From: Halogeometricum sp. S1BR25-6
Lineage (GTDB): Archaea > Halobacteriota > Halobacteria > Halobacteriales > Haloferacaceae
DNA: 64,000 nucleotides
Direction of reading: 5' to 3'
Assembly: GCF_031624495.1 (NCBI RefSeq)
Contig: NZ_JAMQOP010000003.1
Location: 372,001-436,000 of the forward strand
Shown here: one piece after another, positions 1-64,000 of the stretch
Numbering within the stretch: position 1 is the first letter of the stretch
Layout: each line of letters begins with the position of its first letter
Notes under the pieces: model-generated
What the model saw: the letters and a program-made list of their open reading frames with translations, nothing else
Databases searched by the model: none
Told to the model about the DNA's origin: nothing
Position numbers and translations under genes: made by a program

Positions 1-411
1 TAACGACCTACGCTAACTACCGGCTCACGCCGGCTCTCGACTTTCTTTCACTTTTTCGCGACGCTTCGACCCGAGAGCGACGGCGACGGTAGTCGCTCCG
101 AGTAGCGCATCTGACCTCGTACCGGAGGCAGCCTCACACCGTTCGACGTGACGAGCGAGATGTGATTCTTACCACAGTCACCCAACGAACTTTGAAATCG
201 AGCGGTACCGAGAAACGGATGGACAGATAATCGAGGATGCGACGGTTCGGCCGCCGGTGACGAAACATGATTGTCGACCACAGTCACAGCACTTCCTTCG
301 TCAAGCGCCCTGGTGGCGGCCGAACAACTTCGAGCGAGGTGTTTACCGAGATGAGAGAACCGGGACGGGGCTACGGCTCACTTCTTTAGAACTCGTAGTA
401 CCGTTCCGCGT
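1..411. other. Gene-free left edge with terminator-like hairpin
   Basis: No convincing coding sequence is seen here. A short inverted repeat at 20-33 (CCGGC, four-base loop, GCCGG) is followed on the plus strand by a T-rich stretch around 41-57, which looks like a terminator for a plus-strand gene ending just left of the window. The rest lies downstream of the glycosyltransferase that ends at 412 on the minus strand. Confidence 0.4.
20..57 (+). terminator. Hairpin plus T-rich tract
   Basis: Perfect 5-bp GC-only stem at 20-33 with loop TCAC, followed by a pyrimidine and T-rich run. It may terminate a gene lying outside the window. Inference from structure only. Confidence 0.35.
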
Positions 412-1503
412 TCAGCGTTGGGCGACGTTCGCTCGGTCGGCCGGCCGGCCGAGCAGTCGGGCGTACAGCGAGACGAGTTCGTCGGCGACGCCGCTCCACG
501 CGTAATCCGCCTCGACGCGGCGACGGCTCTCGGTGCCCATCCGGGCCGCCGTCTCCGAGTCCCGAAGGATATCCGCCATCGCGGAGACGAGGTCCTCCAC
601 GTCACCCGGTCGGACGACGGCACCGTTGGCTTCGTCGACGACCGAGGCGATGCTGCCGACGTCCGTCGAGACGACCGCGTTACCACCCGCCATCGCCTCT
701 AAGATAGCGATCGGAAGACCCTCCGCGTAGGTCGGGAGGACGTACACCGACGCGTCGCTCAGGAGGTCCCGCTTCTCGGCTTCGGTCACGTAGCCGACGT
801 ACTCGGCGTCGTCGTACTCGGCCGCGAGGGTCTCGGCGTGAGACGAGAGCGGACCGGAGCCGGCGACCGTGGTGCGGAAGTCGAAGCCACGATCGTACAA
901 CTCCGAGACCGCCGCCGCGAACTCGGCGATACCCTTCCGCTCGACGTGACTCGAAACGAAGACGACGTGCTGTGGGTCCGCGGCGGTGCCGGGGTCATAC
1001 TCGTCGGGGACCACCGCGTTCGGCAGAACGACCAGTTTCGAGTCGTCGACGCGAACGGAGAGCGTCTCGCGCCAGTACTCCGAGAGGACGACGACGGCGT
1101 CGCAAGCGTCGAAGACGAGCGACTGGAGAGCGGCGACGGGGCCGGACGCCTCTGCGACGAACTCGTCGAACGAAGAGCCGTGGACGTGAAGCACGACGGG
1201 CACGTCCCAGCGACGCGAGGCGAAGAGAACGTACGCCGAGGAGAGATAAAAGGAGAGATAGTGGGAGGTGTGGACGTGGACGACGTCGGGTGGAGATTCG
1301 CGGGCGAACCGAACCCAGTCGGCGACGGCGTGGAGGCCGCCGCGGGCGAGACTCAGCGGTCCGTCAGCCGACGGCGTCTTGGAGTTGAACAGTCGGACCG
1401 AGAGCCTATCGTCGAGGTGGCGCAGTTGTTCGGAGATATACCGACCGATGCCGCCGTCCTTCCCGCCCGTCGGCCCCACGACCAGCAGGTCGATGTCGTC
1501 CAT
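412..1503 (-). CDS. GT4-family glycosyltransferase
   Basis: A 363-residue GT-B fold glycosyltransferase of family GT4, the usual length for the family. The N-terminal domain has the glycine-rich loop VVGPTGGKDGGIGRYISEQL at residues 8-27. The C-terminal nucleotide-sugar domain has the EX7E motif, E261 to E269, in EGLPIAILEAMAGG. No signal peptide or membrane segment is seen, so it probably acts on the cytoplasmic side of the membrane, adding a sugar from a nucleotide donor to a lipid-linked glycan. Donor and acceptor cannot be told from sequence. It is the first member of the glycan island and is divergent from the AAC(3)-like gene at 1694. Confidence 0.9.
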   Translation of the reverse strand: MDDIDLLVVGPTGGKDGGIGRYISEQLRHLDDRLSVRLFNSKTPSADGPLSLARGGLHAVADWVRFARESPPDVVHVHTSHYLSFYLSSAYVLFASRRWDVPVVLHVHGSSFDEFVAEASGPVAALQSLVFDACDAVVVLSEYWRETLSVRVDDSKLVVLPNAVVPDEYDPGTAADPQHVVFVSSHVERKGIAEFAAAVSELYDRGFDFRTTVAGSGPLSSHAETLAAEYDDAEYVGYVTEAEKRDLLSDASVYVLPTYAEGLPIAILEAMAGGNAVVSTDVGSIASVVDEANGAVVRPGDVEDLVSAMADILRDSETAARMGTESRRRVEADYAWSGVADELVSLYARLLGRPADRANVAQR

Positions 1504-1693
1504 TGCGTACGGGATAGCCGTACCGGGTGCAAAGTAACTCTACGGGTAATCGACCGAACGAGTCTCCGAGGTATTCCGAGACGACGGCGAGACGAGAAGG
1601 AACGTATACGGGCGCGCGGGGAGTTCTCGTATTCGTGAGTCGAACAGGCGCGGGGAGTTCGAACGGAGTGGACGCCGAGGAGGGTCGGACGGC

Positions 1694-2518
1694 GTGACGA
1701 CGTACGCGAACGCACCGACGCAGGCGCGTCGCGTCGGCAACCTGGTGAAACACCAGGCGCTCAAACAGGTGCGGCTTCGACGCGGCGCCTCACGGGCGTC
1801 GAAATCGGCGTTCGACGACCTGTTGGACCGACACGCCGTCGGACACGACCAAGTGTTCGTTCACGCCGGCCTCGGCGACGTGAGAGACGCGTTCGACGTC
1901 GACCCCTACCGCTTTCTGCTCGGTCGACTGGCGGAGCGATTCGAGAGCGTCGTGGCGCCGGGGTTCACCGACTACTTCACCGTCTCGGGGGTGTACCACA
2001 AGCAGTTCTCGCGGCCGAAGCACGGCGCGTTCGTCCGGCAGTTCCACGAGGACGCCGACTACCGGACGGACGACGCGATAAAGTCGTTTCTGGTGAAGGG
2101 ACCGTACCGCTTCGACGACTGCGTCCACCGCGACACCTACCACGAAGAGGGATGTTTCGCCCGACTGGTACGCGACGAGGCGCTTCTAATGAACGTCGGA
2201 ACGCCGTGGTTCACCTGCTCGCATCTCCACTACCTCGAAGCGAAGCACGATGTGCCGTACGTGGAGACGCGGACTCACGAGGGCGTCATCTATCGGACGC
2301 CCACGGAGCACGAACGGATCGAGCAGACGTACGAGACGCTGCGGTCGCCGCTGTACTCGTGGAACAAGCCGAAGATAATGCGTCGCCTTCGACGCGCCGG
2401 CGCGCTGAACACGTACGACCTGAACGGCCTCAACGTCTACGTCTCTCGACTCGACAAGGTGGAACGCGTGCTGGGTGCCGAACTCCGCGACGACCCCTAC
2501 TATCTCGTCACTCTCTGA
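1694..2518 (+). CDS. AAC(3)-fold N-acetyltransferase, probably acting on sugars
   Basis: A 274-residue protein with a GTG start. Residues 54-61 (VFVHAGLG) and 88-117 (an APGFTDYF segment running to KHGAFVRQF) resemble the acetyl-CoA and substrate-binding signatures of the aminoglycoside 3-N-acetyltransferase family. Members inside polysaccharide loci are thought to acetylate amino sugars rather than antibiotics. Here the neighbours are a GT4 on one side and a BNR-repeat protein and terpene synthase on the other, so a glycan-modifying role is more likely than resistance. The C-terminal third is less conserved. The gene converges with the next minus-strand gene across about 60 bp. Confidence 0.7.
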   Translation: MTTYANAPTQARRVGNLVKHQALKQVRLRRGASRASKSAFDDLLDRHAVGHDQVFVHAGLGDVRDAFDVDPYRFLLGRLAERFESVVAPGFTDYFTVSGVYHKQFSRPKHGAFVRQFHEDADYRTDDAIKSFLVKGPYRFDDCVHRDTYHEEGCFARLVRDEALLMNVGTPWFTCSHLHYLEAKHDVPYVETRTHEGVIYRTPTEHERIEQTYETLRSPLYSWNKPKIMRRLRRAGALNTYDLNGLNVYVSRLDKVERVLGAELRDDPYYLVTL

Positions 2519-2579
2519 GCGGTTCGTGGTATTAATGGCGTCCTAAAGCTCGAAATCGGGGAGTACAGCGAGCAGGCGT

Positions 2580-3764
2580 TCAACGGAGGAAACGCTTTGC
2601 AACGCTCCGAATCGACGGGGGTCGTCGGGAGGACGCGCGCGTCGAACCCGCGTCGACGGTGTCGGCGAGGTCCGACAGCGGTATCCGGAGCACCTGACCA
2701 TCGCGCGCGGCGGTGTTGGACGGATTTACCAGGAGACCGAGTTTCGAGTCGGCGCGAACGAAGGCGTGTGCGTCCGTCGTCGGGACCCGCGGAAGCACGT
2801 CGCCGAGGGTGCGTCGGCGTTCGAAGGAGCAGAGTTCGTGCCACGACTCGTAGCCGTCCGCGCTGGACGCGGCGAGGACGCGCACCTCCCGCGGACAGGT
2901 GTTTCGCTGCTGGTCCGCGGGGGCCGTGCTGTCGACGCCCGTCTGCGAACTCGCCGACCCGACGACGTAGTGTTCGCCGCCGTGTTCGACCGTCTCGACG
3001 TAGAACAGGACGCCGTCCGTGGCTCCGACGACGTCCGGTTCGGGACTCGGGTCCGAGAGGCGTTCGCGCGGAAGCTTGTAGATGGGTTTGTTCGCGGCGA
3101 ACGACGCGTCCTTACCCCAGAAGACGGCCTCGGGCGTGAATCCGAGTTGGACGCCCCGCCACGCCTGACTCCCGGAGCCGAGGGGTTCGTACCGCCCGTC
3201 GGCGACGACGCCGATAGAACTCTCCTCGTCCCCGTCGCCGGTATTCGCCCAGAGCATCCCTCCATGGGGGTCGGCGTAGACGCCGTGAAAGTGCCGCACG
3301 TCGTCGCGTTCGAGGAACACCGACCACGTGCGCCCGTCGTCGTCGCTGACGCGGATACGGCCCGGTTCGTCGCGGAGGGCGTACTCCGCGAGATACACGT
3401 CGCCCTCGTAGCGGCAGACGGAACTGGGCAGGAGTCCTTTCGGCGGGGACGATGGAGGAAGGTCGAGAACGTGCATCCACGAGCGACCCCCGTCTCCCGA
3501 GCGGTAGACGCGCGAACCGACGTTGGCGAGGAGCGACTCCGCGGAGAGCGCCCAGACGTTCGACGACTGGTAACGCCCCGTGACGGGAGCGAGAAACGAT
3601 TTTCCGACGGTGGAGTGCAACGCTCGGAACCGGATGCGCTTCGGAACGCCGGGCGGGTCCGGAAACCGACTCCGAACCGCCGTCCCGTCGGCGGGATTTA
3701 GCACGACGGACTCCAGACCGGACGTGCAGTACAGTGTTCCGTCGCGAACGTCCCCCAGATGCAT
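2580..3764 (-). CDS. BNR/Asp-box repeat beta-propeller-like protein
   Basis: A 394-residue protein if it starts at the ATG at 3764. The open frame runs on to 4394, but that part overlaps the terpene synthase antisense frame and has arginine-rich shadow composition, so it was excluded. Two Asp boxes (S-x-D-x-G-x-x-W) are visible, SGDGGRSW and SDDDGRTW, typical of sialidase-like propellers. No signal peptide is visible with this start, so the product seems cytoplasmic. Catalytic residues of sialidases could not be assigned. It lies 89 bp downstream of the terpene synthase on the same strand and may be cotranscribed with it. Function unknown. Confidence 0.7.
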   Translation of the reverse strand: MHLGDVRDGTLYCTSGLESVVLNPADGTAVRSRFPDPPGVPKRIRFRALHSTVGKSFLAPVTGRYQSSNVWALSAESLLANVGSRVYRSGDGGRSWMHVLDLPPSSPPKGLLPSSVCRYEGDVYLAEYALRDEPGRIRVSDDDGRTWSVFLERDDVRHFHGVYADPHGGMLWANTGDGDEESSIGVVADGRYEPLGSGSQAWRGVQLGFTPEAVFWGKDASFAANKPIYKLPRERLSDPSPEPDVVGATDGVLFYVETVEHGGEHYVVGSASSQTGVDSTAPADQQRNTCPREVRVLAASSADGYESWHELCSFERRRTLGDVLPRVPTTDAHAFVRADSKLGLLVNPSNTAARDGQVLRIPLSDLADTVDAGSTRASSRRPPSIRSVAKRFLR

Positions 3765-3853
3765 CAGTTCGGAGATGCGCCGGCGGCGGTATAACTGCTC
3801 GGTCAGATGTTTGATGTTCGACCGCCGAAAAGAGACCGCGCCGCGCGTTCGCG

Positions 3854-4831
3854 TTACTTCTGTCCGTAGCTCGAAACGTGGAACTCCATCACCGTCTTCA
3901 TCCCCCGAATCAGACAGTCCACGTCGAAGCTCTCGATGTCGAACTCGCGTTCGGAGACGGCTTCGTACCGCTCGTACCACTCGTCTTCGAACCGCTCGGC
4001 CACGCCGTTGTCCTGGATTGCCGCGATGGCCCGGTCGGGTTCGTCGTCGGCCGTGATGATGCCCTTGTCGAGGGCGTCGACGACGACACCGGCCGTGTAG
4101 TCGTCCTCGTACAGTTCGCGCTCCCAGGTCGTCACCCAGTTGCCGATACGAGCCATCCCCTGCAGTTCGAGGAGCAGTTCGCGGAGTTCCCCCAACTCCG
4201 TGCGGTCGAACGACGGCGTCCACATGATGTCGATGCCCGCGTACGGGAACATCACCATGTTGAACGGGCCGTAGTGCTGGGACTCCTCCAAGTTGGCTAT
4301 CTCGCGGTTGTCGTTGAGGACGCGCGCGTACTCCATGGCGTTGAGCGCCTGTCGCAGGTCGAACTGGAAGACGTCCAGCTGCTCCTCGTAGCACGGAGCC
4401 TGGGTTAATCGGCTATTAACCTCGTTCCAGAGCGTCTCGGCGAACTCCAGAATCTCCGTGTCGACACCGGGGGCGTCGTAGCGAACCGACTCGGGCGCGT
4501 ACGGAAGGCGGCGCGCCTGTTCGAACGTCTCGCGGTCGCCGAAGTGGTCCGCCAAGTCGTCGAGGACGGTGATGTACATCGTCAGCATCGTCTTCGTCGT
4601 CTTGACCTCCTCCATCACGTCCGACGGGACGCACGGAAGCGTGAACGCGTCGAACAGGCGGTGGATCCACTGCCAGAGGAATACGTCGCGGCCCCCCACA
4701 GTTCGGTCGTACTCGTCCGAGAGTTCGCGGACGCGCGGCGGTAGTTCGGTCTGTCTAACGGCTTCGATACAGTCTGCGGGAGTCCCCCCAAGGATCCCAT
4801 CCGAGTGCTGGTATGCTGCTCTCCCCGACAT
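3854..4831 (-). CDS. Putative class I terpene synthase (terpene cyclase)
   Basis: A 325-residue all-helical protein of the usual length for microbial class I terpene synthases. The aspartate-rich metal motif DDLAD is at residues 91-95, and an NSE-type triad is at N231, T235, E239 (NWVTTWERE), about 140 residues later as the family requires. A squalene or phytoene synthase would show two aspartate-rich motifs, which are not seen. The expected reaction is Mg-dependent ionisation and cyclisation of a prenyl diphosphate; the product is unknown. A TATA-like TTAATA at 4856-4861 lies 25-30 bp upstream, fitting a leaderless transcript. The gene is divergent from a Bat-family regulator. Class I terpene synthases are seldom described in archaea, so this needs an HMM check. 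Confidence 0.7.
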   Translation of the reverse strand: MSGRAAYQHSDGILGGTPADCIEAVRQTELPPRVRELSDEYDRTVGGRDVFLWQWIHRLFDAFTLPCVPSDVMEEVKTTKTMLTMYITVLDDLADHFGDRETFEQARRLPYAPESVRYDAPGVDTEILEFAETLWNEVNSRLTQAPCYEEQLDVFQFDLRQALNAMEYARVLNDNREIANLEESQHYGPFNMVMFPYAGIDIMWTPSFDRTELGELRELLLELQGMARIGNWVTTWERELYEDDYTAGVVVDALDKGIITADDEPDRAIAAIQDNGVAERFEDEWYERYEAVSEREFDIESFDVDCLIRGMKTVMEFHVSSYGQK

Positions 4832-5019
4832 ACTCCGATTAACAGAGTACTAACGTATTAATCTTCCTCCTTAATCTTACTATTTTGTATACATTCAAGA
4901 TAATATGAACATTATAGCTGCACAAATTGCCGCATACTGCCCGTACATTCATATATTTGTGAATTTTTTGCCCTCGTCGACACGACCACTTATTGTCGGC
5001 CGCGCGCTACCTGCGTCCC
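4832..5019. promoter_or_regulatory. AT-rich divergent intergenic region, terpene synthase/Bat regulator
   Basis: A 188-bp spacer far more AT-rich than the flanking genes. It carries a TATA-like box for each gene (4856-4861 for the minus gene, 4990-4994 for the plus gene). The octamer TACATTCA occurs twice in direct orientation, at 4890-4897 and 4944-4951, 54 bp apart. These could be activator sites for the divergently encoded regulator, but no known Bat binding site was recognised. Confidence 0.5.
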
Positions 5020-7869
5020 ATGACCGCCGAGTCGACTGCGACCCAGTCCGCGGTGCGAGTCCGTCTCCTCGGCGACGGCGCCTCCGCGTCGGACGTCCGG
5101 AGTCTCCTTCGCGACGACGAACGCGTCTCGCTGCTACCCACGTCCGGAGAGGGCGAGACACGGGCAGGCGCGAGTACGAACGAAGACGCTGACGCGGACT
5201 GTCTCGTCTGTACGACCGTCGACGCCATCCCGACCAGGGGATTCGGTCCCGCTCCGGTCGTCGTCGTCCTTCCGAACCCGGACGACGAGTCGGTAAGCAC
5301 CGCCTACCGCGCGGGCGCGACAGACGTGCTCGCCCCCACCGAGTCGCTCCCGGCGCAGGTCGCGTGGCTCTCGGGTGCCGACGAACTCGATGGCGAGGGC
5401 GGAAAGTCGGCGGCGACGCTCGTCGAGAGCGCGAACGCATTCGACGACGCCGCGTGCGTTCTCGACCGGCGCTGGCGAGTCGGAGCGGCGACCGACGCGT
5501 TCGCCGAACTCGTGGGGGAGCACCCGGCGGATGCGAGCGCCGACGGGGAATCTGAGTCCGACCATCCGTCCGAGGACCCCGGCGCCAACGCGGACACCGA
5601 GACGCACTTGTGGTCCGACTATCCGTCCCTGCGCGCGGTGGGAGCGTCGTGTTGGGAGGCGGTGCTGTCCGGGGAGACGACGGTGTTCGAGGAGACGCTT
5701 CCCGACGGGCGGCGCGTGTCGGGGCAGGCCGTCCCTCTGCCCGACGGCGTCGCGCTCCGATTCCGCGACGTCACCGAGGAGACGGAGACGCGGGAGTCGC
5801 TGGACCGCTACGAACGCATCCTGGAGACCATCGACGACGGCATCTACATCCTCGACGAGAACTTCCTCATCACGGAAGTCAACGACGCCGTCACGCAGAT
5901 GACGGGGTACGACCGCGAGGAACTGGTCGGCTCGCACTCGACGATGCTCGCGGACGAGTCGGTCATCGTGGAGGCCAGCGCCCTCATCCAGGAGATACTG
6001 ATGGGCGAGCGGTCGGACGGCCGTCTCGACGTCGAGTTGCAGACGGCGGACGGGAGCACGCTACCCGTCGAGACGCGCTTCTCCGCGCTCTCGTTCAACG
6101 ACGGCTCCCACGGAATGGTGGGGGTTATCCGCGACATCACGGACAGAAAGCGGTACGAGAAGACGCTGACGTCGCTGAACCGGTCGGCGCACGAACTGTT
6201 CGAGTCGCAGACCAAACCCGACGTGGGCGAGACGGTGCTGAACACGGCGACGGAGATTCTCGAACTGGAGTCGGTCGTCGTCTACCTGTACGACGAGGAA
6301 GCGGGGGCGCTCCGACCGGTAGCGTGGGAGGGCGAAGGGACGCCCACGCGCATCGGACCGGGCGACGGCGCGCTGTGGACGTGTTTCGCGGAACACGAGT
6401 CGATAGCGCTCGGAACGGTCGAGACGACGCTCGACGAGTGGGACGAACTCGCCCCCGCGGACGTCCCGGAGTTATCGAACGGCGAGAGCGTCGTGATTCC
6501 GCTCGGCGAACACGGCGTGTTGGCGACGGTATCCTCGGGGGAAGACTCCCCGCGCGGGCAGTCGACCCTGACGCACCTCCTGGCCGCGAACGCCGAAGCG
6601 GCGCTCGACCGCGTGGCTCGGTCGGTCGAACTCGAACGTCGGAGGGGAGAGCTCTCTCAGCGGAACGAGGAACTGACCAGCCTCAACCGCTTCAACGAAC
6701 TCCTTCGGGAGGTGAACCGCGTTCTCGTCGAGGCGGACTCCCGCGAGGCCATCGAGAAGGCGGTGTGCGAGCAGTTGGTGGACGGACCCTCCATCGCGTT
6801 CGCGTGGGTCGGCACGTACGACCGCGTCTCCGAGTCTATCGTCCCGCGCGCGTGGGCGGGCGCCGAACGCGGCTACCTCGACTGCCTGACGGACGACCCC
6901 GAGTCGTTCGAGGTCGAACCGAGCGTGCGGACCATCCAGAACGGCGAGACGACCGTCGTCGACAACGCCGGCCAGCGAATTCAGGAGTACCGGTGGCGGC
7001 GCGACGCCTTGGACAGGGGGTTCGTCTCCGTCGCCAGCTTTCCGCTGACGTACGGCGAGTTCGGCTACGGCGCCCTGACCGTCTACGCGACCGAACCGAA
7101 CGCGTTCGACGAACGGACGAGGCTCATGTTCGAGGAACTCGGCGTCACGACGGCGAACGCCATCAACGGCGCGGAGGCGAAGGAGTCGCTGCACACCGAG
7201 TCGCTCATCGAACTCGACATCCGAATCACTAGTCCTAACGCCCCGCTGCTCCGCATCTCGCAGGCCTTCGGGGGGCAGATCGAACTGGAGGGGACGGTGC
7301 CGCAGCCATCGGGGTCGTCGCTGCTGTACCTGACGGTGAAAGGGTCCGACGCCGACATCGAATCCCTGTCGTCGCTGACGGTGGTCGAACGGGTGCGGAA
7401 GGTCGTCGAACGGGACGACGAGACGCTGGTGGAAGTGCAGTTGGCCGCCGAGGCGCTCCCGTCTCGGCTCGCGGACCTCGGTGCCGTCGTCCGCACGCTC
7501 AGTTCGACGCCCGACGCCCTCGACGTCGTCGTCGAACTCGCTCCGGGGTCGGACGTGCGCGAGTTCGTCGAACTTCTGCAGGAGCAGTACCCCGGAACCG
7601 AACTGAGCGCCAAGCGGACCCGCGAGCGGTCGATAGAGACCCAACAGTCTTTCCGCGCCGGATTGAGGGAGGCGTTGACCGACCGGCAGTTCGAGGCGCT
7701 GCGTACCGCCTACTTCTCGGGGTACTTCGACTGGCCCCGCGAACGGACGGCGAGCGACCTCGCGGAGTCGCTGGGTGTCGCACAACCCACATTTGCGCGG
7801 CACCTCCGTGTCGCCGAACGGAAACTCCTCGACAACCTGCTGTCGGACGAACAGCGAAGGCGTCGGTGA
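5020..7869 (+). CDS. Bat-family PAS/GAF sensor and HTH_10 transcription regulator
   Basis: A 949-residue regulator. In order: a degenerate receiver-like domain (about 8-115, no clear phospho-Asp), a divergent PAS with an acidic insertion (about 130-240), a canonical PAS (about 263-375), GAF (about 383-530), a second GAF (about 552-715), the Bat-specific domain (about 726-863) and a C-terminal HTH_10 (about 880-943, around YFDWPRERTASDLAESLGV). In Halobacterium the family founder Bat activates bacterio-opsin and carotenoid genes in response to low oxygen and light. The ATG at 5020 is preferred to the in-frame TTG at 4993 because a TATTG element lies 26-30 bp upstream. The divergent terpene synthase is an attractive target. 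Confidence 0.88.
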   Translation: MTAESTATQSAVRVRLLGDGASASDVRSLLRDDERVSLLPTSGEGETRAGASTNEDADADCLVCTTVDAIPTRGFGPAPVVVVLPNPDDESVSTAYRAGATDVLAPTESLPAQVAWLSGADELDGEGGKSAATLVESANAFDDAACVLDRRWRVGAATDAFAELVGEHPADASADGESESDHPSEDPGANADTETHLWSDYPSLRAVGASCWEAVLSGETTVFEETLPDGRRVSGQAVPLPDGVALRFRDVTEETETRESLDRYERILETIDDGIYILDENFLITEVNDAVTQMTGYDREELVGSHSTMLADESVIVEASALIQEILMGERSDGRLDVELQTADGSTLPVETRFSALSFNDGSHGMVGVIRDITDRKRYEKTLTSLNRSAHELFESQTKPDVGETVLNTATEILELESVVVYLYDEEAGALRPVAWEGEGTPTRIGPGDGALWTCFAEHESIALGTVETTLDEWDELAPADVPELSNGESVVIPLGEHGVLATVSSGEDSPRGQSTLTHLLAANAEAALDRVARSVELERRRGELSQRNEELTSLNRFNELLREVNRVLVEADSREAIEKAVCEQLVDGPSIAFAWVGTYDRVSESIVPRAWAGAERGYLDCLTDDPESFEVEPSVRTIQNGETTVVDNAGQRIQEYRWRRDALDRGFVSVASFPLTYGEFGYGALTVYATEPNAFDERTRLMFEELGVTTANAINGAEAKESLHTESLIELDIRITSPNAPLLRISQAFGGQIELEGTVPQPSGSSLLYLTVKGSDADIESLSSLTVVERVRKVVERDDETLVEVQLAAEALPSRLADLGAVVRTLSSTPDALDVVVELAPGSDVREFVELLQEQYPGTELSAKRTRERSIETQQSFRAGLREALTDRQFEALRTAYFSGYFDWPRERTASDLAESLGVAQPTFARHLRVAERKLLDNLLSDEQRRRR

Positions 7870-8025
7870 ATCTCTCTCGAAAGCGATGTCGTTTTTCTAC
7901 ATTCCGGGAGTCCCACGGAAAGAGGTTTGGTAACTCGGCTCTAGCTATCTATATAGCCTTCGTTTGGCCGCACCACTAACAGCATAGTTGCAATCGACTT
8001 ATGCCGATAGGACAGTGGCAGAAGT

Positions 8026-8316
8026 ATGAATCAGATGGGGAAGAACGACGGTGCGATGGTGGACGAGGAACTCGACTGGAAGATCGTGAGCGCGGTGGCC
8101 GAGGAGAAAGGCGTCGAACCGCTGGAACTCGACGAGCGACTGTACGACGTTGTCGACCTCGACGCGGTCAAGGAACTGTTCGTGGGGATGCCGAACCGCG
8201 CGGCGTTAGTCGAGGGACACGTGACGTTCACGCTCGCCGGGTGCGAAGTCGTCGTCGACCAAGCGTGGAACGTCGACGTCACGGCCGCCCCGTCACCCAA
8301 CGTCGCCGCCGACTGA
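8026..8316 (+). CDS. HalOD1 output-domain protein
   Basis: A 96-residue stand-alone HalOD1 domain: the ELDWKIVSAVAEEKGVEPLE start, the ERLYDVVDLDAVKELF middle and the terminal strand pair VTFTLAGCEVVV are typical. HalOD1 is thought to be an output module in haloarchaeal signalling, and short free-standing copies are common; the mechanism is not known. A TATCTATATAG element at 7946-7956 and a second weak box near 7982 could serve as promoter. The gene follows the Bat-like regulator on the same strand but is separated by 156 bp. A second copy lies at 53496. Confidence 0.8.
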   Translation: MNQMGKNDGAMVDEELDWKIVSAVAEEKGVEPLELDERLYDVVDLDAVKELFVGMPNRAALVEGHVTFTLAGCEVVVDQAWNVDVTAAPSPNVAAD

Positions 8317-8365
8317 ACGGGCGGCCGGACGACGAACGAGTCGCTGCCTACCGACTCGACGCGGA

Positions 8366-8393
8366 CGGACCCGGTTCGGGGGGACCGGGTCCG
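8366..8393. terminator. Strong GC hairpin between convergent genes
   Basis: Perfect 10-bp arms CGGACCCGGT (8366-8375) and ACCGGGTCCG (8384-8393) with an 8-base loop TCGGGGGG. It sits between the convergent HalOD1 and DedA genes, where a bidirectional terminator would be expected. No T-tract adjoins it. Confidence 0.5.
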
Positions 8394-8486
8394 ACGACTC
8401 TTCTCTCGGGAATCGATACCGCGAGCGACGCGGCCCCGCCGCGCCCGTCGTAGTCCATCGTTTGCCCGCGACGGCCGTGACGCCCG

Positions 8487-9137
8487 CTACCCGTCCGCCG
8501 AAACCATCCGGCGGACGCCCCATCCGACCGCGACGACGAGAACCGCGGCGACGAGAGCCGCGACGACGGGGTTCGAGGCGGCGTGCGCCCCTCCGATACG
8601 GAGCAGTTCGCCGGCGACGTGACGGAAGCCGAGTCGGTCGAACTGCCGCTTTCCGTACAACAGCAGGGCGGCCACCGCGAGGTTGAACAGGAACGTTCCG
8701 ACCGCGGTGTAGACGGTGAAGCGAACGACGTTCATCCCCGCGAAGCCGGCGGGGATGGAGACGACCGACCGGACGAACGGCAGGAATCGTCCCCAGAGGA
8801 CGGAGTGTTGCCCCCACCGGTTGAACAGACGTTGCCCGCGGTCTATCTCCGTCTGCGAGACGTTGATACGTCCGCCGTACGCCTCGGCGGCCGACGCCCC
8901 TTTCGTCCCGAAGGCGCGGTACGCGAACAGTCCCCCTATCGTCCCGCCGGCCGCACCGGCGAGAGCGAACACGAGGGCCCCCTGCGTCGACGCGACGGCG
9001 ACGGCGGCTATCGCGGGGACGGCGACCTCGCTGGGGAGAAACGGGAACACCATCGATGTCTCGAGAAACGTGAAGACGAAGATGCCGATGTAGCCGTACC
9101 GAACGAGAAGTTCGAGGAGGGTCTGCGTGATGCTCAT
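8487..9137 (-). CDS. DedA-family (SNARE-associated/VTT) membrane protein
   Basis: A 216-residue integral membrane protein from the ATG at 9137; an in-frame ATG 48 bp upstream would add a polar tail that is unlikely. Hydrophobic segments cover roughly residues 5-50, 60-90, 125-170 and 190-212. The family signature G-R-F-x-P-x-x-R with AGFAGM follows a reentrant segment. DedA/VTT proteins are linked to lipid scrambling or flipping and membrane homeostasis, including recycling of polyprenyl-phosphate carriers in bacteria, which would suit a glycan island. The exact substrate here cannot be inferred. Confidence 0.88.
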   Translation of the reverse strand: MSITQTLLELLVRYGYIGIFVFTFLETSMVFPFLPSEVAVPAIAAVAVASTQGALVFALAGAAGGTIGGLFAYRAFGTKGASAAEAYGGRINVSQTEIDRGQRLFNRWGQHSVLWGRFLPFVRSVVSIPAGFAGMNVVRFTVYTAVGTFLFNLAVAALLLYGKRQFDRLGFRHVAGELLRIGGAHAASNPVVAALVAAVLVVAVGWGVRRMVSADG

Positions 9138-9442
9138 CGGAATCGAGTAGCGAGACCTCGAGTGCTCGTACTCGGGTCCGCGCAATCAATCTTCTCGCCG
9201 TTGCGGACTCCTCTTCCGGCGCCGGCCTCGGGGAGAACGCCACCGGCGGCACCCCCGAACCGACACCACCTCGTCCGGAGTTTCCTCCCTCGAAAGCACC
9301 CTTAGTCCTCGATATTCCCACGGACAGAGCATCGAGGTGCGGGGGAACAGCGAACCGTCACTCGGCGTTGGCATCCGGCGCTCGTGGACGGAGCGTCGGG
9401 AGGCCGTCCGAAGCGTGGATATGCGGTCGAAACAGGGCGGAG
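9138..9442. other. Gene-free spacer
   Basis: About 305 bp between the DedA start and the 3' end of the six-hairpin gene. GC-rich, with no convincing coding sequence on either strand and no clear hairpin. Confidence 0.4.
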
Positions 9443-10660
9443 TCAGTCGGTCTCACGGATGCCGACCCGACCTGACACCGGGCCGCGCTCGTCGCTGTCG
9501 GCCGATTCGCGCGCCAACGTCGCGAGGGCCAGCGTCATCCAGCCCTGACTCCAGCGGATGTACGGCGTCTCGTCGTCGAAGACCCGGCCGATTCGGCGGT
9601 AGAAGTAGCCCTCCTCGTCGTACAGGTGCTCCATCGTCCACTCGTACACGTCGGCGGCGACGTCGTGCGCGTCGTCGTCATCCGAACGGACGAGGGTGAC
9701 GAGCGCCTGCGCGGAGGCGTGTGCGTCGTAGGGGTACGACTGGTCGGACTCGAACTTCGGCGCGCCGTCCGCCTCGAACAGTTCGCGGACGAAGAAGTCC
9801 AGTCCGTCCTCGTACGCCTCGCGGACGCGTTCGTCCCCCCGGTCGGATTCGGCGTACTCGTAGAGACTCTCCAAAACGAACCCGGTGTGGAAATTATCGT
9901 GGCTGAGGTGGGACTCGGAGGCGGGCATCGAGTAGTACCACGCGCCGCCGTCGTCCTGCGCGTGGAGGACGAACTCGAACAGTTCCTCGGCGCGGTCGGC
10001 AAGTCCCTCGCCGCTGGTGTGCTCCGAGAGTCGCAGGAAAAAGGCGGCGGCGAGGGCGTTGGCGTTGATGACGACGAATTCGTCGTACGGCGTGTACGCG
10101 TACGCCTCGAACCCGTCGACTTCGACGACGTTGATGCCCTCGCGGATGTACGTGGCCGCGTCCGTGGCCACGTCGAGCGACCACGTCGCCCCGGTCAGTT
10201 CGTGGTGTTCGAGGAACGCGCGCGCACAGAACACCGTCACTACGACGGACGGGTGGTAGGCGGGGAGGAAGAACTTCCGCGCGTTCTGCCAGTCGAAGTT
10301 GTACCCCCACGCGTGGTGTCGGGTGACGGGCGAGGTGTACTCTTCCAGCCACCGGAGCAGGTCCTCCGCTTCGGTGAGGTATCGCCCCTCCCCCGTGGCC
10401 TCGTACAGGCGGAGACACGCCGAGGCGAACAGCGCGATGCCCTTCGGGTTCCGTTCGGGTTCGACGCCGAGGAGCGGACGAAGGTTCACCGGAGATTTGT
10501 TAACACCGTGCATGGCGGCGAGGCGAGTGAACCAGTTCGTCGCGAACGGCGCGAGGACGGGACTGTTGAGACCGTCGTACGGGTCGTAACCGGCGTACTC
10601 GCGGTCCCGCGCCCACCGGAGCGCCCGGTCGGCAGTCTCGCGTGGAGAGGCGTGCGTCAT
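9443..10660 (-). CDS. Six-hairpin (alpha/alpha)6-barrel glycosidase-like protein
   Basis: A 405-residue helical-repeat protein starting at the ATG at 10660; the longer open frame to 11248 is an arginine-rich shadow. Repeating helical pairs with aromatic and acidic residues (ARKFFLPAYHPSVVV, YDPYDGLNSPVL, YDAHASAQALVTL) suggest the toroid fold of N-acylglucosamine 2-epimerases, uronyl epimerases and GH88/GH105-type hydrolases. Homologues in haloarchaeal genomes are, from memory, sometimes mislabelled as antibiotic transporter permease; no membrane segments are present. It probably acts on or binds a cytoplasmic glycan. Related toroid architecture recurs as the C-terminal part of the 57976 gene. 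Reaction unknown. Confidence 0.7.
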   Translation of the reverse strand: MTHASPRETADRALRWARDREYAGYDPYDGLNSPVLAPFATNWFTRLAAMHGVNKSPVNLRPLLGVEPERNPKGIALFASACLRLYEATGEGRYLTEAEDLLRWLEEYTSPVTRHHAWGYNFDWQNARKFFLPAYHPSVVVTVFCARAFLEHHELTGATWSLDVATDAATYIREGINVVEVDGFEAYAYTPYDEFVVINANALAAAFFLRLSEHTSGEGLADRAEELFEFVLHAQDDGGAWYYSMPASESHLSHDNFHTGFVLESLYEYAESDRGDERVREAYEDGLDFFVRELFEADGAPKFESDQSYPYDAHASAQALVTLVRSDDDDAHDVAADVYEWTMEHLYDEEGYFYRRIGRVFDDETPYIRWSQGWMTLALATLARESADSDERGPVSGRVGIRETD

Positions 10661-11017
10661 GTTCGTGCTGCGGATGCCTACCTCGCGCAGGGTATTGGTT
10701 ACTCGTCGTACAATCGGTCCGAGCGTCCGACGACGACGACGGGGGCCGGCGGCGCGACGACGGGCACGAGTCCGGTCGGCCGGAAGCGACCGTTCCGGGA
10801 GAACGAACGGGCGTGTCGTACGAGTCCGCCGCCAGCGGCGGCGAGTCGGCCGCGAGCGGACGAGGCGAGCGTGTCTGTCTCGCGCACCGGACAGTCCGGT
10901 AGAGCGATTAAACCGACCATAACAAAGCTCGTACCGCAGAGACGACGGACGAAACACCTCCATGCACACCGCAGTACGTCCGAGTGACGCGCCGCGACGG
11001 GCGCGGGGTGGCGCGCC
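10661..11017. promoter_or_regulatory. Divergent promoter region
   Basis: A 357-bp spacer between divergent genes with no convincing coding sequence. On the plus strand CATAACAAAG occurs at 10918-10927, 91 bp before the DUF1616 start, matching the ATAACAA element seen upstream of four other glycan genes. Confidence 0.4.
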
Positions 11018-12022
11018 GTGAGCGACCGCGCGGTCTACGCGGACGTCGCGGCCAGTGTCGCAGTGGTCGCGGTGGCGGTCGTCGCCGTCCTGAGTCTCGA
11101 ACCGATAACCGCCAGAGCCGCCCTGGCCGGGGGGCTCGTCCTCTTCTTCCCCGGATACGCGCTGACGACACTCGTGTTCCCCGCCGCGAAAAAGACGCGC
11201 CCCGAGGGGAGAGACCTCCCGTCGGCGTTCGCGGGTCGAACCGAGCACGCCGGACTGCCGTTCCTAGAGCGTCTCGCCATGTCGTTCGGTCTGAGCGTCG
11301 CGCTCGTTCCCCTGTTTGCGTGGGCGTTGCAGGTGGTCGGCGCGGAGTTCCTCGCGCCGAACATCGCCGCCGTCTGCGGCGGGGCGACCGTGCTCGGCCT
11401 CCTCGCCGGCGGCGCCCGACGCCTCGCCACGCCATCAGATAGTCGCTACGTCGTTCCCGTCAGCGCGGTCACCGAGTACCGGCGGGCGGTCCGCGGGCGG
11501 TCCGAATTGGACGGCGTGCTCAACGTCGCCCTCGCGGCCGCCATCATCCTCTCGGCCGGCGTCGTCACGTTCGCGCTGGTGTCGCCCGCCGACGGCGCGA
11601 GGTACACCCAGGCGTCGCTGCTCACGGAGACGGACAACGGGACGCTCGTCGCCGCCGACTACCCGCGGAACCTCACCGTCGGCGAGAGCGGCGAACTCGT
11701 TCTCCGCATCGAGAACTACGAACGCGAGACGGTGAACTACGCCGTCGTGGCTCAACTACAGCGCGTGAGACCCGACGGGACGGTGGTCGAGGCGAGCGAA
11801 CTGGACCGTTTCTCGCAGACCGTCGGCCCCGGGAGCGCCTGGGAGTTAACCCACGGCGTCGCTCCCGAGATGACCGGTGACGACCTCAGACTCACCTATC
11901 TCATCTACCGCGGTCCGGCGCCGGAAGACCCCGACGTCGACTCTTCGTACCGTCACGTCACCCTCTGGATGAACGTGAGCGACCCCAGCGCGGCCGAAAC
12001 GGGCAAACTAGCCGCGTCGTGA
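11018..12022 (+). CDS. DUF1616-family membrane protein
   Basis: A 334-residue protein with a GTG start. The N-terminal half has about five hydrophobic segments (near residues 8-28, 32-52, 88-108, 112-130 and 165-187). They are followed by a soluble beta-rich domain beginning near residue 190 with the sequence YTQASLLTETDNGTLVAADY, diagnostic of DUF1616. This domain probably faces outside. The family is widespread in archaeal surface-glycosylation loci but has no assigned reaction. The gene stands alone between a divergent six-hairpin gene and the DUF354 gene. Confidence 0.8.
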   Translation: MSDRAVYADVAASVAVVAVAVVAVLSLEPITARAALAGGLVLFFPGYALTTLVFPAAKKTRPEGRDLPSAFAGRTEHAGLPFLERLAMSFGLSVALVPLFAWALQVVGAEFLAPNIAAVCGGATVLGLLAGGARRLATPSDSRYVVPVSAVTEYRRAVRGRSELDGVLNVALAAAIILSAGVVTFALVSPADGARYTQASLLTETDNGTLVAADYPRNLTVGESGELVLRIENYERETVNYAVVAQLQRVRPDGTVVEASELDRFSQTVGPGSAWELTHGVAPEMTGDDLRLTYLIYRGPAPEDPDVDSSYRHVTLWMNVSDPSAAETGKLAAS

Positions 12023-12244
12023 CCAACGGGTCGACTCCCGAGGAGTGTCCCGTAACTATCTTGACGCTACGGGGGAACCGGAGCGATATGTCGAGCAGAA
12101 TAGATGCTGTCGCCCGTTCACCGATGCATAACCAAGTGTGTTCTCCCTCCTGTTCCGGTCGATGACGGGAGCACCAGGCGGCGAACGAGCGACCGGCGGC
12201 CCGGGGTCGAACCGCATTCGCGCTCACGCAGACGGTGAACGACC

Positions 12245-13363
12245 GTGAGTCGGGCAACGCTCACCACCAGCGACCCTGGTAAAGACCCCGCGGCCGCCGC
12301 GAGGAATCCCGCAGAAGCAATCGACGTCTGGGTTGACCTGGCCAGTCCCTCCCACCCGTTCTTTTTCAAGTCGCTGACGGACTCGCTGTCGAACATCCGA
12401 GCCACAGTGACCGTCCGGGAGAAGACGGAGACGGTCCCGCTGACGCGGCAGGTCGGGTACGCGTTCCGGACGCTCGGCCGGGATTACGAGAACCCGCACC
12501 TCCGAAAGCTCGGAATCCCGATCCGGACCGCCCAACTAGCGTTCGAGGCGCCGAAAGCCGATGTGGCTCTTTCCTCCCGGAACGCCATGTGCATCCTCGC
12601 GTCGAAGGCGCGCGGGATCCCCTCCGTCCACTTCACGGACAACGACATCTGCGCGTACGTCGACGGGCTGAAAGCCGAAGAACTGTACCACAGACTGGAG
12701 GCGCAGGCGACCCACAACGTCGTCCCCGCGGCGTTCCGGACCGAGGTACTCACCGAACGCGGCGCGAACCCCGAGCGGGTGCACACGTACGACGGCTACA
12801 AGGAGGACGTCTACGTCGCCTCCTTCGACCCTGATCCGACGTTCGTTGACGAACTCCCGTTCGACAACAGGGAGTTCATCGTCGTGCGTCCGGAGGCGCT
12901 CTCCGCGACGTACGTCGACGCCGACGGGTCGCTCGTTCCGCCCATCCTCGCCGGCGCCGTCGAACGCGGAATCAACGTCGTCTACCTGCCCCGGGAAGCC
13001 GGCGACCGCGAGTTCGCCGCCGGCCTGCCCGAGAACCGCGTGTTCGTCCCGAACGAACCGCTCTCGGGACTCGAACTGGCGTGGCACGCACGCTGCGTCC
13101 TCACGGGGTCGGGAACGATGGCCCGCGAGGCGGCCCGAATGGAGACGCCCGCCGTCTCCTTCTTCCCGAACACCCGCATCTCCGTCGACCGCGCTCTCAT
13201 CGACGAGGGGGAGATATTCCACTCGCGGGACGCCGGGGACGTCCTCGACTACGTCGAGTCCGTCAGCGACCGCGACGCGAAACCGGACCTCTCCCGGGCC
13301 AAGTGCGTCCGCCGCGAAGTCGCCGGGCTGACCGCCGACCTGGTGAACGACATGGTGGACTGA
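12245..13363 (+). CDS. DUF354 GT-B-fold protein
   Basis: A 372-residue protein with a GTG start. After about 28 polar residues the core begins IDVWVDLASPSHPFFFKSL, the standard opening of DUF354. The fold resembles UDP-GlcNAc 2-epimerase and GT-B glycosyltransferases, with a donor-side segment ARCVLTGSGTMAREAARM and a following PAVSFFPN. Homologues are common in archaeal glycan clusters; activity is not established. The long N-terminal polar extension is unusual, so a later start is possible, although no ATG lies near residue 28. It is followed 80 bp later by a lipoprotein gene on the same strand. Confidence 0.75.
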   Translation: MSRATLTTSDPGKDPAAAARNPAEAIDVWVDLASPSHPFFFKSLTDSLSNIRATVTVREKTETVPLTRQVGYAFRTLGRDYENPHLRKLGIPIRTAQLAFEAPKADVALSSRNAMCILASKARGIPSVHFTDNDICAYVDGLKAEELYHRLEAQATHNVVPAAFRTEVLTERGANPERVHTYDGYKEDVYVASFDPDPTFVDELPFDNREFIVVRPEALSATYVDADGSLVPPILAGAVERGINVVYLPREAGDREFAAGLPENRVFVPNEPLSGLELAWHARCVLTGSGTMAREAARMETPAVSFFPNTRISVDRALIDEGEIFHSRDAGDVLDYVESVSDRDAKPDLSRAKCVRREVAGLTADLVNDMVD

Positions 13364-13443
13364 ACCGCGGCGCACGAACGCGAAGTGGTCGAGCGCCCGC
13401 GTCGAATCCGACCAGTTATGTCGCTCTATTGAGATGCTGGCGC

Positions 13444-14250
13444 ATGGCGCGACCCGCCCTCCGTCTCGCCGTTCTCTTCGTCGTCCTCACCGCCGGGTGT
13501 AGTAGCACGTTCGGCGGCCTCGACCCGCGGACGTCCGAAACCGCGGCGCCGACGGCGGTGCCCGAACCCGTCCCGTACCCGCCCGGCGTCACCGACGACG
13601 GCGTGTCGGACGCCGTCGTACTCGTCAGAGCGCACCAGCGCGCGACGGCAAACGCCTCCTACGTCGCCAATCGGACGCTGACCGTCCGGTATCCGAACGG
13701 AACGCGAATCAGGCAGGTCCGCACGATACGGCACGGCGTTGGAGACGGCGTGTACTACATGCGACAACGGACGACCGGGAACGCGTCGAGACTGCGGTCG
13801 AACGCGGCGTTCGAGATATGGACGAACGAGACGGTTTCCGTCGCCTCTGTTCCGAACGAGGGCGAGCGGGAGTTCTTCAGGCTCGCCGAGGAACGGAGGA
13901 TACAGCAGTTGTCTCGCGAGCGGCTCCTCGACCTGTTCGCGAGGGTAGAGACGACGACCACGGGGACGACGCGGGAGGGAGAACCGCTCGTCCACCTGCT
14001 CGGTACCGACGACCCGACGGGAGAGATGCGCACCACAGGCGTCCAAAACGTCGCCGTCGAGTCGTTCTCCGCCGCCGTGACGCCCGAGGGCGTCGTCAGG
14101 TCGTACTCGTTCCGCTACGAGGGGACGTTGAACGGGGAATCGGTGACCGTCACCGAGGAGTACCGGCTGAAACCGAGGGAAAAACGGACCGTCGACCGTC
14201 CCGAGTGGGTTTCGACGGCTATCGAGCGGACGAATGAGTCGGAGTTTTGA
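13444..14250 (+). CDS. Haloarchaeal lipoprotein of unknown function
   Basis: A 268-residue secreted lipoprotein. The ATG at 13444 gives a clean Sec-type signal, MARPALRLAVLFVVLTAGCS, with lipobox LTAGC and the modified cysteine at residue 19. The long upstream open frame from 13081 overlaps the DUF354 gene and is a shadow. The mature region begins with a Thr/Pro linker and is followed by a beta-rich domain like those of many halobacterial lipoproteins that bind hydrophobic ligands or membranes (LolA/DUF-type folds). No catalytic motif is recognised. Confidence 0.75.
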   Translation: MARPALRLAVLFVVLTAGCSSTFGGLDPRTSETAAPTAVPEPVPYPPGVTDDGVSDAVVLVRAHQRATANASYVANRTLTVRYPNGTRIRQVRTIRHGVGDGVYYMRQRTTGNASRLRSNAAFEIWTNETVSVASVPNEGEREFFRLAEERRIQQLSRERLLDLFARVETTTTGTTREGEPLVHLLGTDDPTGEMRTTGVQNVAVESFSAAVTPEGVVRSYSFRYEGTLNGESVTVTEEYRLKPREKRTVDRPEWVSTAIERTNESEF

Positions 14251-14265
14251 CCCCGGTTGGCTGCG

Positions 14266-15495
14266 TTACCGTCCGAACGACCCGACGAGTCGGGCGCGGA
14301 GGGAACCGAGTCGGCCGCGACTCTCGGCGCCGCCCGCCTCGTCGCCCTCGCCCTCGTACCCGCGGTCGGTCGCGTCGGGACCGACGTTCCCCTCCTCGAC
14401 CATCGACTCCAAGGCGTTGTCCTCGGTTTCGAGTGGGAGGTCCACCCGACCGCGGCGGCGCGATGACTCCCACGACGCGAAGATGAGTTCGTCGGCCGCC
14501 AGCGCGTTCCGCCCGTTCAGTTCGGACTCCTCGCCGTCGCGGAGCGCTCCGATCAGTTCCGCGATGGCGCGCTCGGTGTACGTAGTGGAGCCGAGTCGCT
14601 CCGCGAGGCGCGAGGAGACGCGACCGGCGACGAGTCGGGTGCCGGCGCGGACTTTGCCGGGTTGCGGGCGGTACCGACCGTCGATGCCGGTGTCGACCGT
14701 CTTCCAAGACTTGCCGTCGCGCCGGTAGGCGAGCGTCCCGTCCGCCCGCACCTCGATTTCGCCCTTCGTCCCGAGGAGGCGGAACAGGGCGTCGCCCGCG
14801 AACTCCTCGCCGCGGCCGGTGGAGGCGAGGCCGTAGACGCCGTTCTCGTAGCGCCACTGCGCAATCGCTTGGTTCTCGTTGTGCGCGCCGAACAGCACGT
14901 TCTCGTCGGTGTAGTCTATCTGCGCGAGCACCCAGTCGACCGGTTCCATGTCGGTGTAGAAGTTCGCGAGGTCGAACGCGTGCGTGCCGGTGTCGTACAG
15001 GTGCTCCTCGCGGAACTCGATTCGGCGCAGGTCCCCTATCTTCCCGCTATCGAGCAGGTCCTTCGCCTTCCGGTAGGGCTTCCCGAAGCGCTGTTGGTGA
15101 TTGACCGTCAGGGCGACGCCCTCCGCCTCGCACTCCTCGACCATCCGCGTCGCGTCCGCCCACGTATCGGCCGTCGGTTTCTCGCAGTGGATGGCGTCGA
15201 CGACGCCGCTCTGGGCGATGCCGACGACGATGTCCGCGTGGAGTGCGGGCGGAACGCAGACGCTCACGACGTCGGGTTCGGCCGTGGCGAGCATCTCCTC
15301 GTAGTCCTCGTAGGTGTGTGACGCGTCGATGTCGTGCGCGTCGGCGAAGGCCTCGGCGTTCTCCGGGACCACGTCGGCACAGGCGACGAGTTCGCAGTCG
15401 TCCAGTCGCTCGTAACCCGCGGCGTGGCGATACGCCATGGCGAAGCCGTCGCCGTCGGGGTCGCCGGTCCCGACGAATCCGATTCGGAATGTCAC
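14266..15495 (-). CDS. Gfo/Idh/MocA-family NAD(P)-dependent oxidoreductase
   Basis: A 409-residue sugar oxidoreductase. The GTG at 15495 is chosen because it starts the Rossmann strand directly (MTFRIGFVGTGDP); an ATG at 15537 would add 14 residues, and the open frame to 15906 is shadow. Residues 1-130 form the nucleotide-binding domain with GxGxxG-like GFVGTGD and the EKP motif (HCEKPTADTW) whose lysine is catalytic in the family. The rest is the alpha/beta substrate domain with a C-terminal acidic and Arg-rich tail. It converges with the lipoprotein gene and is divergent from the TIM-barrel isomerase, a frequent partner in sugar metabolism. Substrate unknown. Confidence 0.88.
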   Translation of the reverse strand: MTFRIGFVGTGDPDGDGFAMAYRHAAGYERLDDCELVACADVVPENAEAFADAHDIDASHTYEDYEEMLATAEPDVVSVCVPPALHADIVVGIAQSGVVDAIHCEKPTADTWADATRMVEECEAEGVALTVNHQQRFGKPYRKAKDLLDSGKIGDLRRIEFREEHLYDTGTHAFDLANFYTDMEPVDWVLAQIDYTDENVLFGAHNENQAIAQWRYENGVYGLASTGRGEEFAGDALFRLLGTKGEIEVRADGTLAYRRDGKSWKTVDTGIDGRYRPQPGKVRAGTRLVAGRVSSRLAERLGSTTYTERAIAELIGALRDGEESELNGRNALAADELIFASWESSRRRGRVDLPLETEDNALESMVEEGNVGPDATDRGYEGEGDEAGGAESRGRLGSLRARLVGSFGR

Positions 15496-15679
15496 GCCGG
15501 GGGCTACGGGGCAGGGGCCGTTGAGTATACGCGACATAACCGGTGCGGTCAGTCGACGGGCGTGGGACGAACGCGCCGCCGCTCGAACGGGACGTGTGGC
15601 GTGTGAACGGTATTCTCGATAAGCGGAGTCTCCGCCCACCTTCCGGGGATTCGTGTCGGTTCGGGGGCTTAGTAGCTGC

Positions 15680-15687
15680 ATTACAAT
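15680..15687 (+). promoter_or_regulatory. TATA-like element ATTACAAT
   Basis: It lies 25-32 bp before the ATG at 15712, the right spacing for a leaderless archaeal transcript. The identical octamer occurs before the gene at 16744. Confidence 0.5.
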
Positions 15688-15711
15688 GCGGCGAACGCGA
15701 CACCGCGGCGT

Positions 15712-16677
15712 ATGGAGCGTACGCCACGTCCGGCGATACAGTTGTACAGCGTCCGAGACGCCTCGGGCTCCCTCCCCGAGGTGATTCGCCGCGTCGCCGA
15801 GGCCGGGTTCGAGGGCGTCGAGTTCGCCGACCGATTCCTCGAAGCGGACGTCGAGGCCGTCGCCGAGGCGCTCTCGGAGACGGGCGTGGTCCCCGTCGCC
15901 GCGCACGTCGACCTCTCGACCGTCGAGGCGGCGCTCGACGGCAATGGCGACCTGTTCGAGCGTTTAGACGACGTGGGCTGCGACCGGGTCGTCGTTCCGC
16001 ACGTCCCCGCGCGTCACTTCCGGACGCGGTGGGCGGTCCGGTCGTTCTCGTACCGCATCGCCGACGTGGCCCACGAACTCGACGCCCGCGACGTCGACCT
16101 CGGCTACCACACGATTCGGCACGACCTCCACCCGATGGTTCCGCGGGCGATCGGTACGTTGTTCGAGAAGACGCCGCTCCCGCACGCCGTCGCCGACCTG
16201 GGTACGCGGGGACTCGCCCGCCTCCGCGGCGCGGACCCGCGATTCGACGCGAGCGAGATTCCGAGCGACTCCGGCTACTGGAACCTCATCGCCCGGACGA
16301 CGCCGGACGACCTGTTCTTCGAGGTGGACGTCGGAGAGGTGGCCGCCGCCGGGTTCGACCCGGCCGCCGCCATCGAACTCGCGTCGGGTCGGGTGCCCCT
16401 CGTCCACGTCCGCGACGTGGCGCCGACGGGTCGGTTCGGCTCCTTCGAGAGCGCCGACCCCGGCCGAGGCGTCGTCGACTTCGCGTCCGTCGCCCGCGCG
16501 GCGCGCGAGAGCGGGACCGAGTGGCTCGTCTACGAGCACGACGACCCGACCGACGCGTACGAAGCGATGCGCGACGGCGCAGAGCTACTCGCTGACCTCC
16601 TCGGCGACGGATCGGACGGCGGTAGTTCGAAGGGCGAATCGACCGACGACGCCGCGGCCGTCGGGTCGGCCGACTGA
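15712..16677 (+). CDS. Sugar phosphate isomerase/epimerase-like TIM barrel (AP endonuclease 2 family)
   Basis: A 321-residue TIM-barrel protein. It starts with the classic opening PAIQLYSVRDASGSLPEVIR and continues AGFEGVEFADRF, followed by HVDLSTVE, GYHTIRHDLHP, DLFFEVDVGEV and PLVHVRDV, the metal-ligand-bearing strands of xylose isomerase-like and inosose dehydratase-type enzymes. It probably isomerises or dehydrates a sugar in the cytoplasm. A C-terminal Ser/Asp-rich tail of about 25 residues is haloarchaeal decoration. It is first in a plus-strand group with the FG-GAP, FkbM and deacetylase genes and divergent from a Gfo/Idh oxidoreductase. Confidence 0.88.
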   Translation: MERTPRPAIQLYSVRDASGSLPEVIRRVAEAGFEGVEFADRFLEADVEAVAEALSETGVVPVAAHVDLSTVEAALDGNGDLFERLDDVGCDRVVVPHVPARHFRTRWAVRSFSYRIADVAHELDARDVDLGYHTIRHDLHPMVPRAIGTLFEKTPLPHAVADLGTRGLARLRGADPRFDASEIPSDSGYWNLIARTTPDDLFFEVDVGEVAAAGFDPAAAIELASGRVPLVHVRDVAPTGRFGSFESADPGRGVVDFASVARAARESGTEWLVYEHDDPTDAYEAMRDGAELLADLLGDGSDGGSSKGESTDDAAAVGSAD

Positions 16678-16710
16678 GGAAGACACCCCCTTCGCGCGGT
16701 TAATCGGGGT

Positions 16711-16718
16711 ATTACAAT
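16711..16718 (+). promoter_or_regulatory. TATA-like element ATTACAAT
   Basis: It lies 26-33 bp before the ATG at 16744, so the FG-GAP/FkbM/deacetylase genes may have their own leaderless promoter in addition to readthrough from 15712. Confidence 0.5.
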
Positions 16719-16743
16719 CGGGTTCTCGGGGCTCACGGGACGT

Positions 16744-17883
16744 ATGAAGCTTCAGCATCGCCGCCTCGACGACGCTCCTCCGTCCGGACAGATGAGTTTC
16801 TGTCTCACGACGGACCTGACGGGCAACGGTCGCCCGGACGTGCTCATCGGGGCGTTCGGCGGCGAGTACCCCGTCACGATTCCGATACTCGACAAGGAGA
16901 TAGAGATGCGTCTCCTGCCGGGGTCCCGCGAGGCCATCCACCGCCGCGAGTGGAACGTCTTCTGGTACGAGAACCCCGGATGGGAGCGGCACGACGTGGC
17001 CCGCGCCCCGGACCTCTCCGTCGGCGGTGCACTCGGCGACATCACCGGCAACGGGTCGATGGACCTCGTCTCCGGACAGAACATCCGGAAGCACGACCTC
17101 TACTGGTTCGAACAGCCCGACGACCCAAGAGACGAGTGGACGCGCCGACTCATCACCGACGACTTCGAGAAGTTCCACGACATCGTCGTCGCGGACGTCG
17201 ACGGCGACGGCGAAAACGAGGTCGTCTGCACCTCACAGCGGAGCGAACTCGTATTCTACTACGACGTCCCCGAGGACCCGCGGCGCGAACCGTGGCCGGT
17301 GGAGAACCGCCACATCGTCTACGAGGGCCTCAACGTCGAGGGCCTGCACGTGGGCGACGTCGACGGCGACGGCGCGCCCGAAATCGTCGCCGGCGCGAAC
17401 GTGTTCCACCGGGAGGACGACGGGACGTGGACCCGCGAGCAGATAGCCGAGGGCTGGGACTGGACCCGACTCGTCGTCGACGACATCGACGGCGACGGCG
17501 ACGACGAGATAATCATCACGGAGGGTGACCTCCCCTATCAGGAGGACAGACCGGCCCGCCTCGGCGTGTTCGACCCGCCGAACTGGGACCTCACCGTCGT
17601 CCACGACGACCTCTCGAACCCCCACAGCCTGCAGGTCGCCGACCTGAACGGCGACGGACACAAGGATATCTACGTGGCCGAGATGCGCTTGGAGGAGGGG
17701 CACACCCCCCGGCAGTTCGTCTTCTGGAATCAGGGCGACGGCACGTTCGAGGAGGAAGTCGTCGTCGAGGACGTCGCGACGCACGAGGCGAAACTCGTCG
17801 ACTTGGACGGCGACGGAAACCTCGACATCGTCGGGAAGTCCTACACCGAAGAGCACGTCGACGCCTGGTTCAACGTGAGCTGA
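16744..17883 (+). CDS. FG-GAP/VCBS-repeat seven-bladed propeller protein without signal peptide
   Basis: A 379-residue protein with seven evenly spaced calcium-loop repeats of the D-x-[DNT]-G-[DN]-G type: DLTGNGRPD, DITGNGSMD, DVDGDGENE, DVDGDGAPE, DIDGDGDDE, DLNGDGHKD and DLDGDGNLD. Seven repeats predict one complete beta-propeller. FG-GAP proteins are usually exported, but this one opens MKLQHRRLDDAPPSG with no signal peptide, so it appears cytoplasmic. The next gene starts one base after its stop, indicating tight cotranscription with the FkbM methyltransferase. It may bind or modify a glycan; no enzyme motif is seen. Confidence 0.85.
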   Translation: MKLQHRRLDDAPPSGQMSFCLTTDLTGNGRPDVLIGAFGGEYPVTIPILDKEIEMRLLPGSREAIHRREWNVFWYENPGWERHDVARAPDLSVGGALGDITGNGSMDLVSGQNIRKHDLYWFEQPDDPRDEWTRRLITDDFEKFHDIVVADVDGDGENEVVCTSQRSELVFYYDVPEDPRREPWPVENRHIVYEGLNVEGLHVGDVDGDGAPEIVAGANVFHREDDGTWTREQIAEGWDWTRLVVDDIDGDGDDEIIITEGDLPYQEDRPARLGVFDPPNWDLTVVHDDLSNPHSLQVADLNGDGHKDIYVAEMRLEEGHTPRQFVFWNQGDGTFEEEVVVEDVATHEAKLVDLDGDGNLDIVGKSYTEEHVDAWFNVS

Positions 17884-17884
17884 G

Positions 17885-18763
17885 ATGTCGCTCAGAAACG
17901 AGGTCCGGGCGCGCGTCCGCGGCGGCGTCGACGCTGCTCGTCGCGTCGCCGTCGACCGAGTCGCGGGGACGTCGCTGGCTGACGCCGCCCGGCGCAGCGG
18001 TCTCACCGACGCGCTCACCGACGCGACGAACCGCGCGGCCGCCGTCGTCCTCCCGGACGAAGTCGTGTTTCGCGTCGGCGAGAGGGAGACGCGGTTCAAA
18101 GTCTCCACGCGGTTCGAGTACGAGGGGTTCGCCAAGTACCGCACGGACCCCGACCGGACCGTGCTAAAGCGGTTCGTGCGGACGCTCGAAGGAAACGGCG
18201 GGGACAACGAGGAGGACGTGTTCTGGGACGTCGGCGCGCACGTCGGCGTCTACAGCGTTCTCGCGGCGGAACGCCTCCCACCGGAGCGCGTCGTCGCCAT
18301 CGAACCGCACCCTGAGAACGTCGAGCGACTCCGGGAGAACCTCGAACGGAACGGCCGGGACGCGACCGTCCGCCGCCTCGCCCTCGACGACGAGTGCGGC
18401 CGGGCCGAACTCGGCGTGAGCAGCCCCGACGGAACGGGTGCGTTCGGCGTCCTCAACCGGACCTCCGCGCAGCGGAGCGTGGCGGTGCAGACCGACCGCG
18501 GGGACTCGCTCGTCGCCGACGGCGTTCCTGCGCCGACGGTGCTGAAAGTCGACGTACAGGGCGCCGAACTCGACGTGCTCCGCGGCCTTCGACACGCGCT
18601 GCTCGGCTGCCGCACCGTCTACGTCAACGTCTACGAAAAGCACTTCAGCCGCGGCGACGAGGGCGAGGAGATACGCGACGTGCTCGAATCGGCGGGTCTG
18701 ACCGTCGAGCGACTCGTCGAGTGGGACGGCGGGCACTTCCTCGCCGCCGTCAGGGAGCCGTAA
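17885..18763 (+). CDS. FkbM-family SAM-dependent methyltransferase
   Basis: A 292-residue protein with a Rossmann SAM-binding domain from about residue 110. Motif I is FWDVGAHVGVYSVLAA, motif II VVAIEPHPENVERL, and a later strand VLKVDVQGAELDVLRGL carries the family's substrate-proximal acidic residue. FkbM enzymes O-methylate sugars or polyketides; in archaeal glycan loci methylation of hexuronic or other sugars is the usual guess. The N-terminal 60 residues are helical and Arg-rich without a transmembrane segment. It lies in an operon, one base after the FG-GAP gene and abutting the deacetylase gene. Confidence 0.88.
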   Translation: MSLRNEVRARVRGGVDAARRVAVDRVAGTSLADAARRSGLTDALTDATNRAAAVVLPDEVVFRVGERETRFKVSTRFEYEGFAKYRTDPDRTVLKRFVRTLEGNGGDNEEDVFWDVGAHVGVYSVLAAERLPPERVVAIEPHPENVERLRENLERNGRDATVRRLALDDECGRAELGVSSPDGTGAFGVLNRTSAQRSVAVQTDRGDSLVADGVPAPTVLKVDVQGAELDVLRGLRHALLGCRTVYVNVYEKHFSRGDEGEEIRDVLESAGLTVERLVEWDGGHFLAAVREP

Positions 18764-19639
18764 GTGGTCGAGCGGACGCTCGCGCGGCGCGCCGCCCGCG
18801 CGGGGTTCGACGCCCTCGAACGCCTCGACGCCGCGACCGGGTTCTCGCGGCTCTACCCCGACGAGTCGAACGCTATTCTCGCCTACCACGCCGTCGGCCG
18901 ACCGGCGGGCTACGGCAACGTCTCCGTCGAGCGGTTCCGCCGCGACGTGGCGCACGTGACGAAGCACTTCGAGGCCGTCGACCTGCCGGCCGTGCTCGAA
19001 TCGAGCGGCGGCAAGCGCGTGGCGTTCACGTTCGACGACGCCCTCGACGACTTCTACGAGCACGCCCTCCCTGTCCTCCGCGAGTACCGCGTTCCGGCGA
19101 CGCTGTTCGTCCCGGTTGACTTCGTCGGCGGCGGTCCCGACGGCTACGCCTATCGGTTCTCCGAGTCGCCCGCCGAACGCGCGTCGTTCAACGACCCGGC
19201 GGCGTTCGCCGACGAGTCGTTCCCCGACCCGGCCGTGATGTCGTGGGACCGCCTGCGCGAGGTCGCTGCCGACCCTCTTGTCACCGTCGGGACACACACT
19301 CGAACGCACGTGGACCTCGGCCGGGTCCGCGACGCGGAGACGCTGGACCGGGAGATAGTCGGCGCGCGCGACGAACTCGAAGCCCGACTCGGCGTCGACG
19401 TCGACCGCTTCTGCTACCCGTTCGGGCGGTACACCGAGGAGGCGGTCGAGGTCGTTCGTGGGTCCCACGCGATGGCCGTCACCTCCCGTCCGGGCGTCGT
19501 CGGCGGTACGGGAAGAACGAGAACGGAGACGGAGGTGGACCGGTATCGCCTCCCGCGCGTCCGCGCACATGAGGATGAACGGCGGGTGCGATGGGACCTC
19601 TCCGGACTCCGCTGGCGGCTCACCGAGTACCTCGGGTGA
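18764..19639 (+). CDS. Polysaccharide deacetylase (NodB-like, CE4)
   Basis: A 291-residue protein whose GTG start immediately follows the previous stop. NodB-homology motifs are complete: motif 1 TFDD (D91, D92), motif 2 H-T-R-T-H (H178 and H182, the metal ligands) and motif 3 RFCYPFGRYTEEAVEVV. It should therefore be an active metal-dependent deacetylase removing N- or O-acetyl groups from a sugar. There is no signal peptide, so the substrate is probably a lipid-linked glycan precursor on the cytoplasmic face. It is last of the 15712-19639 group and converges with a GT2 gene. Confidence 0.88.
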   Translation: MVERTLARRAARAGFDALERLDAATGFSRLYPDESNAILAYHAVGRPAGYGNVSVERFRRDVAHVTKHFEAVDLPAVLESSGGKRVAFTFDDALDDFYEHALPVLREYRVPATLFVPVDFVGGGPDGYAYRFSESPAERASFNDPAAFADESFPDPAVMSWDRLREVAADPLVTVGTHTRTHVDLGRVRDAETLDREIVGARDELEARLGVDVDRFCYPFGRYTEEAVEVVRGSHAMAVTSRPGVVGGTGRTRTETEVDRYRLPRVRAHEDERRVRWDLSGLRWRLTEYLG

Positions 19640-19651
19640 GAGCGGCCCGAC

Positions 19652-20662
19652 TCAGAGTCGAGAGCGGAGGGTCCGGAGCGCCCTGTTCAGTCCGAGCGCC
19701 GCGCTGCCGAGGCGGGTGACGGCGTCCAGCGCGAGATGGGTGAATCGCTCCGCGGGCGACTGCTCGAACGCCCCGTCGTCGGGCGGCGAGTACGCGCCCG
19801 CGAACTCGAACAACTCCGGCCGACGCGCCGCGAGCCGCTTGCGATGACGGCGACTGACGACGCGCTTTTCGAGGTACCCGAGGAGACTCGTCGCGTAGTC
19901 GTGGGAGACGACCGGCTCCGGCCGGTAGACGATGCGCTCGCGGTCGTAGCCGGCGCGGACGAGACGGTAGGTCAGGTCGATACCCTCGTGGCCCGCCCGT
20001 CCGCCGAGTTCCTCGTCGAAGCCCGACACCGACCGGTAGGCGTCGCGGTCGACGGAGGTGTTACCCTCGATGTTCAACAGGAAGGGGCGCGGGCGGTCGC
20101 CGAGGTCGTACCAGCGCTGGAGGCTGTTGTAGAACGTCCGCGACTTGGGGACGATGCGCCCGCGGACGGCGACGACGTCTGCGTCGGTATACGCCCGCCG
20201 GTGCGCCGCGACGAAATCCGGGGCGGGTACGGCGTCGTCGTCGAGAAACAGGAGGAGGTCGGCGTCGCCGAGGCGGGCCCCGAGGTTCCGGGCGAACGTC
20301 ACCCCGTAGTTGCGGCGGAGTTTCGCGTACGCTGCGCCGCCGCGGACCTCTCGAAGTCGGGCGCCGAGGTCCCACTCGACCCCGTTGTCGACGACGACGA
20401 GTTCGAAGTCGTCGTCCGTCTGCGAGCGGAGGGCCGAGAGCACCGACTCGAACGCGTCGCGGTCGGTTCGGTAGGTGACGACAACCAGCGAGACGGACGG
20501 ATCGACGGCTCGGGATCCGTCGAATCCCGTCCGGACGGCGGTGCGATACGGGTCGTCGAGGTCGGCGAAGCGGTCGGCCGTCGGCGTGCCGCCCGCCGTG
20601 CGTCCGCCGTCGGCCCTTCCGTCGTCGGTATCGACGGGGGGTTCGGCTCGCTCGGGTCGCAC
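19652..20662 (-). CDS. GT2-family glycosyltransferase
   Basis: A 336-residue GT-A enzyme. The GTG at 20662 is chosen because the preceding small gene stops at 20668, five bases away; the open frame to 21097 is shadow. After a disordered N-terminus the GT-A fold begins VSLVVVTYRTDRDAF. The metal-binding acidic cluster is LFLDDDAVPAP, and a later acidic segment GRAGHEGIDLTYRLVRAGYD corresponds to the catalytic-base region. The C-terminal region is Arg-rich, possibly peripheral to the membrane. It probably transfers a sugar to a glycan precursor and is coupled to the 80-residue protein upstream. Confidence 0.85.
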   Translation of the reverse strand: MRPERAEPPVDTDDGRADGGRTAGGTPTADRFADLDDPYRTAVRTGFDGSRAVDPSVSLVVVTYRTDRDAFESVLSALRSQTDDDFELVVVDNGVEWDLGARLREVRGGAAYAKLRRNYGVTFARNLGARLGDADLLLFLDDDAVPAPDFVAAHRRAYTDADVVAVRGRIVPKSRTFYNSLQRWYDLGDRPRPFLLNIEGNTSVDRDAYRSVSGFDEELGGRAGHEGIDLTYRLVRAGYDRERIVYRPEPVVSHDYATSLLGYLEKRVVSRRHRKRLAARRPELFEFAGAYSPPDDGAFEQSPAERFTHLALDAVTRLGSAALGLNRALRTLRSRL

Positions 20663-20667
20663 GTTGG

Positions 20668-20910
20668 CTACTCGTCCGTCGGCTCCCCCGAGTCGGCGAA
20701 CTCCGAGGCCGCCGGGAGGGTTGCCACGTCGGTGTTCACGCCGCGGTACTCCGCACCGGAGACCGAGCGGTCGAACGACTCCACGTCCGGGTACTCCCGA
20801 AACGTGAGCACGCGGCCCTCTTCGGTCATGAACACCACTTCCGTCGTCCCGTCGGGGTGGCTGTACTCCTCTCCCTTCTGCGGCGGTCGGCCGCGGTCGC
20901 GTCCGTCCAT
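20668..20910 (-). CDS. Small conserved-looking protein of unknown function
   Basis: An 80-residue protein starting at the ATG at 20910; a TTG at 20940 would add ten residues. The core has short beta-prone segments (TTEVVFMTEEGRVLTFREYP) and an acidic C-terminus. There are no membrane segments or metal motifs. It is coupled to the GT2 gene five bases downstream, so it may be an accessory to that transferase. A TATA-like run lies near 21048-21056 in the antisense sense, about 140 bp upstream. Not assigned to a family. Confidence 0.6.
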   Translation of the reverse strand: MDGRDRGRPPQKGEEYSHPDGTTEVVFMTEEGRVLTFREYPDVESFDRSVSGAEYRGVNTDVATLPAASEFADSGEPTDE

Positions 20911-21353
20911 GGACGCCACTTCGCCCGTCCGACATTTCAACGTCCGGAAGACGGCGACCGGGTCCGCTCGTCGCGAGACCCCGCGCCGCGTGGTCGTACT
21001 CCGGGTCCCCGCGTTCGCACATACTGTGCGCGACGGGCGGGAGCAGTATGATTATATACAACGAAACGACACAACGTTCTTGCGTGCACCGGGTCAACCG
21101 GCGGACAGTGAGTCAGCCACGGACACCGTCGGCGCGAGTCGGGCCTCCGGCGCTCTCGGAGGGCGTCGAAGCCGAACGTTCGAGGCGGCGTCGGGAGCCA
21201 TCTCGACCGTCTCGGCCGTGCCGGCGCGTTACACTGCTAATAACCAAAGTCGCGTCGGCCATCCCGGCGAGTGTGATGCTCAGCCGTAGTACGGTCCTCG
21301 GAGGGTTCGATGACTGCGCGGCGCGTCGGCCGACGGCGGAGGGCTGACCAGTC
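20911..21353. promoter_or_regulatory. Divergent intergenic region
   Basis: A 443-bp spacer with no convincing gene. An AT-rich patch around 21046-21062 (ATTATATAC) could be a promoter in either direction, and CTAATAACCAAAG near 21236 could serve the plus-strand membrane protein. Confidence 0.4.
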
Positions 21354-23249
21354 GTGTCGCCCCCGCTGCGTCAACGCTCCACCTCGTCCTTCCCCAAGTG
21401 GGCGAGAGTCCTCCTTCTCGTCGGATTTCTCGCTGTCGCCGGCGCCGTCCTCGCGGCGCGGTCGAACCCGGCCACCGGCTACGAGGTGTCGATATACCGA
21501 GCGACGCCGGTCGCGTTCTGGGTCGGCGTGCTCGCGGCGGCGACCATCGGCGTCGTCGTCGCCCTCTACGCCGGGCGCTGGGGTCGGATCACCGGCGTCG
21601 GCCTCGCCGGGTTCGCCACGATGTCGTTCGCGGCGCTCCCCTTCTTCCGCGGCTACTACTACTACGGAACGGGCGACGCGTTGACGCACCTCGGGTGGGC
21701 CAAGCAGATGCTCGGTCCCGACTTCGGCTTCTTCGATATCATCTACCCCGGGGGACACTCCCTCGCGCTGTTTCTCTCGCAGACGATGGGCGTCCCCGTC
21801 CGCTGGGGGATGATGTACGCGATGCTGACGGTGTCGCTGGTGACGCTGGTGTTCGTCCCGCTCGCCGTCTGGGTCGTCCTCCCGGAACCGAGGGCCGTCG
21901 TCATCGCGGCGTTCTCCGCGATGCTGATGATGCCCATCAACAATATCAGCACGCACCCGCACTTTCACGCCTACACGCTGACGACGCTGTACTTCCCGTT
22001 CGTTCTCTACTTGCTGTTCAAACACCTCACCCGGTCGGCCGAGGACGCGTCGCTGCCGGAGTGGCTCTCGGCGGCCAGCCTCGTCCTGCCCGTCGCGGTG
22101 ACGGCGAACGTGTTCTTCCACCCGCAGGTGGCGGTGAACGTGCTCGTCTTCATGGGAACCGTTCTCGCCGTCGGCCTCATGTGGCGCCGTCACGTCCGCG
22201 TCTCCCACCCGGCGGCGACGGACGGCGGCGGCCAACACCATCGGCTTCTTGCGGGACAGGTGCTGTTCCTCTTCGCCCTCCTCGTCGCGTGGGCCGCCCA
22301 GTACAGACACACCTACATCTACGCGCGCAACATCCTGGCGTCGGCCATGGAGTTCCTCCAGACCGGGAGCGGCGCCGGACAGGCCGTCGGCCGCAGCGGC
22401 GGGTCGGCCCAGTCCATCGGCGTCAGTCTGACCGAACTGTTCGCGAAGCTGTTTCTCGTCAACACCGCCTACATCGTCCTCGCGGGGGGTCTCGTGGCCG
22501 CGATAGCGTACGGGGTGATACGCGAGCGCTACGCCGACAGCAACGCCGCCGTGACGTACATCGGCGCGTCGGCGCTGACACTCGGCCCCCTCTTCGCCGC
22601 GACGTTCGTCGGCGACGTCTCGGAGTACTTCTTCCGTCACCTCGGCTTCGCGATGATACTCGTCGCCGTCGTCGGCTCTATCGCGCTGTATCACCTCTCG
22701 GAGCGCCTCGACGGCACCCTCGGCGAGAAGGCGAAACCCGTTCTCGTCGTCGTCGTCGTGGTGACGATGTGTCTCTCGCTGGTGACGTTCTTCCCGTCGC
22801 CGTACATGTACCACCCGACGTCGCACAGCACAGAACAGCAGTTCGTCGGTTACGACGCGACGCTCGAACACCGCGCCGAGGGGGCCGCGATAGCCGGTAT
22901 CCGTCACGGGCCGGGGCGGTTCACCGACGCGCTGAACGACCCCTACGACCTCGACCTGCAGTGGAGTCTGAGCGGACCGGTCGCCAGCAGCGTCGAGAAC
23001 GTTACTCACTATCGGGGGTCGAGTTCGGAACGACCGTTCTACTATCTCGTCGTGTCGGAAGTGGCGAGAGACAGGGAGGTGCTCGGGTTCAAGGAACTCC
23101 GGTACACCAGCGAGGACTTCGAGCGCATCGAGCAGGGGGCGAACCCGCGGCTCTCCCTCGTACAGACGAACGGCGAGTTCGCGACCTACTACGTCAATCA
23201 GCGCGGGTACAGTCTCGAACCCACCGAGACGACCGAGGAGACGGTCTGA
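21354..23249 (+). CDS. Large polytopic membrane protein, possibly GT-C-type glycosyltransferase
   Basis: A 631-residue protein with a GTG start and about 10-12 hydrophobic segments between residues 18 and 480, followed by a soluble C-terminal domain of about 150 residues. An early loop after the second or third membrane span reads GYYYYGTGDALTHLGWA; an acidic residue in the first large loop is characteristic of GT-C enzymes that use polyprenyl-phosphate sugars. It is not AglB, since no WWDYG motif was found. Topology and context suggest a membrane glycosyltransferase or polymerase of the surface glycan, but the family is not assigned. Confidence 0.7.
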   Translation: MSPPLRQRSTSSFPKWARVLLLVGFLAVAGAVLAARSNPATGYEVSIYRATPVAFWVGVLAAATIGVVVALYAGRWGRITGVGLAGFATMSFAALPFFRGYYYYGTGDALTHLGWAKQMLGPDFGFFDIIYPGGHSLALFLSQTMGVPVRWGMMYAMLTVSLVTLVFVPLAVWVVLPEPRAVVIAAFSAMLMMPINNISTHPHFHAYTLTTLYFPFVLYLLFKHLTRSAEDASLPEWLSAASLVLPVAVTANVFFHPQVAVNVLVFMGTVLAVGLMWRRHVRVSHPAATDGGGQHHRLLAGQVLFLFALLVAWAAQYRHTYIYARNILASAMEFLQTGSGAGQAVGRSGGSAQSIGVSLTELFAKLFLVNTAYIVLAGGLVAAIAYGVIRERYADSNAAVTYIGASALTLGPLFAATFVGDVSEYFFRHLGFAMILVAVVGSIALYHLSERLDGTLGEKAKPVLVVVVVVTMCLSLVTFFPSPYMYHPTSHSTEQQFVGYDATLEHRAEGAAIAGIRHGPGRFTDALNDPYDLDLQWSLSGPVASSVENVTHYRGSSSERPFYYLVVSEVARDREVLGFKELRYTSEDFERIEQGANPRLSLVQTNGEFATYYVNQRGYSLEPTETTEETV

Positions 23250-23581
23250 CAGTTCGACGGTCGGGGCGGCGGCGCCGCTCAGCGTCGTCGTGAGATGCGG
23301 GAGAACGGAAGCAGAAACGCAAACGCAAACGACGGGGACCAACTGCCCTGTCGCGTCAGAGGCGACGCCGGACAGGGCAATCTGAGGTAGCGGCGCAGCC
23401 CGTAAGCTATCCGTGGCTGTATATTCAGGACCTACCGGGAAGCCGAAGGAGAAAAACGCATCTCGGAGAGCCGTCGCCGCGGGATGCACTCGGGGGCGGC
23501 GAGCGCCGAAAGTGCCCTACGTCGCCGCCTCGCGGGGAATACCCCCCATAACTAAGCGGGATTCGTGTCGAGATACTCACA
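23250..23581. other. Intergenic region with long hairpin
   Basis: 332 bp without a convincing gene. It contains the hairpin at 23344-23379. CATAACTAAG near 23547 could be the promoter of the following phosphatase-type gene. Confidence 0.4.
23344..23379 (+). terminator. Inverted repeat, terminator-like
   Basis: Nine-base perfect arms TGCCCTGTC and GACAGGGCA enclose 18 bases that contain a second short stem (GTCGC/GCGAC). It is located about 95 bp after the membrane-protein stop. No T-tract follows, so it could also be a regulatory or processing structure. Confidence 0.4.
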
Positions 23582-25177
23582 GTGAACGATACGCACGACG
23601 AATCGCGCCGGGCGTTCGTCCTCGGCCTCGACGGCGTCCCGTGGGGACTCCTCGACGGGTTGGTGGACGACGGCGCGTTGCCGAACTTCGAGCGGTTGCG
23701 AGCGGAAGGCGCGTCCGGTCCGCTCCGGAGTACGACCCCCGCGAACACGCCCGTCGCGTGGCCCTCCATCGCGACCGGCACGTGGCCCGACAAGCACGGG
23801 CTGTACGAGTTCATGAAGCTCGACTCCTCGTACAAACAGGTCCCCTACTCGAGCGCGGACGTGCGCCAACCGCCGCTGTGGGAACTGGTCTCCCCCTCCA
23901 TCGCCGGGAACGTTCCGATGACGTATCCGACGAGCGACCCCGGCCCGGACGGCGGCATCGTCAGCGGGATGATGACCCCGGAACTCGACGATGACGCCGT
24001 CAGTCCCGACTCGCTCCGCGACCGGTTCGAGGCGCGCGTGCCGGACTACGAGATAGACATCACGTGGGCCGACTACGCGGGTCGCGAGGAGGAGTTCCTC
24101 GCGGACCTCGACGAGGTGATGCGGACGCGGCAGGAACTGATGGAACTGCTGATGGAAAACGAAGCGTGGCGGCTGTTCTTCTTCGTCTACGTCGCCCCCG
24201 ACCGACTCCAACACCTCGTCTGGGACGACGACACGCTCCGCGAGCACTACGAGAAACTCGACGACATCCTCGGAGACGTGATGGCGTACTGCGAGGAACG
24301 CGACGCCACCCTCTACGTCGTCTCCGACCACGGGTTCGCACCCATCGAGAAGATCATCAGCGTCAATCGAATCCTCGCGGACGCCGGACTGCTGACCGCC
24401 AAGGACGCCGACGGGACGCGCGGGGCCCTCTCGCAGATCGGTCTGGACAAAGACCGCGTGATGGGGTCGCTCAAACGGATGGGTATCACGGACGACAAAC
24501 TCGTCCAGACGCTCCCGAAGTCTATCGTCGACTTCTTCGGCGAACGCATCCCCGGGAGCCACGGACTGTACGACGTGGACTTCGAGCAGACAGACGCGTT
24601 CCTGCACGGTCTCGGCAGCGTCTACATCAACGATACGCGGCGCTTCGAACAGGGGACTGTCCCGCCGGGCGCCGTGGAGCGAACGAAGGAGGAAGTCGTC
24701 CGCGTCCTCGAGGCCGCGACCGACCCGGAGACGGGCGATTCCCTCCTGACAGTCAACGACGGCGACGACCTGTTCCCGAACGACCCGGACGCACCGGACA
24801 TCGTCGTGGAGGCGAAGGACGGATACCACGTCAAGCCCAAACTGGGAGCAAAGTCAGTCGAACCCGCAGAGGGAATCGCCGCCTACCATCGGCCGGAGGG
24901 TATCTTCTTCGCATGGGGTGACGACGTGCGCGCCGGAACGCGCGTCGAGGACGCCGCCGTCGTCGACGTCGCGCCGACGGTGCTTCACTCGCTGGGCCGA
25001 GAGGTGCCCGCCGCCGCGGACGGCAGCGTCCTCTCGGACGTCTTCGCTCCGGGGTCGGACCCGGCGACGACCGCCGTCGAAACCGCGCGGTACGCAGAAC
25101 GCGACGGGGCGGCGGCGAGCGAGACGGACACCGAGACCGTCGAAGACCGGTTGCGCGGCCTCGGCTACATGGAGTGA
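23582..25177 (+). CDS. Alkaline-phosphatase-superfamily phosphodiesterase/nucleotide pyrophosphatase
   Basis: A 531-residue protein with a GTG start. All metal-site landmarks are present: D17 in LGLDGVPWG, nucleophile T56 in NTPVAWPSIATG, and D249/H250 in VVSDHGFAPI. This places it in the type I phosphodiesterase branch. Haloarchaeal genomes often carry such genes in glycan clusters, where hydrolysis of nucleotide-sugars, polyprenyl phosphates or sugar phosphates is plausible. No signal peptide is seen, so it should be cytoplasmic. The next gene begins 21 bp downstream, suggesting cotranscription with the beta-helix lipoprotein. Confidence 0.88.
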   Translation: MNDTHDESRRAFVLGLDGVPWGLLDGLVDDGALPNFERLRAEGASGPLRSTTPANTPVAWPSIATGTWPDKHGLYEFMKLDSSYKQVPYSSADVRQPPLWELVSPSIAGNVPMTYPTSDPGPDGGIVSGMMTPELDDDAVSPDSLRDRFEARVPDYEIDITWADYAGREEEFLADLDEVMRTRQELMELLMENEAWRLFFFVYVAPDRLQHLVWDDDTLREHYEKLDDILGDVMAYCEERDATLYVVSDHGFAPIEKIISVNRILADAGLLTAKDADGTRGALSQIGLDKDRVMGSLKRMGITDDKLVQTLPKSIVDFFGERIPGSHGLYDVDFEQTDAFLHGLGSVYINDTRRFEQGTVPPGAVERTKEEVVRVLEAATDPETGDSLLTVNDGDDLFPNDPDAPDIVVEAKDGYHVKPKLGAKSVEPAEGIAAYHRPEGIFFAWGDDVRAGTRVEDAAVVDVAPTVLHSLGREVPAAADGSVLSDVFAPGSDPATTAVETARYAERDGAAASETDTETVEDRLRGLGYME

Positions 25178-25198
25178 GAACCGAACGGAGACGCAAAA

Positions 25199-26809
25199 AT
25201 GACACACGACGAACGAGACGGCCGTCGATCGTACTCTCGCCGGCGCCTCCTCGGCGCCCTCGGTAGCGTCAGCGTCGCCTCGCTCGCCGGATGCGGCGGG
25301 ACCGAGATATCGTCTTCGACGCCCGAGACGGTCGACGAACCCGACCCGACCACCGGCACGCCGCCCGCCGGGGGCGGGTCGGGGCGGACGCGACGGGGAA
25401 TCACGTTCGACCGGGTGGTGAACGCCGTCGACGACCTCGGGTGGGACCCGAACGGCGAGGCGGCGATAGACGAGTCGTTGGACGAAGACCTGCAGAGCGG
25501 AACGCTCATCGAGGTGCCGCCCGGCAACTACCTCGTTCGGCGGCGCCACGACGTCGAGTCGCTCTCCCGGTGGGGTATCGTCGGTACCGGCGCGAGTCGG
25601 AGAGGTGTACAGTTCACGCTCCCGGCCGGGCGGTCGTTCCGGTGGCTCATGGCCCACGGCGGACACGACATCCTCATCGAGAACTTCACGATGCAGCAGG
25701 GACGGAAGTTCGACCGCTCCATCGGGATGGCGTTCGTCATCGACCGCAACCTCCAGGTGTACAACGTGGAGAAGGCGGGGTCGAACCCGCGACAGGACTC
25801 GAAGTCCGGCGCGGCGAACGGTCTCATCGTCGACGTGACGGACCCCGACGGCGTCGCCGTGGTCGACACGTTCGTCCGAAAGGGTCCGCAGGACTTCGCG
25901 CACTACCCGGGGAACGCGATAACCGTGTTCACGGGACGGCCCCATCTCGGGACGGTGTACTACCGCAACCTCCACATCGAGAACGGCGGCGAACACGGGA
26001 TGTACGCCTCGAAGTGTCCCGGAAACGTCCGCGTCGAAGGGGGACTGTTCAAGAACAACTACGGCGACGGGGTCCGAATCGCCGGCGAAGGTTCCTACGT
26101 GAAGGGCGCGACGGTCGTCATCGACGAGAACGACCGCACGCCGGGCAATCGCGGCACGTGGTACGGCGCGCGCGGCATCCACTTCCAGTCCGGCGAGTAC
26201 GGCTACACGGGCGGGTTGGTCGAGGACTGCACCGTCATCGCCCGCACCTCACCCGGAACGGAGGCGCTGTTGATGATGGAACACAGTCAGGGCGCTGCGA
26301 CGGTCCGAAACTGCCGATTCTACAACGACACCCCCTACCGAACCATCCTGGTCGACAGACCGGCGACGAACCACACGCGGCCGGCGAAGCCCTGGGACAT
26401 GACGTTCGAGAACATCGAGATATCCGGCAGCGCGCGGAACACCGCCGCGTTCGTGATGGCCGGTCGATCGGGGTCGCGGCTCTCGAACGTGCGCATCGAT
26501 CTTCCGGGCGAGAACGTCGACGGTATCGTCCTCGAAGACTGCGCGGGAACGCTCATCACCGGCGCGAACGTGCTCACCGGCGGCTACCCGCTCCGCGTTT
26601 CGGGCGCCGCCGGCGGAAAGGGGAACTGCCTCGCGACGCTGGAGGACCTCGAACGCCTCGAGTCGTCGTTGCTCGACGACGTCGACGCGCGACGCCTCGC
26701 GAGCATCCTATCAGGTGCGACGTGCATCGACGGCGAAACGGCGAACGCGTTCGGCGTCGTCCGGGCCGCGGACGGTCATCTCTACGGAAACGTACTCGAA
26801 GGCGAGTGA
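25199..26809 (+). CDS. Tat-exported beta-helix lipoprotein
   Basis: A 536-residue protein. The N-terminus has a twin-arginine signal SYSRRRLLGALG and a lipobox LAGC with cysteine 32, so it should be exported folded and anchored by lipid. After a Pro/Gly linker, from about residue 65, it has right-handed parallel beta-helix repeats of the pectate-lyase type (ENGGEHGMYA, FKNNYGDGVRIAG, VEDCTVIART). It shares a start-of-domain signature, TFDRVVNAVDDLG, with the larger protein at 27083 and is clearly its paralogue. It may bind or cleave surface polysaccharide; no lyase residues were assigned. Confidence 0.85.
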   Translation: MTHDERDGRRSYSRRRLLGALGSVSVASLAGCGGTEISSSTPETVDEPDPTTGTPPAGGGSGRTRRGITFDRVVNAVDDLGWDPNGEAAIDESLDEDLQSGTLIEVPPGNYLVRRRHDVESLSRWGIVGTGASRRGVQFTLPAGRSFRWLMAHGGHDILIENFTMQQGRKFDRSIGMAFVIDRNLQVYNVEKAGSNPRQDSKSGAANGLIVDVTDPDGVAVVDTFVRKGPQDFAHYPGNAITVFTGRPHLGTVYYRNLHIENGGEHGMYASKCPGNVRVEGGLFKNNYGDGVRIAGEGSYVKGATVVIDENDRTPGNRGTWYGARGIHFQSGEYGYTGGLVEDCTVIARTSPGTEALLMMEHSQGAATVRNCRFYNDTPYRTILVDRPATNHTRPAKPWDMTFENIEISGSARNTAAFVMAGRSGSRLSNVRIDLPGENVDGIVLEDCAGTLITGANVLTGGYPLRVSGAAGGKGNCLATLEDLERLESSLLDDVDARRLASILSGATCIDGETANAFGVVRAADGHLYGNVLEGE

Positions 26810-27082
26810 GTCCAAATCCGGAGACGGACGTCGCCGTGAAACGCCGGGGTTGGAGGTGTTAATACCTTATTAACTCCTCATTTCGCGTAGTCTGCGGTCA
26901 CTGCAAGTGGACGCCAGAGGCGGTTTGAATCCGTTTTAGCCGGGGACAGACCACGTATAACAGCCTACTGTAGTAAATAGAAGACTTCTTGAATGTCACT
27001 TCTCTAGTAATATTTTTCCACCGCGTAGAGACCGAAATAATCGATGCATTTATCTTCTTAATCTGACTCTAAGAGAGTGTCC
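26810..27082 (+). promoter_or_regulatory. AT-rich leader of the second beta-helix gene
   Basis: 273 bp, markedly AT-rich between 26860 and 27080, without a gene. It holds several TATA-like runs (near 26952 and 27048-27062). Confidence 0.4.
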
Positions 27083-29683
27083 ATGGCAGAACGACCGGCT
27101 GAATCTCGAAACAAGACAGGTACTGCGACCGACCGAACGGATGGAGGGAGACTACTCGGGCGACGCGACGCACTGCGACTCGGCGCGGCCACCGCCGCCG
27201 TCGTGGCCGGCGCCGGTGCGGCGTCAACGTCCGCCGCGGCGGGCATCGAACGCGAGGGCGTCACGTTCGACCGCGTGGTGAACGCCGTCGACGATCTCGG
27301 GATGGACTCGAGCGGCGGCGAACGAATCGACGAGAAACTCGGCGCCGCCCTCGGCGACTCGGGGACGCTCGTCGAGTTCCCCGCGGGTGAGTACAAGATA
27401 ACCCAACGGGTCCGTCTGGAGAACCGAACGGGCATCGTCGGCACCGCCGCCGACCGCTCGAAGGTTCGGTTCGTCCCGTCGAGCGGAAAAAGCTTCCAGT
27501 GGGTCAACTTCAACAACGCCGCAGGCGTCGTCCTGAAGGACTTCACCATCGACCGACTGGAGGAGTACGACACGTCGGTCGGGATGGGCGGTAACATCAA
27601 ACGCGACTTCCACCTCAGCAACGTCGAGTACGACGGCTGGACGCCCTCGGGTCCACAGATGTTCGCCGCGAACGTCACCGACCCCGAGGGCGTCGCCGTC
27701 GTCGACGGCCTGTACAGAAAAGGCCCCACGCAGTTCCAGCGCTACCCCAAGAGTTCGCTCGACATCTGGTCGGGTCGGGGCCATCAGGGGACGCTCTACC
27801 TCCGAAACGTCGAGATACACAACGGGTCGGAGTCGGGCATCTACACCGGGAAGGGTGACGGGAACTACATCATCGAGGACGGCTACTTCAAGAACGTCGT
27901 CCACACGGCGATTCGGACCGCCGGGCGCGACTCGGCCATCCGCCGCTGCACCGTCGTGATGGACACCGACGACTGGGACCCCCGGAACGAGAAGGTCGAA
28001 TCGACGTACAACGACGGAGAGAACGTCCAACTCAACCGCGCCATCTGGGCGCAGACGGCCGACCGGCGCTTCTCCGGGCCGGTCATCGAGGACTGCGACG
28101 TCATCATCCGGAACACCGAGCAGGCGCTCGCCGGCATCTACATCAACTCCGATACGGGCGGCGCGGTCATCAAGAACACGCGCGTCCGCGTGGACGACGG
28201 CCGGGCCATCCCCATCTACGCGAAGAACCCCACCGACGAGGCGGGCGAACCGCTGGCGATGGAACTGGAGAACGTGAGCGTCACCGGCGAGTCGTGGGAC
28301 AAAGCCGCGATGTACTTCGAGGGGCGACCGAACTCGGTCATCCGCAACTGCTGTATCTCCTCGCCGAACAACAACGACGGCATCCTCCTCAACGACTGCG
28401 ACGGTTCCGTCGTGGAGAACACGAACGTCAGCGTCGGCGGCCGCTCGACGACGTTCAAGAACGGCAGCGTCACCACCTCGGGCATCACCTCGGGCGAAAG
28501 CTGCCCGCTGCCGTCGCTCCCCGATTCGACGCCGAGCGGGTCCGAAGGGTCCGACGGCGACGGTGCAGAGGGTTCGGACGGAGCCTCGGATTTCGACCTC
28601 CCGTACCGCTTCCGCGTCGAGAGCACCGGCGGTGGCAAGACGGAGTTCACGCTGACGACCAGCGGTCGGATGCTGCCCGCCGCGGACGCGGAGGGCGTCG
28701 TCGAGAACAACACCGTCGCCGACAGCGTCGGCCCCGAGTCGGGCGTCGACAGCTATCTCTACGAAGGCTACGTCACGGACTTTTCCGCGTCTGGTGCCGA
28801 GTACGCGAACTACTACATCGAGACGGCTGACGGCTCGCGCTCAACGCGGGTGACGCCGGACCTGCTCTCGGCGAACACGCTCGTCGTCAAGAGCACCGGC
28901 GGCGGCAAGACGCGGTACGTCGTCGGCGTCGACGGCGAAATCGTCCGCGGCGGCGCCGGCCTCGAAGACACCACCGGGACCCAGACGGCCGCTGGCGTCG
29001 TCGGACCGACCGACGGGATGGACGTGTTCTACTACACCGGCAGTATCACCAACCTTTCGGTAGAAGGCGGCGAGTACGCGACGGTGAAGGTCAACGGCAC
29101 GGAAATCGACGCCGCGAAGTACGAGTACGGTACGGACGAGGAGGCGCCGACGGACCCCGCGACGGACCTCCCGAACACGCTCACCGTGAAGGGCGTCGGA
29201 AGCAGCGCGACGTACGCGGTCACGGTCTCGGAAGAGATAGCCGTCTCCCCCGAGGAGACCGACGACCTCTCCGTCGCCACGAAGAGCGCGGAGGGCGCCG
29301 TCACCGCCCAGGAAGACCGGTACGTCTACGCCGGCGAGATAACCGACTTCCAGTTGGCCGGCGACGCGACGGTGCTGGTCAACGGCACGGAAACCGACCC
29401 CGCCGACCTTGGCGACAACGACGACCTCCCGAACACGCTCGTCATCGACGGGGAGCGCACGGCCGCGCCCGGGACGTACAAGGTCTACGTCACGGGAGCA
29501 ATCGAGGCCGCCCCCGACCTGAGCGTCGCGAGCGGGGAGGACTCGTTCGACTCGCTCGAAGATAAGGTGATGGACGGCGCCATCGTCGGCGTCGTCGGGT
29601 CCGGCAAGGACGGCTACCGCTTCTCCGGCAGCGTCACCCGGATGGAGATAAACGGCGACGCGGTCGTGAACTTCGGTCGATAA
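27083..29683 (+). CDS. Tat-exported beta-helix protein with four C-terminal repeat domains
   Basis: An 866-residue protein from the ATG at 27083; a GTG six bases upstream is also possible. The Tat signal GRRDALRLGAATAAVVAG (arginines 27 and 28) has no lipobox. Residues about 55-490 form a parallel beta-helix paralogous to the 25199 product. After a Ser/Gly/Asp linker there are four related beta-rich repeats starting near residues 505, 594, 695 and 781. Each has an LPNTLVV-type opening strand, a GTYKVYVTGAI or GGGKTRYVV hairpin, a DVFYYTGSITNL-type strand and an ATVKVNGTE end. They are probably a glycan- or surface-binding module. Enzymatic activity is unknown. Confidence 0.85.
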   Translation: MAERPAESRNKTGTATDRTDGGRLLGRRDALRLGAATAAVVAGAGAASTSAAAGIEREGVTFDRVVNAVDDLGMDSSGGERIDEKLGAALGDSGTLVEFPAGEYKITQRVRLENRTGIVGTAADRSKVRFVPSSGKSFQWVNFNNAAGVVLKDFTIDRLEEYDTSVGMGGNIKRDFHLSNVEYDGWTPSGPQMFAANVTDPEGVAVVDGLYRKGPTQFQRYPKSSLDIWSGRGHQGTLYLRNVEIHNGSESGIYTGKGDGNYIIEDGYFKNVVHTAIRTAGRDSAIRRCTVVMDTDDWDPRNEKVESTYNDGENVQLNRAIWAQTADRRFSGPVIEDCDVIIRNTEQALAGIYINSDTGGAVIKNTRVRVDDGRAIPIYAKNPTDEAGEPLAMELENVSVTGESWDKAAMYFEGRPNSVIRNCCISSPNNNDGILLNDCDGSVVENTNVSVGGRSTTFKNGSVTTSGITSGESCPLPSLPDSTPSGSEGSDGDGAEGSDGASDFDLPYRFRVESTGGGKTEFTLTTSGRMLPAADAEGVVENNTVADSVGPESGVDSYLYEGYVTDFSASGAEYANYYIETADGSRSTRVTPDLLSANTLVVKSTGGGKTRYVVGVDGEIVRGGAGLEDTTGTQTAAGVVGPTDGMDVFYYTGSITNLSVEGGEYATVKVNGTEIDAAKYEYGTDEEAPTDPATDLPNTLTVKGVGSSATYAVTVSEEIAVSPEETDDLSVATKSAEGAVTAQEDRYVYAGEITDFQLAGDATVLVNGTETDPADLGDNDDLPNTLVIDGERTAAPGTYKVYVTGAIEAAPDLSVASGEDSFDSLEDKVMDGAIVGVVGSGKDGYRFSGSVTRMEINGDAVVNFGR

Positions 29684-29733
29684 GCGGAGGGGCCGGCGCG
29701 TCGCCGCCCGATGACGCTGTTTTGCGCGGCGAC

Positions 29734-30732
29734 TCAGACGTTCGTCTCCGAGCCGAGCGACCGGAACTCGCGTCGGCCGCGAAGCCGTTCCCCGAGCCGT
29801 TTCAGCCGCCGAGCCGCCTCAGCCGTGCGTTCGCCGCCGAGGGAGACCGCGAGAAGCGGGTACGACGACGTCTGCGTCGGGTCGTATCGGACGCTCCGAA
29901 GCAGGAGGCGGACGGCGTCGTTGTGGTAGCCGTTCTCCAGCGCCGAGTGCGCGAGCGACCGGGACTGCGCCGCGACGAGAGCGTTCTCGTGTCGCTTCCC
30001 GTATCTTCGTGCGAGCGGGCGGTGCTTCTCCAAGAACAGCGGGTACGACACGTCGCGCTTCCGCTCGTAATCGTCGCTGATCTTCCCGTGGGAGTCGACG
30101 CGGCGGACGACGAGCGGTTCTTCGACGGCCTCGAAGGCGCACACCTCCGAGAGGCGGAGGTACCACTCACGGTCCTGCCAACTCGGGAAACGAGTGTCGA
30201 GAGGACCGGCCTCCTCGACGGCCGACCGACGGACCATCACCGAGGAGAACGGACAGAGCGGAGCGCCGCGGAAGAGGTCGCGGGTGACCCACCCGCGCGT
30301 CTCGGGAACGCGGTAGTTCGTCGTCTCGCCGTCGGTCGTGACGTACTCCTGTCCGGCGTAGACGAACCCGACGTCGTCGCCGGCCGACTCGAACGCGTCG
30401 ACCCGCCGTTCGACCGCTTCGGCCCGCCAGTAGTCGTCGTCGTCGAGGAAGGCGACGAACTCCCCGCTGGCGGCCTCGATACCGGTGTTCCGGGCCGCGC
30501 ACGCGCCACGATTGACGTCGTGCCGGAGGACGCGGACGTCGTGGAGGGCACCCGTCTCGGCCGCGTCGACGACGGGCCGGATGGGGTCGGGCGAGCAGTC
30601 GTCGACGACGAGGAGTTCGACCGGAGCGTACGTCTGGTCGGCGACGCTCTCGACCGCGGCGTCGAGGTACTCGGGGCGGCCGTAGGCGGGGAGGACCACG
30701 GAGACCAGCGGCTGGTCCGAACGGGGACTCAT
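29734..30732 (-). CDS. GT2-family glycosyltransferase
   Basis: A 332-residue GT-A enzyme from the ATG at 30732, which places the first strand VSVVLPAYGRPEYL at residue 9; the longer frame to 30831 has a non-conserved Arg-rich tail. Key elements are VDDCSPDP, NRGACAARNTGIEAASGE, the metal-binding FLDDDDYW and the acceptor-side SWQDREWYLRL. A TCTTTGTTC segment (antisense GAACAAAGA) 26-35 bp upstream may be its promoter element. It probably decorates a surface glycan or lipid-linked oligosaccharide. It converges with the beta-helix gene and is divergent from the flippase. Confidence 0.88.
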   Translation of the reverse strand: MSPRSDQPLVSVVLPAYGRPEYLDAAVESVADQTYAPVELLVVDDCSPDPIRPVVDAAETGALHDVRVLRHDVNRGACAARNTGIEAASGEFVAFLDDDDYWRAEAVERRVDAFESAGDDVGFVYAGQEYVTTDGETTNYRVPETRGWVTRDLFRGAPLCPFSSVMVRRSAVEEAGPLDTRFPSWQDREWYLRLSEVCAFEAVEEPLVVRRVDSHGKISDDYERKRDVSYPLFLEKHRPLARRYGKRHENALVAAQSRSLAHSALENGYHNDAVRLLLRSVRYDPTQTSSYPLLAVSLGGERTAEAARRLKRLGERLRGRREFRSLGSETNV

Positions 30733-30867
30733 CGAACCGCAGTTCGACCGGGACGGTCTTTGTTCGACGCTCACTAATCGCTCGAAATCGGGCGACGACC
30801 GCCGACGAACGGGTTTGCGAACGGTAGACAATGGCCAGCATTACCAGCGCCATAACGATAGGCCCGG

Positions 30868-32436
30868 ATGCCTCGCTTCTACAAAGAGAATGCAATCTCG
30901 TATGCGCGCGGAGGGTCGGCGGTGAGCCGACTCCGCGAACTTCTCAGCCGTCTTATCCCGTCCGGCGGAACCACCGAACGCGTGGTCAAGGGCGCCATCT
31001 GGGCGATGGGACAGAACGCCTTCGGTCGGGCCCTGCAGTTGGCGATGCTCGTCGTTCTGGCGCGTCTCATCGGACCGAAACAGATCGGACTGGTCGGTGT
31101 CGCGCTCCTCGCGCTGAGCGGCGTCCAGAAGTTCACTGACGTGGGGCTGAACGCCGCGCTGGTTCAGGACGAAAACGAGAACGTCGACGAGCACCTGAAT
31201 ACAGTGTGGATACTGGAGATGGCGCGCGGTCTGCTCATCTTCTCGGTGCTGTACGCGGCCGCGCCGTTCATCGCCAATATCCTCAGCGACGACCTGATCG
31301 GGGAGACGACGACGCTCATCCGCGTCATCGGGCTCTCGCCGCTGTTGCTCGGGTTCCGCAACCCCGGGATGGTGTACTTCCAGAAGAACCTCGATTTCCA
31401 TAAACAGTTCGTCTACCGGGTCGGCGGCGATATCGCGACGGTGGTCGTCGCCATCGGGTGGGCCTTGGTCGAACCAACGGCGATGTCGCTCGCCGCCGGG
31501 TACGTGGCCGCGGACGTGATCCGACTCGGCGGCTCGTACCTCCTGCACGAGTACCGGCCGAACCTCAGCTTCAGCCGCGAGTCCGCGGGCAAACTCATCA
31601 ACTACGGTAAGTGGATAACCGGCTCCTCCATCCTGTATTTCCTCTACAGCGAGGGCGACGACGCCTTCGTCAGCGCCTTTCTCGGCACCGCGCCGCTGGC
31701 GTTCTACCAGTACGCGTACCGCTTCTCGAACGCGCCGGCGACCGAACTGACGAGCGTCATCTCCAGCGTCATGTTCCCCGCGTTCTCGAAGCTCCAGAAC
31801 GACACCGCGCAACTGCGGGACGCGTTCAAGAAGACGCTCCGGGTGAACGCCTTCATCTCCGCGCCCGTGGCCTTCGGCATCGCCGTCGTCGCTCCCGACT
31901 TCGTGTTGGTGTTCCTCGGCGAGGAGTGGACGGAGATGATCCTCCCGATGCAGATTCTCGCCGGCTACGGCTTCCTGCGCGCGCTCGGTCAGACGTTCGG
32001 TCCCATCTGGAAGGCGACGGGTCGGCCGGACATCTTAGCGAAACTCGGCGGCCTCCGCGTCCTCCTCATCGCTATCACCATCTACCCGGTGACGGTGATG
32101 TGGGGCTACGGCATCGCCGGCACCGCCGCCGTCGTCACCGTCATCTACATCTTCCCGATGATGCCCATCGACATCTACCTCGCCTCGTCGATGCTGGACA
32201 TCAGCCCGTTCGAGACGGTGCGCGAGATGGGCTATCCGGTCGTCGCGAGCACCGTCATGGCCGGCGTCGTCTGGTACGTCGACGCGGCCCTGCAACTCCC
32301 CTCGATAGCCGAACTCGTCATCAACATCGTCGTCGGCGCGTTGGTCTACGTGGCGATGGTCGCCCTCATCGAGCGGTGGTCCCACTGGGGGATCAGCAGC
32401 AACATCCGGGGCATCGTCGCGAGCGCCCGCCGCTGA
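30868..32436 (+). CDS. Wzx-like oligosaccharide flippase (polysaccharide biosynthesis family)
   Basis: A 522-residue protein with about 12-14 hydrophobic segments. The opening AIWAMGQNAFGRALQLAMLV followed by VLARLIGPKQIGLVGVALL is typical of the RfbX/Wzx branch of the MOP exporter superfamily. Characteristic features include FRNPGMVYFQKNLDF and GDDAFVSAFLGTAPLAFYQYAYRF. It should flip lipid-linked glycans across the membrane. The ATG at 30868 is used; a GTG at 30922 (MSRLRELLSR) is an alternative. It lies between divergent GT2 and a sulfatase-like gene, supporting export of a glycan made in this island. Confidence 0.9.
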   Translation: MPRFYKENAISYARGGSAVSRLRELLSRLIPSGGTTERVVKGAIWAMGQNAFGRALQLAMLVVLARLIGPKQIGLVGVALLALSGVQKFTDVGLNAALVQDENENVDEHLNTVWILEMARGLLIFSVLYAAAPFIANILSDDLIGETTTLIRVIGLSPLLLGFRNPGMVYFQKNLDFHKQFVYRVGGDIATVVVAIGWALVEPTAMSLAAGYVAADVIRLGGSYLLHEYRPNLSFSRESAGKLINYGKWITGSSILYFLYSEGDDAFVSAFLGTAPLAFYQYAYRFSNAPATELTSVISSVMFPAFSKLQNDTAQLRDAFKKTLRVNAFISAPVAFGIAVVAPDFVLVFLGEEWTEMILPMQILAGYGFLRALGQTFGPIWKATGRPDILAKLGGLRVLLIAITIYPVTVMWGYGIAGTAAVVTVIYIFPMMPIDIYLASSMLDISPFETVREMGYPVVASTVMAGVVWYVDAALQLPSIAELVINIVVGALVYVAMVALIERWSHWGISSNIRGIVASARR

Positions 32437-32500
32437 GACGCGGCGTTTCGAGAACGGACGACGGCGAGCCTCCGGACCGAAATCGGCGTTAGCCGCTGAC

Positions 32501-32510
32501 GAATTAATAC
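32501..32510 (+). promoter_or_regulatory. TATA-like element GAATTAATAC
   Basis: It lies 25-34 bp before the ATG at 32535, fitting a leaderless transcript, and closely resembles the GATTAATACG box of the terpene synthase gene. Confidence 0.5.
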
Positions 32511-32534
32511 GCTGGAGTCGCACGTACACGTCAA

Positions 32535-33932
32535 ATGTCACGCGACATCGTCTGGGTCACCCTCGAGAGCGTCCGTCAGGACCACACCCCTCTCGGCGGG
32601 TACCACCGCGATACGGCGCCCTTCCTGCGGTCGCTCGCGGACCGCGCCGACGGCGCGGCGTTCTCGAACTGCTTCTCTCACGACGTCTGGACGCGGGCGT
32701 CCACCGCGTCGATTCTCACCGGATTGGCCTCCTCGGCGCACCGGACCTGGTCGCAGGAGGCGCGCCTGTCCCGCGACGTACCCACCATCCCCGAGGCGCT
32801 CCAGCGGGCGGGCTACCGGACGGTCTGCGTCTCGCCGAACCCGCAGGTGAGCGAGGCGACGGGCCTCGCACGCGGGTTCGACCGGTTCCAGTACCTCGGC
32901 AAGTCGACGCTAATCGAGGAGGCGGGCGTCCCGACCGTGCTGCGGTATCTCACGAAGCTGAACGCCCACTCGGCGGGGTACACCACCGACACCGCGAAAC
33001 ACTCCATCGGCTACCTGAGCGACGCCATCGCACGGCGGCGCATCCGCGAGGCGGCCCGCGACGACGAGGATCTGTTTCTCTACGTCCACCTCGGGGACAG
33101 CCACCACCCCTACTATCCGCCGAAGCCGTACCAGGACCTGTACGCCGACGGGTTCGAGATGTCCGTCGAGGAGGCGCTGGCGTTCGCCATGGAGATGTCC
33201 GACGACCTGCACGGCTACATCGCCCGCGGCGCGCCGTTCTCCGAGGACGAGTGGGACGCCCTGCACGCGATGTACGACGCGAGCATCCGCTACGTCGACG
33301 AGACGCTCCGGCGTATCGTCGAGTGCGCCGAGGCGGAGTTGGACGACCCCATCGTCGTCGTCACCTCCGATCACGGCGAACTGTTCGGCGAGAAGGGGAT
33401 GCTCGCGCACATGGTCGTCGCCGACGACGCCGTCTCGCACGTTCCCCTCGTTGTCGCCGGCGTCGACGGTCTGTCGGGGCGCCACGACGGACTCGTCCAG
33501 CACGCCGACGCGATGAAAACAGTGCTCGCCGAGGCGGGCGTGGACGCCGAGGTGCCGGTCGGTATCGACCTGCGGGAGGAGAGCCGCGAGTTCGCCGTCA
33601 CGCAACGGGGCGGCGAGCGCCACGCGCACAAGATGGACATCATCGGAGCGCGCGACGACTCCTTCGACCCCTCGCGCTACCACGCCGGCGACCTGACCAG
33701 CCTCCGAACCGAGCGCTACCGCTACCAGCGCAGCGACGACGGCGAGGAACTGTTCGCGCTTCCCGACGAGGTGACCGACGTCGCCGCCGAACGCCCCGAT
33801 GCGCGGGCGGAACTGGCCGAACAGTACGAGGCGTGGACGAGCGCCTACGGTCGCCCGCGGTCCGAACGGGAAGAGCGCGCCGAGTTCGACGAGTCGATGA
33901 CCGCCCACCTCGAAGACCTCGGGTACCTCTGA
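32535..33932 (+). CDS. Sulfatase-family hydrolase or transferase with Thr nucleophile position
   Basis: A 465-residue protein of the sulfatase branch of the alkaline phosphatase superfamily. The N-terminal strand reads VWVTLESVRQDH, with E11 where most relatives have a metal-binding Asp. The nucleophile position is T53 in VWTRASTASILTG, not the Cys/Ser of C/S-x-P-x-R sulfatases, so it cannot be formylglycine-activated; Thr is used in lipoteichoic acid synthase and phosphoethanolamine transferase relatives. D279/H280 in VTSDHGELFG are retained. It may be a phosphodiesterase or phospho-transferase acting on glycans or lipids. There is no signal peptide. A HAD gene follows 70 bp later. Confidence 0.85.
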   Translation: MSRDIVWVTLESVRQDHTPLGGYHRDTAPFLRSLADRADGAAFSNCFSHDVWTRASTASILTGLASSAHRTWSQEARLSRDVPTIPEALQRAGYRTVCVSPNPQVSEATGLARGFDRFQYLGKSTLIEEAGVPTVLRYLTKLNAHSAGYTTDTAKHSIGYLSDAIARRRIREAARDDEDLFLYVHLGDSHHPYYPPKPYQDLYADGFEMSVEEALAFAMEMSDDLHGYIARGAPFSEDEWDALHAMYDASIRYVDETLRRIVECAEAELDDPIVVVTSDHGELFGEKGMLAHMVVADDAVSHVPLVVAGVDGLSGRHDGLVQHADAMKTVLAEAGVDAEVPVGIDLREESREFAVTQRGGERHAHKMDIIGARDDSFDPSRYHAGDLTSLRTERYRYQRSDDGEELFALPDEVTDVAAERPDARAELAEQYEAWTSAYGRPRSEREERAEFDESMTAHLEDLGYL

Positions 33933-34001
33933 ACCGACGATGGATAGGAACCGACGACAGCGGCGGAAACTGTTTTTCCGGTACGGACCATCGGTGGAAC
34001 G

Positions 34002-34643
34002 ATGACGACGAGCGTCTACTTCGACCTGGACGGCACTCTCGTGAGCTACGCGCTCCCCTTCGCGGCGTGGTTCGACCAGTCCGTCCCGACGGAGACGACG
34101 ACGGAGATGACGGACGCGTTCTCCGACGCCCTCGACGCCGCCCTCGACGCGTACGCTTCCGACCCGTACGAACGCGCCTTCGAGGCCGTCTGCGAAGAGT
34201 ACGACTTGATCGGTCGTCCGGAGGTGCTGGCGGCGGCGTTCGTACGCACCGAGGTGACCTCCGCCCGCGTCGCCCCGGAGGTGCGGAACCTCCTCGACAT
34301 CCTGTCGCGGCGCCACGACATCGGCGTGCTCACGAACGGGAACGAGACGGTGCAGCGGCGCAAGCTACAGGTGCTCGGTCTCGACAAGTGGGTCGACGAA
34401 CTCGTTGTCTCGAGCGAGGTGGGAGCGCGGAAACCGCAGGCGGAGATGTTCGTGACGGCGAGAGAGCGGCTACCCGCCGATACGTTCGTCCTGGTCGGCG
34501 ACGATTACGAAGAGGATATCGTTCCCGCCCGCGAGCACGGGTTCGAGACGGTGTACGTCGGGTCCGAAACCCGGCCGGACGCGACGGTCGCCGCCGAGAA
34601 CACGACGGCGCTGGCGACGCTCTTACTCGCGCTGTTGGACTGA
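34002..34643 (+). CDS. HAD-superfamily hydrolase
   Basis: A 213-residue HAD phosphatase. Motif I is YFDLDGTLV with D8 and D10; motif II lies in VLTNGNE; the lysine of motif III is in GARKPQAEMF; motif IV is GDDYEEDI. A helical cap domain lies between motifs I and II, as in phosphoglycolate phosphatase-like enzymes. It is likely a small-molecule phosphatase, perhaps of sugar phosphates given its location. A TTTTTCC run 25-30 bp upstream could be its TATA element. It converges with the DPM-type GT2 gene across about 100 bp. Confidence 0.88.
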   Translation: MTTSVYFDLDGTLVSYALPFAAWFDQSVPTETTTEMTDAFSDALDAALDAYASDPYERAFEAVCEEYDLIGRPEVLAAAFVRTEVTSARVAPEVRNLLDILSRRHDIGVLTNGNETVQRRKLQVLGLDKWVDELVVSSEVGARKPQAEMFVTARERLPADTFVLVGDDYEEDIVPAREHGFETVYVGSETRPDATVAAENTTALATLLLALLD

Positions 34644-34745
34644 CATCGGAACGTCGAAAGGAGAAACAGCGGGGACAGAACGGGCAAAAGAGTCTCGCCG
34701 AACGAAAGGGGATCGAAACGGTTCGAATCGAACGGTTCAGGTCGG

Positions 34746-35771
34746 TCAGTCGTCGTACTCGGAGACGTCCCTCTCGAAACCCAACTCCAGCGGCGCGTTG
34801 GCCCGCCGGTCGAAGAACATCCCCACCGCGAACGCGAGAGCGCTGAGGAGGAACCCGCCCAGCGACCGGAGAACGGACCCGTCGTCCCGTCGGCGCAGCG
34901 CGCGGGAGACACCTCGGAGGGTCGCCGCGACGCCGAGGAACATTCCAAGCATCCCCGCCACGTACGCGACCACCGCGGGTTGGTAGGACTGCTCGTCCGA
35001 CCGGTGATAGAGGCGGCGGAGGAAGTTCTGGAACAGCAGCCCCGACAGACTCGGGACGAACCGTCGGTAGACGATGCCGCTCTGCTCGTCGCCGTACACC
35101 GCCCGGTGCGGGACGTTCACGACGCGCGCGTCGTTGAGGTTCAGCGTCGTGAGCATGTCGTTGAGGAAGCCGTACTGGTCGTACACCTCCTCTAAGGGGA
35201 TGCGTTCGAGCATCTCGGCGGTGACGGCGGTGTAGCCGTTCTGCGAGTCGATGGTCTTCCAGTAGCCGCTGGAGAGGTTGGTGAGGTGCGTGAGCAGTTT
35301 GTTGCCGAACAACCGCCACGTGCTCATCTCGCCGACGTTCTCCCGACGGCTGATTCGGTCCCCTTTGGCGTAGTCCGCGCGCCCCTCGGCCAACGGGTCG
35401 AGGAAGTGCGGGAGCACCGCGGGGTCCATCTGCGCGTCGCCGTTCATGACGGCGACGATGTCGGCGTCGTCCTCCATCGCGCGGTAGTAGCCGGTCTTGA
35501 TACCCGCGCCGACGCCGCTGTTGCGCCCGTGCCGGATGGGGACGACGCGCGACCCCTCCCGGTAGCCGCCGTCGGCGGCGATGGGATCGCACGACGACTC
35601 GTTCAGGCGCCCCGCGGTCGCCTGAATCTCGTCCCACGTGCCGTCGGTGGACCCGTCGTCGACGGCGTAGATTCGGTCGACGTAGGAGGGAACGCTCTCG
35701 ATGGTCCGCCCCACGAACCCCTCCTCGTTGTAGGCTGGTACGACGACTGCGATCTGTTTTCCTTTGTACAT
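34746..35771 (-). CDS. Dolichyl-phosphate sugar synthase-type GT2 glycosyltransferase
   Basis: A 341-residue protein. The N-terminal GT-A domain has VVVPAYNEEGFVGRTIESV, AVDDGSTDGTWDEI, the loop GRNSGVGAGIKTGYYRAM and the acidic motif VMNGDAQMDP, all typical of dolichyl-phosphate mannose or glucose synthases. Near the C-terminus two hydrophobic segments (VVAYVAGMLGMFLGVAATL and a later GGFLLSALAFAVGMFF) anchor it in the membrane. It probably loads a hexose from a nucleotide sugar onto the haloarchaeal dolichol phosphate carrier. CATAACAAAG occurs 113 bp upstream at 35884-35893. Confidence 0.88.
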   Translation of the reverse strand: MYKGKQIAVVVPAYNEEGFVGRTIESVPSYVDRIYAVDDGSTDGTWDEIQATAGRLNESSCDPIAADGGYREGSRVVPIRHGRNSGVGAGIKTGYYRAMEDDADIVAVMNGDAQMDPAVLPHFLDPLAEGRADYAKGDRISRRENVGEMSTWRLFGNKLLTHLTNLSSGYWKTIDSQNGYTAVTAEMLERIPLEEVYDQYGFLNDMLTTLNLNDARVVNVPHRAVYGDEQSGIVYRRFVPSLSGLLFQNFLRRLYHRSDEQSYQPAVVAYVAGMLGMFLGVAATLRGVSRALRRRDDGSVLRSLGGFLLSALAFAVGMFFDRRANAPLELGFERDVSEYDD

Positions 35772-36195
35772 AGTTCTCGGTGGCCGTCCCCGTGGTGGCG
35801 CTCCGACCGAACTCCGAACGCCGCACGGGTGGAGGGTCGACGCCGCCGCTTCGGCCTTCGGTTACAAATCGGGGCGAGAGAGACTTTGTTATGCCCTAGT
35901 TTTTGTCGATACGATCCCGTTACGTCGTTCGGAACGCCGCCGGAGTGGCGGGAGTCGGCCTCCCCTCGGGCGGTCGTCGGACGAACGTCGACTTCGAACC
36001 CGCTCGTTCTGCCGCCTATTGGTCCTCCACGCAGATTTTCAGAAGCGCAGACGAATCCGCGTGCTGGAATCGGGACCTGTATCTCGAATATCATCCGGCA
36101 ATCGTCTCCGTTACTCCGGCTTTCGCCCCGAGTTATGCGGTTAGTAACCGACAGCGCTCCGCTGGACGTGGTATCCGAACGACGAGGCTCACTCC
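35772..36195. other. Gene-free region with ATAACAA element
   Basis: 424 bp upstream of the DPM-type gene. Open frames here have no family resemblance. The minus-strand CATAACAAAG at 35884-35893 may mark a promoter with a leader of about 85 bases. Confidence 0.35.
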
Positions 36196-36378
36196 TCAGG
36201 AGAGGCGTCGCAGGACGAAGACGACGACACCGAGTGCGAGTAACCCGATTCCCCAGTAGACCGATGGGTAGGGGAGGTATGCCAGCAGAAGCGTCACGAT
36301 GCCGGATGTGATGAGCGACCAACCGACGGTGGTCTGATACGACACGGAGTACGCAACGCGGAGTTCGGTGGTAAACAT
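36196..36378 (-). CDS. Small two-span membrane protein
   Basis: A 60-residue protein from the ATG at 36378. It has two hydrophobic stretches separated by a short polar turn (TVGWSLITSGIVTLLLAYL, then WGIGLLALGVVVFVLRRL), ending RRLS. The open frame to 36717 is a Ser/Arg-rich shadow of the dehydrogenase gene. It is divergent from the aldehyde dehydrogenase when the latter starts at 36494. It looks like one of the many small haloarchaeal membrane proteins without known function. Confidence 0.65.
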   Translation of the reverse strand: MFTTELRVAYSVSYQTTVGWSLITSGIVTLLLAYLPYPSVYWGIGLLALGVVVFVLRRLS

Positions 36379-36493
36379 GACGGCCGAGCGAACGGAGTTC
36401 GGGAGGCCGAATCGGCGGACTGCGGCGGTGTCGCTCCGGCGGCCCCGAGAGTTATCCGCACGCCGCCCGAGACGTTCGGTAGAGGGTTTCACC

Positions 36494-37873
36494 GTGCAGA
36501 GCGTCAATCCATACACCGAGTCGGTTCGAGAGGAGTACGACGAACACGACGAGACGGACGTCGAGGAGGCGCTGTCTCGCGCGGACGACGCCTTCGAGGA
36601 GTGGCGGGAGTGGTCGCTCACCGACCGCCGGCGTCTGCTCGCGGACGCGGGTGAGGTGCTCCGCGAGAACGAGGAGAAGTACGCCGAGTTGATGACCGAA
36701 GAGATGGGCAAACCCATCTCGCAGGCGCGCTCGGAGGTCGAAAAGTGCGCGTGGGTGTGCGACTACTACGCCGAACACGCGGGCGAACACCTCCAAGAGA
36801 AGACCGTGAAGGGGCCGGAGGACGCGGAGACGTACGTCCGATACGACCCGCTGGGCCCGATTCTGGCGGTCATGCCGTGGAACTTCCCCCTGTGGCAGGT
36901 GTTCCGGTTCTTGGCCCCGCACCTCACGTCGGGGAACGTGGGCCTCTTGAAGCACGCCTCGAACGTCCCGGGGTGCGCGCTGGCCATCGAGGAGGTGCTC
37001 CGCGACGCCGGTTATCCCGAGGACGTCTTCCAGTCGCTGCTCGTCGGTTCCGACCAGATAGAGGACGTCATCGCCGACGACCGGGTGCGCGCCGTCACGC
37101 TGACGGGCAGCGGACCCGCCGGCCGCGCCGTCGCAGAACAGGCCGGCGAGAGCCTGAAGAAGAGCGTCCTCGAACTCGGCGGGAGCGACCCGTACATCGT
37201 CCTCGACGACGCACCGTTGGACGAAGCGGCGGAGACGGGAGCGCAGGCGCGGACCATCAACTCCGGGCAGTCCTGCATCGCCGCCAAGCGGTTCATCGTC
37301 CACGACGACGTGTACGACGAGTTCGTCGAGAAGTTCGTCGACGAGATGGAAGCGCTCGACGTGGGCGACCCGAAGAACGAGGAGACGAACGTCGGTCCGC
37401 AGGCGCGCGAGGACCTGATGTCTGACCTCCAAGAACAGGTCGAAGAGACGGTCGAGATGGGCGCGACGGTGGAGACAGGCGGCGAACCGATGGACCGGGA
37501 GGGGTACTTCTATCCCCCGACGGTGCTGACCGACGTGCCGCGCGACTCCCCCGGCGGGTGCGAGGAGATGTTCGGCCCCGTCGCCTCCGTCTTCCGCGTC
37601 GAGAGCGAGGAGGAGGCGGTGGCGCTGGCGAACGACTCGCAGTACGGCCTCGGCGGGAGCGTCTGGACCGAGGACCTCGAACGCGGAAAGGAGGTGGCCG
37701 CGGACGTCGAATCCGGCGCGGTGTTCGTCAACGAACTCACGAAGTCCGACCCCCGCCTGCCGTTCGGCGGCGTGAAGCAGTCGGGCTACGGTCGCGAACT
37801 CGGCGTCGAAGGTATCCACGAGTTCGTGAACAGAAAGACTGTGTTCGTGCAGCACGGCGTCGGCGAGGAGTAG
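36494..37873 (+). CDS. gabD: NAD(P)-dependent succinate-semialdehyde-type aldehyde dehydrogenase
   Basis: A 459-residue aldehyde dehydrogenase. The GTG at 36494 is preferred because the conserved opening SVNPYTESVREEY follows at once, while the upstream 42 codons are Arg-rich and overlap the divergent membrane gene. Catalytic residues are visible: C261 in INSGQSCIAAKR and E227 in LELGGSDP; GPILAVMPWNFPLWQ carries the conserved Asn. The sequence is closest in pattern to succinate-semialdehyde dehydrogenases, which oxidise succinate semialdehyde to succinate; substrate specificity is inferred. It bears no obvious relation to the surrounding glycan genes. Confidence 0.85.
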   Translation: MQSVNPYTESVREEYDEHDETDVEEALSRADDAFEEWREWSLTDRRRLLADAGEVLRENEEKYAELMTEEMGKPISQARSEVEKCAWVCDYYAEHAGEHLQEKTVKGPEDAETYVRYDPLGPILAVMPWNFPLWQVFRFLAPHLTSGNVGLLKHASNVPGCALAIEEVLRDAGYPEDVFQSLLVGSDQIEDVIADDRVRAVTLTGSGPAGRAVAEQAGESLKKSVLELGGSDPYIVLDDAPLDEAAETGAQARTINSGQSCIAAKRFIVHDDVYDEFVEKFVDEMEALDVGDPKNEETNVGPQAREDLMSDLQEQVEETVEMGATVETGGEPMDREGYFYPPTVLTDVPRDSPGGCEEMFGPVASVFRVESEEEAVALANDSQYGLGGSVWTEDLERGKEVAADVESGAVFVNELTKSDPRLPFGGVKQSGYGRELGVEGIHEFVNRKTVFVQHGVGEE

Positions 37874-37928
37874 CGGAGCGGAGACGGCGGTCCGTCCGTC
37901 TCTCCGGCCGTATTCGCGTCTATTCGCG

Positions 37929-38135
37929 TCAGATGTCCGTGGGAACGATAGAACGCACCGAGAGCGTCTCCTCGCACTCGGGACAGCGTTCGACGCGCGC
38001 GGCGCCGTACACGTCGCAGTGGTACGAGGCATCTCCGCCCCTTCCGAGGAGTAGTCCGCACGACGGACACGGGTCGGGTCCGGAGTCGGTGCGGCCGAGG
38101 AAGCGAGCGAACGGACGAGACGCGAGTCGAAGCAT
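37929..38135 (-). CDS. Small zinc-ribbon protein
   Basis: A 68-residue protein from the ATG at 38135. Two CxxC knuckles, CPSCGLLLG and CPECEE, about 28 residues apart, with an additional Cys in YHCDVYGAA between them, indicate a zinc ribbon. The N-terminus is basic (MLRLASRPFARFLGRTD). A TTTAAAGAG-like run precedes it, in minus-strand sense near 38165-38172. One of several tiny zinc proteins between 37.9 and 39.3 kb; function unknown. Confidence 0.65.
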   Translation of the reverse strand: MLRLASRPFARFLGRTDSGPDPCPSCGLLLGRGGDASYHCDVYGAARVERCPECEETLSVRSIVPTDI

Positions 38136-38202
38136 CGTGTTACCGTGTGGCACGAGATACAATAACTCTTTAGGTCGGTTGCGCGCGTTCTCGGACGGAC
38201 TC

Positions 38203-38373
38203 CTACGGTCGCGGAACGGAATTCACGTGTCCGCAGGCCGGGCAGCGGAACCGACCGTCCGGACCGTCCGCCGAGGGGAGGGCGACGTCGAAGAGCAGAC
38301 GGCCCCCGGCGATGGTTCCGCACTTCGCGCACTCGACGCGGGCGAAGGTCGTCTGTCGGTCGTCACTCGACAT
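38203..38373 (-). CDS. Small zinc-ribbon protein
   Basis: A 56-residue protein from the ATG at 38373. Two CxxC pairs, CAKCGT and CPACGHVN, separated by about 28 residues form a zinc ribbon; the C-terminus is short. The open frame upstream to 38508 is Arg/Gly-rich and excluded. It lies 67 bp upstream of the 68-residue zinc-ribbon gene on the same strand, so the two may be cotranscribed. Confidence 0.65.
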   Translation of the reverse strand: MSSDDRQTTFARVECAKCGTIAGGRLLFDVALPSADGPDGRFRCPACGHVNSVPRP

Positions 38374-38610
38374 CGAACCACCCCATCGGGGCCGCTGTGC
38401 GAGTCGAGTCGAACCGGCCCCGGACGCTGTTCGTCCCCCTCCGGTCCTCGCCGTGAAGGGTGTGGAGTCGGCCGTACCGGACTGAACTCGGCTCTTCGGA
38501 GGAAGCATCTCCTCGGCGCGCCATCGTCCCCCTCGCGAACATTTTATGTCGCATATATGGTACTCTTCGATGCGTTACATGGCATTACTGGTTGATAGAG
38601 TAACCTGTTT

Positions 38611-38751
38611 ATGTCGACGCAGAGGTCGTATATTGAGGAAATTCCCGAGAGATCGAACGACGCCGACGCACGCGGCACCGACCCCGTTCGGACGCCGCGG
38701 GCCGACCGAGTCGAGAACGAAAAGGTGTTACAGACATACAGCTGTGAGTGA
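38611..38751 (+). CDS. Possible 46-residue acidic microprotein
   Basis: ATG at 38611 in a locally AT-rich upstream region; an ATTACTGG box lies 20-27 bp before it, fitting leaderless transcription. The product is hydrophilic and acidic (YIEEIPERSNDADARGTDP) and ends YSCE. Codon use is plausible for haloarchaea. The ending resembles the first cysteine of a truncated zinc ribbon, so a remnant is possible. Its TGA overlaps a GTG at 38748 that opens a 62-codon frame. No family recognised. Confidence 0.4.
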   Translation: MSTQRSYIEEIPERSNDADARGTDPVRTPRADRVENEKVLQTYSCE

Positions 38752-38936
38752 ATGTTTGGTTTTTCGTTCGAACGACGAGCGGCAGGACGGTGACTCTCGA
38801 ATCAGCGGGCGAAAGCGACCGTCGACTGCTGAAGGCCGCGACCGAGTGGCCCTTCCCGGTTCGGCCGGGGACGGCGACGAACCGGACGATACGCCGGTTC
38901 AACCTTCGGTTTAGCCGCGCTCAATGGCCCGTTTAG
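38748..38936 (+). CDS. Possible 62-residue protein overlapping the previous frame
   Basis: A GTG start overlaps the preceding TGA by GTGA, the pattern of translational coupling. The first half (VWFFVRTTSGRTVTLESAGE) looks protein-like, but the C-terminus is rich in Arg/Thr and codon bias is weak. It may be spurious. Listed because the coupling arrangement is suggestive. Confidence 0.2.
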   Translation: MNVWFFVRTTSGRTVTLESAGESDRRLLKAATEWPFPVRPGTATNRTIRRFNLRFSRAQWPV

Positions 38937-39132
38937 ACCCCCCTATCGAACGACCGAAACCCGGTTCGCACCGGGCGGTCGCGAACCGGGGCCGTCGCGC
39001 GCAGCGACCGGAACGCGAGTCCGACGGGTTCGAGAGGCGCTCTCGGCCGGAGAAACGGCCGAAAGGGACGGGAAAGGGGGATATTGCAGCGACCCCATAA
39101 CCATACGGCGTGCGAGCGTAGAATGGGACACG

Positions 39133-39258
39133 ATGACACAAAGCGATACGAGCCAACCGCGCTGTACGCAGTGTGGCGCGCCGATCTCACGGCAAGTGAC
39201 CGGAACGATGGCTCTCTCCGTGACGACGCTGTGCCCGGACTGCGACCGAAGCGGGTGA
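39133..39258 (+). CDS. 41-residue zinc-finger microprotein
   Basis: A 41-residue frame starting at the ATG at 39133. It has two CxxC pairs, RCTQCGAPIS near the N-terminus and LCPDCDRSG at the very end, separated by about 19 residues, i.e. a compact zinc ribbon. A CCCCATAACC element about 35-45 bp upstream may be its promoter. Third positions are strongly GC. Such one-domain zinc microproteins are abundant in haloarchaea and several affect stress or biofilm phenotypes; the role here is unknown. Confidence 0.6.
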   Translation: MTQSDTSQPRCTQCGAPISRQVTGTMALSVTTLCPDCDRSG

Positions 39259-39462
39259 CAGATCCGCCCGACGCGAGTCCTCATCCCGCGGCGCACCCGT
39301 ACCGGCGGTCGAACCAGGAGACTCCGCTCCCGTTCGGTCGGTCGGGACGACGAGTGTGGGGGCGATGACCGCGGTGCGAACGTCCGGCGTTTTTATGCCG
39401 GTAGTCTCGACGCGGCGGACGGCGCATCCAGCGGGTGGTACGAGAGCGAAGTCCCTAGCATC

Positions 39463-39588
39463 GTGACCGGCCTCGAACAGTCGAGGCGGATCAGCGGTCA
39501 GATAGCCGACAGCGCGTGGGCCCTCATCGCGGAGGGACGCTCGCGTGCGGCGCTCGAACTCGTCATGGACGCGGTAGATACCACCTAA
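39463..39588 (+). CDS. Possible 41-residue helical microprotein
   Basis: A frame opened by the GTG at 39463 and closed by TAA at 39586-39588. The product reads as one amphipathic helix pair (SRRISGQIADSAWALIAEG, then RAALELVMDAVDTT), with good third-position GC. The same frame is open further upstream but has no ATG there. It could equally be the 3' remnant of a larger gene. It lies 60 bp before the nucleotidyltransferase gene. Confidence 0.35.
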   Translation: MTGLEQSRRISGQIADSAWALIAEGRSRAALELVMDAVDTT

Positions 39589-39638
39589 TGCCACGGCGAC
39601 TCGCGTAGCAAACAAATAGATTTTCCGTGCCCCCTCGT

Positions 39639-39644
39639 AGGAGG
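39639..39644 (+). promoter_or_regulatory. Strong ribosome-binding site AGGAGG
   Basis: Perfect Shine-Dalgarno core four bases before the ATG of the nucleotidyltransferase at 39649. Most genes here lack one, suggesting this transcript has a leader. Confidence 0.55.
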
Positions 39645-39648
39645 CCGT

Positions 39649-40839
39649 ATGCAGACTGTAGTTCTAGCCGCCGGCGTTGGCACCCGAATGTGGCCGCTCA
39701 CCGACGCGCGGCCGAAACCGATGCTTCCCGTGGCCGGGAAACCGCTCGTCGCGCACACCGTCGATGCCGCCGTAGAGGCCGGCGCGACCGAGTTGGTTCT
39801 CGTCGTCGGGTACGAAGCCGATGACGTGCGCTCGTTCTTCGGCGACGAGTACGCGGGCGTCTCCGTCGAGTACGCGGTACAAGAAGAGCAACTCGGCACT
39901 GCCGACGCCGTTCGGTCGGCGCTGGAAGTACTCGAAGGCGGTCCGTTCGCCGTGCTGAACGGCGACGCGCTCTACGACGTGCCGTCGCTCTCGGATCTCT
40001 ACGAGGGCGGTCCCGCGGTAGGGTCGTTCGAGGTGAACGACCCCACCTCCTACGGCGTCTTGGAGACCGACGAGTCGGGCAACGTCACCGGCGTCGTCGA
40101 GAAGCCGAGCGACCCGCCGTCGAACCTCATCAACGCCGGGGCGTACGTCTTCCCGGAGGAGGCTCACGAGTGGCTGTTCGACGTGGAGGCGTCCGAGCGC
40201 GGCGAACTCGAACTGACCGACGTGCTCTCGCGGGCGTGTGAGTCCTACGAGGTGCAACCCGTCGCGTTCGACCGGTGGCTCGACGTCGGTCGCCCGTGGG
40301 AGCTTCTGGAGGCCAACGAGTGGAAACTCGAAGAGATCGAAGAGCGAGTCGACGGCGAGGTGAGCGAGGACGCCGAACTGAACGGTCCCGTCGTCGTCGA
40401 GGAGGGCGCGGTGGTGCGCTCCGGCGTCGTCATCGACGGTCCGGCGCTCGTTCAATCCGGCGCGTCGGTCGGACCGAACGCCTACGTCCGCGGCGCGACG
40501 GTCGTCGGGCCGAACGCGAAGGTGGGTCACGCCGTCGAAGTAAAAAACAGCATCCTGATGAATGGAGCGACTGTCGGACATCTCTCGTACGTGGGCGACA
40601 GCGTCCTCGGCCGCGAGGTGAACTTCGGCGCGGGGACGAAAGTCGCCAACCTCCGCCACGACGGCGAGACGGTGACGCTGACAGTGAAGGAACGCCGCGT
40701 GGACACGGGCCGTCGGAAACTCGGCGTCATCGTCGGCGACGGCGTGAAGACGGGTATCAACAGTAGTCTCAACGCCGGCGTCGTACTATCGCCCGAAGCG
40801 ACCGTGATGCCGGGCGAATCGGTCACCCGGGACCGCTGA
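39649..40839 (+). CDS. glmU: Bifunctional sugar-1-phosphate nucleotidylyltransferase/acetyltransferase (GlmU-like)
   Basis: A 396-residue two-domain enzyme. Residues 1-230 form the pyrophosphorylase domain: signature LAAGVGTRMWPLTDARPKPM, GTADAV, and the metal-site Asp in LNGDALYDV. Residues about 245-390 form a left-handed beta-helix of hexapeptide repeats ending NFGAGTKVANLRHDG and GDGVKTGINSSLNAGV, characteristic of archaeal ST0452-type enzymes that acetylate GlcN-1-P and then make UDP-GlcNAc. Together with GlmS, GlmM, WecB and WecC nearby it completes the UDP-amino sugar route. Monofunctional thymidylyltransferase activity cannot be excluded. Confidence 0.85.
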   Translation: MQTVVLAAGVGTRMWPLTDARPKPMLPVAGKPLVAHTVDAAVEAGATELVLVVGYEADDVRSFFGDEYAGVSVEYAVQEEQLGTADAVRSALEVLEGGPFAVLNGDALYDVPSLSDLYEGGPAVGSFEVNDPTSYGVLETDESGNVTGVVEKPSDPPSNLINAGAYVFPEEAHEWLFDVEASERGELELTDVLSRACESYEVQPVAFDRWLDVGRPWELLEANEWKLEEIEERVDGEVSEDAELNGPVVVEEGAVVRSGVVIDGPALVQSGASVGPNAYVRGATVVGPNAKVGHAVEVKNSILMNGATVGHLSYVGDSVLGREVNFGAGTKVANLRHDGETVTLTVKERRVDTGRRKLGVIVGDGVKTGINSSLNAGVVLSPEATVMPGESVTRDR

Positions 40840-40953
40840 GGCGCGGGCGACGGACTTTCTTTTCGGCTTCGCTATCGAACGAGCGGTGCGCGGACGCGGG
40901 GGGCCACGCCGCGCGTTCCCCTTGGCAGGGGGAGAAGGGAGATTCGACCGAAG

Positions 40954-41442
40954 CTAGCGGTCGCGCTTTCTGTTGTAGACGCGCATGAACGTCTCGAACA
41001 GTTCGGGGTCGAGTTTGAACTGCACGTCGACGAGGTCCTCCTCGGCGTCGTAGTTCACGTGTTGGACGTCGACGACGTCGAGGACCGTCTCCATCGCGTC
41101 GAGTTTGGAGTCGCTGGGGCCCTGCTGGACGCCGATCCCGTTCTCGTCGACCGAGAGCGAGAGTCCGTCGATGCGGGTCTGGTAGGAGCCCTTCGAGGCG
41201 CTGAGAAGCGGGTTGCAGCGCTCGACGAGACCGAGTTCGTTCAGACGGTCGAGGCGACGGTAGATCGTGGACTCGGAGACGTCACAGGAGTCTGCCAACT
41301 CCTCTGCCGTGACCGGCCCTTCCTTGCCCGCGACGAGAATCTCGCGTGCGACCTCGTCGCCGAGTGCGTCGAGAAGGTCGTCGCTGTCGACCTCCTCGAG
41401 AAGGAGGGATGATGATGCGACCCAGTGTGTGCTCGCTGCCAT
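40954..41442 (-). CDS. Winged-helix transcriptional regulator
   Basis: A 162-residue protein. Residues about 20-85 form an ArsR-like winged helix: DALGDEVAREILVAG, then EELADSCDVSESTIYRRLDR as the recognition helix and NELGLVER as the wing lead-in. The C-terminal 75 residues are an acidic ligand or dimerisation domain with no known motif. ATTACATAAG about 30 bp upstream (antisense around 41473-41482) could be its TATA region. Placed between glmU-like and glmS genes, it may regulate amino-sugar synthesis; this is inference. Confidence 0.85.
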   Translation of the reverse strand: MAASTHWVASSSLLLEEVDSDDLLDALGDEVAREILVAGKEGPVTAEELADSCDVSESTIYRRLDRLNELGLVERCNPLLSASKGSYQTRIDGLSLSVDENGIGVQQGPSDSKLDAMETVLDVVDVQHVNYDAEEDLVDVQFKLDPELFETFMRVYNRKRDR

Positions 41443-41524
41443 AGGAGCACCTATCGGGAGAGCCCCCCTTATGTAATCACTGCATACCGGGTGCTCCGAG
41501 CGAGTAGTCCGATCGTACCGGTGG

Positions 41525-41543
41525 GCGTAAGCTCCCCTTACGC
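41525..41543. repeat. Inverted repeat GCGTAAG/CTTACGC
   Basis: Perfect 7-bp arms with a 5-base loop CTCCC, about 85 bp upstream of the winged-helix regulator start. It could be an operator or a structured leader. Confidence 0.45.
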
Positions 41544-41653
41544 GAAGTTGAGAACTAGCTGCAGAAACTGCGAGTGTCCGCTACAGACCGGTTCTCGCGG
41601 TTAAAGGTCACGTTATTCGGATGTTCCGACGCGGAATAGACAGATGTTTTACT

Positions 41654-41700
41654 AGAGCCGTCGCGCGGCTCTTCGGTTCGTACCGTCTCCGAAGACGGTA
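41654..41700 (-). terminator. Tandem hairpins downstream of glmS
   Basis: Two adjacent perfect inverted repeats: AGAGCCG/CGGCTCT (41654-41660 and 41666-41672) and TACCGTCT/AGACGGTA (41681-41688 and 41693-41700). They lie 34-80 bp after the glmS stop on the minus strand and are plausible termination or mRNA-end structures. Confidence 0.5.
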
Positions 41701-41733
41701 CCGGCGACGGCCGTGCGCGTCTCTCCGCTCAGG

Positions 41734-43551
<1,818 letters not shown>

Positions 43552-43553
43552 TG

Positions 43554-44726
43554 TTAAGCTGCCACCTCAGACTTCTCGCGGACGGTTCCGTCCACGACTA
43601 CGCCGGCACCGACGGTGGCTTCGGCGCCGACGCTGCTACCTGCCGTTAACGTCGCGTTCGCACCGACCGTGGCGCGGTCGGCGACTATACTTCCGATTCT
43701 GCGGTTCGTGTACATGCGGCCGTCGACGACGACGTCCGCCCGTCCGCCCGGGGAGGCGACGCAGTCGCCGATGCGGGCGCCCGATCCGACGACGGAGTCG
43801 CGCAGGAGGACGTTCGCTCCCACGTGCGCGTCCGTCGAGAGGATGGAGCGCTCGACGACGGCGTTAGCCCCGATGTGGACGTTATCTTGTAGACACGTGC
43901 CCGGACGGATAACCGCACCGGGACCGACATCGCAGTCTTTGCCGATGACGACCGGCCCCTCGATGACGGCGGATTCGTGGACGCGCGCCGAGTCGGCGAC
44001 GTACACGTCGGATCCGTACTGTCGCCCGAGCAGCGTCTCGGAGACCGAGAGCAACTGCCACGGCGTCGAGGGGTCGAGCCAGCCGCCGTTGACGAGGATG
44101 GACGTGACCGGACCATCTAGATGTTCGATGGCGTCCGTCAGCCGAATCTCGCCCTGCCACGGGTCGGTTTGGTCGAGGGCGTCGAACACCGAGCTATCGA
44201 ACGCGTACACGCCCGCGTTGACGAGGTATCCCTCGCGTTCGACGGGGTGTTCGTCGATATCCGCGATGAGGCCGCGGTCGGTGATGACCACGCCGTACTC
44301 CTCGGGCGTGTCCGAGTGTGCGACCGCCACGGTGGCGGCGCAGTCCGTCGACTCGTACCGCTCCCGCGTCGACGACACGATGTTGGCGTCGATGATGCTG
44401 TCGCCGTTGACGACGAGGAAGTCGCCGTTGACGACGCCAGCCGCCTGCATGAGCGCGTGGCCGCTTCCGAGACGCGACGGCTGTTGGACGAACTCGATGT
44501 CCGCATCGTCGTGCGTCGCTGTGAGGTGCGTTTGGATGCGGTCCCCGCGATAGCCAACGACGACGACGACGCGTTCGATGCCACTCTCCACCAGCGCGTC
44601 GAGGACGTAATCCACGACCGGCCGGTTCGCGACGGGCATCATCGGCTTCGGAAGGTACTTCGTGAGCGGACGGAGCCGCTTGCCCTCGCCCGCAGCGAGG
44701 ACGACCGCCTCTCGGATCTCGCTCAT
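43554..44726 (-). CDS. GlmU-like sugar-1-phosphate nucleotidylyltransferase
   Basis: A 390-residue protein from the ATG at 44726; the frame to 44846 is leader. The N-terminal domain carries LAAGEGKRLRPLTKYLPKPM and NGDSIIDAN. The C-terminal part is a hexapeptide left-handed helix (VIEGPVVIGKDCDVGPGAVI, VGANVLLRDSVVGSG, TVGANATLTAGSSVG). It is cotranscribed with glmS two bases downstream, pointing to UDP-GlcNAc or related UDP-amino sugar formation. The C-terminal segment differs from the ST0452-like end of the 39649 protein, so acetyltransferase activity is less certain. CCTATAACAATG at 44816-44827 marks a likely promoter. Confidence 0.85.
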   Translation of the reverse strand: MSEIREAVVLAAGEGKRLRPLTKYLPKPMMPVANRPVVDYVLDALVESGIERVVVVVGYRGDRIQTHLTATHDDADIEFVQQPSRLGSGHALMQAAGVVNGDFLVVNGDSIIDANIVSSTRERYESTDCAATVAVAHSDTPEEYGVVITDRGLIADIDEHPVEREGYLVNAGVYAFDSSVFDALDQTDPWQGEIRLTDAIEHLDGPVTSILVNGGWLDPSTPWQLLSVSETLLGRQYGSDVYVADSARVHESAVIEGPVVIGKDCDVGPGAVIRPGTCLQDNVHIGANAVVERSILSTDAHVGANVLLRDSVVGSGARIGDCVASPGGRADVVVDGRMYTNRRIGSIVADRATVGANATLTAGSSVGAEATVGAGVVVDGTVREKSEVAA

Positions 44727-44815
44727 CCGTGTACCTCCCGGCACGGGCGAACCCGCGTCGTGCCGCTCGGCGGGGCGGATCGTAGTGGCATACCCACAGT
44801 AATGCCCCGAACGGG

Positions 44816-44827
44816 CATTGTTATAGG
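44816..44827 (-). promoter_or_regulatory. Promoter element CCTATAACAATG
   Basis: On the minus strand, 90 bp before the start at 44726; it shares CTATAACAA with elements before wecB (47759) and the AglF-like gene (51791). If it is the TATA box the mRNA would have a leader of about 60 bases. Confidence 0.45.
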
Positions 44828-45084
44828 CAGCGTTTTTTACCCGCAATGGACCGCTGTCGCCGCCCCTGTCCGAGAATACGCTCCCTGATTCGGGTGTTTA
44901 AGGGACTGAGGCGCCGGTGTAGCGAACAATTAGTCACTAATCTTACCTAACGTGCCCTGTCTGTCGTCAGACACAATAACAGAAGAGAGAACGACAGGAT
45001 CGAAAGAAGAAACGAGCGGGTGAGACGACGCGGGCCGATGAGGAGTGCTATCCAGTCCCGATGATGGCGGAAGCACCGTCGTGA

Positions 45085-45114
45085 CCCCTAGGGGAGAGCC
45101 CCCGAGAACGGGGG
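45085..45114. repeat. GC palindrome and adjacent hairpin
   Basis: A perfect 10-bp palindrome CCCCTAGGGG at 45085-45094 is followed by a perfect 6-bp stem CCCCCG/CGGGGG (45099-45114) with loop AGAA. Located 110 bp after the 3' end of the DUF7344-like gene; termination or a small RNA are both possible. Confidence 0.4.
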
Positions 45115-45223
45115 TGTTGTGAGAGAGTCTACTGCATGCGAAAAGACGAACGCGCGGTGCGGACGAGCACCTCGGCTGGAAGGTCCGAAAAAATCGAAGA
45201 AAGCTACCGCCGACCGTTCGGTT

Positions 45224-45841
45224 TCAGTCGTCGAGTTCGTGCTGGCGGTACGTCTCCATGGCGGTGAGCACCACGAGTGCCGTGGTGCTTACGACTGCCC
45301 ACGCCGCGTCGGGGACGAGAGCGAAGCCGGGAACCCCGAGGAGACCGGCCGCGACGCCGACACCGACCGTGCCCGCGACGGCGGCGTTTCGCTTCGACGT
45401 GGGGGCCGTCGAATCTTCGGTTTCCGGCGTCGAATCACCGAGGTACGGTTCGAGCTGCTCGGCCGTCGGCTTCAGCGTGATGTCACCGCGGTTCTTCTCG
45501 AAGTCGATGACGCCCGAGGTGGCCATCTTCGGAAGGTGACACTGGTAGAGCCCGATGTACACGCGCTTGCGCTGACTCGATGACAGCTGCGCGATGTCGA
45601 TGTCGTTCTCCTTCGCGGCGATGAACTCTGCCATGTCGCCGAGTTTGGCCTCGCCGTCGTTCTGCTTGAGGTACTGGATCGCGTCGCGGCGACGCTGGTT
45701 CTTCAGAAGCTCGAAGATGGTGTCCTTCGAGAGGAGTTCTTGAACCTCTTCCTCCTGTTGTTTCTGCTGCTCGATTTCTGCGTCCGCCTCGGGGGTCGAG
45801 GCGTCTTTCGCGTCGGATTGGGTGAGTGTTTCGAGTGCCAT
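45224..45841 (-). CDS. DUF7344-type HTH membrane regulator
   Basis: A 205-residue protein. After an acidic, Gln-rich N-terminus of about 35 residues (QQKQQEEEVQELL) comes a winged-helix-like domain (DTIFELLKNQRRRDAIQYLK, then SSQRKRVYIGLYQCHLPKMA), followed by a hydrophobic hairpin near residues 150-195. The pattern NxRRRxxIxYL plus RKRVYIxLYQxHLPKL is diagnostic of a haloarchaeal family of putative membrane-tethered regulators. The family resembles the 46290 product upstream on the same strand. Targets are unknown; proximity to amino-sugar genes suggests a role in glycan control. Confidence 0.8.
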   Translation of the reverse strand: MALETLTQSDAKDASTPEADAEIEQQKQQEEEVQELLSKDTIFELLKNQRRRDAIQYLKQNDGEAKLGDMAEFIAAKENDIDIAQLSSSQRKRVYIGLYQCHLPKMATSGVIDFEKNRGDITLKPTAEQLEPYLGDSTPETEDSTAPTSKRNAAVAGTVGVGVAAGLLGVPGFALVPDAAWAVVSTTALVVLTAMETYRQHELDD

Positions 45842-46289
45842 CTGCCTACCTCCCTCTCGTTGAGAGTACCGTTGCGGCGGTCTTCGGCGCCAACCACCAG
45901 GTTAATTTGATATTTCTCGATTGGTCCGCGGTGGGTGGCATCCTAACGTCGCTGGTTCGACCCGCACGAGAGGTCAACTACCCTTTCTACAGCGTCCCTG
46001 ATATACCTGCCTTTCAGTTGCAGTATCTGCTTCCACCCGCACTACGAGAGTATTTTTTAAAACTGACTCTCCGGAGATTAATCAACTACAACCAGGAAAT
46101 CGAACTACTAACCGAGCCGAATCGGGCGACTAACGGGACTAGAGAGCCGGAATTCGTTCTAACCCGGGAACGTGGCGTCGGCGGGTCGAAGGTGGGTCGC
46201 AGCGGCTGCACAGTGCGAAAGTAATGACACATAATGAGAAAATTATCGGAGAGGGATGGCCGTCGGACGGTGTCCGACCGATCCGGCGC
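45842..46289. other. AT-rich intergenic region
   Basis: 448 bp separating the two DUF7344-type genes. A plus-strand open frame of 132 codons crosses it but lacks haloarchaeal composition and is rejected. T-rich minus-strand runs near 46228-46245 may end the 46290 transcript; GTTAATTTGATATTTC near 45900-45915 may contain the promoter of the 45224 gene. Confidence 0.4.
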
Positions 46290-46826
46290 TCACTCGATGA
46301 GCGTCTCGAAGGAGTTGCTGGTATCGTCGTCGCCAGATTCCGTGAGGTACTGGGCCCCGACGAGCGCAAGCAACGCAGTCGAAATCAGCGCTGCGATGGC
46401 GAACCAGGGAAGCGTCGCGAATACGGGAAGCGCGACGGCGCGCGCGAGGATAGCGAGCCACCCGACGACGCCCAGCGCGGCGTAGTAGGTCGCCCACGAC
46501 CGAGACTCCTCATCGGTCTGCATCCAAAAGAACCCCTCGTTCGCAATCTCGTCGGTGAGTGCGACGATGCGCTCCTCGTCGTCGTACGAGACGATTCCCG
46601 CCTCCTCTAGCTTAGGGAGATGTGTCTGATACAGCGAGATGTACACTCGCTGTCGCTCCTCGTCCGTTACATCTTCTACAGATGTGCCGTTCTCGACGGC
46701 CGCGATCCGGGCGGCCAACTGCTTTAGGCTCATCTCGTCTCCGGCCTCGTGGAGATAGTAGATGATGTAGCGACGACGAGAGTTACTGAGTATACGGAAC
46801 AGTTCGTCTTTGGATAGGTTGATCAT
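46290..46826 (-). CDS. DUF7344-type HTH membrane regulator
   Basis: A 178-residue paralogue of the 45224 product. N-terminal winged helix with LFRILSNSRRRYIIYYLHEA and QRVYISLYQTHLPKLEEAGI, then two hydrophobic segments near residues 120-162 (WATYYAALGVVGWLAILA, FAIAALISTALLALVGA). It is probably membrane-anchored with a cytoplasmic DNA-binding domain. It is divergent from a PadR-like gene across 346 bp. Two copies in tandem suggest duplication. Confidence 0.8.
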   Translation of the reverse strand: MINLSKDELFRILSNSRRRYIIYYLHEAGDEMSLKQLAARIAAVENGTSVEDVTDEERQRVYISLYQTHLPKLEEAGIVSYDDEERIVALTDEIANEGFFWMQTDEESRSWATYYAALGVVGWLAILARAVALPVFATLPWFAIAALISTALLALVGAQYLTESGDDDTSNSFETLIE

Positions 46827-47172
46827 CTCATTTCGTGTCAGGCGTATCGCATCCCGCGCGCCCGCGACTGTCGGTGCGAATCGTCGGATGAACGTATTCG
46901 ACTCAGTATCTTTGTTATCGACTCGCTTATACCGTTACGGCGGCGCCTACCGGTCACGTTGCCCCGGGGAACCAACGCCGCGCGCCCGCCGGCTGGCGCA
47001 TATATTCTGTTCTGATAGCTCGGAATAAATCCTGCCATTAGTCGGAGAGATGACGACAGATGGAAACGAAGGGGGGAAAGCGAAGCCTAGGAGCGATGTT
47101 AATACACGGACACCGAACGTATACCGGTGGCTAACAATACCACATGGGGACAAATGATGGCTCGAATCCGAG
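46827..47172. promoter_or_regulatory. Divergent promoter region of two regulators
   Basis: 346 bp between a DUF7344-type gene (minus) and the PadR-like gene (plus), no gene seen. TATA-like runs lie near 46915-46935 and CTAACAATACC at 47131-47141, about 40 bp before the PadR start. Confidence 0.4.
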
Positions 47173-47451
47173 ATGTTCGAGTTAACAGGCTTTCAGCGGG
47201 ACCTCCTGTACGTAATCGCAGGCTCCGACCGTCCGTCCGGTCAGGAGATTAAAGAGCGAATCGGCAAGGACGTCGGCGAAGTCAACCACGGTCGGTTGTA
47301 TCCGAACCTCGACGCGCTCGTCGAGGACGGTCTCGTCGACAAAGGTCAACAGGACAGACGCACCAACTACTACACGATTTCCGAGACGGGCGAGGAAGCC
47401 ATCAGAGAGCGGCGACGATGGGAGAACCAGTACGTCTCGTTGAACGAATAG
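47173..47451 (+). CDS. PadR-family transcriptional regulator
   Basis: A 92-residue single winged-helix protein. It opens TGFQRDLLYVIAGSDRPSG, with the recognition helix in HGRLYPNLDALVEDGLVDKG and the wing TNYYTISETGEEAI, standard for PadR family group s2 members lacking the long dimerisation helix. It probably binds DNA as a dimer as a repressor. Target genes are unknown; it sits upstream of wecB-wecC on the same strand but 430 bp separate them. Confidence 0.88.
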   Translation: MFELTGFQRDLLYVIAGSDRPSGQEIKERIGKDVGEVNHGRLYPNLDALVEDGLVDKGQQDRRTNYYTISETGEEAIRERRRWENQYVSLNE

Positions 47452-47882
47452 CGCCGGCGCGAACGAACCGGCGCGGCGACCCTCTTGTATCGGTGACCGA
47501 ATGCAGGCTCGTAGCCCTCACGCTCGAACGACGAGCGCCTTCTGCGGTTTTTTCGCCGCCTTCCCGCTGGACGGTGCGAGCGGAGGCTCAGACACACCAC
47601 CCCACTCGATTCGGGCCGAACCGTCGTCTCCGCCTCGTCGTCGGAGCCGACGCGGGTCGATATCGGCCGACGGCGGACGCGAGAAGCGAGAGACCGAAGA
47701 ACGTCGTCTCGGCGCCGCAGTCTTTCGATTCCGAGTGTTCTCTGCGCGTACAGGTTCCCTATAACAAAGCGTGTACGGGACCCCCGATAGGGTAGAGAAC
47801 GATACATGAACACTCACAGGAACGCGGTCGAACGAACCGACGGCGGCGCCGCGCGCGTCGAGCGTCCGGCTCGGGGTCGTCG
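47452..47882. other. Intergenic region with wecB promoter element
   Basis: 431 bp without a convincing gene. CTATAACAAAG at 47759-47769 on the plus strand, 114 bp before the wecB ATG, is the likely promoter element. An earlier GC-rich part shows only Arg-rich shadow frames. Confidence 0.4.
47759..47769 (+). promoter_or_regulatory. Promoter element CTATAACAAAG
   Basis: It is a member of the ATAACAA set found before five glycan-related genes in this window. If used as TATA box, the wecB mRNA would carry a leader of about 85-90 bases. Confidence 0.4.
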
Positions 47883-49007
47883 ATGACGGCCGAGGACGGG
47901 CCGTCGCAGGTGGCTATCGTCCTAGGAACGCGGCCGGAGATCATCAAGTGCGCGCCCCTCATCAAGGCGTGCGACCGCCGCGGCGTGGACTGTCTGCTCG
48001 TTCACACCGGACAGCACTACTCGGACGACCTCGACCAGGTGTTCTTCGATCAGTTGGAGCTTCCCGCACCGGACTACAACCTCGAGATAGGCTCGCGTTC
48101 GCACGGCGAACAGACCGGCCGGATGCTCGAGGGCGTCGAGGACGTTCTCGACGAACACGCCCCGGACGTCGTTCTCGTGCAGGGAGACACGAACTCCGTT
48201 CTCGCGGGTGCCCTCGCGGCCGCGAAGTCGAACATCCCCGTCGGTCACGTCGAGGCGGGCCTCCGGAGTTTCGACCGCGACATGCCCGAAGAGATCAACC
48301 GGGTCGTGACCGACCACGTCTCCGAGTACCTCTTCGCTCCGACCGAGGAGACGAGGGGGTACCTCGAACGCGAGTCGGTCGGCGGCCAAATCGTCGTCAC
48401 CGGGAACACCATCGTGGACTCGTTGTACGAGTACCGCGAACTCGCCGCCGAGAAGAGCGACATCCTCGCCGAACTCGGCGTCGAGGAGGGCGAGTTCTAC
48501 CTCCTCACCGCCCACCGCGCGGAGAACGTCGACGACCGCGAGAACTTCGCGCGACTGTTAGAGGGCGTTTCCCGGTTCGCCCGGGAGACCGACCGCGAGG
48601 TCGTCTACCCCATCCACCCGCGCGCGCAGTCGCGGCTCGACGAGTTCGACCTCTCGGTCCCCGAAGAGATTCGGACGGTCGAACCGCTCGACTTCCTCGA
48701 CTTCCTGCGCGCGGAGTCGGCCGCCGCACTGGCGTTCACCGACTCCGGCGGCGTCCAAGAGGAGACGTGCATCCTCGGAACGCCGTGCGTGACGCTGCGC
48801 TACAGCACGGAACGCCCCGAGACGGCCTACGTGGGCGCGAACTGCCTGGCCGGACTCGACCCCGACGACGTCGTCGAGGCGGGGTCGACGATGCTCGGCA
48901 AACCCGCCGACTGGGACGTCCCGTTCGGGGACGGCCGAGCGGCGGAACGGATACTCGACACGCTCGCCGCCGGAGCGGAACCCGACGCGGCGGAGGTCCC
49001 CTCATGA
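47883..49007 (+). CDS. wecB: UDP-N-acetylglucosamine 2-epimerase (non-hydrolysing)
   Basis: A 374-residue GT-B-like epimerase. The family anchors are all present: IVLGTRPEIIKCAPLIKAC, VLVQGDTNSVLAGALAA, GHVEAGLRSFDRDMPEE, VTGNTIVDSLYEY and TDSGGVQEETCILGTPCVTL. The enzyme interconverts UDP-GlcNAc and UDP-ManNAc in the cytoplasm. Its stop overlaps the start of wecC by ATGA, so the two are translated from one mRNA and together produce UDP-ManNAc uronic acid, a sugar found in archaeal S-layer and lipid-linked glycans. Confidence 0.95.
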   Translation: MTAEDGPSQVAIVLGTRPEIIKCAPLIKACDRRGVDCLLVHTGQHYSDDLDQVFFDQLELPAPDYNLEIGSRSHGEQTGRMLEGVEDVLDEHAPDVVLVQGDTNSVLAGALAAAKSNIPVGHVEAGLRSFDRDMPEEINRVVTDHVSEYLFAPTEETRGYLERESVGGQIVVTGNTIVDSLYEYRELAAEKSDILAELGVEEGEFYLLTAHRAENVDDRENFARLLEGVSRFARETDREVVYPIHPRAQSRLDEFDLSVPEEIRTVEPLDFLDFLRAESAAALAFTDSGGVQEETCILGTPCVTLRYSTERPETAYVGANCLAGLDPDDVVEAGSTMLGKPADWDVPFGDGRAAERILDTLAAGAEPDAAEVPS

Positions 49008-50299
49008 AGATCTGTGTACACGGAATCGGCTACATCGGACTGGCGACGGCAGCACTGTTCGCGAACAACGGCCACGACGTGGTCGGCTACGACCCCGACG
49101 AGGAACTCGTCGAAGACCTGCGCGCGGGTGAACCGCGGACCACGGAAGAGGACCTCCGCGAGTACGTCCTCGACGCTCTCGACGCCGGCTTCGAACCGTC
49201 GAACGAGGTAGTCGAAGCCGACTGTCACATCATCTGTGTACCGACACCCTACGAGGAGGAGTCCAAGCGCGCCGACCTCGCGTACGTAGAGATGGCCGGT
49301 CGGACCGTCGCGGAGCATCTCCGCGAGGGCGACATGGTCATCCTCGAATCCACCGTCCCGCCGGGGACGACCGAAGAGGTGCTCGCGCCCATCCTCGGGG
49401 CGTCCGAACTGACGCCCGGCGAGGACTTCTCGCTCTCACACTGCCCGGAGACGGTGCTCCCCGGGAACATCACCTACGAACTGATCCACAACGACCGTAT
49501 CATCGGCGGCATCGACGAGCGGTCGGCCGACGAGACTATCGCGCTGTACGAACCTCTCGTCGAGGGAACAATCCACCGCGCGCCCGACGCGACGACGGCC
49601 GAGTTCGTGAAGCTTTCGCAGAACGCCTACCGCGACGTGAACATCGCGTTCGCGAACGAACTCGCGCGCGTGGCCGGTGACTACGGCATCCGCTCGCGCG
49701 ACGCGATCGAACTGGCGAACGTTCATCCCCGGGTCGACATTCTCAATCCCGGTCCCGGCGTCGGCGGCCACTGCCTCCCGATCGATCCCTGGTTCCTCGG
49801 ACAGTTCTCCGATTCCTTGGACCTCATCGCCAGCGCTCGTCGCGTCAACGACGGAATGGTCGACTTCGTGGTCGAACTGCTCGAAGACGAACTCGGGACG
49901 CTCGACGGTGCCAGCGTCGCCGTCCTCGGCATCGCCTACAAAGGAAACGTCGACGACGCGCGCCACAGCCCCGGTCTGCGACTGGTTGAGCGACTCACCG
50001 CTCCGACCACCGAGGAGACGTACACGACCGCCGCAGACGGCGGCCGCGCAACGCAGGACGACGTGGACGTCCGCGTCCACGACCCCCACGTGGAGAACGG
50101 CGCGATAAACCTCGTCGACCTCAAGACGGCGCTGACGGGCGCCGACGCCGCCATCGTGTCCGCCGGCCACGACGTTTTCCGCGATATCGACCCGGCGGAG
50201 GCGGCCGAGTTGATGGACGGCCGCGTCCTGCTGGATGGATTCTCGCTACTCGACGGCGACGCGTGGCGCGATGCCGGTTTCGAGTACATCGAGATCTGA
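49004..50299 (+). CDS. wecC: UDP-N-acetyl-D-mannosamine dehydrogenase
   Basis: A 431-residue nucleotide-sugar dehydrogenase. The ATG at 49004 overlaps the wecB stop. The N-terminal Rossmann domain opens VHGIGYIGLATAALFA; STVPPGTTEEVLAPIL and EFVKLSQNAYRDVNIAFAN precede the catalytic cysteine C257 in GPGVGGHCLPIDPW. A C-terminal UDP-binding domain follows (VAVLGIAYKGNVDDARHSP). It performs the four-electron oxidation of UDP-ManNAc to UDP-ManNAc uronic acid, using NAD. UDP-glucose as substrate is possible in this family but the wecB pairing argues for ManNAc. Confidence 0.93.
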   Translation: MKICVHGIGYIGLATAALFANNGHDVVGYDPDEELVEDLRAGEPRTTEEDLREYVLDALDAGFEPSNEVVEADCHIICVPTPYEEESKRADLAYVEMAGRTVAEHLREGDMVILESTVPPGTTEEVLAPILGASELTPGEDFSLSHCPETVLPGNITYELIHNDRIIGGIDERSADETIALYEPLVEGTIHRAPDATTAEFVKLSQNAYRDVNIAFANELARVAGDYGIRSRDAIELANVHPRVDILNPGPGVGGHCLPIDPWFLGQFSDSLDLIASARRVNDGMVDFVVELLEDELGTLDGASVAVLGIAYKGNVDDARHSPGLRLVERLTAPTTEETYTTAADGGRATQDDVDVRVHDPHVENGAINLVDLKTALTGADAAIVSAGHDVFRDIDPAEAAELMDGRVLLDGFSLLDGDAWRDAGFEYIEI

Positions 50300-50481
50300 C
50301 GCCGCCGGCGTTTCCCGCCCAAACCCCGAATAATGCCCGCTTAAAAACAGTCTATACGGCAACTGATATTCTACGATTGCCGCTATTCAAGAAACTCTGA
50401 AAGACCCAAATACGCCACTTTCAGCGGCATCCATACCCATATTACCACAAGACTTATTTCGTTAATAGCAGAGAAACCGAT

Positions 50482-50853
50482 ATGGGATGTGACAACGAGA
50501 ACGGCCCGGATGCCGGATCCGAGGTCGAATACGAACTGATGCGGCAGAACCTCTACGAGACGAGTTCCGTGGGGACCCCATCGCCGGGGACGGTGGGGAC
50601 GGAACGCGTCTCGGAGGCGGAGAAAGAGCAGTACCTCACGATTCGACCGACCGACGACAGGGTCGCCACCTTCGAGGCGACGGTCGACGGCGTCATCGAG
50701 CCGACCGGCGACGGTGACCTTCCGGGACTCGGCAAGAGCGTAGAGGACGCGGTGTCGGAAGGTTCCCGCGAGTACCGAATCGTCGGTAGTCTGATGGACG
50801 TCCGAATCAAGGGACCCGCGGCGGCGTTCCTCGACGGCGAGCGCGTCGCCTGA
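50482..50853 (+). CDS. Hypothetical acidic protein, single domain
   Basis: A 123-residue soluble acidic protein (MGCDNENGPDAGSEVEYE at the start). The middle holds a beta-prone region ATFEATVDGVIEPTGDG and the C-terminus MDVRIKGPAAAFLDGERVA. No signal peptide, membrane segment or metal motif. A TTATTT element 23-28 bp upstream (50454-50459) fits a leaderless promoter. It stands alone between the wecBC unit and the convergent AglF-like gene. Family not recognised. Confidence 0.6.
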   Translation: MGCDNENGPDAGSEVEYELMRQNLYETSSVGTPSPGTVGTERVSEAEKEQYLTIRPTDDRVATFEATVDGVIEPTGDGDLPGLGKSVEDAVSEGSREYRIVGSLMDVRIKGPAAAFLDGERVA

Positions 50854-50985
50854 CGCGCCGAGCCGATAACCGCGGACACGGTGGTGTGTCCGCACCCGCG
50901 GACTGCTCGACGGCGCGCGCGGACGCGTCCCGGCCGAGTCACGACATCGATATCGGACCGGTGCGGGAGAGCGGAGAGTGACGAC

Positions 50986-51765
50986 TCAGTTGTCTTCGGC
51001 GCCGGGTTCCGACGCGGATTCCTCGCGGTTTGGTTCGGTATCGGTCTCGCCGCGTTCGCCGCGGACGAGTTGCTCGGCTCGGTCCCGGTCTTCGGGGTAG
51101 CCGACGTCGACGCGCCAGCCCTCTGAGAGGACGGCGGAGATAGTTCGCCCCGAACGGATGAGTAGGTCTATCGCATCGGGGAGTTCGTACTCTCCTCGGT
51201 CCGACGGTTGGACGAGGTGGCAGGCGTGGAAGATGGCAGGTGAGAACGTGTAGAAGCCGGTCATCACAAGGTTCGACTCGGGTTCGTCGGGCTTCTCGAC
51301 GACTTCGGTGATGTCGCCGCGGTCGTTCGTCACGCAGACCCCGTAGCGGGAGGCCTCCTCCCACGGCACTTCTTCGACGAGGAACGCCGCGTCGGCGTGG
51401 TCGTCGTGTTGTCGGGCGACGACCTCTTCGAGGTTCGCATCGAAGACGTTGTCTCCGAGCATCAGCATGAAGTCGTCGTCGATATGCTCCTCCGCGGTGA
51501 GGACCGCGTGAGCGAGGCCCAGCGCTTCGCGCTGGTGCGCGTACGTGATCGGAATGCCGCGGTATTCGTCGCCGAACCGGGCGATGATCTGTTCTTTCTG
51601 ATGGCCGACGACCAAGACGAACTCCTCGGCGTCGAGTTCACACAGCGAGTCGAGGCAGTGCTGGAGAATGGGTCTGCCGTCGACTTCTACCAGTGCCTTC
51701 GGTTTGTCGTCCGTCAGCGGCCTGAGGCGCGTCCCCTTACCGGCGGCGAGCACGACTGCTTTCAT
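50986..51765 (-). CDS. aglF: AglF-like sugar-1-phosphate nucleotidylyltransferase
   Basis: A 259-residue single-domain nucleotidyltransferase: LAAGKGTRLRPLTDDKPKAL at residues 6-25, MLGDNVFDANL with the metal Asp, and VEKPDEPESNLVMTGFYTF. Unlike the 39649 and 43554 proteins it lacks the hexapeptide helix and ends in an acidic tail (residues 238-259). The architecture matches Haloferax AglF, which makes UDP-glucose for N-glycosylation, and RmlA-type thymidylyltransferases; UTP or dTTP preference cannot be told here. CCTATAACAATT ends 26 bp upstream of its start, giving an almost perfect leaderless promoter. Confidence 0.85.
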   Translation of the reverse strand: MKAVVLAAGKGTRLRPLTDDKPKALVEVDGRPILQHCLDSLCELDAEEFVLVVGHQKEQIIARFGDEYRGIPITYAHQREALGLAHAVLTAEEHIDDDFMLMLGDNVFDANLEEVVARQHDDHADAAFLVEEVPWEEASRYGVCVTNDRGDITEVVEKPDEPESNLVMTGFYTFSPAIFHACHLVQPSDRGEYELPDAIDLLIRSGRTISAVLSEGWRVDVGYPEDRDRAEQLVRGERGETDTEPNREESASEPGAEDN

Positions 51766-51790
51766 CGATTACAGTCAGGACTAGAACGTA

Positions 51791-51802
51791 AATTGTTATA
51801 GG
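51791..51802 (-). promoter_or_regulatory. TATA element CCTATAACAATT
   Basis: It lies 26-37 bp before the ATG of the AglF-like gene, ideal spacing for a leaderless transcript. The strongest member of the ATAACAA set. Confidence 0.6.
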
Positions 51803-52044
51803 GCGGATAGCGGCGCGGCCCCCCGCGCCGTCCCGCCAATGTGCGGTGTCGAACCCGTGCCAACGGGTTACAGGCAGATAGCTTGTCGTTCGGGCAACGC
51901 GTCGCGGCAGCGAGTCGGGAGCATCCGAAATGCGACTGCGTAGCCTGAACACTGAGACCGATGGGCTATAACGTTATAAATAGTATTATGCCAAAGAGAG
52001 AAATACGTGACTCCTGAAAGGGTTAGGAGGAGAATTGTGGCCGC

Positions 52045-53370
52045 TCAGGACTCGATTCCTTCGGCCTGAATTATACTTTTCACTTCGGAGACCAGTTCGT
52101 CGGCGTCGGATTCGGCGCGCGCTTCGGCGGTGACGCGAATCAGCGGTTCGGTACCGCTGGCGCGAACGAGGAACCAACCCGAGTCTGTCTCGACACGCAC
52201 TCCGTCGGTCGTATCGACGTTCTCGTACGCGTCGGTGAGCGCTTCGGCGAGCGTCCGCATCGCCCCCGCCTTGTCGTCGACGGAGAGGTTCAGCCGACGG
52301 GTGGTGTAGCGGGAGACGTCGAGGTCCGCGACCTGTTCGGAGAGCGGTCCCTTCCGACGGACGAGATCCGCGAGGCGAAGCGCCGCGTAGTTTCCATCGG
52401 GAGCGAGCGTCTGGTCGGGCCAGATCCACGCGCCGCTCGGCTCGCCCCCGAAGACGAATCCGGGTCGGGAGACGGCCTCCGCGACGAACACGTCGCCGAC
52501 GGGGGTGTACGTCACCTCGCCGCCCGCCTCGGCCACCACGTCGGCGACGAGGAGGCTGGTGTCGACGGGGACGGCCACGGAGTCGCCCTCCGACACCACG
52601 TCGCGCGCGAAGAGGGCGAGGAGGGCGTCACCGGGGACGTACGCCCCGGTGTCGGAGACGGCGACCATGCGGTCGGAGTCGCCGTCGTGGGCGATACCGA
52701 AGTCCGCGTCAGTCGCGGGGACGGTCTGACGGAGCGTCGTGAGCGTCTCGGCGTTGGGTTCGCTCTTGCGCGCGGGAAACGTTCCGTCTTGCTGCGCGTT
52801 GAGCGTGTTCACGGTTGCGTCCAACTCGTAGAGGGCGTCGACGGTGACGCGACCGGTCCCGTTGCCGAGGTCCACGACGGCATCGACGCCCGCCATCGTC
52901 TCGAACGCGTCGACCACCGCGTCGGTGTGCCGTTCGACGGCGTCCGTCTCCGCGTGCTCGCGGCCGAACCCGTCCCAATCCGCGGGCGCGAGACCGCCCG
53001 ACTCCACCCGCTCTTCGATGCGGTTGTTCCGCTCGGGGGAGAACGCCTGTCCGGACTGCGTCCAGAGTTTGATACCGTTGTCGGGCGCCGGGTTGTGCGA
53101 GGCGGTGACCGCGACGCCTGCGTCCGCGCCGAACCACTCGACGCTCCGCGCGATGGTCGGCGTCGCGGCGACGCCGACGCGAACCACGTCGGCCCCGCAC
53201 TCGCGGAGTCCGGCGCTGAGGGCGTCCGCGAGGACGTCCCCCGTAACGCGCGCGTCCCGACCCAGAACGACCCGCTCGGCGTCGACGGCGAGCGCCTGTC
53301 CGATGCGGAGTGCGAGGTCCGCCGTCACCGTCTCACCGACGGGTCCGCGGATACCGCTCGTTCCAAACAT
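52045..53370 (-). CDS. glmM: Phosphoglucosamine mutase (alpha-D-phosphohexomutase)
   Basis: A 441-residue phosphohexomutase. It starts FGTSGIRGPVGE; the phosphoserine is S91 in VTASHNPAPDNGIKLW; the metal loop is HDGDSDRM; the sugar-binding segment is GEPSGAWIWPD; the phosphate-binding loop is RASGTEPLIRV. It interconverts glucosamine-6-P and glucosamine-1-P, linking GlmS to the GlmU-like enzymes. Phosphomannomutase or phosphoglucomutase activity is possible, since archaeal members are promiscuous. An ACATACCAATG box about 25-35 bp upstream (antisense near 53396-53406) may be its promoter. Confidence 0.9.
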   Translation of the reverse strand: MFGTSGIRGPVGETVTADLALRIGQALAVDAERVVLGRDARVTGDVLADALSAGLRECGADVVRVGVAATPTIARSVEWFGADAGVAVTASHNPAPDNGIKLWTQSGQAFSPERNNRIEERVESGGLAPADWDGFGREHAETDAVERHTDAVVDAFETMAGVDAVVDLGNGTGRVTVDALYELDATVNTLNAQQDGTFPARKSEPNAETLTTLRQTVPATDADFGIAHDGDSDRMVAVSDTGAYVPGDALLALFARDVVSEGDSVAVPVDTSLLVADVVAEAGGEVTYTPVGDVFVAEAVSRPGFVFGGEPSGAWIWPDQTLAPDGNYAALRLADLVRRKGPLSEQVADLDVSRYTTRRLNLSVDDKAGAMRTLAEALTDAYENVDTTDGVRVETDSGWFLVRASGTEPLIRVTAEARAESDADELVSEVKSIIQAEGIES

Positions 53371-53495
53371 ACGAGACAGTCAGCCGGGGTGACCGCATTG
53401 GTATGTGTCACCTAAAGCGAGAGCTGTTAGCGTGGCACGCGCCTGCAGAGCGGAGGACGAGCGACCGCCGAAACGCCGCCGAAAACGGCCCAGCG

Positions 53496-53822
53496 TCAGC
53501 TTCCGCACCCTCGGCTCGGCAGGTCCCTGACCGAGACGACTTCCAGGCGGCCGTCGCTGTGAATCGTCACCTCGTAGCCGGCGTAGCGAAACGAGATGGA
53601 CCCGCACATCTCGCCTTCGCCGATGAGGTCGTCCAGCGCGTCGGGGTCCACCGCCGCCCCCAGCGGCGGGAGTCCCGTGGGTTCAACGCCCTCGATTGCC
53701 GCGATACTCAAAACGACGTTCGTGCTGACGAGTTCGGAGTGCTCGTACGCGATGTGATACGACTTGGCTCCGTCCTCGCGGTCGATACGCTGCTCCCACC
53801 ACTGTTCGATCTGCGCTCTCAT
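53496..53822 (-). CDS. HalOD1 output-domain protein
   Basis: A 108-residue free-standing HalOD1 domain: an N-terminal SELVSTNVVLSIAAIEGVEP, an LGAAVDPDALDDLIGEGEMC helix and the terminal ISFRYAGYEVTIHSDGRLEV. It is the second such protein in the window (see 8026). Its upstream region (53823-53900) is AT-rich, with a GTTATTATTC run. It is likely a signalling or regulatory module of unknown partner. Confidence 0.8.
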   Translation of the reverse strand: MRAQIEQWWEQRIDREDGAKSYHIAYEHSELVSTNVVLSIAAIEGVEPTGLPPLGAAVDPDALDDLIGEGEMCGSISFRYAGYEVTIHSDGRLEVVSVRDLPSRGCGS

Positions 53823-54068
53823 CTCTGCGAACGCTCTTCGGTTCGGTCGGGTTCAGATAAGTGTTATTATTCGATTTTTTGATTAAGTGTCTTACTAACG
53901 TGGACGCGGCGCAGCCCGTGAAAACCCCGGAACGTCGAACGACAGCACGTAGCTCGTGTATGAATCGGATTAATCAGTCCGGCCGGCACCGGTTCGCACC
54001 GTCGGAGAGCGGTACGGGAATCGAATGGACCGACAGGTAGTTACCCGCCGGGCCCGCAGAGTGGCACG

Positions 54069-54623
54069 ATGTGGCCCTGGGGACACCTCGCCTTCGCGTA
54101 CGTCCTCTACTCCTCGTACGTGCGCCTCCGCTATCGACTCGCCCCCGAGTGGCCGGGCGTCCTGCTCGCGGTACTCGGTTCGCAGGCACCCGACCTGATC
54201 GACAAACCGCTCGGGTGGTCATTACACGTACTGCCGGGTGGGCGGACGCTCGCCCACTCGCTGTTCTTCGGGACGGCCGTCGTCCTCCTCGTCGCCGGTC
54301 TCCTCCGACGGTACGACCTGCCGGGCGGGGCCGCCTTCGCCATCGGTTACTACTCGCATCTGATGGGAGATAGCTACCAAAGCCTCCTTTCCGGCCGAGT
54401 CGAGGGTCTGACGTTCCTCCTGTGGCCCCTCTTTCCCGTTCGAGGATCGGAGCCGTCCGTCGGAATCATTCAGTATCTGCTGAGCGCGCAGATCGACGGT
54501 CAACTGGTCTTCGAGTTGCTCTTCGCCGCCCTCGTCGTCGTCTGGTGGCTGCTCGACGGCGCGCCCGGACTGGCGGCCGCCTGGAACGCCGTACGCCGCC
54601 GACTCGTCCGACCGGCGAGCTGA
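54069..54623 (+). CDS. DUF457/YdjM-type membrane-bound metal-dependent hydrolase-like protein
   Basis: A 184-residue protein with about four hydrophobic segments. It opens MWPWGHLAFAYVLYSSYVR, with a conserved GSQAPDLIDKP motif and HSLFFGT. YYSHLMGDSY provides a further His/Asp pair. These H and D residues are the putative metal ligands of the LexA-binding, inner-membrane-associated hydrolase family. Haloarchaea carry several such genes; the substrate is unknown. It is divergent from the HalOD1 gene and precedes the sulfatase-like gene. Confidence 0.85.
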   Translation: MWPWGHLAFAYVLYSSYVRLRYRLAPEWPGVLLAVLGSQAPDLIDKPLGWSLHVLPGGRTLAHSLFFGTAVVLLVAGLLRRYDLPGGAAFAIGYYSHLMGDSYQSLLSGRVEGLTFLLWPLFPVRGSEPSVGIIQYLLSAQIDGQLVFELLFAALVVVWWLLDGAPGLAAAWNAVRRRLVRPAS

Positions 54624-54662
54624 ACGGAATTCAGCCATTCATAAAAATTTGAATTTCCGCTA

Positions 54663-54672
54663 GATATAATAT
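54663..54672 (+). promoter_or_regulatory. TATA-like element AGATATAATA
   Basis: It lies 26-35 bp before the ATG at 54698, within a short AT-rich spacer. This fits a leaderless promoter for the degenerate sulfatase gene. Confidence 0.5.
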
Positions 54673-54697
54673 TGATGGAATTCTATAAGAAGTCGAC

Positions 54698-55984
54698 ATG
54701 CACGTCGTCCTCGTCACTGCTGCCGCAGTGCGCCGCGACCACGTCCGCACCGAAGACGGACAGGTCGACGCCGCGCTCCCCGCTCTCGGTCGTCTCGCGG
54801 GTGATTCGACGGTGTTTTCGCGAGCGTACACCAGCTCTCCCGACCACGAATCGACGCTCCGAGCGATACTGACCAGTACCCATCCCACCGAGGATAGCGG
54901 AAAGGACCCGACACTCGTCGACGCTCTCGCCGACGCCGGCTGGGAGGCGGGTCTCTTCCACGGGCGTCCCGACGAAACGCGTTCGTCTTGGGGGTTCGAG
55001 ACGCCCGACGAGTCCTCGGACGAGACGGTCTCGGGGCGACTCCGCGCGAGTGCGCATCGGCGGATCGCCGACAACACGGTGCTCGGTGGGCCGCTGGCGT
55101 CCGCCGACCGGCTGATCGGGTCGTCGTTCGGGACGCGGGTCGCGGCACCCCCGTCCCATCCCGCCGCGGACGTGACCGAACGCGCGCTCTCGTGGCTGGA
55201 CGAAACGTCCGGTCCGCGGTTCCTATGGGTGCATTACGATACCGCGCGCGCGCCGCACGTCCCGCGGGAGGGGACCGCGAGCGACGGAATCGACGTCCGG
55301 ACCGCGACCAAACTCGGCTACGCCACCGCCAACGCGCCCGACGCGCTGACCGAGGAGGAGCGCGCGACGCTGGAAACACTCTACCGGGGAGAACTCGAAC
55401 ACCTCGACCGCCACGTCGGCCGCCTATTCGACGGGATTCAATCGCGCCTCAACGTCGCGGACACCGTGACCGCGTTCGCGGGGACGAGCGGATGCCCGCT
55501 GGGCGAACACGGCCGGTGGTACGACACCAGCGGGGACTTCTACGAGGAGTCCGTTCGCGTTCCGCTGTTCGTCCACGGCCCCGGATTCGACGCCGAGCAG
55601 GTGGAGTTCGCCGCGTCGTCGGTCGACGTGCTACCGACGCTCGCCGCCGCCGCCGGCGTCGAACGCGCCGCACAGCGCGGCGGTTCGGACCTCCGTTCGT
55701 TCGCCGGGCGACGAGTGACCGAACGACAGGTGTTCGCCGCCGCGGGAACCGCGCCTGCGGCCGCGATGGTCTGCAACGGTCGGTGGAAACTGTCTCGGAG
55801 ACTAGATAGCGGACGGGAGACCCTATTCGACCACAGCGACGACGCCGCCGAACGGCGGGACCGCTCCGGCGAGAATCTTCCCGTGCACCGAGCGCTGTCG
55901 CACGCGCTCGATTACTTCGTCGAAAATCGGCGTCGGCGGTCGGCCTCCACGCGGTCGCCTATGGAGACCAAAACTCGGAGTTAA
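54698..55984 (+). CDS. Degenerate sulfatase-fold protein (probable pseudoenzyme)
   Basis: A 428-residue protein with the overall layout of sulfatases of the alkaline phosphatase superfamily but without their catalytic residues. The first metal strand reads VTAAAVRRDHV where active relatives have VTxDSxRADH; the nucleophile region DHESTLRAILTS lacks Thr/Cys/Ser in register; and the C-terminal metal motif is FAGTSGCPLGEHG (about residues 259-271) where VVTSDHGExLGEHG is expected, so the Asp-His pair is gone. Retention of surrounding residues (LGEHG, VPLFVHGPG) shows genuine descent rather than a misread frame. It may bind glycans or regulate a partner enzyme. Confidence 0.8.
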   Translation: MHVVLVTAAAVRRDHVRTEDGQVDAALPALGRLAGDSTVFSRAYTSSPDHESTLRAILTSTHPTEDSGKDPTLVDALADAGWEAGLFHGRPDETRSSWGFETPDESSDETVSGRLRASAHRRIADNTVLGGPLASADRLIGSSFGTRVAAPPSHPAADVTERALSWLDETSGPRFLWVHYDTARAPHVPREGTASDGIDVRTATKLGYATANAPDALTEEERATLETLYRGELEHLDRHVGRLFDGIQSRLNVADTVTAFAGTSGCPLGEHGRWYDTSGDFYEESVRVPLFVHGPGFDAEQVEFAASSVDVLPTLAAAAGVERAAQRGGSDLRSFAGRRVTERQVFAAAGTAPAAAMVCNGRWKLSRRLDSGRETLFDHSDDAAERRDRSGENLPVHRALSHALDYFVENRRRRSASTRSPMETKTRS

Positions 55985-56562
55985 TACGGTTATAAACTAC
56001 CGTTGGGGATTCAAGACACCTGTATTCTGAACAAGAGCTAACTGTATCTGTCCCCTTACATTCCCGTATTTTTACTAGTTTTTCGCCAAAAACTATTTGT
56101 AATTAACACTCTACTAACCGGGTGGATGGCGCAACAAATCGAATCCGAGAACGCTTGGGGGATGGAGTCGGCGGGTCGACCGTCCGAGTTCGTCCACGTG
56201 CGCGGACTCGGATCGTCGGCCCGCCAACTGGGAGCGGACGTCTGCCCCGTGCGGCGGGTCGCCGCGCCGTCCGGCCGGCGCCCGTCGAGTCCGCCACCTC
56301 GACGGGAGCCGCCACCGCATCGCTAGCAGAACAAGCCTCAACCGTCATCACCGCTCCGCTCGCTCGGCCGACTGCCACTCGGCCGGGTCGGGCCACCGCT
56401 GACAGCCTACCACGCGCCGGACGGTCGGACCTCGCGGTCCGCTGCCACTAAACGCCACTCCGTCTCGGTTCGCCAGCCCAGACGCCGACGGACCGTGGCG
56501 GTCCACCGTCTCGCCGTTTTTTCGTACGACTTAGTTATGGAGCGTCGGCGCTCGGACGCAGG
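55985..56562. other. Gene-poor region with AT-rich left half
   Basis: 578 bp. The left 140 bp are AT-rich, with a short inverted repeat ACGGT/ACCGT around TATAAACT just after the sulfatase-like stop. A 66-codon frame at 56126-56326 is possible but doubtful. The GC-rich right part has only shadow-like frames. Confidence 0.4.
56126..56326 (+). CDS. Doubtful 66-residue open frame
   Basis: ATG at 56126 preceded by an AT-rich, promoter-like stretch. The first 35 residues are protein-like (MAQQIESENAWGMESAGRP) but the C-terminal third is Pro/Arg-rich (SSPPPRREPPPHR) like a shadow. No family. Confidence 0.2.
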   Translation: MAQQIESENAWGMESAGRPSEFVHVRGLGSSARQLGADVCPVRRVAAPSGRRPSSPPPRREPPPHR

Positions 56563-57831
56563 TCAGACCGTCGAGAGTTCGGTGTTCCGCTCGCACGCAT
56601 CGGCCCCGTCCTGTAGCTTTCGATAACACTCACAGAGCGTCCGTCCCGTCCGCTCCCAGTTGTACGTCTCTTCGACGGCGCGGCGACCGTTCTTCCCGAG
56701 CGTTCTCGCGCGCGCTTCGTCCTCGGCCAACTCCACGAACGCGAGCGCGAACCCCGCGGGGTCGTCGGGCCGGACGACCATCCCGGCGTCGGTCTCGCGG
56801 ACGATGCGGCGGAGGGGAGCCACGTCGGTGACGACGACGGGTCGAGACATCGCCATGTACTGAAAGAGTTTGTGCGGGACCGTCGTCTCGGTGTGCCCGG
56901 TCGACTGGTGCGGGACCAGACAGACGTCGCTGGCGGCGATGTAGGACGGGACGTCTTCGAACGGGACGCGACCCGTGAAGGTGACGTGGTCGGCGACGCC
57001 GAGTTCGGAGACGAGCGATTCGAGGCGACGCCGGTACTCCTCGCCGTTGCCTACGACGAGGAGACGCGCGTTCGGGACGCGGTCGAGGACGGCCGGCATC
57101 GCACGAACCACCGCGTCGAGGCCGCGGTGCGGACCGCCGAGAGTTCCGACGTAGGAGACGACGAACTCGTCTTCGAACCCTACGTCCCGGAGGTTCGGGT
57201 TCCCGAACGCCTCCATCGAGACGTAGTTCGAGACGACGTCAACCTTCGAGCGGTCGGCGCCGCAGTTCTCGACGTAGTGGTCCGCCGCCTCCTCGGTCAC
57301 CGTGACGACCCTGTCGGCCCTCCGGACGGCGTCGCGTTCGATTCGCTTCCAGCGGAACACCGGTCGAGTCATCCGGTCGGCCAGGTATCGGAGGTTGGTG
57401 AGCGACCGGAACGAATTGCCCCGGCGGTACTGCTTGACGGCCTCCGGCCAGTTCTCGTGGAGGTCCGCGACGACGGGGAGGTCGTGTCGCTCGCCCGCGG
57501 CGAGGGCGGTGTGGACCATCGGGAGGTCGTGTGCGTGAAGCGCCTCGATTCCCTCCGCCGGTACGATTTCGGCCAGCGCCTGCATCCATGACTCGACGAC
57601 GCCGGTGGTGAGAGTGCGCGCGCCGGCGAAGATGCCGTCGAGACCCGCGTAGGCGGCCTGGAAGGGACGACGGATGACGGTCGCCGACCCGACCTCTTCC
57701 CGGTCGGGAAGCCCCTTGTCGGCCTCCGACAGGATGAACACGGTGTGTCCGTCGGCGGTCAGCGACTTCACCTCCTTGTCGAGACGGATGTCTGTCGGGT
57801 AGACCGCGTTCAGGAGCATACAGATGCGCAT
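56563..57831 (-). CDS. GT4-family glycosyltransferase
   Basis: A 422-residue GT-B enzyme. The N-terminal domain opens MRICMLLNAVYPTDIRLDKE and has HDLPMVHTALAAGE, VVADLHENWPEAV. The C-terminal donor domain carries YVGTLGGPHRGLDAVV, a TVPHKLFQYMAMSRPVVVTD segment in the EX7E region and a following P-D-D-P loop. It has no signal peptide. It probably adds a sugar to a lipid-linked glycan, like the GT4 at 412. It is divergent from the methyltransferase/six-hairpin fusion gene, a sugar-modifying candidate, so they may act on the same glycan. Confidence 0.9.
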   Translation of the reverse strand: MRICMLLNAVYPTDIRLDKEVKSLTADGHTVFILSEADKGLPDREEVGSATVIRRPFQAAYAGLDGIFAGARTLTTGVVESWMQALAEIVPAEGIEALHAHDLPMVHTALAAGERHDLPVVADLHENWPEAVKQYRRGNSFRSLTNLRYLADRMTRPVFRWKRIERDAVRRADRVVTVTEEAADHYVENCGADRSKVDVVSNYVSMEAFGNPNLRDVGFEDEFVVSYVGTLGGPHRGLDAVVRAMPAVLDRVPNARLLVVGNGEEYRRRLESLVSELGVADHVTFTGRVPFEDVPSYIAASDVCLVPHQSTGHTETTVPHKLFQYMAMSRPVVVTDVAPLRRIVRETDAGMVVRPDDPAGFALAFVELAEDEARARTLGKNGRRAVEETYNWERTGRTLCECYRKLQDGADACERNTELSTV

Positions 57832-57942
57832 CGCTACTTCGGGTCTGGGGAGGCGAGGAATAAAACGTTGCGCAGCGTCCCCGACGGAGCGGACCGGTCG
57901 GCGTTCGTCGCCGTATACTTAAGTTCGACTCGTCTGTGTCAC

Positions 57943-57950
57943 CAGTATAC
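57943..57950 (+). promoter_or_regulatory. TATA-like element AGTATACG
   Basis: It lies 26-33 bp before the ATG at 57976, fitting a leaderless transcript. A second GTATACTTA lies about 30 bp further upstream. Confidence 0.4.
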
Positions 57951-57975
57951 GCCGCCGTCACGCGGTCGGACATTC

Positions 57976-59817
57976 ATGTCAGGACCTGCTCACTCCTCCG
58001 AGACGACGAAGTCGCACGACGCCCGAGAACGCCGGCTCAAGCGGTGGGTGAAACAGCCCCCCGTCGGCCCCAACATGCAGTACCTCCGGGACGCGGAGCG
58101 TCTGGCCGCCGTCGAGCGTCTCGGTCACCGCGACCGAGTGCTCGACGTCGCCTCCGAGTCGACGGTGACGGCGACCCTCGACGCGGACGACGTCGTCCGA
58201 CTCGACTTCTCGGCCGCCGCAAGCGACACCGCGCGCGACGTACTCGGGGACGCGGTGGACGCCTACGAAGTGACCGAACCCGAAACCCCGACGCTGCCGT
58301 TCCCCGACGACCACTTCGACGGGGCGGTCTCTATCGGCCCGTACGACTGGAAGTTCCTCGACGTGCCGGGTCTCACGGCGGAGGTTCACCGGGTCACGAA
58401 GTCCGACGGCCTCTACGTCTTCTCCGTTCCCACCCCCCGCTCTCCCTACGCCGCCAACGGGGACAACCGCTTTTACGAACCCGACGAGGCGCTCGACGTC
58501 GTTTCGCCGAACTGGCACCTCGCCGACTTCGACCTGCTGTTCCAGTATCCCCGTCTACTCCATCTCGGCGTCAACGCCCTCCCCGACCGGTACCAAGAGC
58601 GGTTCGTCGACGCGGCCGAACGTCTCTCCGAGGAGTTGACCGAACGCGAACTGTGGCGGCGGGCGTCGTACATCGTCCTCGCCGTGCGCCCGATGAAGTA
58701 CGACTCCTACCTCGAACGGGGGTTGGAGGCGCTGTTCCGGCCGACCGCCGAGAACGGCTTCTGGGACGAGGTGGACGACTGCATCATCCGCGCGCTGACG
58801 TACGAGTTCGACGACGACGGCTCGCTCGTGTGGTCCCGCGACGAGAGCCAGGAGTGGCGCTACGCTCCGATGGCGCTGATGGGCGCGATGAACTGGCGAA
58901 CGTCGCCGCTCGGCACCGACGAGTACGACGCGAAACTCCGGCGCGAGTTCGAGTTCTTCGACGAACGCATCGAATCGGGGGAACTCCCCAAGGCGATGCC
59001 GAGTTACGGGGTCGGTCCCCTCCTCGCCGCGTACGCGATGGCCGCGGAGGTGTTCGAGGAGGAACGGGACGACTACCTCGCGTCTGCGCGCACCCTCTTC
59101 GAACACGCCGACGAGGCGGTCGAGTTCGACCACGCCGAGGACAGTCTCGCCCTCTACGGCGCGACGTACCTCCACGAGGCGGTTCCCGACGACGAACGCG
59201 TGGAGGCGTTCGTCGACCGCGGCCTCTGGGAGATATCCGATCGCCGGACTCCGGAGGGGTTGTACGGCTTCGACAACCACACGACCCGCCGCCACCAGAA
59301 CCAGATGTACACCTGCTGGGCCGTCGCGCGCGCGATCGAGGTGACCGGAAAGACCGGCTACCTCGGCGACCTGGAGGACGTTCTCGACTACACCGTCGAG
59401 AACCGAATGCGCGAGGACGGCGCGTTCGTCTGGGAGGACTGGCCCCTGCACGCCCGCCTGTACGGGGAACTGCGCGGCAAACTCACGACCGGAACGCCGT
59501 ACTGGCACTACCTCTACGAGTGCCACCAGACGTTCTTCGTCAACGCCGTCGCCCACTACGACGCCGCGGGCGGCGAGAAGGAGTACACACACGAGGTGCG
59601 CCGCGCGATGGCGTGGATATTCGAGACAAACGGAACCGGGCATGACCTCGTCGATATCTCCGAAATCGGCGTTCCGATGCGGCAGGTGACGACCGACGAC
59701 CGGATGGACAATCGTCAGTTCACGAACGGATGGCGCGACCAGCAGTACAAGGGCACCTACGAGGTGGGGTCGTACGTGATGGCGTTGACGCACCTCCTCG
59801 ACGGAACGGTTTCGTGA
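57976..59817 (+). CDS. Methyltransferase-like domain fused to six-hairpin glycosidase-like domain
   Basis: A 613-residue protein from the ATG at 57976; the longer frame from 57745 overlaps the divergent GT4. Residues about 45-190 look like a class I methyltransferase, with LPFPDDHFDGAVSIGPYDWK as the post-II region and SDGLYVFSVPTPRSPY. Motif I, however, reads VLDVASESTVTATL and lacks the glycines of VLDxGxGxG, so SAM binding may be lost. Residues about 240-613 form an (alpha/alpha)6-type toroid (WRYAPMALMGAMNW, HQNQMYTCWAVARAIEVTG, HYLYECHQTFFVNAVAHYD). It resembles the 9443 gene in type. A sugar-modifying or binding role is inferred. Confidence 0.75.
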   Translation: MSGPAHSSETTKSHDARERRLKRWVKQPPVGPNMQYLRDAERLAAVERLGHRDRVLDVASESTVTATLDADDVVRLDFSAAASDTARDVLGDAVDAYEVTEPETPTLPFPDDHFDGAVSIGPYDWKFLDVPGLTAEVHRVTKSDGLYVFSVPTPRSPYAANGDNRFYEPDEALDVVSPNWHLADFDLLFQYPRLLHLGVNALPDRYQERFVDAAERLSEELTERELWRRASYIVLAVRPMKYDSYLERGLEALFRPTAENGFWDEVDDCIIRALTYEFDDDGSLVWSRDESQEWRYAPMALMGAMNWRTSPLGTDEYDAKLRREFEFFDERIESGELPKAMPSYGVGPLLAAYAMAAEVFEEERDDYLASARTLFEHADEAVEFDHAEDSLALYGATYLHEAVPDDERVEAFVDRGLWEISDRRTPEGLYGFDNHTTRRHQNQMYTCWAVARAIEVTGKTGYLGDLEDVLDYTVENRMREDGAFVWEDWPLHARLYGELRGKLTTGTPYWHYLYECHQTFFVNAVAHYDAAGGEKEYTHEVRRAMAWIFETNGTGHDLVDISEIGVPMRQVTTDDRMDNRQFTNGWRDQQYKGTYEVGSYVMALTHLLDGTVS

Positions 59818-60064
59818 GTCGCTGAAAGCGCCGAGTCAGGAACCCTTCTCCCGGCGCGGTTGGCGCGACCACGAGCGCTGTGTTAGCACGCTCATCTGAG
59901 TGTGATTAATCGAGTAAAAACCCCACTTCTGTCATATTCGTCACCTGTCACTGTTAGTTCGTCCTTTCTCCAATAAATTATCTCTGAAAAATGAGACAAA
60001 AACGAGACGAACGAGATTGTCGTGAGTAACTTTGGGGGAATATTCCGTCTCAAAAGGCAGAGCA

Positions 60065-63000
60065 GTGCAATTTACAACTCGTTCAGGTGCGAGGCGACGG
60101 GCGGTGGCGGTGCTGTTGGCGTTCGTCACGCTCACGTCCTCGATTACCGCAGGCGTCGTCTTCGCCGCCGGACCGGCGGCGGCGCACGGCGACCACACAG
60201 ACGGCGGCGGTAGCGACGGTTCGGACGAGTGGGCGGCCGACTCCGACTCCTTCCGCAAGGAGACGGTCATCTCGGGGCTGAACCAACCGATGGAGACGGT
60301 GTTCCTGCCCGACGGACGGATGCTCGTCATCCAGAAGGGCGGGGAGATAGTCATCTACGACCCGGGGACCGAGGAGTCCGAAACGTACCTCGACCTCCGA
60401 GAGATCGACAGCGTCGAGTCCAATCGCGAGCGAGGGCTCCTCGGTATCGCACTGGCGAACGACTTCGATGAGAGCGGCGAGTTCTACGTCTACTACTCGC
60501 GCCTCGACGACCCGGACGCGGCCGACCCCGCGAATAGCGAACCGGAGAACGTCCTCGCGCGGTTCACCCACGTTGAGAACGACGGGGGAACGACCAGTCG
60601 CGCCGACCCCGCGAGTCGGGAGGTGCTCTGGCGAAACGAGATACACACCGGTTCGGACATCGCCTGCTGTCACCTCGGCGGCGGCCTCGACGTCGGCCCC
60701 GACGGAAAGGTGTACATCGGGACCGGCGACGAGTACGACAACGCCCAGTGGGCGCAGGACCTCTCCCGACCCGACGGAAAGATCATCCGCCTGAACCCCG
60801 ACGGCTCCATTCCCGAAGACAACCCGTTCGCCGGCGACGGCGACCCCGACACTCTCGGAGAGATATGGGCGTACGGCCTCCGAAACCCGTATCGAATCAA
60901 CTTCGCGCAGAACGGCGAACTCTACATCGGCGAGGTCGGCGGGAACAACCGCTACGACGCCGCCGAAGACATCCACCTCGGCGAGAAGGGCGCCAACTAC
61001 GGTTGGCCCGACTGCGAGGGCGTCTGCGAGAATCCCGACTACAACGACCCCATCTTCTCGTACTTACACGGCGAGACGCCCGGCGGCGCGAACGACGACC
61101 CGTCCGGCGACGGCTACGGCGCCGCGGTCACCGTCGGCCCCGTCTACGGCGCCGACATGTTCCCCGAGGAGTACGACAACGTCCTGTTCTACAGCGACTA
61201 CAACGACCGACTCATCAAGTACCTCGTGCTGAGCGACGACGGGACGGAGGTCGTCGCCGGTCCCTACAACTTCGACAAAGGGACGGGCGCCCTCGTCTCG
61301 ACCAAGGTCGGACCCGACGGCGCCCTCTACGGGACGCAATTGGGGCGGGGACAGATCGTTCGCTACGTCTACGAATCCGGGAACAAGGCGCCGCAGGTCG
61401 ACTCCGCGAGCGCGACGCCCGAGAGCGGCGCCGCACCCCTCGACGTGACGTTCGACGCGAGCGCGTCGGACCCCGAGGGCGACGACCTGAGTTACACGTG
61501 GCACTTCGGCGACGGCGAGACGGCGAGCGGTGCGAGCATTTCTCACACGTACGACGAGCAGGGGTCCTACGAACCCTACGTCGAGGTGAGCGACGGGACG
61601 ACGGCGGTGGACTCCGAACCCGTCCCGGTCAGCGTCGGCGGCGCACCCGAGATGACGCTGAATCCCTCCGGCGACGTGAGCGCGCGCGGGGGCGAGGACG
61701 TCACGCTGTCGGCCGACGTGACCGACGTCGAGGACGGACGGCTCTCAGGGGAGGATATCGAGTGGGAGGTCAGCCTCGCCCACAACACGCACCGACACCC
61801 GCAGACGTCCGAGACGGGCGAGTCGATAACGTACACGGTGCCGGCGACGGGTCACGCGACGACGGGTGTCGTCGCCTACGAAGTCAACGTGACGGCCACC
61901 GACTCCGACGGACTGCAGACGACGAAGTCGGTGACCATCGAACCCGAGGAGGTCGACGTCACGCTGGCGAGCCAACCCGAGGGCGTCAACGTCAGCGTCG
62001 GCGGCGTGCCGGAGTCGACCGCCGACGGCGGCTACACGTTCGACACGATGATCGGGTACCGGCACAGTCTGTCGGCGCCCGAGTCGGTCTGCCGGGAGGG
62101 AACGAGCTACGAGTTCGACGGCTGGAGCGACGGAGCGACCGACTCGGATCGGACGTACACCGTCCCGACCGCCGACGCGACCCTGACCGCGCAGTACGCC
62201 GAAGTGGGGACGTGCGGCGGCGTCGCGGAGGAGAACGCTCCGCCCGAAATCGGGGATATCCCCGCGATAGAGTACACCGGCGAAGAGGTGACCGTCGACG
62301 TGACCGAGTACGCGACCGACCCCGACGGTGACGAGGTGGACCCGTCGAGCGTCGCGATAGTCGAGGGCGCCGAGGAGGGGTCCGCGACGTCGAACGGCGA
62401 CGGGACCGTCACGTACGACACCGAGGCCACGTCGGGGACCGACTCGTTCGCCGTCACCGTCAACGACACCCGAGGAGGGCAGTCCGCTCCGGCGACAGTC
62501 GACGTGACCATCGACGTCGAAGACGGGGATGACGGCGACACCACGACGGAAACCGAAACTGAAACTGAGACCGAGAGCGGCGGAGGCGCCGAGGACGGGG
62601 AGGACGCTGACCCGAGCGGCGGCGACGGGGACGTCGAACCGGACGACGAAGACGAGGCTCCGAGCGGCGGGAGCCTCGACGACGAGAACGACGAGGGCGG
62701 GTCCGACGACGCTGACGGCGAAGACGACAGCGACGACGGCGGGTCGTCCGGCGGGTCCGGCGGCGGGTACTCCGGAGACGCCGGCGAGACGGCCTCCTTC
62801 GAGCTATCGAACGCGACGCTCTCCGCGACGAACGTCTCGGTCGGTGACGCGGTGAACGCCTCCGCCGTCGTCGCCAACGTCGGCGACGCCGACGGCGCGA
62901 CCACCGTGGACCTCACCGTCGGCGACGAGACGGTCGACGCCCGCGAACTCTCGCTCGAAGCGGGAGCCAGCGAGACGGTGACGCTGTCGCACTCCTTCGA

Positions 63001-63349
63001 GGAGTCCGGGACGTACGAACTGTCGCTCGGCGGGCGCTCCGTCGGGAACGTGACCGTCACGGACGCGACGGGGGCGAACGCGTCCGACGAGGGCGACGGG
63101 TCGTCGTCCGTCTCGACGGCGCAGACGGCCGGCGGCGACGAAAACGGGACCGCCGACAGCGAGGGCGGCGACGGAGACGCGGAGACGGCCGCGGTGACCG
63201 ACGAAGCGACGGTCACCGCGACCGAGACCGGCGCCGACCCGACCGCCACCGGCGAGACGAACTCAGGAACGCCCGGATTCGGTCCGGTCGTGGCGCTGCT
63301 CTCGGTGTTCCTCGGTGCCGCCGCGTTCGCGCGCCGGCGACGAACGTGA
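60065..63349 (+). CDS. Exported PQQ-dependent sugar dehydrogenase-like protein with PGF-CTERM sorting signal
   Basis: A 1094-residue surface protein. The GTG at 60065 gives a good signal peptide (RRRAVAVLLAFVTLTSSITA); a TTG at 60032 would add 11 residues. From about residue 60 to 440 it is a glucose/sorbosone dehydrogenase propeller (GLNQPMETVFLPDGRMLVI, ACCHLGGGLDVGPDGKVYIG, WAYGLRNPYRINFAQNGELY). It is followed by a PKD domain (DASASDPEGDDLSYTWHFGD), further beta domains, a Thr/Glu- and Gly/Asp-rich linker and a CARDB-like domain. The C-terminus PGFGPVVALLSVFLGAAAFA followed by RRRRT is the PGF-CTERM signal cut by archaeosortase ArtA and replaced by lipid. It probably oxidises aldoses outside the cell. 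Confidence 0.88.
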   Translation: MQFTTRSGARRRAVAVLLAFVTLTSSITAGVVFAAGPAAAHGDHTDGGGSDGSDEWAADSDSFRKETVISGLNQPMETVFLPDGRMLVIQKGGEIVIYDPGTEESETYLDLREIDSVESNRERGLLGIALANDFDESGEFYVYYSRLDDPDAADPANSEPENVLARFTHVENDGGTTSRADPASREVLWRNEIHTGSDIACCHLGGGLDVGPDGKVYIGTGDEYDNAQWAQDLSRPDGKIIRLNPDGSIPEDNPFAGDGDPDTLGEIWAYGLRNPYRINFAQNGELYIGEVGGNNRYDAAEDIHLGEKGANYGWPDCEGVCENPDYNDPIFSYLHGETPGGANDDPSGDGYGAAVTVGPVYGADMFPEEYDNVLFYSDYNDRLIKYLVLSDDGTEVVAGPYNFDKGTGALVSTKVGPDGALYGTQLGRGQIVRYVYESGNKAPQVDSASATPESGAAPLDVTFDASASDPEGDDLSYTWHFGDGETASGASISHTYDEQGSYEPYVEVSDGTTAVDSEPVPVSVGGAPEMTLNPSGDVSARGGEDVTLSADVTDVEDGRLSGEDIEWEVSLAHNTHRHPQTSETGESITYTVPATGHATTGVVAYEVNVTATDSDGLQTTKSVTIEPEEVDVTLASQPEGVNVSVGGVPESTADGGYTFDTMIGYRHSLSAPESVCREGTSYEFDGWSDGATDSDRTYTVPTADATLTAQYAEVGTCGGVAEENAPPEIGDIPAIEYTGEEVTVDVTEYATDPDGDEVDPSSVAIVEGAEEGSATSNGDGTVTYDTEATSGTDSFAVTVNDTRGGQSAPATVDVTIDVEDGDDGDTTTETETETETESGGGAEDGEDADPSGGDGDVEPDDEDEAPSGGSLDDENDEGGSDDADGEDDSDDGGSSGGSGGGYSGDAGETASFELSNATLSATNVSVGDAVNASAVVANVGDADGATTVDLTVGDETVDARELSLEAGASETVTLSHSFEESGTYELSLGGRSVGNVTVTDATGANASDEGDGSSSVSTAQTAGGDENGTADSEGGDGDAETAAVTDEATVTATETGADPTATGETNSGTPGFGPVVALLSVFLGAAAFARRRRT

Positions 63350-63541
63350 GCGAGTAGACGCGCTCGCGGTCGAGCTTCGGACTTCGACTTTTGAAATCGT
63401 ACGTGATACGGACGCCGCTCGAACAGCGGACGCGGTGGTGTCGAAAGCGAACGGCAGTCGGCACAGAGTCGGAAGGCTCCGGTCTCAAAACAGCGGACAC
63501 GGCGGTGTTCGGGACCGCGTCGAGCGCACCGGTGCGGGCGC

Positions 63542-64000
63542 CTACGCTCCGTGGAAGTCTTCGAGCGTCGTCGGTTCGTCGTCGCCATCGACGTAGGGGT
63601 TGATGCTGTCGTGGACGCCGACGAGTTCGACGGTGTCGGCCATCGCCGAGAGGATGAGTTCGACGTCCATGTCGAGCGCGTACTCCCGGTAGGTTCCGCC
63701 GCGTCGCCCCTCGTTTCGTTCGGTGACGGAGACGATGCCCAGCATGGCGAGTTCGCTCAGGTGGTCTCGCATCCGACGGGGGACGAGAGGGTCGCGGTTG
63801 GCGAGTTCGGCGAAGCGGGTGTAGCGAGGGCGGACGTCACGCGAGCGGATGGGCGTCTCTCCCTCCAGATCCAGGGTGAGGAGCGCGTAGAGAACGAGGT
63901 GGCCGTGCTCGGTGAGTCCGTTGATTCCCTCTTTGATACGGCCGCGTTCGAGCGCTCGACGTCCGCGTCGGACGTGACTCTCCTCGATGGAGTCGGTCTC
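63542..64000 (-). CDS. Orc1/Cdc6 replication initiator, C-terminal part (cut by window edge)
   Basis: The frame runs open from the right edge to a stop at 63542, giving the last 152 residues. The sequence (ESHVRRGRRALERGRIKEGI, LTEHGHLVLYALLTLD, RDVRPRYTRFAELANRDPLV, LAMLGIVSVTERNEGRRGGT) matches the junction of the AAA+ lid and the C-terminal winged helix of archaeal Orc1/Cdc6 proteins. The wing that inserts into origin DNA corresponds to NEGRRGGTYREY. The ATPase domain lies beyond the window. Origins in haloarchaea usually lie next to the 5' end of such genes, so a replication origin may be just outside to the right. Confidence 0.85.
   Translation of the reverse strand, partial: ETDSIEESHVRRGRRALERGRIKEGINGLTEHGHLVLYALLTLDLEGETPIRSRDVRPRYTRFAELANRDPLVPRRMRDHLSELAMLGIVSVTERNEGRRGGTYREYALDMDVELILSAMADTVELVGVHDSINPYVDGDDEPTTLEDFHGA

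Follow-up and report, generated by a model that had tools for sequence, protein, structure and literature searches.

The window examined here, a stretch of 64,000 nucleotides from Halogeometricum sp. S1BR25-6, contains a gene on the minus strand (positions 3854 to 4831) for a homologue of class I terpene synthases. Its family has the predicted fold of these enzymes, keeps both of their metal-binding motifs intact and is linked to several unrelated types of sensor protein, a linkage that includes co-evolution of the two partners. We propose that such pairs are make-and-sense modules, each made up of an autoinducer synthase and its receptor. That the synthase is active and that its product is most likely read by the adjacent sensor is a tentative reading of the combined analyses, to which we give somewhat less than an even chance. 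Class I terpene synthases are a known kind of enzyme; what is new, as far as we could find, is this family with its invariant NW signature, and the fact that it is paired with sensors.

Analysis of the open reading frames of the window showed the synthase gene to be real and intact. It starts with ATG, encodes 325 amino acids without an internal stop, and its stop codon lies within the coordinates; the first-pass annotation had this frame and length right and left the strand unstated. Six loci from Halogeometricum and its relatives were aligned: the ATG start is kept among the Halogeometricum relatives, and the upstream promoter DNA, together with GTATGTCGGGGAGA, is conserved in the six sequences. 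The gene is separated from its divergent neighbour by an A+T-rich intergenic region of 188 bp (4832 to 5019), which, judging from its sequence and the same alignment, holds the promoters of both genes. Within it, a conserved GGAAGATTAATA block about 30-40 bp upstream of the ATG suggests a leaderless promoter for the synthase.

Searched on its own, the window protein gave no match in Pfam at E<=1, none in NCBIfam and none to PDB sequences with phmmer, and family-level methods were therefore needed. A search of the window's own genome with PF19086 (Terpene_syn_C_2) gave no match at E<=1. The same profile matched 10 of 18 relatives, with a best E-value of 1.7e-7; one relative (L061) exceeds the curated cut-off (27.0 vs 23.7 bits, profile positions 4-183 of 199), and the others are near or below it. 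Canonical terpene synthases for comparison were drawn from Chloroflexota genomes, and hhalign aligned the family profile with them over the full length (96.7%, E 5e-10), with both metal motifs in register.

The structure predicted by AlphaFold from a 47-sequence alignment is an all-helical class I fold (pLDDT 92.9, pTM 0.90). Foldseek found 49 PDB matches at E<=1e-3, almost all of them to class I terpene synthases, including BcBOT2, the hydropyrene, aristolochene and T-muurolol synthases and the geosmin synthase N-terminal domain; the top matches have a probability of 1.00 and a TM score of about 0.4-0.6. Two prenyl diphosphate synthases, which have this fold as well, are the exceptions. In the class I terpene synthase fold the DDxxD/E and NSE motifs sit on helices D and H. 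In the model the corresponding motifs lie on helices 70-96 and 210-241. The class I call of the first-pass annotation is upheld by the fold, by the profile alignment and by both metal motifs. A trans-prenyl diphosphate synthase (PF00348) was considered and rejected, since the protein has no such Pfam match and its second motif is of the NSE type and not a second DDxxD; the genome carries two separate PF00348 genes. On these profile and model data we regard homology and fold as firm, and catalysis as likely.

The first metal motif, DDLAD (residues 91-95; 4547 to 4561, minus strand), is at the C-terminal end of predicted helix 70-96 and falls on the canonical LDDQCDE. The second, NWVTTWERE (residues 231-239; 4115 to 4141, minus strand), lies on predicted helix 210-241 with N231, T235 and E239 as its NSE-type triad, and falls on the canonical NDIISLEKE, the hhalign register placing NWVTTWERELYEDD on NDIISLEKEMRRGD. 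Class I terpene synthases are defined in sequence by a DDxxD/E motif together with an NSE triad (PMC10563020). The 47 aligned relatives, the most distant with 26% identity, all share D91, D92, N231, W232, T235, W236, R238, E239 and D244; they have D or E at position 95, and R217, Q224, R228, G230 and W285 are likewise invariant among them. DDxx(D/E) is kept in 78 of 79 loci and Nxxx(S/T)xxxE in all 79. Because both motifs are near-universal in relatives this distant, their co-occurrence is, on sequence grounds, not due to chance, and the two motifs picked out in the earlier reading stand. Its description of the second triad position as Trp instead of Asp was wrong: the metal triad N, T, E is complete, and the residue that Trp232 displaces, the Asp of the usual 'ND', lies outside the named triad. 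Nor is the NWVTTWERE variant peculiar to the window protein, as W232 is a family-wide invariant signature (47 of 47).

The family thus shares with the PF19086 synthases (bacterial sesqui- and diterpene synthases and, by fold, the fungal BcBOT2) an alpha-bundle of ~325 aa in which a DDxxD/E motif ends one helix and an NSE-type triad is carried by another, about 140 residues further on. It differs from them by the invariant NW in place of ND, by the additional invariant residues R228, R217, Q224 and W236, by Pfam scores that for most members fall close to or below the cut-off, and by its gene linkage to sensors. It differs further in that the pyrophosphate-sensor Arg and the RY pair have no clear counterpart: in the profile alignment and the 47-sequence conservation, the canonical pyrophosphate-sensing Arg aligns with non-conserved residues, and no C-terminal RY is conserved. 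The other invariant basic residues R217, R228 and R238 could, from their conservation, be substitutes for this Arg. These departures, together with Trp232 and the prenyl diphosphate synthases in the Foldseek list, would fit a protein of class I fold whose isoprenyl diphosphate substrate is not cyclised, namely a synthase releasing a linear alcohol or diphosphate, or a prenyl transferase. We consider this unlikely, as the closest folds are cyclases and the protein has neither the second DDxxD of prenyl transferases nor a PF00348 match.

The conserved partner of the synthase is the sensor and transcription regulator encoded divergently at 5020 to 7869 (plus strand, 949 aa, 188 bp away), which the first-pass annotation did not mention. 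Pfam recognises BAT (4e-42), HTH_10 (5e-21), GAF_2 (7e-19) and PAS (1e-16) domains in it, and it therefore has the PAS-GAF-BAT-HTH_10 architecture of a Bat-type regulator. Just downstream, a 96-aa protein with a HalOD1 output domain (8026 to 8316, plus strand; PF18545, 5e-16) is encoded; HalOD1 genes occur near the synthase in many haloarchaeal loci and are a recurrent third member of the module.

The synthase had also been placed "inside a glycan island". This holds on one side of the gene, where a GT4 glycosyltransferase is encoded (about 412 to 1503, minus strand); glycan genes, however, do not travel with the synthase. A reading in which the sensor is a neighbour by accident and the synthase belongs to a glycan or S-layer island could point to this glycosyltransferase and, close to the homologue in Halogeometricum pallidum, to an S-layer-like gene. 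In other genera, however, the sensor is still there although most glycan genes have disappeared. We therefore disfavour this reading as very improbable, and the glycan island around the synthase looks incidental. Between the glycosyltransferase and the synthase, one gene (1694 to 2518, plus strand) encodes an aminoglycoside 3-N-acetyltransferase-like protein (Antibiotic_NAT, 8e-8) that in such surroundings probably acetylates a sugar. Another, immediately downstream of the synthase (2580 to 3764, minus strand), encodes an unclassified 394-aa protein without Pfam match, which is conserved in H. pallidum and by eye has sialidase/BNR-like repeats. A long open reading frame at 9443 to 11248 (minus strand) has weak Glyco_hydro_88 similarity. 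S-layer-glycoprotein-like genes were noticed by eye near the H. pallidum locus (L021:15865-17823) and just upstream of the window in its own genome (L119:17496-20003).

The linkage was examined in 79 loci from GTDB species genomes and six from plasmid records; the tree set of 85 consists of these loci plus the window, minus one frameshifted locus (L076:9812-11884), whose synthase frame runs into unrelated sequence and lacks the C-terminus, likely a frameshift of the metagenome-assembled genome (MAG). With approximate gene calls from a rough gene caller, a sensor or regulator adjoins the synthase in 58 of the 85 loci: BAT regulators in 36, 7TM histidine kinases in nine, PAS histidine kinases in eight, HTH proteins with FilR1_middle in three and other PAS proteins in two. 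In some loci a HalOD1 gene stands between synthase and sensor. The remaining 27 loci, among them a whole Halobellus clade and Halosimplex, are without an adjacent sensor. Chance adjacency was ruled out by two backgrounds, a sensor adjoining 6 of 315 genes (2%) in 400 kb of the window's genome, the only genome so sampled, and a kinase lying near 2 of 25 canonical Chloroflexota synthases. We attach no p-value to the 58 of 85, because the sequences are related to each other. The strength of the linkage is its variety, with several sensor types across different synthase clades, and the sensor types need 11 label changes on the synthase tree.

Three gene orders are found for the BAT-synthase pair: the two genes are divergent in the window and in Halorubrum, whereas the regulator lies upstream in Haloarcula and downstream in Halobaculum. 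The main groups of the synthase tree reappear in the BAT tree, and BAT and synthase distances are correlated (Mantel r 0.93; none of 5000 permutations as high). In both trees a Haloarculaceae MAG (L060) clusters with Halorubrum and Halobellus, as would be expected of a pair moving as a unit. The coupling of synthase and sensor is thus well supported, and the arrangement known from autoinducer pairs, a synthase adjacent to an output-domain sensor across lineages, is present here.

Two smaller observations were made in these loci. The HTH partners (L122:6965-7726, L123:6945-7745 and L061:10942-11820; FilR1_middle, PF08350, was tested in L122 and L061) share a domain named after a methanogen regulator, and in Halorussus the HTH gene is 1 bp from the synthase or overlaps it. 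Six Halobellus loci (L068, L079, L080, L081, L082 and L095) carry a second synthase paralogue without adjacent sensor, the neighbours of which in most cases are, by eye, type IV pilus/secretion ATPase-like and membrane platform-like genes.

In the mechanism that we propose, the Mg2+-dependent synthase would ionise an isoprenyl diphosphate (GGPP, FPP or GFPP) and release a small lipophilic terpene. This terpene would be the signal read by the neighbouring sensor, here the PAS/GAF-BAT-HTH_10 regulator at 5020 to 7869, and the HalOD1 protein would be the downstream component of the window's module. Catalysis, the product and its diffusion, its role as sensor ligand and the direction of signalling are what we infer from the genes and models. 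Against the proposal stand the 27 loci without an adjacent sensor, the lack of a clear counterpart to the pyrophosphate-sensing Arg and the RY pair, and the breadth of what PAS, GAF and BAT domains sense, light and redox state included.

The main rival takes the synthase as active and the neighbouring sensor as a mere local transcriptional controller that reads light, redox or another cue, the terpene serving membranes, protection or ecology. It is a serious possibility, if in our estimate one that falls clearly short of probable. Local regulators are typically encoded in this way, divergently from their target and sharing its promoter region, here of 188 bp. The literature describes Bat as a regulator that senses light and redox state (PMC5847659), and the gene map would look no different if the regulator did no more than switch the synthase on. 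A local controller would not lead one to expect several unrelated sensor types among the clades, and few further tailoring genes travel with the synthase. It is also less natural for an operon in which a 7TM histidine kinase and a response regulator are downstream of the synthase, or for Patescibacteria, which keep the kinase while the enzyme switches from terpene synthase to UbiA. We prefer the reading of the product as a signal because it is the simplest account of the several sensor types, the substrate-supply genes and this enzyme swap.

The operons in question are bacterial. In nine bacterial loci the synthase gene lies directly ahead of a HisKA_7TM histidine kinase gene, with 36-83 bp from the end of the synthase to the 7TM domain. 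A polyprenyl synthase is present in several of the bacterial loci and an IPP isomerase in L089 and L178 (NCBIfam equivalog over cut-off); in L093 a response regulator follows, downstream of the synthase. Among 380 Patescibacteria genomes the synthase was found in four, with the 7TM kinase adjacent in 4/4; two of these four (G854 and G730) lay outside the first locus set. This type of kinase is common, occurring in 150 of the 380 genomes, and little can be read from its presence as such; the informative features are adjacency and membership of the subtype that scores best.

Of the kinases that score best but have no synthase, four from Patescibacteria (L182, L184, L185 and L187) have a UbiA prenyltransferase gene directly upstream, accompanied in L182 by a polyprenyl synthase and a response regulator and in L184 by a DXS-like gene; in L090 a UbiA-like gene occurs alongside the synthase. 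These UbiA-kinase operons look like isoprenoid make-and-sense operons without terpene synthase: they share with the synthase operons the kinase type and a directly adjacent isoprenoid-using enzyme, and differ in that a membrane prenyltransferase replaces the terpene synthase. We know of no previous description of them. The model of the 7TM domain (pLDDT 84) matches GPCRs in Foldseek, which in a predicted structure is a general 7TM likeness, short of proof for ligand binding.

The frequent pairing with sensors could also be explained if the protein bound isoprenyl diphosphates without converting them and signalled their level to the adjacent sensor through protein contact. Such a protein would hardly keep all metal ligands in 47 of 47 relatives, its bacterial operons also encode substrate-making enzymes, and UbiA, which can take its place, is an enzyme family; we therefore consider this explanation quite improbable.

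The signal reading, extended to haloarchaea and some bacteria alike, would make the synthase (or, in some Patescibacteria, UbiA) the source of a hormone-like lipophile for the adjacent sensor. The candidate sensors are the PAS/GAF regulator, the PAS kinase, the FilR1-type regulator and the GPCR-like 7TM histidine kinase. We hold this cross-domain version slightly more loosely than the proposal for the synthase itself. If true, terpenoid signalling modules would form a class that spans two domains of life, and the haloarchaeal members would be, to our knowledge, the first genetically defined pairs of signal synthase and receptor in haloarchaea. The family offers concrete genes for archaeal terpene biosynthesis, and the sensor pairing a handle on which molecules archaea signal with and which proteins make and read them.

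CqsA/CqsS and LuxI/LuxR are autoinducer synthase-receptor pairs, in which the gene for a small-molecule synthase lies beside that for a sensor kinase or sensor-regulator. The resemblance is one of working principle only: the synthase here is a terpene synthase homologue, and its signal and receptor are proposed ones. The Bat family (bacterio-opsin activator) has the same architecture as the window's regulator, but is known as a light/redox regulator, whereas the regulator here is paired with a terpene synthase. Haloferax volcanii, also a haloarchaeon, has a small ethyl-acetate-extractable quorum signal described as chemically uncharacterised (PMC12240190), and its response protein DdfA has a HalOD1 domain (PMC10869688), like the third member of the synthase module. 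HalOD1 is very common, being found in over 2,000 proteins (PMC5847659), and the parallel is suggestive only. A link of the synthase to this signal was set aside: of 15 Haloferax genomes one has the gene, and because the other 14 are without it, the signal is probably something else.

The synthase was found in all five genomes searched of its genus and in 21 of 60 relatives; a profile search found the family in 121 of 392 Halobacteria genomes (about 31%), representing 39 of 86 genera. The NCBI name for the family is "hypothetical", and the six plasmid-borne homologues examined are all annotated "hypothetical protein". A scan of viral contigs gave no match to the synthase, and a viral fold library gave weak terpenoid-synthase matches only, in giant viruses. 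Searches of an open-access library, which leaves out preprints and most subscription papers, for haloarchaeal terpene synthases and archaeal terpenoid signalling gave no report of the synthase-sensor pairing. The first-pass remark that cyclised terpenes are seldom reported in archaea needs qualifying, as archaeal terpenoid biosynthesis is claimed in a preprint by Samusevich et al. (10.1101/2024.01.29.577750), to go by its citation in PMC12797696.

In two bacterial loci a SAM-dependent methyltransferase gene is directly upstream of the synthase (L086:195-1028, by Pfam; L088:4393-5232, same cluster), overlapping it by 17 bases in L088; methylation of the terpene, or of the precursor from which it is made, is conceivable there. 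The MAG containing L086 is labelled Lysobacteraceae; at about 0.7 Mb and with a patescibacterial-looking operon, it is probably mis-assigned.
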